IMG/VR virus record: IMGVR_UViG_3300013123_000041
Location: 1 to 22,419 of that record
Reading direction: 5' to 3' (one strand)
DNA: 22,419 bases
From: a virus
The notes under the pieces are model-generated. The model ran no database searches and was not told where the DNA came from. It saw nothing but the letters and a program-made list of their open reading frames with translations. Positions within the stretch are counted from its first letter, which is position 1; each line of letters starts with the position of its first letter. Of the stretch, positions 1 through 22,419 are shown in pieces. The position numbers were made by a program, and so were the translations under genes.

Positions 1-20
1 TAAAGAATTAGAAGAAAAAT

Positions 21-836
21 ATGAACATTCAAGAATTTAGCCCAGCCAAAGCAGAAATCCAAGCCGCCGTCTTGGAAGTTGAGGGGCTGACGATCAACGG
101 CGTGGACGACGAAGCAGGATATGAAGCGGTCAAAGTGGGGAAAAAGAAGCTGGCAGACTACCGCATTAAAATTTCCAAGTTCGGAAAAGAGCAACGCGAA
201 GAAGCGTTGGCGTGGCAAAGAGAAGTGTTGAGGCAAGAAAAAGAACTACTGGCGATGATTGAGCCGACCGAAACAAAACTCAAAGGCGCGCTAGAAGCTA
301 TTGACGAGGAAAAGAAGCGCAAGGAGCGCGAAGTTCTCTTGCCCGGCAGAAAGGCTATGCTTGCGGAAATTGAGGAGATAATGACCGACGAGGAAATACT
401 GGCTATGGACGAAAAGGAGTTCTCCGAGTTCTATACCGGAAAGAAAATGACATATCTCGAAGCCAAAGAAGCCGCGCGCAAAAAGGAGGAGGAGGATAAG
501 AAGCGCGCAGAGGAATTGGAAAAAGCCAAAGCCGAAGCCGCCGAAAAAGCGAGGCAGGAGGAGCGAGAGAGGGCTAACCGCGAAATTGAGGAGGCACAGC
601 GAAAACTTAAAGAATCGGAATTGAGGAAAGAGCGAGAGGCAAAAGAAAAAGAAGAAGCGGAAAAAGCCGAACAGGAGCGCACGGAAAAAAACCGGAAGTA
701 TAAAAAATGGCTCAAAGATAACGGAATGACCGAGGAAAATAAGGGAGAATTTATCGTTAAACAGTTAGGGCTGAACGATAAAGGAGAAACCGGATTTGAG
801 CTTTATAAGAAAATTTCATCAATAAATATTAAATAA
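21..836 (+). CDS. Coiled-coil phage protein upstream of SSB
   Basis: Encodes 271 aa, dominated from about residue 50 to 225 by Lys/Glu/Arg/Ala-rich sequence typical of a long alpha-helical coiled coil. A small globular C-terminus follows from about residue 225 (YKKWLKDNGMTEEN, ending ELYKKISSINIK). The layout of an N-terminal helical domain, a charged coiled coil and a short C-terminal domain directly before ssb is familiar from uncharacterised phage recombination or replication genes (DUF1351-like proteins). I assign no reaction. It starts at the ATG behind an A-rich leader, and ssb follows after one base, so the two are probably co-transcribed. There is no signal peptide or membrane segment. 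The reading frame is secure; the function is unknown. Confidence 0.85.
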   Translation: MNIQEFSPAKAEIQAAVLEVEGLTINGVDDEAGYEAVKVGKKKLADYRIKISKFGKEQREEALAWQREVLRQEKELLAMIEPTETKLKGALEAIDEEKKRKEREVLLPGRKAMLAEIEEIMTDEEILAMDEKEFSEFYTGKKMTYLEAKEAARKKEEEDKKRAEELEKAKAEAAEKARQEERERANREIEEAQRKLKESELRKEREAKEKEEAEKAEQERTEKNRKYKKWLKDNGMTEENKGEFIVKQLGLNDKGETGFELYKKISSINIK

Positions 837-837
837 T

Positions 838-1284
838 ATGAACATCAACAAAGCTCTTATTGCAGGTCGTTTAACCAAAGACCCGACACTTCGCTCTACT
901 CCTAACGGAAACACAGTCGCGACATTTTCCGTAGCTACCAGCCAAACGTGGAAAGATAAGCAAGGGCAAAAACAGGAAAAAGCAACTTTTCACAACATCG
1001 TATTTTGGGGAAGAATAGCCGAGGTGTGCGGACAATATCTTACGAAAGGTCAAGAGGTTTTTATCGAGGGGAGGATAGAAACGAGAAAATATCAGGACAA
1101 GCAGGGATATGACCGCTATGTTACCGAGATTATCGGAGAGAATATGCAAATGGGCGCTAAGCCGAAAGGTTATTCTCAAAGCTCGCCGACTTCTCCTAAT
1201 CCGGGAACGCCAGTCAAGGAAGAAGAAATCCCGACGATTCAACAGGACGAGGACGAAGTGAGAATTGAGGACGTGCCATTCTAA
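838..1284 (+). CDS. ssb: Single-stranded DNA-binding protein (SSB)
   Basis: The 148-aa product has the bacterial/phage SSB pattern. An N-terminal OB fold runs over about residues 1-110, with the diagnostic start MNINKALIAGRLTKDP, the FHNIVFWGR strand and the GQEVFIEGRIETRKYQDKQG stretch. A Pro/Ser/Gly linker follows, then an acidic C-terminal tip ending DVPF, which in SSB family members recruits replication and repair partners. It coats ssDNA during phage replication or recombination. It lies one base after the coiled-coil gene and is followed by the NinB-like gene, consistent with a DNA-metabolism operon. There is no SD; the leader is A/T-rich. Length is normal for the family. Confidence 0.97.
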   Translation: MNINKALIAGRLTKDPTLRSTPNGNTVATFSVATSQTWKDKQGQKQEKATFHNIVFWGRIAEVCGQYLTKGQEVFIEGRIETRKYQDKQGYDRYVTEIIGENMQMGAKPKGYSQSSPTSPNPGTPVKEEEIPTIQQDEDEVRIEDVPF

Positions 1285-1291
1285 AAAAAAT

Positions 1292-1753
1292 ATGGAGGAA
1301 AAAAAGCCAAAGCCAAGAGAATATCGTGTCGTTATAAAATTTAAGACCAATTCTGAAACAGCCGATCAAGGGGAAGCGCTCACAAGGGAAGCAATAAAAT
1401 TTATGGGGCTGGACGTAGTGAGCGTCAAATACGTGAGCGATAAGCGGTCGGAAAATCAAAATAATGCACTTCATTTATGGCTAGACCAAATAGCGGACGA
1501 AGCGGAAAGGAGAGGGCTTACGCTAGATATGTGGGTGAAGCACCCGACGGAGATGAAGATAACCGAGAGCTTACTCAAAGATTCCTTTCGCGCTACCGGA
1601 AGAAAGATGTATGGAAAGAAAAGCACCGCCGATCTGACAAAAGAAGAATTTTCGGAGATTCAGAGATTGTTTGATAAAGCCGTGTTGGAGCGCTTGGGCA
1701 TAGACATACCATTCCCGAATATAGACCTTTTAATAGATCAGGATAATAATTAA
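1292..1753 (+). CDS. NinB-like phage recombination protein (tentative)
   Basis: Encodes 153 aa from the ATG at 1292. An in-frame TTG at 1265 would add nine residues inside the ssb end, but the A-run leader and ATGGAGG context favour 1292. A KRSENQNNALHLWLDQIAD segment near residues 49-67 resembles the R-x-x-x-Q-N-x-x-x-x pattern of NinB and related phage proteins. The MYGKKSTADLTKEEF segment and a C-terminal GIDIPFPN recur in uncharacterised phage recombination-region proteins as I remember them. If NinB-like, it would be a DNA-binding recombination mediator, which suits a place next to ssb. The assignment rests on short motifs only. Confidence 0.7.
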   Translation: MEEKKPKPREYRVVIKFKTNSETADQGEALTREAIKFMGLDVVSVKYVSDKRSENQNNALHLWLDQIADEAERRGLTLDMWVKHPTEMKITESLLKDSFRATGRKMYGKKSTADLTKEEFSEIQRLFDKAVLERLGIDIPFPNIDLLIDQDNN

Positions 1754-1767
1754 AATAAATAAAACGT

Positions 1768-2496
1768 ATGGGCAAATACGAAATTAAAAAGGGAGGAAAT
1801 CATTATGCCTACATTGAGGCTTCTGATTATTCCGACGCTATGCAGATAGTTTTGGATAAAGAGGGATTCAAGCTCTCGCTGGTCGTGGACAAAAAGCCGA
1901 TATACGGAATTGATGTTTCTCATTGGCAGGGAGATATTGACTGGTCAGCGCTGAAAATTGATTTTGCCATTCTGAAAGCGTCGCAGGGAACGGCTATGGT
2001 GGATAATAAGCTCGAACAAAACAAGTTCCGGGCAAGAAAGCAGGGCATACTGCTTGGATATTATCACTACGCCAACGGAGGCGACGCGCGCAAAGAAGCT
2101 GAACACTTCGTGAAGTCAGTCGGCGAGATACTTCCGGGAGAGTTCCTTGTTCTTGACTGGGAAATCAACCACGCCACGCCGGACGCTTGGTGTCGAGCTT
2201 TCTTGGATAGGGTATTTGAGTTGACTGGGATTCGTCCGCTTTTCTACACCTACGAGGCGCGCATAAAATCGACCAACTGGGATAAGGTTATTGCCGGGAA
2301 CTATGGACTGTGGATCGCGAAATACGGAAAGAATGACGGAACTATGGGCGCTCAACCTTTTATCGGGAAATGGGGATTCTACGTTATTTGGCAATATAGT
2401 TCGGCTGGTATGCTGAAAGGAATTTCCGGAAAGGTTGACCTAGACTATGCGAATATCACTTTGGATACGCTAAGAAAGTATGGAAAAAAGATATGA
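1768..2496 (+). CDS. GH25 lysozyme (N-acetylmuramidase), endolysin candidate
   Basis: The 242-aa protein has a GH25 domain from about residue 45 to the end. Family hallmarks are the first strand GIDVSHWQG (47-55), ILKASQG (68-74), YYHYANG (98-104) and the catalytic strand FLVLDWE with D130 and E132 as the DxE acid pair. A late IWQYSSAG follows. GH25 enzymes cleave the MurNAc-GlcNAc beta-1,4 bond of peptidoglycan. Residues 1-44 form an extra N-terminal segment of unknown type; it is not a signal peptide, so release would need a holin. It sits in the DNA-processing region rather than with the holin candidate at 17.6 kb, which is unusual. The next gene starts in an ATGA overlap. Confidence 0.95.
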   Translation: MGKYEIKKGGNHYAYIEASDYSDAMQIVLDKEGFKLSLVVDKKPIYGIDVSHWQGDIDWSALKIDFAILKASQGTAMVDNKLEQNKFRARKQGILLGYYHYANGGDARKEAEHFVKSVGEILPGEFLVLDWEINHATPDAWCRAFLDRVFELTGIRPLFYTYEARIKSTNWDKVIAGNYGLWIAKYGKNDGTMGAQPFIGKWGFYVIWQYSSAGMLKGISGKVDLDYANITLDTLRKYGKKI

Positions 2497-2708
2497 CCGA
2501 GGAAATAAAAGGGGCGGCATACGCCGCCAAGCCAAACCTAGATAGATATTTTGAGCGGACTATCGAAATACAACGGCAAAAGATAGAGAGCCAAACGCAG
2601 GAATTGGCTCGAATGAACCGGGTGTATATGCGAAATGTCCGCACCAGCAAAGTATCAGACGCAATTAAATTCTTAATACAAGTAATCATTGAAAAAATAA
2701 AAATATGA
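2493..2708 (+). CDS. Small hypothetical protein
   Basis: Encodes 71 aa, highly charged and probably helical, with an Arg/Gln/Glu-rich middle (FERTIEIQRQKIESQTQELA) that could be a short coiled coil. The C-terminus (KFLIQVIIEKIKI) is more hydrophobic and could be an amphipathic helix. The start codon overlaps the lysozyme stop (ATGA), and its own stop overlaps the next start, so translation is probably coupled. I do not recognise the family. Proximity to the endolysin could hint at a lysis accessory, but the sequence does not show this. Confidence 0.65.
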   Translation: MTEEIKGAAYAAKPNLDRYFERTIEIQRQKIESQTQELARMNRVYMRNVRTSKVSDAIKFLIQVIIEKIKI

Positions 2709-3010
2709 TTCTAAGCGAATACGAAACAACGGAACAACTCGAAATGAATTATCTTTACTATTTGGGTATTCCGTATGAGATAGATCGCTCAACCGAGCAA
2801 AGGATAAAAATGATTTTCAAAGGCGACCTTGATTTTATCAAGGGAAAGATAGACGATTTTTGGAACGGCAGGGCGCAGGTGGACGCGCTTCGCTTCTCAA
2901 ACGCTCAAAAGTCAGTCAAGCGTCTAATGTGGGTCGGAGGCAGGTATAATCCGAATTACAGCTCACATCCGACGTTTTCAAAGGATAAATTGCCGGAAGA
3001 AAAAAAGTAG
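2705..3010 (+). CDS. Hypothetical protein
   Basis: Encodes 101 aa without recognised motifs. The first half is acidic and probably helical (TTEQLEMNYLYYLGIPYEID). The second half holds FWNGRAQVDALRFSNAQKS and a basic, aromatic C-terminus (WVGGRYNPNYSSHPTF). It overlaps the previous stop by ATGA and is followed after one base by the DUF1064-type nuclease, so it belongs to the same operon. The reading frame is convincing because of the tight overlaps. No function is proposed. Confidence 0.7.
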   Translation: MILSEYETTEQLEMNYLYYLGIPYEIDRSTEQRIKMIFKGDLDFIKGKIDDFWNGRAQVDALRFSNAQKSVKRLMWVGGRYNPNYSSHPTFSKDKLPEEKK

Positions 3011-3011
3011 T

Positions 3012-3392
3012 ATGTGGACGAAACAAAACAGGTATTTTAACACGCGCAAGGTCAACACATTCGGTCGGCAGTATGATTCCAAGTTCGAGGCGGCGTATGG
3101 TCAAGAGTTGGAATTTCGCAAGCGCGCCGGAGAAATAGAGGATTATGATACGCATTTACGAATGCCTCTTGAAGTCAACGGATACGTTGTGTGCGATTAT
3201 TACATAGATTTCGCGATCTACCACAAAGACGGAACGACCGAATATGTGGAAACGAAAGGATATGCAACCGACACGTGGAAGCTGAAATGGAAACTGTTTT
3301 GCGCCCTCTACGAGGACGACGAGAGCTGTAAAATAACGCTTGTTATGCAGGGCAAGCAAAGACCGCCTAAATTAAGAAAAATTAAAAAATAA
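3012..3392 (+). CDS. DUF1064-type PD-(D/E)XK nuclease
   Basis: The 126-aa protein matches the layout of phage DUF1064 proteins, predicted Holliday-junction-resolvase-like or endonuclease proteins of the PD-(D/E)XK fold. It has YDSKFEAAYGQELEFRKRAGE (21-41) with a conserved Glu (E26), then YYIDFAIY carrying D66 of the PD motif. EYVETKGY follows, with E80 and K82 as the ExK pair, and then the WKLKWKLFCALY helix (89-100). The expected role is cleavage of branched or junction DNA during recombination or before packaging. It sits in the ssb operon with other DNA-metabolism genes. All core acidic and lysine positions are present, so it should be active; the precise substrate is inferred. Confidence 0.85.
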   Translation: MWTKQNRYFNTRKVNTFGRQYDSKFEAAYGQELEFRKRAGEIEDYDTHLRMPLEVNGYVVCDYYIDFAIYHKDGTTEYVETKGYATDTWKLKWKLFCALYEDDESCKITLVMQGKQRPPKLRKIKK

Positions 3393-3393
3393 T

Positions 3394-3600
3394 ATGCAAA
3401 TCAAACTCAAAGTAAAAGACGGATATAAGATAGTTGAAACTCCAACCTTTTCAAGCGATAGCTGTAAGGGTTGCGGAAAGGATATTTATTGGATCGTGGG
3501 GAAAAGTGGCAAGCCGATGCCTATATCACGACTGGGTAATGGAGATTTAGTCGCGCACTTCTTTGACTGTCCGCAAGCTAATCAATTTCGTAAAAAATAA
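3394..3600 (+). CDS. Small zinc-finger protein
   Basis: Encodes 68 aa with one probable zinc site: C24-x2-C27 (CKGCGK) in the first half and HFFDC near residues 56-60 as the second ligand pair. Between them, IYWIVGKSGKPMPISRLGNG looks like a beta hairpin. The C-terminus is basic (QANQFRKK). It could bind nucleic acid or act as a small protein adaptor; the sequence does not say which. It is one of at least six small Cys-rich proteins in this window. It is spaced one base from the nuclease stop. Confidence 0.75.
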   Translation: MQIKLKVKDGYKIVETPTFSSDSCKGCGKDIYWIVGKSGKPMPISRLGNGDLVAHFFDCPQANQFRKK

Positions 3601-3606
3601 AAAAAT

Positions 3607-4215
3607 ATGGAGGAAAAAGAAGTTTGCCCTTATTGTGGGGCAGAAAAAAAAGAAGTAGCAACGCACTCATTAACGACCGGACTGGTTAGGGATTTGATAA
3701 TTTTTGCCAAAAGAGCAAAGGAAAAAGGAGAAAACAAGGTTCACATAACAAAAGAGTTGGACTTTTCTATAAATCAATGGTGCAATTTTCAGAAATTAAG
3801 GTATTTCGGATTAGTGGCAAAATGGGAAGCGGAGGACGGAAACAAAAAAACTGGGTTTTGGGTTCTCACGAGGAACGGATTGGATTTTTTGCAGGGGAAA
3901 TTGAGTGTTCATAAAAAGGTGAGCGCTACAAAAAAAGGGATAACGGAACGATCGGAGGAAATGGTTTGCATTGATGATTTTCCGCAAAGTGATGAAAATT
4001 ATTGGCAAAAAGATTTTAATATAGAAATAAATAACGGTAAAATTACGCCTATGGAAGAAGAAAAAAAAGCAGAAACTCCGCCGGAAAAACAGCCGAATGT
4101 TATGATTCGTTGTCCAAAATGCGGAGGGGGAATGTTTAAGCAAAGAGTAGCGGATCAAATTTCGGGAAAATCTCACGATGAGATACGGTGCTTGAGGTGC
4201 GGAAAGATTCTATGA
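3607..4215 (+). CDS. Zinc-ribbon and winged-helix-like protein
   Basis: Encodes 202 aa. The N-terminus has CPYCG (7-11). Residues about 25-100 look like a winged-helix domain (LVRDLIIFAKRAKEKG, then ITKELDFSINQWCNFQKLRYFGLV, then a wing before FWVLTRNGLDFL). A disordered acidic linker follows. The C-terminus is a four-Cys zinc ribbon with C169, C172, C195 and C198. This arrangement suggests a DNA-binding regulator, perhaps of phage transcription, but the target is unknown. It starts with the ATGGAGG context and no upstream SD. The stop overlaps the following start (ATGA). It is the best transcription-factor candidate seen in the window. Confidence 0.8.
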   Translation: MEEKEVCPYCGAEKKEVATHSLTTGLVRDLIIFAKRAKEKGENKVHITKELDFSINQWCNFQKLRYFGLVAKWEAEDGNKKTGFWVLTRNGLDFLQGKLSVHKKVSATKKGITERSEEMVCIDDFPQSDENYWQKDFNIEINNGKITPMEEEKKAETPPEKQPNVMIRCPKCGGGMFKQRVADQISGKSHDEIRCLRCGKIL

Positions 4216-4847
4216 TTCCGAAAATAATCCACCATATTTGGGTGGGAGATAAGCCGAAGCCGTCCAAGATAATGAAAACTTGGCAGGAAAAGCACCCGGA
4301 CTTCCAGTATATCGAATGGAAGGAAAATGATTTCAGCACGATGAAGTTCCGTTGCCAAAAGCAGATAGATCAGATGATGAGCGCCGGAAGATATAACGGA
4401 GTGGCTGACATTATGCGCTATGAGATTTTATATGAACTGGGAGGATTTGTAGCGCCAGCCGACAGTATTTGCTTAAACTCCATTGAGGACTTGCTCGATT
4501 GCGATTGCTTTTGTTGCTATGAGAATGAAGCGCGCCGTCCGGGGCTTCTCTCTCCGCACATTGGAAGCTATCAGGGAAATGAGTTTCTAAATACGATCAT
4601 CGAACGGATAGCAAAAATGGACAATATGCTATGGGCTGATCCGTGGATAGTTACCGGGAATAAGCTCCTCACGGATATTGTCGCGGAAACAGGCTACAAA
4701 ATTAAGGTTTATCCAAGTCATTATTTTATACCAGACCATTACACAGGATTGAGCTACCGGGGCGACGGCAAGATTTACGCCAAGCACCTATGGGGAACGA
4801 CAAAATCAATCTATGGAGAACTGGACGAAATGTATGCGCAAAATTAG
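4212..4847 (+). CDS. GT32-type glycosyltransferase with altered DXD motif
   Basis: Encodes 211 aa from the ATG at 4212, in an ATGA overlap with the previous stop; eight more in-frame codons exist upstream but lie inside that gene. The family signature (glycosyltransferase sugar-binding region, Och1-like) is clear: MIPKIIHHIWVGDKPKP at the N-terminus, WQEKHPDFQYIEW, and NGVADIMRYEILYELGGF (62-79). The metal-binding site that follows is normally GG-x-Y-x-D-x-D. Here it reads GGFVAPADS, so the first Asp is Pro82 and only D84 remains. Family members transfer sugars from nucleotide donors. A phage copy could modify virion or host-surface glycans, but loss of the first Asp makes activity uncertain. 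Confidence 0.88.
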   Translation: MIPKIIHHIWVGDKPKPSKIMKTWQEKHPDFQYIEWKENDFSTMKFRCQKQIDQMMSAGRYNGVADIMRYEILYELGGFVAPADSICLNSIEDLLDCDCFCCYENEARRPGLLSPHIGSYQGNEFLNTIIERIAKMDNMLWADPWIVTGNKLLTDIVAETGYKIKVYPSHYFIPDHYTGLSYRGDGKIYAKHLWGTTKSIYGELDEMYAQN

Positions 4848-5034
4848 AGAAAAAACTTGTTATTGCCACACTTGCGATAAATGGTTTCATCCTCTCGGAA
4901 TAATGATGCACCGAGCAAAACACAGAAACAAAAGGGAGGATTGCAAAATCACATTCACATACGGAGATACTTGGAGATATAATTATTCAAAAAAACAATA
5001 TGAAAGTCGTAAGAATCACAGTTTCGGCTTTTGA
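4834..5034 (+). CDS. C2H2-like zinc-finger protein
   Basis: Encodes 66 aa from the ATG at 4834. An alternative in-frame ATG at 4813 would give 73 aa but would lie deeper inside the glycosyltransferase end. The sequence C11-H-T-C14-DKWFHPLGIMMH26-RAK-H30 is a good C2H2-type zinc finger, followed by a basic helix (RNKRED) and an aromatic tail. Similar one-finger proteins are common in environmental phage genomes and probably bind DNA or RNA. The gene overlaps both neighbours, which is usual here. The stop is well inside the following gene (35-base overlap), so that neighbour's start could also be later. Confidence 0.75.
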   Translation: MRKIREKTCYCHTCDKWFHPLGIMMHRAKHRNKREDCKITFTYGDTWRYNYSKKQYESRKNHSFGF

Positions 5035-5263
5035 CACAGATCGTCAATCAGAGCCGGAATTTCAAAGGGAGTTGACCGAAAGGTTGCTCAAAGCTGGATT
5101 TATCCTAAGCGATAATTATCCGATTATCCGGCAACCGAGGAGCGACATCGACGGAGCGGACTTCATTCAGTTGCAGTATAGCTGGTTTGATAAGTTCGAT
5201 ATTGATATTCAGTATTTCAAGTGGAAGATATGGAAGTGGTTTAAGGTTAAATTCGGGGTATGA
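5000..5263 (+). CDS. Hypothetical protein
   Basis: Encodes 87 aa without recognised motifs. The N-terminus (VVRITVSAFDTDRQ) looks like a beta strand, then ELTERLLKAGFILS is an amphipathic helix. The C-terminal third is very rich in aromatic residues and Lys (FKWKIWKWFKVKFG), an unusual composition that might bind membrane or nucleic acid. The end overlaps the next start (ATGA). The function is unknown. Confidence 0.65.
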   Translation: MKVVRITVSAFDTDRQSEPEFQRELTERLLKAGFILSDNYPIIRQPRSDIDGADFIQLQYSWFDKFDIDIQYFKWKIWKWFKVKFGV

Positions 5264-5484
5264 CGCAGAAAGAATGGAGGAAATTAAAAACCGGAGATTG
5301 GATTAAATTCGGGGAGAACGGCAGACCAAGAAAGATACTGAAAGCCACGAAGCACGACGGAAAAACAGGGTGCGTTACGCTTCGGCAGATAGGATATTCT
5401 TATCTCGGTCGTCCGAATGGCAAACGGACAGTTGTCTATGTAGCGTGTGATTGCAGAATGTTTATAAAAATTAAAAAACAATAA
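5260..5484 (+). CDS. Small hypothetical protein, probably beta-rich
   Basis: Encodes 74 aa. Alternating strands (DWIKFGENGRPRKILKA, CVTLRQIGYSY, TVVYVACDCRMFIKI) look like a small SH3-like barrel, and the protein is basic overall. It is translationally coupled to the previous gene by ATGA. I do not recognise the family; a nucleic-acid-binding role would fit the charge but is not shown. Confidence 0.65.
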   Translation: MTQKEWRKLKTGDWIKFGENGRPRKILKATKHDGKTGCVTLRQIGYSYLGRPNGKRTVVYVACDCRMFIKIKKQ

Positions 5485-5486
5485 CT

Positions 5487-6005
5487 ATGAAAAGGGAATT
5501 GAGTATTCCAAGCGCGGTCGGGTTTTGCAAAAATTGCTTCCGTTCGCGTAGGCACGGATCAGCATATTGTGGTCAATGCCAAGACGAGCCGGAGCGAATG
5601 AAAGTTTATCAGGACGTGGCGCACGAGTTTCCGCTCTACAAAAAGGTCGTCGATAAGTTCAATTTGACCAAAGAGGAGCTGAAAAATATCATTTTTACCT
5701 ACGGAGATACGATTTATTGCGATCACGACCTACCTTATGGGCTGATCGCGCACGAAATCACGCACGTTTTCCAACAGCTTGAAATGGGAACAGAGATATG
5801 GTGGGAGAAGTATCTCAAAGGCAATAAATTCAGGCTAGGACAAGAGTTAGCGGCGTATCAGCGTCAATATAGGGTTATCCGGGAAAACAACGCAGGAAAG
5901 GCAGAATTTGACGCTCACGCTATGGCGCGCGACCTATCCAGCCATACTTACGGAAATATCATCGAGGAGGACAAGGCGCTTGAACTGATAAAGGAGGAGA
6001 AATAG
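5487..6005 (+). CDS. HEITH zinc metallopeptidase with N-terminal zinc ribbon
   Basis: The 172-aa protein has two parts. Residues 14-31 hold CKNC and CGQC, a four-Cys zinc ribbon. Residues about 60-130 carry LIAHEITHVFQQ with the HExxH zinc-peptidase motif (H89, E90, H93), followed after about 27 residues by FRLGQELAAYQRQY, where E120 is a likely third zinc ligand. This gluzincin-like arrangement is seen in small phage and bacterial peptidases of unknown substrate. There is no signal peptide, so it acts inside the cell; head maturation, host takeover or anti-defence are all possible. It is the last gene before the Lys-rich peptide and the structured gap. Confidence 0.8.
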   Translation: MKRELSIPSAVGFCKNCFRSRRHGSAYCGQCQDEPERMKVYQDVAHEFPLYKKVVDKFNLTKEELKNIIFTYGDTIYCDHDLPYGLIAHEITHVFQQLEMGTEIWWEKYLKGNKFRLGQELAAYQRQYRVIRENNAGKAEFDAHAMARDLSSHTYGNIIEEDKALELIKEEK

Positions 6006-6038
6006 AAATAAAAATTAAAAATAGAATGGAGGTGCAAT

Positions 6039-6140
6039 ATGCAAAAGAGAAACAAATTGGGGCAATTCGCTCCGGGAAAGAAAAAGGCGACCAAAAAGAA
6101 AGCCGTCAAAAAGGCAATCAAGAAATCAAAGAAAAAATAG
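6039..6140 (+). CDS. Lys/Ala-rich basic peptide (33 aa)
   Basis: A short ORF with an excellent SD (GGAGGT at 6028-6033, five bases before the ATG) encodes MQKRNKLGQFAPGKKKA followed by an almost pure Lys/Ala tail containing KKKAVKKA. The tail resembles the C-termini of histone H1-like and HU-type nucleoid proteins, so nonspecific DNA or RNA binding is the natural inference. The GQFAPG start is like small phage proteins with a G-x-F motif. A longer ORF in another frame (6026-6226) runs across the structured gap and lacks an SD, so I prefer this frame. A 21-base stretch here (6096-6116) is repeated exactly in the gene at 18608. Confidence 0.75.
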   Translation: MQKRNKLGQFAPGKKKATKKKAVKKAIKKSKKK

Positions 6141-6144
6141 CTTC

Positions 6145-6246
6145 AAGCTGGTGCGTATCGTCTGTGTATCCCCCTTTCGCGCAAGCGAAAGCACAGATCA
6201 AGGTGTCAAGATACGTTAAATGTTAGACCAACAAAACAGCCAGCTT
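6145..6246 (+). ncRNA. Candidate structured RNA with three-way-junction geometry
   Basis: Nested inverted repeats fill this gap. P1 is AAGCTGG (6145-6151) with CCAGCTT (6240-6246). P2 is CGTATC (6154-6159) with GATACG (6210-6215), extendable by a G-U pair. P3 is TCTGTG (6161-6166) with CACAGA (6192-6197). P4 is CTTTCGC (6174-6180) with GCGAAAG (6185-6191) around a GCAA tetraloop. P5 is TGTT (6221-6224) with AACA (6230-6233). P1 encloses the P2-P4 arm and P5, giving a three-way junction. I do not recognise an Rfam family, see no promoter just upstream, and there is no T-run after P1, so it is not a simple terminator. Expression and strand are inferred. Confidence 0.55.
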
Positions 6247-6258
6247 ACAGGAAAACAC

Positions 6259-6286
6259 TTGACTTTTTGTGCGGATATGCTATAAT
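6259..6286 (+). promoter_or_regulatory. Strong sigma70-type promoter with extended -10
   Basis: The -35 is TTGACT (6259-6264), the spacer is 16 bp and the -10 is TATAAT (6281-6286), preceded by TG plus one base (6278-6280, extended -10). Predicted transcription start is near 6293. It lies in noncoding DNA 13 bases after the structured element and reads into the lysozyme-like gene at 6351. The -35 and following bases match the promoter at 8320. Confidence 0.85.
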
Positions 6287-6292
6287 GGACGT

Positions 6293-6350
6293 AATGGTGG
6301 GGTGAGCCATAGGGTGAAACCGGGTGAACCTAAACATTAAAAATAAAAAA
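6293..6350 (+). promoter_or_regulatory. Leader with three GGGTGA repeats
   Basis: Between the predicted transcription start and the ATG at 6351 are three copies of GGGTGA (6300-6305, 6312-6317, 6322-6327), each followed within a few bases by CC, so each could form a tiny GGT/ACC hairpin. The rest is A-rich with no SD. The tandem arrangement suggests a protein-binding site in RNA or DNA; no binder is identified. Confidence 0.45.
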
Positions 6351-6890
6351 ATGAGTGTCGAAGCTAAGATTGAGCAGGCTAAACAGCAAATTGCTCAAAA
6401 AGAGGCAGACAAGGGGCTTAAAAAAAGAAAATTGACGTGGAGGGAGAAGTTTGGAACTTTCCCGGTGCTATGGCTCTATGGTTGGGGCTTGCTGGCAGGT
6501 ATCGCGTGGACTTATGTCGCGCTGACCGCTCCGCAAATGTTCGAGGCAAGAACAATAGTGATCGTCAATCCGGCACAAGCGAAAGAAATTGAAAAGCCGG
6601 AGGAAAAAGTGGAAGTTATACACAAGGACGAGGTTGCGGAACTGGCAGAAATGATTTATAATTTAGAAAGCACGAATGGAAAAAACAATTATTCCAAGTG
6701 CGAGGCAATCGGAAAGATAAACGGAATCGGATATGGCATACCGGGCAACGGAAAATACCAATGCTTTGAGAGCCACGAGGACGAAATGCAAGTGTTGAAA
6801 GGCTGGATCATAGACAAAAAGTCCAAAGGAATGACCGAAAAAGAGCTTTTATGCCTTTATTCGGGCAACAATTACGATATTTGTAAATAA
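6351..6890 (+). CDS. Membrane-anchored lysozyme/transglycosylase-like protein
   Basis: Encodes 179 aa from the ATG at 6351; an in-frame GTG at 6324 lies in the repeat leader and is less likely. Residues 1-36 are basic and cytoplasmic, 37-60 form one transmembrane segment (FPVLWLYGWGLLAGIAWTYV), and the rest should face outward. From about residue 95, ELAEMIYNLESTNGKNNYSKC, then a Gly-rich stretch, a CFESHEDE segment and a C-terminal LLCLYSGNNYDIC resemble lysozyme-like (lytic transglycosylase) domains; E106 would be the catalytic acid. Cys residues could form disulfides. It is the first gene after the 6259 promoter and may act as a membrane-tethered murein hydrolase in entry or lysis. The fold call is from pattern memory. 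Confidence 0.75.
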   Translation: MSVEAKIEQAKQQIAQKEADKGLKKRKLTWREKFGTFPVLWLYGWGLLAGIAWTYVALTAPQMFEARTIVIVNPAQAKEIEKPEEKVEVIHKDEVAELAEMIYNLESTNGKNNYSKCEAIGKINGIGYGIPGNGKYQCFESHEDEMQVLKGWIIDKKSKGMTEKELLCLYSGNNYDICK

Positions 6891-6897
6891 AAACACA

Positions 6898-7092
6898 ATG
6901 GGAACAATTCAAATCACAATCCAAAAGACTGCAAAACAAGGCGTGCCGGAAATGGCAAAAACCTATAACACCGCTTTTGAGGGAAGTTTGAATGACTTGA
7001 AATCACTTCAAGAAGCCGTTGACACCGCAGTCGAGAAGATTCTTTGGAACAAATCAGGTAATAAGACTATTGAGGAAAAGCAGGCTGTTTAG
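6898..7092 (+). CDS. Small hypothetical protein
   Basis: Encodes 64 aa from ATG 6898; a second in-frame ATG at 6952 (MAKTYNTAFEGSLNDLKSLQ) would give 46 aa. It contains one probable helix with Leu/Ala heptads (DLKSLQEAVDTAVEKIL). The stop codon lies within the terminator hairpin that follows. There is no recognised family. Confidence 0.55.
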   Translation: MGTIQITIQKTAKQGVPEMAKTYNTAFEGSLNDLKSLQEAVDTAVEKILWNKSGNKTIEEKQAV

Positions 7093-7103
7093 CTTGCTTT
7101 TTT
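7078..7103 (+). terminator. Rho-independent terminator overlapping a gene end
   Basis: Stem AAGCAGGC (7078-7085) pairs with GCTTGCTT (7092-7099) with one G-U pair, around a six-base TGTTTA loop, and runs into six T (7098-7103). The stop codon TAG of the upstream gene sits at the loop/stem border. It would end transcripts started at the 6259 promoter, giving a short two-gene unit. Confidence 0.75.
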
Positions 7104-7109
7104 ATATCT

Positions 7110-7337
7110 ATGATTAGGATTCAAGAGATACAAACATATTATCGGCAGTTCAGCCAAGAGCCAGTCGAGCAGAATATCCCGAATTTCATTAAGTTTATCG
7201 AGGGCAAGCAAAAGAATATGCGCGGCAGGGTTATTAGTTGGGAAGCAAGGGAATCAGCGCGCAGGCTCAAAGAACTGGAAGCACGGCAGGCAGAGAATAA
7301 GCCAGTTGATCCGGAAGAAGATTTTGATAATTTATAA
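7110..7337 (+). CDS. Small hypothetical protein, charged
   Basis: Encodes 75 aa, mostly helical, with a basic middle (KQKNMRGRVISWEARESARRLKE) and an acidic C-terminus (DPEEDFDNL). It starts seven bases after the terminator T-run and has no SD. It lies 12 bases before the next gene, so the two are probably cotranscribed. No family is recognised. Confidence 0.6.
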   Translation: MIRIQEIQTYYRQFSQEPVEQNIPNFIKFIEGKQKNMRGRVISWEARESARRLKELEARQAENKPVDPEEDFDNL

Positions 7338-7349
7338 AATATTAAAAAT

Positions 7350-7745
7350 ATGGAGGAATTAGGAAAAGAGGTCGAGCTTCCAAAAGATAAAAGCACGAAG
7401 CTCACAAAAAAAGAGGAATTTGGCACGACGATCGCGCAGATACTCCTACGCAAAGAGAACCTAGAACCCTACGGCTTCAATGAATATCCTAAGCTCACAA
7501 TGGTAGTCGCCGAGGATAAAGAGAAGTTTCAAGAGGGTATAGTCCGGCTGGTTTTTGAGGAAAGCGAGGGCGTAGAACGCTCATATCTCGTCCATATGGA
7601 CTTATTCATCTCTATTTCACAGTCAGTTTATGCAAAAACGAACAGCGATATAGCCAAAAGAGAGTATAATAAGCGCAGAAATGCAAAGATTTGGGGATTT
7701 TTCAAGACATTGATGTATCGGGTGCAACATAAATTTCAAAAATAA
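7350..7745 (+). CDS. Hypothetical protein
   Basis: Encodes 131 aa. The N-terminus is Lys/Glu-rich (MEELGKEVELPKDKSTKLTKKEE), the middle looks like an alpha/beta domain (YPKLTMVVAEDKEKF, GIVRLVFEES, SYLVHMDLFISI), and the C-terminus is basic (REYNKRRNAKIW, RVQHKFQK). It starts in the ATGGAGG context with no upstream SD. It precedes the hairpin-rich gap. No function is recognised. Confidence 0.65.
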   Translation: MEELGKEVELPKDKSTKLTKKEEFGTTIAQILLRKENLEPYGFNEYPKLTMVVAEDKEKFQEGIVRLVFEESEGVERSYLVHMDLFISISQSVYAKTNSDIAKREYNKRRNAKIWGFFKTLMYRVQHKFQK

Positions 7746-7988
7746 GCGATTCTACCTCCAAGACAACTCCAATTATCGTTGGGTATGAGGATCATTTATT
7801 CAAGTGAGGAATAGTTCTGGGCTTCTCGGCAAGCCGGAAGTTCGGAAATCGTATTCTTATGGCAGGAGCGAACAAAAGCGCGCACATATGCGGCGATTGG
7901 GAGAAGAAAACGCCCTGCGAACAAGAACAGATAGTGTCTTGTCGCTTCTCCCATAAGGGTATAATAATTATTTAATATTAAAAATCGT
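7746..7988 (+). other. Hairpin-rich gap of 243 bases
   Basis: Three hairpins are visible. The first is CCTC (7755-7758) with GAGG (7787-7790), enclosing CCAA/TTGG (7769-7772/7779-7782). The second is CTTC plus CGG (7822-7829) with CCGGAAG (7834-7840) around CAAG. The third and largest is TGGGAGAA (7898-7905) with TTCTCCCA (7946-7953), continued by GCG and ACAAG (7917-7919, 7921-7925) with CTTGTCGC (7938-7945); its 3' arm is fully paired and its 5' arm has an internal bulge. A TATAAT at 7970-7975 has no matching -35. The gap could be a long leader or ncRNA; a short ORF at 7859 overlaps it. Confidence 0.5.
7859..7975 (+). CDS. Possible 38-aa Cys-containing ORF
   Basis: ATG 7859 opens a short frame beginning MAGANKSAHICGDWEKK, with three Cys in total (two more in the second half) and a hydrophobic IIII end. 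Cys spacing could suit a zinc site. It has no SD and overlaps the largest hairpin of the gap, so it may be a chance ORF. It is listed only because the local composition is coding-like. Confidence 0.25.
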   Translation: MAGANKSAHICGDWEKKTPCEQEQIVSCRFSHKGIIII

Positions 7989-8315
7989 ATGGGAGAGGAC
8001 ATCATCAAATGCCCTAACTGTGGAACAGAGGGTGCAGTCGGAACTAAGTGTTTCAACTGTGGAACAGAGATATTCGCCGAGGAATCGTCGAGTAATCAAG
8101 AGGAATCAACGACGACTGGCAATCCAGCAGAGCAAGAGGGTCAAACATTGACACCTAGCGAGCCGGAAACCGGAGAACAAGGCGAAGAAGTGAGTATTCC
8201 GGTAAGAGTTGAGGGAGAAGATCAGGGTCAAGACGCAGAAAGCGAGCCACAAAACACGCAAGAAGAAAGCAATCAGGGGCAAGATGAAGAAGTTTCAGCT
8301 CCAAAGGCAGATTAA
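7989..8315 (+). CDS. Zinc-ribbon protein with acidic disordered tail
   Basis: Encodes 108 aa. Residues 8-24 form a clear zinc ribbon: C8-PN-C11 and C21-FN-C24. From residue 30 on, the chain is low-complexity, rich in Glu, Gln, Ser and Gly, and should be disordered. Such proteins may act as tethers or partner-binding scaffolds; nothing more specific is visible. It starts right after the hairpin-rich gap with an A/T leader and no SD. The promoter at 8320 begins a few bases after its stop. Confidence 0.75.
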   Translation: MGEDIIKCPNCGTEGAVGTKCFNCGTEIFAEESSSNQEESTTTGNPAEQEGQTLTPSEPETGEQGEEVSIPVRVEGEDQGQDAESEPQNTQEESNQGQDEEVSAPKAD

Positions 8316-8319
8316 AAAT

Positions 8320-8348
8320 TTGACTTTTGTCTTGAAAAGGAGTATAAT
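8320..8348 (+). promoter_or_regulatory. Consensus sigma70-type promoter
   Basis: The -35 is TTGACT (8320-8325) and the -10 is TATAAT (8343-8348), separated by exactly 17 bp. Predicted start is about 8355. It shares TTGACTTTT and a following GT with the promoter at 6259. It lies immediately after the zinc-ribbon gene and opens an independent unit ending at the terminator at 8777. Confidence 0.88.
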
Positions 8349-8354
8349 TGTATG

Positions 8355-8613
8355 TGAGAGTGCAGAAGTTTTACAATCAATGCGGAGCGACTATCGCTGA
8401 TGAGTTCTACTCACGAATCAACGGAACTACGCTCTTGCGCTCGTAAGTATCATATCCGAGCAAACGACCTAGCGAGCGATTGGGAGTTGGGAGATCATAT
8501 CAAGCAATAACCCCGGAGCATATCTAGGAGAGTAGCGCCGGGAGGGTTAAAGGGCAGGATAAGTCCTCCTCCCGGTGGACATAATGAAAAATAATTATTA
8601 AAAAATAAGAAGT
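8355..8613 (+). ncRNA. Long structured leader or small RNA
   Basis: About 260 bases follow the 8320 promoter before a plausible ATG. Two tight adjacent hairpins occur: AGCGA/TCGCT (8386-8398) and TGAGT/ACTCA (8401-8413), each with a three-base loop. GCTCG/CGAGC pairs around 8439-8461. A stronger element is CGCCGGGAGG (8536-8545) with CCTCCCGGTG (8568-8577), containing AGGA/TCCT (8556-8567) inside. CCCGG at 8512-8516 could instead pair with CCGGG at 8538-8542, giving an alternative fold. Two short ORFs (8354-8446 from GTG, 8400-8510 from ATG) overlap each other and lack SD sites. I read this as a regulatory leader or ncRNA, with a pac-like site as an alternative. Confidence 0.5.
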
Positions 8614-8745
8614 ATGGTGTTGAGAATCACGAAACTTCCCTCAGAGATGTTCAGCGCTTCAATCCGAAGCAACGACTATTTCTACGGAGGAGTTGCCAAG
8701 TATCTCACGATCGGGGAAATCTTGGAAGTAGCCGCGCTTCAATAG
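8614..8745 (+). CDS. Small ORF (43 aa) in its own transcription unit
   Basis: ATG 8614 opens a frame of 43 codons whose product begins MVLRITKLPSEMFSA, has NDYFYGGVAKYL in the middle and ends IGEILEVAALQ. The mixed composition looks coding. The start has the same A/T-rich leader (TTATTAAAAAATAAG) as the confident genes of this genome. It is the only ORF with a convincing start between the promoter at 8320 and the terminator at 8777. I recognise no family. It could be a small regulator, a packaging factor or a leader-controlled peptide. Confidence 0.6.
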   Translation: MVLRITKLPSEMFSASIRSNDYFYGGVAKYLTIGEILEVAALQ

Positions 8746-8776
8746 CGGTAAATAGAATCGAATATTAAAGAATAAG

Positions 8777-8834
8777 AAAGGAATAACAATTATTTGTGGG
8801 CAGAGCGCAAGCCCGGAAAAGTTATTCCTTTTTT
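8777..8834 (+). terminator. Strong rho-independent terminator before terS
   Basis: AAAGGAATAAC (8777-8787) pairs perfectly with GTTATTCCTTT (8821-8831), and the T-run extends to 8834. The 33-base loop contains a second stem, GGGC (8798-8801) with GCCC (8811-8814). It separates the 43-codon unit from the terminase gene 11 bases downstream, so terS must be reached by read-through, antitermination or a promoter I cannot see. Confidence 0.85.
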
Positions 8835-8844
8835 GTATGCAAAT

Positions 8845-9321
8845 ATGGCTAAGCTAAAAAAGAAGATAAGCAAGAAAACTGAAAAGAAAGAGGAGCAAGG
8901 GTTAAAGCAGTCTTGGCTTAACTTCATAGACGCGTATATCGAATGTGGTAATGCTACCGAGGCTTATATGCAAGCGTATCCCGGTTGCACAAGAAAGACG
9001 GCAGGGGCGAATAGCCACGTTCTACTGAAAAACACTGAAATTCTGCAAGAATTAAACTACCGCTATCGTTCGCAGAAAATCACTGAATCAGGAATTGCGG
9101 CTGAATTATGGGAAATTGGCACGAAATACCGAGGCGCTAAGACCATTAACGCGGCTGTAAATGCGCTGAAAACGCTGGCACAGACGAAAGGTATGCTCGT
9201 TGATACTAGAAAAGTTGAATTTACGGGTAAGAATCCGGCAGTATTCTTAGCTCCGTATAGCGCAGAGGAAAAAGCAGAGTTCGACAAGATCAGAGATACT
9301 AAGCAAAGGATAGTAGAATGA
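8845..9321 (+). CDS. terS: Terminase small subunit
   Basis: Encodes 158 aa from the ATG at 8845; an in-frame TTG at 8794 lies inside the terminator loop and is rejected. After a Lys-rich N-terminus, residues about 25-75 match the terminase small-subunit helix-turn-helix region (WLNFIDAYIECGNATEAYMQ, then AYPGCTRKTAGANSHVLLK), which resembles the N-A-T-x-A-x-x-x-A-G-Y pattern of the family. It recognises phage DNA at the pac or cos site and hands it to TerL. The stop overlaps the terL start (ATGA), supporting the pairing. The C-terminus is probably an oligomerisation and TerL-contact region. Confidence 0.9.
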   Translation: MAKLKKKISKKTEKKEEQGLKQSWLNFIDAYIECGNATEAYMQAYPGCTRKTAGANSHVLLKNTEILQELNYRYRSQKITESGIAAELWEIGTKYRGAKTINAAVNALKTLAQTKGMLVDTRKVEFTGKNPAVFLAPYSAEEKAEFDKIRDTKQRIVE

Positions 9322-10778
9322 ATCTCCAAGTTGTCGGACTGCAAAATGTCCAAGTTTTTGAGCCACTGCCAAAGCAAAAGCTATTTTTATATCACATAGA
9401 AGATAACGACGATGCCAAGTTTATTTGGTATTGTGGTGGGTTCGGGTCAGGCAAGAGCTTCATCGGCTCTCACGCTGTGATAAGGCAAGCTATGGAAAAC
9501 GCCGGAGGGCGCTCTCTCATCGCTCGTCAGACATTGGTTGACCTAAAAGCGACCACAATGAAAACCTTTTTTGAGGTTTTGGACGCTAGGCTGATTAAAA
9601 AATGGAACAAGTCGGAGAATCTGTTGACACTCATCAACGGACACGAAATCTATTTTTGGGGACTGGACGATATTGAGAAGTTGAAATCTCTCGAAATCGG
9701 AATGTTCTGGATAGATGAAGTGAACGAAGTTGACGAAAACACATTTAACGTCTTGAAAGGTCGCTTGCGAAATAAGCACCATAAAAAGCGTCTTGGAATA
9801 CTTACGAGCAATTCCGAGGGCAAAAACTGGACTTATAAGCAATTTGTTCTTGGAAAAGGTATCAGGACACAGCAGGATTTGGACAAATACTGGATTATTA
9901 AAGCTCCCAGTAATGAAAACACCTACTTGCCCGACGATTATCTCGACGTGCTGAACTCCTACACAGGGGATTTGTTCGAGAGATACGTCAAAGCGAGCTG
10001 GAATGTGTTTGAGGGGCAGATATTCCCGGACTTTCACAGGGAAGTCCACGTTATCGCTCCATTTTCCATACCGGACAACTGGCGAAAGGTTGGAGGGTTG
10101 GATCACGGAGAGAGAAACCCTACTGCGTTTGACTGGGCGGCAATCAGTCCGTCAGGGGATATTTACTTTTACAGGGAGTATGCCTTGCCGGGCGAGGGCG
10201 TTGATAAGCACGTGAAGAACATTTACGAGCTGAACAATGGCGACAAGCTCGATTATGTGGTAATCGACCCAAGCACGAAAAGCACGCGCGGCGTAACTGG
10301 CAAAAAGATAGACACAGAATACCGGGAGGAGTGGGAAAAGGTATTCAAGATGAAAATGCCTCTCCGTTATGCCAATAACGACGTGAAAGCCGGAATCGCC
10401 CGAATGCACAAGTATTTGCGGATAGACAAGACCCGGATACACCCAGTTACCAAAAAGCAAGGAGCGCCCCGGATATTCATTTTCAACACTTGCCCGATAC
10501 TGGCAGACGAATGGGAGGGCTACAAGTGGAAGAAACTCAGTTCGACCAACGAGAACGATCCGGAAGAAGCGCCAAGAAAGAAAGACGACCACAATCTCGA
10601 CGGCGCGCGCTATGTGATTATGAGTCGTCCGGACATTACGCAAGCCTCGGCAAGAAAGAGCCACACGACCGACAGGGAAGATAGGCGGCTCGACCCGAAT
10701 AGCCAAACGATCAATCAAGAGGACTTGCTCGAACACCACAAAAAACGATTTTCAGAAGATTTTTTAGATATTGACTAA
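9318..10778 (+). CDS. terL: Terminase large subunit (ATPase-nuclease)
   Basis: Encodes 486 aa. The ATPase domain has Walker A GGFGSGKS (40-47), Walker B MFWIDEVNE (129-137) and a coupling motif LTSNSEG (162-168). The nuclease domain, of RNase H-like fold in this family, shows GGLDHGERNP with D262, YVVIDPSTK with D317, and a C-terminal KDDHNLDGARY whose Asp would complete the metal site. It powers DNA translocation into the prohead and cuts the concatemer. It overlaps terS by ATGA and is followed by portal. All catalytic positions I can check are present, so this phage or prophage looks packaging-competent. Confidence 0.97.
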   Translation: MNLQVVGLQNVQVFEPLPKQKLFLYHIEDNDDAKFIWYCGGFGSGKSFIGSHAVIRQAMENAGGRSLIARQTLVDLKATTMKTFFEVLDARLIKKWNKSENLLTLINGHEIYFWGLDDIEKLKSLEIGMFWIDEVNEVDENTFNVLKGRLRNKHHKKRLGILTSNSEGKNWTYKQFVLGKGIRTQQDLDKYWIIKAPSNENTYLPDDYLDVLNSYTGDLFERYVKASWNVFEGQIFPDFHREVHVIAPFSIPDNWRKVGGLDHGERNPTAFDWAAISPSGDIYFYREYALPGEGVDKHVKNIYELNNGDKLDYVVIDPSTKSTRGVTGKKIDTEYREEWEKVFKMKMPLRYANNDVKAGIARMHKYLRIDKTRIHPVTKKQGAPRIFIFNTCPILADEWEGYKWKKLSSTNENDPEEAPRKKDDHNLDGARYVIMSRPDITQASARKSHTTDREDRRLDPNSQTINQEDLLEHHKKRFSEDFLDID

Positions 10779-10794
10779 CTAAACACGCAATCAA

Positions 10795-12963
10795 ATGGCA
10801 GAGGATATTCACAAAATGAATCCAATTCAGAGCGACGCGGCGCAAGAGGATATTAACCTCGAAACGGACGCTGACGAGCTGATTGCACAAAAAATAGAGC
10901 TTCGCCTCGGAGAGGGGCAGGCGCTTTATGACGCGATAATGAAAGAAGTTCAGGAGAATGAGCTTCTGTTTTTGGGGCAGATAGACAAGGTAGCAGGCGT
11001 TGACATCGCTAAATACAAATCAAAGGCGGTTCTAAACAGGCTTTATCTGACTATCCGAAATATGGTCGGGCTTGATACCGACAATTTACCACAGGTTCAG
11101 ATGATTCCGGCGAAAGACACACCACCAAGCATTAAGAGGGCTGAAAAAATCAAGAATGCCATAGAATACGGCTTTATCAGGGTCAATTTTATGGATTTTA
11201 TTACGAAATGCCTCTTTGATACCCGGATTAAGCGCGACAGTTTCGCTCATTGGTTTTGGAACTACGACAAAAACGACTTTGACTTAGAGCCAGTTATGAT
11301 CGACGAGTTGACATTCAGCGCGGACGCAACGACTATCCAAGACGCAGAATGGCTGGTTTATCATCCGTTGAAGAATCGCCAATGGTGGAAGAAGAATTAC
11401 CCGGAAGTCTATGACACGATAGCTTTCAGCAACATCAAGGCGACTGACTATACCGGGAAAGGCTTAATGCCAACTACTCCGGCAACCTATGGACGCGGTA
11501 GCGTGGCGAGATTATATGCCTATTGGGAAAATGACAAGCGAGTTGAAATGGTTTATGGCAAGAACGGCGAGCGGATTATCCTTAAAAAGGGCAAGAATCC
11601 GTATTTTGAGTATCGCGATCCGCTCTTACAGATAAATGACTGGGCTATGACAGCGCGCCCGGAGGCATATCAGGCGGCTCAAATGAGCGGTATGCCTATG
11701 GAACAAGCGCTTCCGCAGGTGCTTGACCAGTCAGACGTGCAGAATTTCAAGCCGATTGTGAACTTCCTAAGTGAGCCACGGAAGCCGTTTGTGCAGTTTC
11801 CGTCAATGAAACTATTGGGCAAGATGTATTCGAGCAACTTAATGGGGCAAGCAAAGGAAACTTTGATAAATTATATCGGGAAGAAGCGCCAAATCCACGA
11901 CAACTTGCGCGGTTGCAACGTGAAAATAGTCGTGGACAGCAATCAATTCAGCGAAGAAGAAGCCAGCGCGATCAACGACGAGCCAATGCAGGTTATCCGG
12001 GCAGATATGCAGACCACAGGCTCTCCGGTTCAGATTATCTCTCCGACATTCCCGGAATTGCAGGGAGTTCTGCTGGATATGAATCACGACGAGCGCTATA
12101 TCGACGACTTATACGGACATCACGAAATTTCAAGAGGTGGTGGCAAGTCAAATACTCTTGGGCAAGACCAAATGAACGCGCAGAGCGACCGAACGCCAGT
12201 CCGTATGCAGTCAAGAGCCGTAGAATCAGCTATCAAAGAGGTTACCGAGGGCTGGATTCAGCTTATGAAGATGTTTTATACCGAAAAGCACTGGGTAAAG
12301 AAACTAGGCGGCAAAGAGGGAATCGAAATGACCGAACTCGTCAATCAGGACATCGAGGAGGGCGTAGAGCCACTCATCATTCCGCAGTCAATGGCGAAAA
12401 TAGACCGAGCAGAGCGCGCGCTGGGATTGTGGGCGCAGAAAGCTATCGACCCATACACGCTATTTGTTGAATTGGAAATGCCAAATCCGAAAGAACTGGC
12501 TGATCGGCTCATCAACTTTATGCAGTTCGGCGTAATTTCAGACCAAGACCCGGAAGAAATCGCGGCTGATATGCAAAATCAGGGTATGAACGAGGGAGAT
12601 ATGACCAATAATCCGGTTGAAAGGGCAGACAGCGAAAACAAGGCGTTTCAAAACGGACAAGGCGAGCAAGTTCCTCCGACACCAAGAGAATTGGTTACGA
12701 AAGAACACGTCGCGCTTCACTTCCAGTTCTACAAAGACCCGGAAAAGAAAATGGAACAACGAGATATGGACTTGCTGGAAGCTCACGCTAACGTCGATAA
12801 GGCTACTCTCATTGAAAATATGAGCGCTATGGCAACGCAGGGGGCGCGTCAGGGCATCAATGAGGAGAGAATGGCTCAAAAGGGTATGAAGCCAGCAGGA
12901 GAGGCTAAGAAGCCAGCACAGAAGCAACCTGCCGCTAAGGTAACTGTTAATGTGAACAAGTAA
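10795..12963 (+). CDS. Portal protein
   Basis: Encodes 722 aa directly after terL. The central region shows features of phage portals: RLYLTIRNMVGLDTDNLPQV, WFWNYDKNDFDLEPVMIDEL, SARLYAYW-like strands and a GHHEISRGG turn. The C-terminal 120 residues are Gln/Glu/Met-rich and end in a Lys/Ala/Pro tail. The length is similar to P22-type portals (about 725 aa) and longer than the 400-500 aa common in siphoviruses. Twelve copies would form the ring through which DNA enters and leaves the head. The call rests on genomic position plus overall pattern; subfamily is inferred. Confidence 0.9.
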   Translation: MAEDIHKMNPIQSDAAQEDINLETDADELIAQKIELRLGEGQALYDAIMKEVQENELLFLGQIDKVAGVDIAKYKSKAVLNRLYLTIRNMVGLDTDNLPQVQMIPAKDTPPSIKRAEKIKNAIEYGFIRVNFMDFITKCLFDTRIKRDSFAHWFWNYDKNDFDLEPVMIDELTFSADATTIQDAEWLVYHPLKNRQWWKKNYPEVYDTIAFSNIKATDYTGKGLMPTTPATYGRGSVARLYAYWENDKRVEMVYGKNGERIILKKGKNPYFEYRDPLLQINDWAMTARPEAYQAAQMSGMPMEQALPQVLDQSDVQNFKPIVNFLSEPRKPFVQFPSMKLLGKMYSSNLMGQAKETLINYIGKKRQIHDNLRGCNVKIVVDSNQFSEEEASAINDEPMQVIRADMQTTGSPVQIISPTFPELQGVLLDMNHDERYIDDLYGHHEISRGGGKSNTLGQDQMNAQSDRTPVRMQSRAVESAIKEVTEGWIQLMKMFYTEKHWVKKLGGKEGIEMTELVNQDIEEGVEPLIIPQSMAKIDRAERALGLWAQKAIDPYTLFVELEMPNPKELADRLINFMQFGVISDQDPEEIAADMQNQGMNEGDMTNNPVERADSENKAFQNGQGEQVPPTPRELVTKEHVALHFQFYKDPEKKMEQRDMDLLEAHANVDKATLIENMSAMATQGARQGINEERMAQKGMKPAGEAKKPAQKQPAAKVTVNVNK

Positions 12964-12964
12964 T

Positions 12965-13129
12965 ATGCCATTTCAAAGCAAATCACAACAGCGCTTTATG
13001 TTCGCCAAACACCCGAAAATAGCGAAGCGGTGGGCAGAGGAAACTCCGGACATAAAGAAATTACCCGAAAAAAAGCCGAACAAAGAGAATAAATACTCTA
13101 AATATAATCAAAAGTATGGCAAAGAATAA
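12965..13129 (+). CDS. Small conserved phage protein (54 aa)
   Basis: A short ORF opens one base after the portal stop and begins MPFQSKSQQRFMFAKHPKI, followed by AKRWAEETPD and a Lys-rich tail. The S-K-x-Q-x-R-x-M-x-x-x-x-P motif is one I associate with small proteins found beside head genes in many environmental phages, function unknown. It overlaps the next ORF by 14 bases. A role in head assembly is guessed from position only. Confidence 0.8.
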   Translation: MPFQSKSQQRFMFAKHPKIAKRWAEETPDIKKLPEKKPNKENKYSKYNQKYGKE

Positions 13130-13352
13130 AAGCGTTTCGGCAATTTATGCCGATGAGCTACCAAGCAAAAAAGAAAAGCCGTCAATATCAATAAACATTT
13201 CCGAGGATATGCTACCGGGAATCAAAGAAATGACCATTGACGAAGAAAAGACGTTCACGATTAAGGGAAAAATCTCGTCTATCGAGAAAAACGAGTGGGA
13301 TGAGGGTAAAATGCGGTGTTCTATGAAAATCACATCAATCAAGGAAGTTTAA
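13116..13352 (+). CDS. Small hypothetical head-region protein
   Basis: Encodes 78 aa. After a Lys/Ser-rich start, ISINISEDMLPGIKEMTI and TFTIKGKISSIEKNEWDEG alternate strand-like segments and end KITSIKEV, suggesting a small beta barrel (OB- or SH3-like). It lies between portal and scaffold genes and is probably structural or an assembly factor. No family is recognised. Confidence 0.65.
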   Translation: MAKNKSVSAIYADELPSKKEKPSISINISEDMLPGIKEMTIDEEKTFTIKGKISSIEKNEWDEGKMRCSMKITSIKEV

Positions 13353-13359
13353 TGTTTCG

Positions 13360-13397
13360 TGAGAAGTTGGGCGCTTGGCGTTCGCGCCTAACTCTCA
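13360..13397 (+). other. Strong intergenic hairpin before scaffold gene
   Basis: TGAGAAGTTGGGCGC (13360-13374) pairs with GCGCCTAACTCTCA (13384-13397) around a nine-base loop, with one bulged A and one G-U pair. The 3' side is followed by an A/T leader rather than a T-run, so simple termination is unlikely. It may stabilise the RNA end or modulate scaffold/capsid expression. Confidence 0.6.
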
Positions 13398-13424
13398 ATA
13401 AATATTAAATATTTTAACAAAGTT

Positions 13425-14117
13425 ATGGCGCAAAACGAGCCAGAAATCCCTATCACAAATGGGGACTTGCCCGATGATCCAAAAGATATAAAGGCAAAAA
13501 CAGACCCGGAAGCAGGCGAATCCAAAGCCGACAAGACCGGGGAGGACGATAAGTCCAAGCAAGTCGCTAAGGACAATGAGGGAAGCTCATCTGTCAGCGA
13601 CGAGCAGTATAAAAACCTTGTCGAGGGTTGGAAAGAGGATCGGGAATACTATCAGGGCGAAATCAAAAGGCTTCGCGCGGAGGCTAAAAACCCTAAGTTG
13701 ACCGACAAAGAGGAGGACGAGTTGGAGGGCTTGGAAGAAAACGAACGAGTTGAGAAGCTCATTGAAATCAGAGAGAAACGCAAAAAGGCGGCTGATGAAG
13801 CCGAATTACACGCTGTTAAAAGCGAAATACGTTTCTTTGAGCGAACTGATAAGGAATTTTCCGCTAATAAAAAGGATATTCTCAAAGTCGCTTCTGATTA
13901 TGAGTGTCGCGACCTAAAACAAGCGATTCTCATTTGGCGCGGACTAAACGCCGATAAAGCCAAAAAGGATTCTCAATATCACGATCAGCGCAAGAAAGAA
14001 GCTGACGGCAAGCCCGGTGGACAGGCAGGCGGTAAGCCAGCCGTGAAGCCGTATAACTCCAAAGAAGATAGTAATAAGTCGTTCGGCGACTTCTATCGAG
14101 AGGGAGGAATAAATTAA
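13425..14117 (+). CDS. Putative capsid scaffolding protein
   Basis: Encodes 230 aa directly upstream of the major capsid gene. The N-terminal 60 residues are acidic and disordered (Asp, Glu, Lys, Ser). Residues about 65-140 are charged helices likely to form a coiled coil (EGWKEDREYYQGEIKRLRAE, EEDELEGLEENERVEKL). The C-terminus is Gly/Lys-rich with YNSKEDSNKSFGDFYREGG, the short motif-like tail often used by scaffolds to contact capsid protein. Position, composition and length all fit. A minor virion protein is the alternative. Confidence 0.75.
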   Translation: MAQNEPEIPITNGDLPDDPKDIKAKTDPEAGESKADKTGEDDKSKQVAKDNEGSSSVSDEQYKNLVEGWKEDREYYQGEIKRLRAEAKNPKLTDKEEDELEGLEENERVEKLIEIREKRKKAADEAELHAVKSEIRFFERTDKEFSANKKDILKVASDYECRDLKQAILIWRGLNADKAKKDSQYHDQRKKEADGKPGGQAGGKPAVKPYNSKEDSNKSFGDFYREGGIN

Positions 14118-14139
14118 TTCGTAACTAAATTTCAATCAT

Positions 14140-15105
14140 ATGGCATTTGGAGATTGGGATCAACTGACTTCGATTACACGTGAAAAAGTGTTACCGAAGA
14201 TTGTTGACCAAATTGGAAAGGATCACCCATTGCTAGGAAGATTGTGGGATGGTATTAAACTGTGGAATGGTGGAAAACGCCTTGAAATCCCGGTTAAGTA
14301 TCGCCACAACTCGCAGGGTGGTTCATATTCAGGACTTGATGTTCTGAACACTGGTCAAGAACAGACCAGAACGAGAGCGTTTTTCAATATTAAGCAAATC
14401 TATCAGCCGATAGTTATTGCCAATATTGACTTGGCTATGAACGGAGGAGAAGGTAAGGTTGCTGACCTTATGGAAACCGAAATGGACGAAGCAAAAGAGA
14501 GCTTGACTGACAAGTTTTGTTCTCAGCTTTTCGGCGACGGAACTGGCAACGGCGGTAAGGACATTACCGGACTTAAAGCGGCTATTCAAGACGGCTCTGT
14601 AACTGCAAGTTACGGCGACATCGTTCTTGGAACTTATACTTGGTTCAAAGCCAATTATACCGCTACTGTCGGTAGCCTTATGCTTTCAGACTTCGCTACG
14701 ATGTTTGATAGCTGTGAATCCGGAGCTGATACTCCGAGCATAATCGTTACGACCAAGACGATTAAATCTGCCTATGAAGCTCTGCTTCAAAATCAGGTTC
14801 GTTTCACAATGGTCAATGGTAAAGTTTCAGCCGACGGCGGTATTACGGAACTTGCTTTCCGAACTGTCCCGGTTCTTGCTGACGAATACTGCACCTCCGG
14901 TGATGTGTATTTCATCAACGAGAAATACTTGAAGCTTTATTATATGAAGCACCCGAAATATCCGACCGACGCAAAAGGTTTCGCCGTATCTCCGATGCGC
15001 GAGCCAGTCGATCAGGACGGCGAGGTGGGCTTCATCTTCTCGTATGTTCAGTTGGTTAATAGCCAACCGCGCAGGAGCGGACGCTTAGCTGGTGTAACCG
15101 CGTAG
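14140..15105 (+). CDS. Major capsid protein
   Basis: The 321-aa product sits after the scaffold candidate. It has an N-terminal arm (MAFGDWDQLTSITREKVLPK), a strand-rich region with IPVKYRHNSQGGSYSGLDVL, then TRTRAFFNIKQIYQPIVIAN, a long helix (VADLMETEMDEAKESLTDKF) and later strands ending at RRSGRLAGVTA. The pattern of flexible arm, spine helix, strand clusters and P-domain-like segments is typical of HK97-fold capsid proteins. Roughly hundreds of copies build the head. Codon use here seems less A-rich than in small genes, as expected for a highly expressed protein. I did not identify a subfamily. Confidence 0.9.
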   Translation: MAFGDWDQLTSITREKVLPKIVDQIGKDHPLLGRLWDGIKLWNGGKRLEIPVKYRHNSQGGSYSGLDVLNTGQEQTRTRAFFNIKQIYQPIVIANIDLAMNGGEGKVADLMETEMDEAKESLTDKFCSQLFGDGTGNGGKDITGLKAAIQDGSVTASYGDIVLGTYTWFKANYTATVGSLMLSDFATMFDSCESGADTPSIIVTTKTIKSAYEALLQNQVRFTMVNGKVSADGGITELAFRTVPVLADEYCTSGDVYFINEKYLKLYYMKHPKYPTDAKGFAVSPMREPVDQDGEVGFIFSYVQLVNSQPRRSGRLAGVTA

Positions 15106-15112
15106 TGTTACA

Positions 15113-15138
15113 GGGGATAATTCGGTCGAGTTATCCCT
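15113..15138 (+). other. Hairpin after the major capsid gene
   Basis: GGGGATAA (15113-15120) pairs with TTATCCCT (15131-15138), ending in a G-U pair, around a ten-base loop. The sequence after it (CCTAGCTTTAATC) has no long T-run. It could be a weak terminator or an RNA-stabilising 3' end that favours capsid mRNA. Confidence 0.55.
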
Positions 15139-15173
15139 CCTAGCTTTAATCAATAAATCCAAAGTGTAAAATT

Positions 15174-15431
15174 ATGGCTATTGCAGAATCAAGTCGTATG
15201 AAAACGACATTCGGTAATAAGAAAATTCTCACAATCATTGGAACTTTCGCTTCGGGAGATACTTCCGGAACGATAGAAACTGGACTGGTCGCTATTGACC
15301 ACGTTTCAGCTCAATGGGTTGATCTTCTCGACAAAACAGTCAATCCGACTGTTTCCGGTGGAACTGTAACTTTGACAGTTACTAATCCCGGCGCGACGAA
15401 GATTTGGAGAATGTTTGTTATCGGACACTAA
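15174..15431 (+). CDS. Small beta-rich head protein candidate
   Basis: Encodes 85 aa: KKILTIIGTFASGD, then SGTIETGLVAIDHV, then a linker and VSGGTVTLTVTNPGATKIW before FVIGH. The alternation of Gly/Thr/Val strands and the SGGTVT motif resemble small beta-sandwich proteins that sit beside capsid genes in environmental phages. Capsid decoration or a tail-completion role are both plausible. It begins with an A/T-rich leader without SD. Confidence 0.7.
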   Translation: MAIAESSRMKTTFGNKKILTIIGTFASGDTSGTIETGLVAIDHVSAQWVDLLDKTVNPTVSGGTVTLTVTNPGATKIWRMFVIGH

Positions 15432-15461
15432 ATAGTAATTATTAAATTAAATTCAAATCCT

Positions 15462-15938
15462 ATGGGTGGAGAATTATCACGAGCTACTTCCGTATTGGAC
15501 GGAACTGGACTGCAAGGGGCAAGAAAGCGTCAGGGAATGAATGAATACCTGTTCGCTTATGTTCCTGCCAGCGCCTTGAAAGGCGAGGCTTATGTCGTAA
15601 CCTTTGACGGCGACGAGGAAACTTGTCCTAAGTTGGTTGCGGCGGCGACTGCGGCTTTCTATCAAGAAATCGCTATCGTTCTAGCCGATCAGGGAACTGC
15701 GGCTGGATTCGCTTGGGTTCAGGTAGCAGGAAAAGCAGAGGCTCTCGTCGAGGGAACGACTGACGTTGCCAAAGACGACTTCCTAGAATTGCTCAATACT
15801 GAGAAATCTATGAAGAAAGACGGAACGACTAGAACTGTTAACGCGATTGCTATCGCTTGCGAAGCTCAGGCTTCAAATGCGGACGTGTTGACCGATGTTA
15901 TTCTGTTGGGCGCGAATGTAATCATAGCGGCTTCCTAA
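15462..15938 (+). CDS. Capsid cement/decoration protein candidate
   Basis: Encodes 158 aa downstream of the capsid gene. The N-terminal 25 residues look flexible; the rest is Ala/Val/Thr-rich with strand-like parts (AYVVTFDGDEETCPKL, GFAWVQVAGKAEALVEGTTD, VAKDDFLELLNT) and an apolar end (DVILLGANVIIAAS). The middle (Q-V-x-G-x-A-x-A-L-V-x-G-x-T) recalls DUF2190-like capsid cement proteins. It would attach to the head exterior and stabilise it. The family call is tentative; the gene itself is certain. Confidence 0.72.
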   Translation: MGGELSRATSVLDGTGLQGARKRQGMNEYLFAYVPASALKGEAYVVTFDGDEETCPKLVAAATAAFYQEIAIVLADQGTAAGFAWVQVAGKAEALVEGTTDVAKDDFLELLNTEKSMKKDGTTRTVNAIAIACEAQASNADVLTDVILLGANVIIAAS

Positions 15939-15953
15939 TAGTTGCTCTATAAA

Positions 15954-15981
15954 CAGCCCCTCTTGCTATCTGTGGGGGCTG
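15954..15981 (+). other. Intergenic hairpin before the glycosyltransferase
   Basis: CAGCCCC (15954-15960) pairs perfectly with GGGGCTG (15975-15981) around a 14-base loop. No T-run follows. It separates the head-protein genes from the glycosyltransferase and may tune downstream expression. Confidence 0.5.
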
Positions 15982-16010
15982 GAATGGAGTAATTATTAAA
16001 AATTAAAAAT

Positions 16011-16649
16011 ATGGAGGAAGAAAAACTGTCGGTTTTCCTAGCAATTCCGACAATGGGCGATATTTCCATTCAGTTTATGGAATCAATCGTCAAGATGATC
16101 CTTGAAACTAAGAGAAAATATCCAAGTTGTGAGTTCGAGATCGTGTCGTGTATTCGCAAAATGCACCACCGGGCGCGAACAGAACTAGCGGAAAAGTTTT
16201 TAGAATCAAGTTGCACACATATTCTTTGGGTAGATGATGATAATATTCCGGGAGAAAATGACCTTATCACTTTGCTCGAAGATAATCTGCCTCTTGTTTC
16301 CGGAATCTATTTCAGGCGAGAATATCCGCATAATCCAGTCATTATAATGACGAAGCAGGACGGAATCGGCTCGGAGATACGACCAGACCTCTACGATCCA
16401 GTGAATAGACCTATAATCGACGTTTTCGCGGTAGGAATGGGATTTATGCTCATACAGCGTGAGGCTATGGAGAAGATAAAGGGTGTGGGCGCGTCGATGT
16501 TCGATGTTCGGGGAAATGTTGGGGAAGATGTATGGTTTTGCGCTCAGGCACACGTAGCAGGGATAGCAGTCAAGATAGATCAGAAAGTGGAGGTCGGACA
16601 CTTGGGGGATAGAAAAATGATAAAAGGCGAGAGTTTTTTAATAGGGTAA
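16011..16649 (+). CDS. GT-A (GT2-like) glycosyltransferase
   Basis: Encodes 212 aa. It starts with a Rossmann-like strand (LSVFLAIPTMGDISIQF), then MHHRARTELAEKFL, and THILWVDDDNIPG containing DDD (75-77), the metal- and nucleotide-sugar-binding site. Later VFAVGMGFMLIQREAMEKI, GEDVWF (171-176) and VGHLGD with H197 fit the acceptor side and late metal ligand of GT-A enzymes. It presumably transfers a sugar to a virion protein or host glycan; being among head/tail genes favours virion decoration. Unlike the transferase at 4212 its metal site looks intact. It starts in the ATGGAGG context. Confidence 0.88.
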   Translation: MEEEKLSVFLAIPTMGDISIQFMESIVKMILETKRKYPSCEFEIVSCIRKMHHRARTELAEKFLESSCTHILWVDDDNIPGENDLITLLEDNLPLVSGIYFRREYPHNPVIIMTKQDGIGSEIRPDLYDPVNRPIIDVFAVGMGFMLIQREAMEKIKGVGASMFDVRGNVGEDVWFCAQAHVAGIAVKIDQKVEVGHLGDRKMIKGESFLIG

Positions 16650-16676
16650 TAAACATTAAATATTTTAATCAAACCT

Positions 16677-17189
16677 ATGGCAACAAACATTGTTGACATC
16701 GACCAAATTCCACCGGACATTGACGAAATGGCGGTTGGAACAGTCAGTAACCCTCTCAAAGAGGAGTTCTCACATCCTTACGCAGGGAAAGTTCAGACAA
16801 TCCCGGCGGCGACAGTCAAGGTCAGAACTGTCAAAGTAGAAAAAGAAGTGGAGGAAACCGATAAAGACGGAAAAACTAAGGTTGTTAAAAAGAAAGTCGA
16901 GGAGGAAGTCGAGGACATCGTTCCCGGCAAGAAGCAATTTCCGCTTTATGTAGCTGTTCACTTGGCTAAACACCTTGCAGAACGCATTATCCGGGAGGAG
17001 TTCCGCAATAAAATTGCGACTATCACGGACGTAAAGGAGCGCGAAATCGAATCAGCCAAGCCGATTCCCGACTACAAAGGCAAAATATGGGAAAAAATGA
17101 AAGAACTTTGTGCGACTGATAGCGACTTCTTCGTAGAACCGGAGAATCCCGACGATCAGAACAGCAACAAAAACAAGTTTCTCAAATAG
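16677..17189 (+). CDS. Hypothetical virion-region protein
   Basis: Encodes 170 aa. An acidic N-terminus (IVDIDQIPPDIDEM) precedes a strand-like part with PYAGKVQTIPAATVKVRTVK, a very charged Lys/Glu/Val stretch around residues 56-82 (VEETDKDGKTKVVKKKVEEE), then a helix-rich half (FPLYVAVHLAKHLAERIIRE) and an Asn/Lys tail. It could be a head-tail connector or tail-attached protein by position. No family is recognised. Confidence 0.68.
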   Translation: MATNIVDIDQIPPDIDEMAVGTVSNPLKEEFSHPYAGKVQTIPAATVKVRTVKVEKEVEETDKDGKTKVVKKKVEEEVEDIVPGKKQFPLYVAVHLAKHLAERIIREEFRNKIATITDVKEREIESAKPIPDYKGKIWEKMKELCATDSDFFVEPENPDDQNSNKNKFLK

Positions 17190-17197
17190 CTTTAATA

Positions 17198-17256
17198 CGC
17201 AAGGGTTGCTCCCTTGCGAGAGGGTGTCAGGCTTCCTCCTCCTGCCCCTCTCTCGC
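17198..17256 (+). other. Two overlapping, mutually exclusive hairpins
   Basis: Hairpin 1 is CGCAAGGG (17198-17205) with CCCTTGCG (17211-17218) and a five-base loop. Hairpin 2 is GCGAGAGGG (17216-17224) with CTCTCTCGC (17248-17256), one G-U pair, and contains CAGG/CCTG (17228-17231/17241-17244). They share GCG at 17216-17218, so both cannot be fully formed at once. No T-run follows. The layout suggests an attenuator-like or RNA-processing element in the 97-base gap before 17287. Confidence 0.6.
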
Positions 17257-17286
17257 AGAGGAGTAATCAACTAACTAATCAAAAAT

Positions 17287-17559
17287 ATGGCGACAATAAC
17301 CCAAACAAAGGTAACAGTCGGCGACACAACGACAGAAATATTGGAGGAATCGACTTTCAAGAGGAAACTGATCCGCATTACCAACACTTCCAATGAGGCG
17401 GTGGATGTTAAGTTCGGAGAAGCGGCAGTAGCCGATGAGGGAATCAGAATACCAGCCGGAGAAGCATTCGAGGTCAGAGATGTTGAGGGCTTGACCGCGT
17501 TGGCTATCAATGGAATCTGCGCGAGCGGTGGCAAGGTCGTAACAATTTTCGCGATTTAA
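17287..17559 (+). CDS. Small beta-rich structural protein candidate
   Basis: Encodes 90 aa: Thr/Val strands at the start (ITQTKVTVGDTTTEIL), KLIRITNTSNEAVDVKFG in the middle, then IPAGEAFEVRDVEGLTALAI and a C-terminal GGKVVTIFAI. It looks like a compact beta sandwich, in size like the 85-aa protein at 15174. A virion accessory role is likely from position. Leader A/T-rich, no SD. Confidence 0.68.
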   Translation: MATITQTKVTVGDTTTEILEESTFKRKLIRITNTSNEAVDVKFGEAAVADEGIRIPAGEAFEVRDVEGLTALAINGICASGGKVVTIFAI

Positions 17560-17580
17560 TTCTTAATTTCAAACAAAAAT

Positions 17581-17781
17581 ATGGACGTTGTTCCCGGATA
17601 TAAGACCTACGCAGGGCTTTTGACGCTAGTTTTGACGCTTGGAGCTTCAAAATACCTTAGCGCGGAAGAAATAAATCAGACAGTATTGTTTATCGGTCAG
17701 GTAGTCGGACTGACTGTTACCATTTACGGCTTCATTATGAAGATCGTGAGGAGAATTAAGGAGGCTAATAACCAATACTAA
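17581..17781 (+). CDS. Holin-like membrane protein
   Basis: Encodes 66 aa with two apolar helices: about residues 11-26 (AGLLTLVLTLGASKYL) and 34-55 (TVLFIGQVVGLTVTIYGFIM), separated by a short polar turn (SAEEINQ). It ends in a basic tail (KIVRRIKEANNQY), the charge pattern of many small two-helix holins. A holin would time release of the cytoplasmic GH25 endolysin. It lies next to another one-helix membrane protein, supporting a lysis cassette far from the endolysin gene. A non-lysis membrane role cannot be excluded. Confidence 0.7.
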   Translation: MDVVPGYKTYAGLLTLVLTLGASKYLSAEEINQTVLFIGQVVGLTVTIYGFIMKIVRRIKEANNQY

Positions 17782-17791
17782 TGAACGAAAA

Positions 17792-18121
17792 ATGGAAGCA
17801 TTCGGCGAAATCCTATCAATTATCGGGCAACTGATACCGACAGTCGGTGTCTTATTTCTCGTATATAATCATTTTCGGAATCCGGACATCAAATCGAGCG
17901 CTCGAATCGACAAAATCGAAACGAAATGCCCGATACTCCACCAAAGAGTAGATGAGAAGATGAACGAAATGTATGAGCGGTGGAAAAATATTGAAAACGT
18001 CTTACTACTTTTGAAAGAAAACGACATTAAGCACATTGAATCGGAAATGCGGAGAATGAGCGACGTGCAAACAAGGATATTGACAATTTTAGAAATAAGG
18101 GAAAATCAGAAAGTTTTGTAG
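17792..18121 (+). CDS. Membrane-anchored coiled-coil protein (holin/spanin-like)
   Basis: Encodes 109 aa. Residues about 5-26 form one apolar helix (EILSIIGQLIPTVGVLFLVY), followed by a charged region likely to be a coiled coil (RVDEKMNEMYERWKNIENVL, then HIESEMRRMSDVQTRI). Topology suggests an N-terminal anchor and a soluble helical domain. This recalls lysis accessory proteins next to holins (for example XhlA-like or spanin-like), but the anchor end is reversed from XhlA and the match is only architectural. Confidence 0.7.
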   Translation: MEAFGEILSIIGQLIPTVGVLFLVYNHFRNPDIKSSARIDKIETKCPILHQRVDEKMNEMYERWKNIENVLLLLKENDIKHIESEMRRMSDVQTRILTILEIRENQKVL

Positions 18122-18147
18122 CTTAAAAACTGAATAGGAGGCGTTGA

Positions 18148-18333
18148 ATGGAATACTATTGTCGGAAGAAACAGATCGTTTTATTCGGCAAAAAGGCGCA
18201 AAAGAAGTGCATAAACACCAATTTGCGAAAAAGGGGGAGGGTTTGCCCTCATTTATGCGAAAGGGAGGTGGGAGATGAAGCGAGTGTGTATCCATTGTCA
18301 GAAGCAGTATGGCTGTTACAACCCGGAAAGTAA
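18148..18333 (+). CDS. Small basic Cys-containing protein
   Basis: Encodes 61 aa. It has a strong SD, AGGAGG at 18136-18141, six bases before the ATG, rare in this genome. The N-terminal 45 residues are basic with four Cys (C5, C21, C34 and C38, the last two flanking PHL). The last 20 residues overlap the next gene in another frame and may not be functional. A zinc-binding role is possible. The SD is the best evidence that translation starts here. Confidence 0.5.
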   Translation: MEYYCRKKQIVLFGKKAQKKCINTNLRKRGRVCPHLCEREVGDEASVYPLSEAVWLLQPGK

Positions 18334-18487
18334 GGACTGCGGTCGGTGCGATAATGTATGCTCCACGTCGGAGGACGTATCTCACGGGCTATGCGATCCC
18401 TGTTTTCCAATAGTGAGGGAGTTAAACAGGCAGAAACGCGGAGTTCAAGGACAGCTCTCCGTTACGAGCGAAAAGCAAGCGTGCTAA
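18275..18487 (+). CDS. Cys-rich zinc-binding protein
   Basis: Encodes 70 aa with a strong SD (GGGAGGTG at 18263-18270, six bases before ATG). Cys pairs are C5-IH-C8, then C14, C22-GR-C25, C29, and finally SHGLCDPC with H37, C40 and C43. The SHGxCxxC ending recalls small zinc-ribbon proteins in phage and bacterial genomes. A regulatory or nucleic-acid-binding role is likely, but no target is visible. It overlaps the end of the preceding ORF by 59 bases. Confidence 0.75.
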   Translation: MKRVCIHCQKQYGCYNPESKDCGRCDNVCSTSEDVSHGLCDPCFPIVRELNRQKRGVQGQLSVTSEKQAC

Positions 18488-18535
18488 ACGCAAAGGCAAA
18501 TGTCGCTCTTAAATTAAAAGCTGTCCAATCATTCC

Positions 18536-18596
18536 GTCGGGGAGGGGAAAACAAACAATGCGTGATAACATCACAAATTGTTCCCCTCTCCGGCGA
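18536..18596 (+). other. Multi-tier hairpin upstream of a small membrane gene
   Basis: The 5' arm at 18536-18554 (GTCG, GGGGA, GGGGAA, then CAA) pairs imperfectly with the 3' arm at 18578-18596 (TTG, TTCCCC, TCTCC, GGCGAC), with small bulges. Inside, GTGA/TCAC (18562-18565/18571-18574) forms an inner hairpin. It ends 11 bases before the ATG at 18608, where it could block or expose the initiation region. The preceding bases 18488-18535 hold nothing recognisable. Confidence 0.55.
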
Positions 18597-18607
18597 CCAT
18601 CAAAATT

Positions 18608-18817
18608 ATGGCGAAGAAAAAAGTTTATAAGCGGAAGTTCAAAGACGGCGAACACAATTATCACTTAAAAGCGATAAAGAAGAAAGCCGTCAAAAAGGCA
18701 TTGTCGCAGGTCAAGCCAAAACTGCCGGAACGCAGAAAGCTAGAAATAGTGGACTATGTTCTTATAGTCGTGGCTCTACTTAGCTTGGCATTCGTGATTC
18801 TGCTCAATAATCACTAA
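18608..18817 (+). CDS. Small Lys-rich protein with C-terminal membrane anchor
   Basis: Encodes 69 aa. Residues 1-46 are strongly basic, starting MAKKKVYKRKFKDGEHNYHL and containing KKKAVKKAL; residues about 49-66 are one apolar helix (DYVLIVVALLSLAFVILL) and the end is NNH. A tail-anchored protein with a basic cytoplasmic domain is the likely topology. It could tie DNA to the membrane or belong to the lysis cassette. A 21-base stretch (18680-18700) is identical to one in the peptide gene at 6039 and is in the same reading phase. Confidence 0.7.
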   Translation: MAKKKVYKRKFKDGEHNYHLKAIKKKAVKKALSQVKPKLPERRKLEIVDYVLIVVALLSLAFVILLNNH

Positions 18818-18827
18818 ATCAAACATT

Positions 18828-18980
18828 ATTAGTAGCAACAAAGCAATAATTCTATTCTTGCTGGGAGTGCTGATAGCTGTAATCATAGTGTTTTTAGTCG
18901 GAGTTAAGACAGTTCACGCGTTGAAGAACATAGAAACGAGGTATGATCCGCAGACATTAAAGTATAAAATAACTAAATAA
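18828..18980 (+). CDS. Small membrane protein with an apparent ATT start
   Basis: A 51-codon frame runs to TAA at 18978-18980 and encodes SSNKAIILFLLGVLIAV, an apolar helix continuing IIVFLVGV, then a polar C-terminus (KTVHALKNIETRYDPQTLKY). The frame has no ATG or GTG at the right place. ATT at 18828 falls in the leader context (AAACATT then start) used by ATG starts here, so an AUU start or an ATG-to-ATT change are both possible. A TTG at 18858 would cut the membrane helix. Single-helix topology with a short polar tail would fit a lysis accessory protein. Confidence 0.5.
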   Translation: MSSNKAIILFLLGVLIAVIIVFLVGVKTVHALKNIETRYDPQTLKYKITK

Positions 18981-18993
18981 TCTTAAAAAGTTT

Positions 18994-19554
18994 ATGGAAA
19001 AATTGCAGAAGTTCGGCGTTATCGGAGAAATGACATTCTTTCTCCGCGACAAAGACGGAAATTCCAAAGAGATTTGGAACGAGAATTTCCTCGGAAAGAT
19101 TTTGAGGAAAGCAGGGTTGGAGGCGAGAATCCAGTTTTTGACTGGACAATTCAAGGAGGGAATGGTAACGAGAAACCTTATTACCAACGCCGGATTTGCT
19201 GAAATAGCCAATTTGCTAGGTAATGTTTCTGCCCCGGTAGCTTTCACTTTCCTAGCTGTTGGAACTGGAACGACCCCGGCTGATCCAGCCGATACGGACT
19301 TGGAAGCTGAAATCGTTGATTCAGGACTTGAAAGAGCTGGAGCGACTGTTTCACGTGTTACTACGACCGAAACAAATGACACGTTGCAGTTGACCAACAC
19401 GTGGATCGTGAGCGGTTCTAAGGCGGTAACTGAATGCGGAGCATTTAACGACGACACAGCCGGAATTATGCTCGGACATCAGGTGTTTTCCGCTATCAAC
19501 GTAGAATCAGGAGATTCCTTGCAGATAATTTATAAATTCCAAGTATCAGCTTAA
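18994..19554 (+). CDS. Tail/fibre-region structural protein
   Basis: Encodes 186 aa. After a helical N-terminal part (FLGKILRKAGLEARIQFL) it has VTRNLITNAGFAEIANLLG, then FTFLAVGTGTTPADPADTDL, SGLERAGATVSRVTT and ECGAFNDDTAGIMLGHQVFS. The LAVGTGTTPADPADT segment and following strands recur in phage tail or baseplate proteins of this kind. It probably forms part of the tail tip or a fibre attachment. It is the first of a run of likely fibre genes that reaches the end of the window. Confidence 0.75.
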   Translation: MEKLQKFGVIGEMTFFLRDKDGNSKEIWNENFLGKILRKAGLEARIQFLTGQFKEGMVTRNLITNAGFAEIANLLGNVSAPVAFTFLAVGTGTTPADPADTDLEAEIVDSGLERAGATVSRVTTTETNDTLQLTNTWIVSGSKAVTECGAFNDDTAGIMLGHQVFSAINVESGDSLQIIYKFQVSA

Positions 19555-19557
19555 AGT

Positions 19558-20118
19558 ATGGCAGACCCAGTAAAAAACTTCGTTAAAGTCAATGTTTCTA
19601 CCGGATATGACGATACCGCCACGTCCGTAGTTTTGGCGACTGGACACGGAGCTAAACTGCCCGACCCTGCTACGCTTGGAGCTTTCGATATTGTTTGGTG
19701 GAATTTCACCGATTATCCCGATCCGTCGGACGACACGAATGTTGAAATAGTGAGAGTAACCGCCAAAAGCGGAGATACCTTGACAATTACGAGAGCGCAA
19801 CAAAGCACGGCGGCAACAACGAAAAATGCTGGTGGAAAAACCTACAAGATGATTCTTACGCCAACAGCAAAGACCATATCGGACATTTTGGCTCTAATAG
19901 CCAATTTGACTGCGGTAAAAATAGGAGAAGCTCCTACCGGAGATATAGACAGTTCAAACGACACATTCACGCTTTCAAATTCTCCGATAGAATTAGCTCT
20001 GTATCTCAATGGGCAACGACTGACTGTGAGCGATGATTATTCCATAAGCGACGATACAATAACAATGAGCATACCACCTTTCACGGGAGATGTGCTTCTA
20101 GCTGATTACACCTACTAA
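19558..20118 (+). CDS. Tail fibre/adhesion-associated protein
   Basis: Encodes 186 aa. The N-terminus (MADPVKNFVKVNVSTGYDD) and TSVVLATGHGAKLPDPATLG look like a repeated adhesion-protein fold; residues 60-100 hold VEIVRVTAKSGDTLTITRAQ. The C-terminal domain FTLSNSPIELALYLNGQRLT, then YSISDDTITMSIPPF, resembles a small beta domain common in phage fibres. It overlaps the next start by one base (TAATG), linking its translation to the fibre triplet. Role in host attachment is inferred. Confidence 0.75.
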   Translation: MADPVKNFVKVNVSTGYDDTATSVVLATGHGAKLPDPATLGAFDIVWWNFTDYPDPSDDTNVEIVRVTAKSGDTLTITRAQQSTAATTKNAGGKTYKMILTPTAKTISDILALIANLTAVKIGEAPTGDIDSSNDTFTLSNSPIELALYLNGQRLTVSDDYSISDDTITMSIPPFTGDVLLADYTY

Positions 20119-20630
20119 TGACAAAATTAAGAAAAGAACAATTCAAAGATATTCTGCAAACCTTGCACCCGGTAGGTTCTATTTACTTCTCTACCCTATC
20201 AACAAATCCGGCTACACTTCTCGGTTTTGGAACTTGGACAGCGTGGGCGGCTGGGAAAACACCTGTCGGAGTAGATAGCGGAGATGCTAATCTTGACGCG
20301 GCAGAAGATACATATGGAGCAAAAACAGTTACGCTGGTAGAAGCAAACCTGCCTACTCATCTTCATACTGTAAATCCACCCTCGACGGAATCATCAGATC
20401 AATCAGTAACTCATAATCATACGCAGAGCTACCGAAGTTCAAGCGGCAATTCCGGTTCGGGTGGAACTAAGTGGGGCAATACTTCTTCTCAAACATCGGG
20501 TAATAATTCAGTTTCCCATACTCATACGCTTGATATTGCGGAATTTAATTCGGGAAGTTACGGAGGTGACGGAGCGCATAATAATATCCAACCTAGTATT
20601 GTCGCTTATATGTGGAAGCGAACAGCATAA
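20118..20630 (+). CDS. Collar/fibre-tip protein, copy 1 of 3
   Basis: Encodes 170 aa. LHPVGSIYFSTLSTNPATLL, FGTWTAWAAGKTPVGVDSGD, then LPTHLHTVNPP and THNHTQSY, and the end HTHTLDIAEFNSG, AHNNIQPSIVAYMWKRTA. The pattern P-x-G-S-I-Y, FG-x-G-x-W, two His-rich HxH motifs and a C-terminal HNN-x-Q-P closure is typical of phage tail-collar or short-fibre tips (T4 gp12-like), whose HxH sites bind metal in a trimer. Its neighbours at 20635 and 21150 are paralogues. It probably touches the host surface. Confidence 0.85.
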   Translation: MTKLRKEQFKDILQTLHPVGSIYFSTLSTNPATLLGFGTWTAWAAGKTPVGVDSGDANLDAAEDTYGAKTVTLVEANLPTHLHTVNPPSTESSDQSVTHNHTQSYRSSSGNSGSGGTKWGNTSSQTSGNNSVSHTHTLDIAEFNSGSYGGDGAHNNIQPSIVAYMWKRTA

Positions 20631-20634
20631 AAAT

Positions 20635-21150
20635 ATGGCTACAAAAATACGAAAAGAACAGACCTCAATAATGCAAGCGCTTTATCCGGTAGGAAAGGTT
20701 TATGTTTCTATAACATCAACAAATCCGGCTACATTGTTCGGATTTGGCACTTGGGAAGCATTCGGCGCTGGCAGGGTTATGGTGTGTTTGAATAGTGGAG
20801 ATACTGATTTTGATACATTAGGAGAAACAGGGGGAGAAAAAACTCACGTTTTGACTGAATCTGAAATTACAGCTCATTCGCATAAAGTAAATCCGCCACA
20901 AACAACCTCGTCGGGACAGTCAGCAACGCATACTCATACTTATTACACTAAAAGCGGAACAGGAAATACTGCCTCAAATAATGTTCCAAACTGGAAAGGA
21001 ACAACCACAATTAATATGGGAAATGCAAGCGCAGGGCATACTCACACTTTTGACATAGCCGAGTTTAACTCAGGAAATGTAGGAAGCGGAACGGCTCATA
21101 ATAATATGCAACCCTCGATAGCAGTTTATCTATTTAAGAGAACGGCATAA
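20635..21150 (+). CDS. Collar/fibre-tip protein, copy 2 of 3
   Basis: Encodes 171 aa from ATG 20635; the in-frame sequence upstream lies inside copy 1. It shares with copy 1 LYPVGKVYVSITSTNPATLF, FGTWEAFGAGRVMVCLNSGD, ITAHSHKVNPP, ATHTHTYYTK, HTHTFDIAEFNSG and the closing AHNNMQPSIAVYLFKRTA. The middle segment (KSGTGNTASNNVPNWKGTTT) differs from the other copies in sequence and length, as expected for a binding surface. It overlaps copy 3 by TAATG. Confidence 0.85.
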   Translation: MATKIRKEQTSIMQALYPVGKVYVSITSTNPATLFGFGTWEAFGAGRVMVCLNSGDTDFDTLGETGGEKTHVLTESEITAHSHKVNPPQTTSSGQSATHTHTYYTKSGTGNTASNNVPNWKGTTTINMGNASAGHTHTFDIAEFNSGNVGSGTAHNNMQPSIAVYLFKRTA

Positions 21151-21677
21151 TGGCTACATTACTACGAAAAGAACAAACGGAACTTTTGGAGATAGAATAT
21201 CCTATCGGTTGTTTGTATATCTCGACAGTTTCAACTGATCCGGCAGATTTGTTCGGATTTGGCACTTGGTCGCTTTTCGGTTCGGGGAGGATAATGGTCG
21301 GAATTGATAGCGGCGACACAGATTTTGATACTGCCGAGGAAACACGCGGAACTAAAACTCATACGCTAGTTGAAGCAGAAATTCCGGCACATTTGCACAC
21401 GGTAAATCCACCCTCGACAACTTCCGGAAATAATTCCGCTACGCATACTCATACCTACACTAGATATAGCACTGTTACGCATAATAAATCTGGAAGCGCG
21501 CAACCAGCGTGTTGGACTGGAAATCCAGGTTCATCGGTTAATTCCGGGAATGCATCACAAGATCACACCCACACAGTTGATATAGCAGAATTTGATTCAG
21601 GAAATGCAGGTTCGGGAGGAGCGCATAATAATTTACAGCCATACGTAGTCGTTTGCGTATGGAAAAGAACAGCCTAA
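21150..21677 (+). CDS. Collar/fibre-tip protein, copy 3 of 3
   Basis: Encodes 175 aa. Again YPIGCLYISTVSTDPADLFG, FGTWSLFGSGRIMVGIDSGD, IPAHLHTVNPP, ATHTHTYTRY, HTHTVDIAEFDSG and the end AHNNLQPYVVVCVWKRTA. The variable middle is longest here and has Ser/Gly/Trp (KSGSAQPACWTGNPGSSVN). The three tandem copies may encode alternative tips or subunits of one mixed fibre. It is followed at 21679 by the repeat protein. Confidence 0.85.
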   Translation: MATLLRKEQTELLEIEYPIGCLYISTVSTDPADLFGFGTWSLFGSGRIMVGIDSGDTDFDTAEETRGTKTHTLVEAEIPAHLHTVNPPSTTSGNNSATHTHTYTRYSTVTHNKSGSAQPACWTGNPGSSVNSGNASQDHTHTVDIAEFDSGNAGSGGAHNNLQPYVVVCVWKRTA

Positions 21678-21678
21678 T

Positions 21679-22419
21679 ATGTTTGGAACATCAGCCTACG
21701 GATCAGTCGAATATGGAGGAGAACAACAGCGAGGACTAAACTATTCGTCGGCGGTTTCTGACATCATCAATTTAACAGACAGCAAATTATTCGGGAGAAT
21801 AAAGACAATCATTGAAAATATCGGGATTACGCCAGTTCTTTCAAGGTTAGGAGAATTTTACAGAAGCATATCAGATACGCTTTCGCTTACTGACGTTACT
21901 GACGGAATAAGAGCGCGCGTCAAGGTGTTGCTGGATATGATAAATCTCGCAGATTCCATATCTCGCGCGATCATCGCATTGAGAAACGAGGTTATTTCAA
22001 CGCTCGACAGTATAAAAAAGGTTATTTCAAGGGCATATTCAGACAGTTTCACATTCACGGAAAGCATTGTTACGACTTTCTTTTTCTATGAAACTCTCTC
22101 GGAAGTAGTGAAAGTAGCGGACAATTTCGTAAAATCTACCATTAAAAATATCTCGGAAAGCATATCAGTTAGCGGCTCAATGCAAAAATTAAAGCAAATT
22201 TTCAGGACATTTACGGAAAACATCGTAGCTTCGGAAGCTTTTTCAAGATTAAGGACGGCTTACAAGAATTTTTCTGAAACAATAGTAATAACGGATATTT
22301 TCTCATCAGTAGCGAGGAAAATATTAAAAGCGATAGCCAAGATAAAGGGCGTTTCGGTATTCGGCAGTATTCTCTCGGAAAGACTTTTCGGAAAAATGAA
22401 CAAGCCGGGAGCGTCGGGA
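21679..22419 (+). CDS. Repeat-containing tail protein, cut by window end
   Basis: An open frame of 247 codons without stop runs to the last base. It begins MFGTSAYGSVEYGGE and continues in degenerate repeats of about 20 residues with a Ser-rich core: ISDTLSLTDVTDG, YSDSFTFTESIV, ISESISVSGSM, FTENIVASEAF, FSETIVITDIF. Repeats alternate short strand-like Ser/Thr parts with helical spacers (RARVKVLLDM, RLRTAYKN). This suits an elongated fibre or tail-shaft protein. Because the end is missing, full size and C-terminal domain are unknown. Position after the fibre triplet supports a fibre function. Confidence 0.8.
   Translation, partial: MFGTSAYGSVEYGGEQQRGLNYSSAVSDIINLTDSKLFGRIKTIIENIGITPVLSRLGEFYRSISDTLSLTDVTDGIRARVKVLLDMINLADSISRAIIALRNEVISTLDSIKKVISRAYSDSFTFTESIVTTFFFYETLSEVVKVADNFVKSTIKNISESISVSGSMQKLKQIFRTFTENIVASEAFSRLRTAYKNFSETIVITDIFSSVARKILKAIAKIKGVSVFGSILSERLFGKMNKPGASG

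Follow-up and report, generated by a model that had tools for sequence, protein, structure and literature searches.

We found that positions 8320-8834 of the window, a virus contig of 22,419 bp (IMGVR_UViG_3300013123_000041, classed as a fragment) analysed over its whole length, rather probably form the leader of the late operon, which encodes packaging and structural proteins, and that this leader would carry interchangeable small genes. According to this reading, RNA polymerase would initiate at a sigma70-type promoter (P8320), transcribe the leader and then a small cargo ORF, and meet an intrinsic terminator (T2) directly before terS. A fraction of the polymerases, or polymerases that a phage or RNA factor has modified late in infection, would pass T2, and this read-through would allow transcription of terS, terL and the portal, capsid and tail genes. 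We infer the activity of the promoter and of the terminator, the dependence of the late genes on read-through and the regulation of the latter from the sequence. The elements concerned are the following:

8320-8348, + strand: predicted sigma70-type promoter P8320, TTGACT-N17-TATAAT, 11 of 12 consensus positions, predicted start near 8355
8355-8613, + strand: putative leader of the late transcript, untranslated and with little structure as a whole
8537-8576, + strand: stable hairpin using the CCGGGAGG arm, the only solid local structure of the leader
8614-8745, + strand: 43-codon ORF, MVLRITKLPSEMFSASIRSNDYFYGGVAKYLTIGEILEVAALQ, probably translated, as judged by codon score and start context
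8776-8834, + strand: predicted intrinsic terminator T2, with a 12-bp stem, a nested G+C hairpin and T6 (fold z -6.1)
8845-9321, + strand: terS (PF03592 Terminase_2, E 1.5e-9; phrog_51), the first gene past T2
from 9318, + strand: terL, downstream of terS
from 10795, + strand: portal-like protein, named via the annotated portal of MW202566
from 14140, + strand: major capsid protein, in the downstream late region

The initial annotation had described a promoter with a 17-bp spacer and a strong terminator at the two ends of this region, and both descriptions hold. A promoter of the quality of P8320 occurs within 1.1 kb 5' of terS in 1.7% of shuffles. All the genes judged real in the window lie on the + strand, where just four sites reach at least 10 of the 12 consensus positions (4954, 5664, 6259 and 8320). 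The pattern TTGACTTTT-N-TATAMT is found twice only in the window, at P8320 and at a second promoter of the same class:

6259-6286, + strand: predicted promoter P6259, TTGACT-16-TATAAT, which would start the preceding unit

Among the relatives, the same pattern lies 5' of terS in L005, L006, L008 and L007 and is found once more in L008, at 1087, as the counterpart of P6259; other equivalents of P6259 are located in L030 (4038) and L014 (599). The reversed TTGACTTTT..TATAMT pattern, used as a control, gave no matches in virus records, its sole match being in a large MAG. Strong TTGACA or TTTACA promoters occupy the position of P8320 in L030, L014 and L013; L009 and L037 have weak promoters (9-10 of 12). 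Overall, a P8320-type promoter precedes the pre-terS terminator in at least five groups (the window, L003/L014, L005/L006/L008, L007 and L013).

T2 consists of a 12-bp basal stem (GAAAGGAATAAC/GTTATTCCTTTT) with an inner G+C hairpin and a T6 tail, and none of 200 shuffles reached its stem score. It is partly palindromic and possibly bidirectional. Since a generic scan for a stem plus T run did not discriminate on the window alone, we used a positional comparison across relatives. About ten related lineages were collected by terminase and portal searches (a search with TerS alone yielded no relatives), and the sequence 5' of terS was read in each. With one representative per lineage, and the relatives being few fragments, several of them nearly identical, a stem followed by a T run lies just 5' of terS in seven of nine lineages vs 5 of 102 other ORF starts (Fisher P about 8e-7; 1.5e-5 without L013). 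The hairpins sit 4-42 nt upstream of terS, the distance from stem end to start codon being 12 nt in the window, 12-16 nt in L003/L014, 42 nt in L008/L005, 26 nt in L009, 13 nt in L007 and L013, and 8 nt in L035, whose terminator has no clear promoter adjoining it. L037 also has a pre-terS stem and T run, its terS being masked, and the terminator of L006 lies farther 5' of terS owing to an insertion of about 200 nt. This insertion (L006 720-915, between terminator and terS) is richer in G+C and absent in the near-identical L005 and L008. A T2-like terminator was not found in the sequence 5' of terS in L033 and L036/L011. The stem sequences are wholly different between lineages, so that what is kept is position and form, not letters. 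Three of the five terminators found before other ORFs correspond to a second element:

7076-7103, + strand: predicted terminator T1, directly 5' of the gene at 7110, in the layout of T2 and terS

The position of T1 is kept before the orthologue of the 7110 gene in L030 and L008 and is readable in L035 near 5938.

The terminator had been thought to insulate the terminase operon. The start codon of terS lies 10 nt past the end of the T run of T2, and the sigma70 consensus scan, to which promoters of other sigma factors or of a phage RNA polymerase are invisible, detected no + strand site of at least 10/12 in the 14 kb of late genes past 8348; in the same scan, L030 likewise has no such site in its late part past its own promoter. 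Hence, terS would be transcribed through T2 or from an unrecognised promoter, and T2 is probably no insulator. Most likely, terS and the structural genes would depend on T2 read-through, which could be a leak or regulated antitermination.

A possible explanation, although a doubtful one in its full form, is that T1 and T2 are plain leaky terminators of moderate strength that determine how abundant upstream transcripts are relative to downstream ones, with no dedicated antitermination. In this sense, T1 shares the layout of T2 before the 7110 gene, which makes the pattern not specific to the late operon, and terminators whose role is unknown also lie within operons of phages such as phage L (PMC8022706). 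The negative search for the PF06530 Q family also favours a plain leak. However, the T2 hairpin is strong and carries a T6 tail, and its position is kept despite the complete divergence of its sequence, suggesting selection beyond random leak. Leaky termination does not conflict with the late-leader part of our preferred explanation.

The layout is known in kind from the pR'-tR' region of lambda, where the early/middle region ends in a promoter, followed by a short leader, an intrinsic terminator and the late genes; for this phage group we did not find it described in the literature searched. By sequence, the window presents the same succession of promoter, terminator and late operon, the sigma70 scan showing no further promoter for the late genes, and the SSB-like, NinB/Orf-like and Holliday junction resolvase genes upstream recall the nin region. 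The search with PF06530, which represents one Q type, returned no matches in 9 records (fragments), and Q is known in several types unrelated in sequence (PMC8022706). The window differs from lambda in this lack of a PF06530 match and in the presence of small ORFs between promoter and terminator and of terS directly after the terminator. In staphylococcal phages, RinA activates a late promoter upstream of terS (PMC9867676). The control of the late operon just 5' of terS would be common to both, whereas activation takes place at a repeat region there and a strong consensus promoter with a terminator is found here.

The leader had been described as structured and able to fold in two exclusive ways. 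The hairpin at 8537-8576 is solid, but the leader as a whole is barely above shuffles (z -1.4 for 8354-8613 and -0.6 for 8355-8600). Both folds of the CCGGGAGG arm exist and are very unequal: downstream pairing reaches -25.8 kcal/mol vs -14.2 for upstream pairing with 8511-8515, with equilibrium probabilities of 0.91 and 0.001, respectively. The upstream form, 11.6 kcal/mol weaker, could persist only up to the transcription of about nucleotide 8574 and is therefore transient at most, so the case for riboswitch-like alternation in the window leader is weak. No Rfam family matched the region at gathering score; Plastid-psbA-4 and STnc250, obtained with relaxed thresholds, are weak and unconvincing, and both fall on the terminator hairpin. 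Leader sequences are not conserved between lineages, and alignment of the window leader with that of L003 did not establish homology. In the equivalent slot, the L003/L014 leader shows strong structure (z -5.1 to -6.0). At 4782-4922 of L035, a consensus promoter is followed immediately by a long and very stable hairpin (z -6.8), after which come an AU-rich stretch and a start codon.

The putRNA of phage HK022 is a structured cis-acting antitermination RNA near the transcript start, 5' of terminators, with two stems in about 70 nt, and it modifies RNA polymerase (PMC9378689). A put-like RNA in this group is conceivable because the leaders of L003/L014 and L035 are very stable; in contrast to put, the window leader has little structure and leader sequences vary between lineages. 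We consider it unlikely that the leader RNA (as in L003, L014 and L035) or a neighbouring small protein provides processive antitermination specific to Patescibacteria phages at T1 and T2. The small proteins that would come into question are the 43-aa product, a conserved 131-aa protein and a zinc-ribbon protein, the last two being encoded upstream of the leader:

7350-7745, + strand: conserved gene of unknown function, 131-aa product (alignment A7, 23-34% identity)
7989-8315 in the window, and at 4821 in L003, 2086 in L011 and 161 in L033: tiny zinc-ribbon proteins (CxxCG...CxNCG)

The 7350 gene lies 5' of the late leader in most of the relatives that reach that far. Its place shortly before the late promoter is roughly that of Q in lambdoid phages, and by position only its product is a candidate late regulator. 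The model of the protein has low confidence (pLDDT 60) and no fold match. The zinc-ribbon proteins recur close 5' of terS and have a basic tail in the relatives.

The interval between promoter and terminator appears to be a slot that gains and loses small genes. Its content is as follows:

Window: 43-aa ORF
L003: 28-aa membrane ORF
L014: 60-aa ORF and 30-aa membrane ORF
L007: 56-aa ORF
L013: 44-codon membrane ORF initiated at TTG
L008/L005/L006 and L037: no ORF, with a gap of about 50 nt between promoter and terminator

The most instructive comparison is that of L003 and L014, whose flanks are about 97-98% identical: a cassette of about 200 nt with the 60-codon ORF is present in L014 and absent from L003, and promoter, leader and terminator are nearly identical in both despite this difference. 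In the window, the 43-codon ORF announced in the initial annotation is well supported. Its codon score exceeds that of 112 of 113 shadow ORFs (taken inside known genes); among real coding segments it ranks at the 26th percentile, within the range of real genes, and its AU-rich start context outscores all 332 background ATGs; taken together, these two lines of evidence make it very probably a gene, which would be translated. The 43-aa product has no match in PHROGs or Pfam and thus no detectable homologue there. Two other frames, an open one with GTG start (8354-8446) and one at 8358-8507, were not called genes, their codon support being below that of real genes and neither having a usable start context.

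The region had also been regarded as an independent unit. It could in that case resemble the morons of tailed phages, in which a promoter, a small gene and a terminator sit between operons and the cargo is variable; the product would act on the host or in defence or anti-defence, and terS would be transcribed from elsewhere. The anatomy fits, the 43-codon ORF is probably coding and the cargo varies among relatives. However, promoter and terminator do not travel with the gene as those of a moron: they persist in the cargo-less L008, L005 and L006, and in L037 with a weaker promoter. In addition, the L014 ORF was gained or lost between promoter and terminator with neither of them moved, and the sigma70 scan revealed no other strong promoter for the late genes. 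A moron-like cassette is in our opinion quite improbable; the 43-aa peptide taken by itself may have a moron-like or anti-defence role. Packaging sites are common directly 5' of terS, and the inverted repeat adjoins terS upstream, but a cos or pac site in place of the terminator is very improbable given the T tract 3' of the stem in nearly all relatives, the unrelated stem sequences and the equivalent structure T1 before an unrelated gene.

How phages that infect uncultured Patescibacteria regulate their genes is hardly described, and the late-leader reading gives a testable map: a pair of promoters belonging to one class, a pair of terminators each placed directly 5' of a gene start, and, at the entry of the late operon, a slot in which small genes come and go between a promoter and a terminator that are kept. 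As a practical rule, it points to where fast-changing small accessory ORFs can be sought in this phage group. A host among the tiny Patescibacteria is probable, as suggested by the TM7 phage DolZOral124_53_65, which is among the few matches of the capsid and portal proteins in a phage collection search, and by gene start contexts that are AU-rich and without Shine-Dalgarno sites. The sole related contig from a cellular genome belongs to a Caldithrix MAG and may be mis-binned. A DNA similarity search of annotated phages with the region gave no match, and nothing beyond chance repeats the region elsewhere in the contig.

Upstream, the window encodes the proteins that resemble the nin region, together with a GH25 lysozyme; the first of them was named from reading of the sequence:

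from 838, + strand: putative SSB-like ORF, in the upstream region

The region at 8320-8834 had been considered the sole interruption of the gene run, which does not hold: a non-coding stretch of 243 nt at 7746-7988 also interrupts it and is more strongly structured (z -3.2 to -3.7). This stretch has a counterpart in L003/L014, and in both lineages its 3' arm CTTCTCCC can pair with either a distant upstream arm or a nested GGGAGAAG. A leader motif, GGGTGA(A/G)CCTAAACA, is common to the window (6293-6345) and L035 (5117-5140) and sits in these two distant lineages just 5' of a transmembrane gene. Finally, three successive similar ORFs at 20118-21677 of the window (LRKEQ...YPVG.IY.S..STNPA.LFGFGTW) are apparent tandem paralogues of a tail-type protein.

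Follow-up and report, generated by a model that had tools for sequence, protein, structure and literature searches.

The DNA analysed here, which we call the window, is a 22.4 kb virus record that is probably incomplete, with its final gene cut by the window end. At 20118-21677 it carries three complete open reading frames (ORFs), g1, g2, and g3, arranged head to tail (Table 1). The three products match the whole Pfam profile PF21939 (Gp10_C) with scores of 103.4, 107.3, and 100.8 bits, respectively, against a curated cut-off of 27 bits, and in the tip proteins the domain begins at residue 12-13. A search of the whole record with g3 as query finds exactly three places, with E values of 3e-121, 4e-63, and 4e-56. 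The three-copy paralogy is far beyond chance, in agreement with the initial annotation, which had reported three adjacent paralogues here.

Table 1. Features of the fibre locus and of the three tip genes
Feature	Position	Strand	Evidence or remark
Upstream tail gene, 186 aa	18994..19554	+	syntenic with the fibre locus in relatives L094 and L114
Putative fibre anchor, 186 aa	19558..20118	+	N-terminal ~100 aa conserved in other phages' fibre proteins
g1, stand-alone Gp10_C tip, 170 aa, 18.0 kDa	20118..20630	+	PF21939 2.5e-29
g2, stand-alone Gp10_C tip, 171 aa, 18.2 kDa	20635..21150	+	PF21939 1.6e-30; ATG at 20635
g3, stand-alone Gp10_C tip, 175 aa, 18.7 kDa	21150..21677	+	PF21939 1.6e-28
First HxH pair	g1 20358..20366 (H81/H83); g2 20875-20883; g3 21390-21398	+	
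Second HxH pair	g1 20412..20420 (H99/H101); g2 20929-20937; g3 21444-21452	+	
Third HxH pair	g1 20517..20525 (H134/H136); g2 21037-21045; g3 21564-21572	+	
Variable centre of g1 (alignment columns 101-130)	20415..20489	+	alignment
Variable centre of g2	20932..21009	+	alignment
Variable centre of g3; low-confidence model region	21447..21536	+	alignment, AF2 model
Downstream gene, cut by window end	21679..22419	+	starts MFGTSAYGSVEYGG, then SD/TD-containing repeats

The genes are tightly spaced. Specifically, the anchor gene stop and the g1 ATG overlap by 1 nt, the g1 stop is followed after 4 nt by the g2 ATG, the g3 ATG overlaps the g2 stop by 1 nt, and a gap of 1 nt separates g3 from the next gene. 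Misassembly as the source of the triplet was rejected because the copies differ at about 40% of sites. No Shine-Dalgarno site was found ahead of the triplet genes, which says nothing special about the triplet, because 33 of the 39 window genes also lack one. Shine-Dalgarno-like sites, by a criterion that we set, precede only 6 of the 39 gene starts in the window; ahead of many starts lies A-rich sequence, a possible hint to the host group.

The head module of the window, identified by Pfam search, comprises TerL (PF04466) and a capsid protein (PF17236 SU10_MCP, E 1e-8), and the 722-aa ORF between them, which has no Pfam match, is probably the portal, to judge purely from its position. Relatives of the window TerL in IMG/VR (66-86% identity) have the head genes in common, in the same order; most close TerL relatives end before the fibre locus, and L094 and L114, which reach it, have arrangements different from that of the window. 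A host from the phylum of the Moraniibacteriota metagenome-assembled genome (MAG) discussed below was considered but is not supported, the matches to the window TerL there being weak (best 33%, in 5 of 286 genomes). Elsewhere in the record, the early part encodes a DXD sugar transferase (PF04488, 4188-4847) and a GH25 muramidase (PF01183, 1768-2496), and a 212-aa ORF inside the structural gene module (16011-16649) is glycosyltransferase-like by eye, without a Pfam match; this ORF is kept in L094, L095, and L096, within the last as part of a 615-aa multi-domain protein.

Pairwise amino-acid identity between the copies is 53-60%, and 71 of the 176 columns of the g1-g3 alignment are invariant. 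The strongly differing middle that had been described earlier is borne out: alignment columns 101-130 include 3 invariant columns out of 30, versus 68 of 146 elsewhere, and hold 7 of the 9 gap columns. The N-terminal stretch M-A-T-x-L-R-K-E-Q is conserved among the copies, and the closing AHNN-x-QP, previously read as a common HNN-x-Q-P region, is invariant across g1-g3, as is KRTA. The number of HxH pairs per copy is three (residues 81/83, 99/101, and 134/136 to 139/141), one more than first counted. Among 79 relatives, a single HxH is found in 54 and three or more in 9; with three, the window copies belong to the long-needle form. NG86 estimates between copies give dS of 1.4-2.8, dN of 0.38-0.44, and dN/dS of about 0.13-0.30. 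Synonymous sites are near saturation or above and the copies are under purifying selection, a combination that points to old, intact, functional genes.

Profile and sequence searches of the PDB with the tips find T4 gp10 and the SU10 short tail fibre. An AF2 monomer model of g3, built from 82 sequences, has a mean pLDDT of 75.5; residues 1-90 are good, the N-terminal helix 2-16 is well predicted, and the needle is poor (pLDDT about 50). Foldseek with this model places the T4 gp10 C-terminal domain first (5iv5, 2fkk; E 1e-5), followed by weaker matches to fibre tips. Residues 108-266 of gp16, the short tail fibre of podophage SU10 (PDB 7z47), align with residues 17-174 of g3 (phmmer E 0.0011; profile E 8.6e-5). 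The PF21939 matches, together with homology to the T4 gp10 C-terminal domain and to the distal region of the SU10 short tail fibre, support the original description of the three as fibre-tip genes.

The window tips nevertheless differ from both relatives. SU10 gp16 comes from a single gene and includes a proximal domain (first 98 residues built), whereas the window tip is split from its anchor, has no such N-terminal proximal anchor in the same chain, as Gp10_C starts almost at once, and comes in three versions, each with three HxH pairs. The C-terminal domain of T4 gp10 belongs to the same Pfam family, Gp10_C, and shows no HxH in the alignment; gp10 has 602 residues, and its long N-terminal baseplate part of ~400 residues has no equivalent in tips of 170-175 aa. 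In SU10 gp16, two His pairs may bind iron (PMC9509320, excerpted text). The T4 gp37 tip has, as in the window, HxH pairs and a needle-like tip (PMC11705849, in excerpt); gp37 is, unlike our reading of the window, a single gene whose product forms a homotrimer with seven iron ions (PMC11705849 and PMC12724248, both in excerpt). By analogy to T4 gp37 and SU10, the HxH pairs of the window tips may bind metal.

The gene upstream of g1 looks like the detached N-terminal half of a fibre. Its product, which itself has no Gp10_C domain, shares 60% identity over 96 aa with the N-terminal end of a 279-aa protein encoded on a contig of the Moraniibacteriota MAG (L128), and that protein ends in a single Gp10_C. 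In addition, one PHROG profile, phrog_8469 (303 positions, tail fibre), covers both halves, with the anchor protein at 18-109, g2 at 168-301, and g3 at 163-300 (the g1 match is weak, E 0.01). It is this fusion and this shared profile that suggest the detached-half reading. The product of 18994..19554 matches phrog_5417 and phrog_4176 (tail fibre) and has tblastn matches of 52% to L094, 39% to L114, and 54% to L115. In L114, counterparts of the 18994, 19558, and 21679 genes are consecutive with no tip gene between (the 21679 match is weak, tblastn E 1.6e-4), and in L113 and L094 the anchor-like gene runs on into other sequence. From these arrangements, the locus is probably a variable receptor-binding position, here filled by three tips. 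A further arrangement, with window-like neighbours, is seen in L145:3-1495, where a Gp10_C gene end is followed by a YGG-type gene and a second Gp10_C fibre gene. The 21679-22419 protein has repeated SDxx/TD-type units, and dozens of similar units occur in a 1081-aa protein of L116:2469-5714.

A triplet is uncommon for Gp10_C itself. In 41 IMG/VR records, drawn from the best 80 of 598 stretches, one PF21939 place is present in 39 and two non-adjacent places, one place below the cut-off, in the remaining 2; no other PF21939 triplet was found in these records. When copies are counted per ORF, most apparent double matches being two pieces of one ORF, 79 of the best 80 of 598 IMG/VR stretches are single and 1 is double, and another set of 46 loci contains 36 single, 5 double, 1 triple, 1 quintuple, and 3 none. 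A search of IMG/VR with g3 alone gives only two weak loci. In INPHARED, g3 matches 1331 places in 1291 records and g2 matches 1692 places in 1590 records; by these counts, few records have more than one copy. Of 60 INPHARED records sampled evenly from the g2 search, two have three places and two have two places; one of those with three is T4-like and has, besides baseplate wedge genes, two tail collar fibre genes side by side. Adjacent Gp10_C gene pairs exist in L124 and L134. In L124:3320-6188 (Erysipelotrichaceae MAG), each product of the pair ends in Gp10_C, one being a pilin-like 689-aa protein and the other an apparently membrane-anchored neighbour.

A count of three recurs in PF07484 (collar), a related Pfam family separate from PF21939, to which none of g1-g3 has a match at E 1 or below. 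When the C-terminal part of the triplet served as query, 33 virus loci came up, with three adjacent collar ORFs in 27, two in 3, and one in 3; among the virus contigs with tandem collar ORFs (L167-L196), there are exactly three in 27 of 30 and two in 3. Six whole virus records of up to 190 kb carry the same collar triplet, one of them with a fourth place 2.5 kb away. We also surveyed PF07484 in 910 genomes from four phylum samples, each labelled by the phylum of its centre genome. The family is present in 39 of 150 genomes of the Pseudomonadota sample, 7 of 360 of the sample from the phylum of the Moraniibacteriota MAG, 11 of 199 of the Bacillota sample, and 12 of 201 of the Chloroflexota sample. 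Clusters, defined as places at gaps of up to 1500 bases, comprise 41 singles, 3 pairs, and 33 triplets, with none larger; one pair, located at the end of a contig, may be a truncated triplet, and the 33 triplets are not independent events because many share ancestry. The bacterial triplets, which we take to be of the 'microcystin-dependent protein' (MdpB/COG4675) type, consist, as in the window, of three adjacent ORFs of about 170-200 aa each (e.g. L161), and belong, unlike the window, to PF07484. No phage head-tail genes were seen beside the L161 collar triplet.

The members of these triplets group by position. For 8 non-redundant virus triplets, the first, second, and third members (p1, p2, and p3) form three clades, with SH-aLRT support of 99/95/99; this tree includes L170, a fragment at a contig end that has the same p2 and p3 sequences as L167. 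For 10 bacterial triplets, p2 forms one clade and p1 and p3 do not, and 4 label changes are needed versus 14.6 in shuffles; these are 10 of 14 triplets, rows from multi-domain ORFs (L208, L209, L211, L212) having been dropped. Position-specific clades imply that each member is maintained as a part in its own right; this holds throughout for the virus set and to some extent for the bacterial set.

In 8 of the 33 triplets, by the criterion of equal long frames, the three collars are fused in one frame, and three-collar single chains also occur in L146, L148 (twice), and L160. The proteins concerned (L146:4561-6924, L148:1320-4073 and 4054-6339, and L160:4000-6780, the last from a Saccharibacteria MAG) and those of L218-L221 (regions of G225, G452, G560, and G425) have 720-930 aa and exactly three collar domains per chain. 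The L146 protein has a prepilin methylation motif (PF07963), fn3, and three PF07484 domains, and the starts of L218-L220 are prepilin-like by eye. These chains resemble pilus-tip adhesins in which the fibre tip is a single chain. An AF2 model of a single-chain collar triplet has a pLDDT of 28, and the term 'collar' is absent from the Saccharibacteria pilus paper PMC12206443. The count-of-three pattern itself did not turn up among the open-licence papers listed for tandem collar paralogues or mixed trimers, which include one close precedent (PMC12724248, in excerpt).

This precedent is virophage DSLV2, in which three consecutive collar-domain genes, co-expressed from a polycistronic construct, give products that purify together in a complex of about 55 kDa (theoretical 58.3), with an AF3 score higher for the heterotrimer than for homotrimers (PMC12724248, as excerpted). 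The window resembles the DSLV2 tripartite tail in having three consecutive, similar-sized, stand-alone tips of the collar superfamily on the same strand with a variable distal part; the DSLV2 complex is published as 1:1:1 (same excerpt). It differs in that the DSLV2 tips are PF07484 collars of a virophage, whereas those of the window match PF21939 only and belong to a virus whose capsid protein is of SU10 type.

The DSLV2 complex, the collar count of three, and the position-specific grouping make one reading the most likely, at slightly less than even confidence: g1, g2, and g3 may encode the three different subunits of a single trimeric fibre tip, assembled as a 1:1:1 heterotrimer. This tip would have a mass of about 55 kDa (the three proteins sum to 54.9 kDa), with one Gp10_C/collar-plus-needle domain per subunit. 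The base shared by the trimer would consist of the conserved N-terminal stretch, in which helix 2-16 is predicted, and the gp10-like core; metal ions on the threefold axis would be encircled by the HxH pairs; and the three different centres would meet at the distal end in one asymmetric receptor-binding surface. The 19558-20118 protein would link the tip to the tail, and the tight gene spacing would allow matched co-synthesis. Further points in favour are that collars fused into single chains also number three, that all three window copies have been retained under purifying selection, and that the fibre looks split. Of the two functional ideas in the initial annotation, a mixed fibre thus appears better supported for this phage than alternative receptor specificities, because DSLV2 forms a 1:1:1 heterotrimer and tandem collars come overwhelmingly in threes.

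A heterotrimer must be set against the fact that the fold normally makes homotrimers, as the SU10 and T4 relatives with solved structures presumably do, that the surveyed triplets are PF07484, the 41 IMG/VR records holding no other PF21939 triplet, that Gp10_C genes also occur as adjacent pairs, and that the g3 model is weak in the needle. Three separate homotrimers, arising by an older duplication and giving tips with different receptors or structural jobs, rank second and are a possible, less probable reading. The model would be T4 gp10, gp11, and gp12, trimeric products of neighbouring genes with one fold. These three superimpose and are encoded sequentially on one polycistronic mRNA (PMC3004832, in part). 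In the T4-like Vibrio phage K491, too, baseplate wedge genes are followed by two adjacent tail collar fibre genes, and every window copy has its own complete domain and start. The SU10 long tail fibre is a trimer of gp12 (PMC9509320, excerpted text). However, separate homotrimers leave unexplained why tandem collar arrays stop at three and why positions within triplets are conserved, and the short N-terminus, being the same in all window copies, gives no hint of three different attachment sites.

It is unlikely that the copies were acquired separately at the variable receptor-binding locus instead of arising by triplication in place, an origin that would fit either assembly. L020 falls among the window copies in the best tree (support 86/71), the window copies form one clade in 0 of 200 bootstrap trees, and the interval from the anchor to the downstream gene varies among relatives; against this, a single-clade constraint is not rejected (p-AU 0.259), and the copies are closest to each other, at 55-60% versus 46% to the best outside match.

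The flanks of the variable centres, once thought identical and open to recombination, are not: nucleotide identity between copies is 59.5-60.8% pairwise, the longest exact stretches shared by copy pairs are 17, 19, and 21 nt, and near-identical exchange segments are absent. A permutation test for exchanged tracts gives a global P of 0.051, and one g1/g2 tract of 7 consecutive polymorphic sites has a P of 0.009; we see no clear sign of recent exchange in the sequences, which leaves recombination between copies unsupported. The exchange of His boxes in T4 gp37 is the model for tips stored as recombination donors while one copy is used at a time. Such a store is very improbable here: conserved HxH-bearing segments do flank the variable centre, T4 and Xanthomonas phages shift host range by tail-fibre duplications (PMC2248197, in excerpt), and the g1/g2 tract is shared, but divergence is high at synonymous sites and overall, all three copies are under purifying selection, and, in contrast to the truncated and inverted cassettes of L151, each is a complete ORF that has a start of its own. 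The L151 locus, L151:5156-7399 of Aurantimicrobium minutum MWH-Bo1, has a full-length tip gene followed by four truncated cassettes, the last inverted. A similar 52-nt segment is present there in four copies on the direct strand, a stretch of 19 nt at the beginning of this segment is found again, inverted, at the far end (95% complementary), and an integrase-like ORF lies nearby. L151 is likely to be a real tip-cassette array and looks like an invertible or shuffling one.

Returning to the heterotrimer, we propose more tentatively still that a tailed-phage tip can be an obligate ABC heterotrimer and that the collar fold follows a wider rule, being encoded once or exactly three times: once would give a homotrimer, three times a heterotrimer, as three genes or one chain. 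The proposed rule would span phages, virophages, bacterial gene clusters, and pilin-like proteins. Phage fibre tips are usually taken to be homotrimers that present three copies of a single receptor site; in an asymmetric tip, three loops sharing a receptor-binding site could each evolve on its own. If three-gene tips are heterotrimers, specificity would depend on three loops that evolve independently, predicting the host from a single gene would give an incomplete answer, and the recurrent three in collar-domain arrays would have a simple structural reason. A viral tip module would then be linked to collar triplets in bacterial genomes, some of them on pilin-like proteins.
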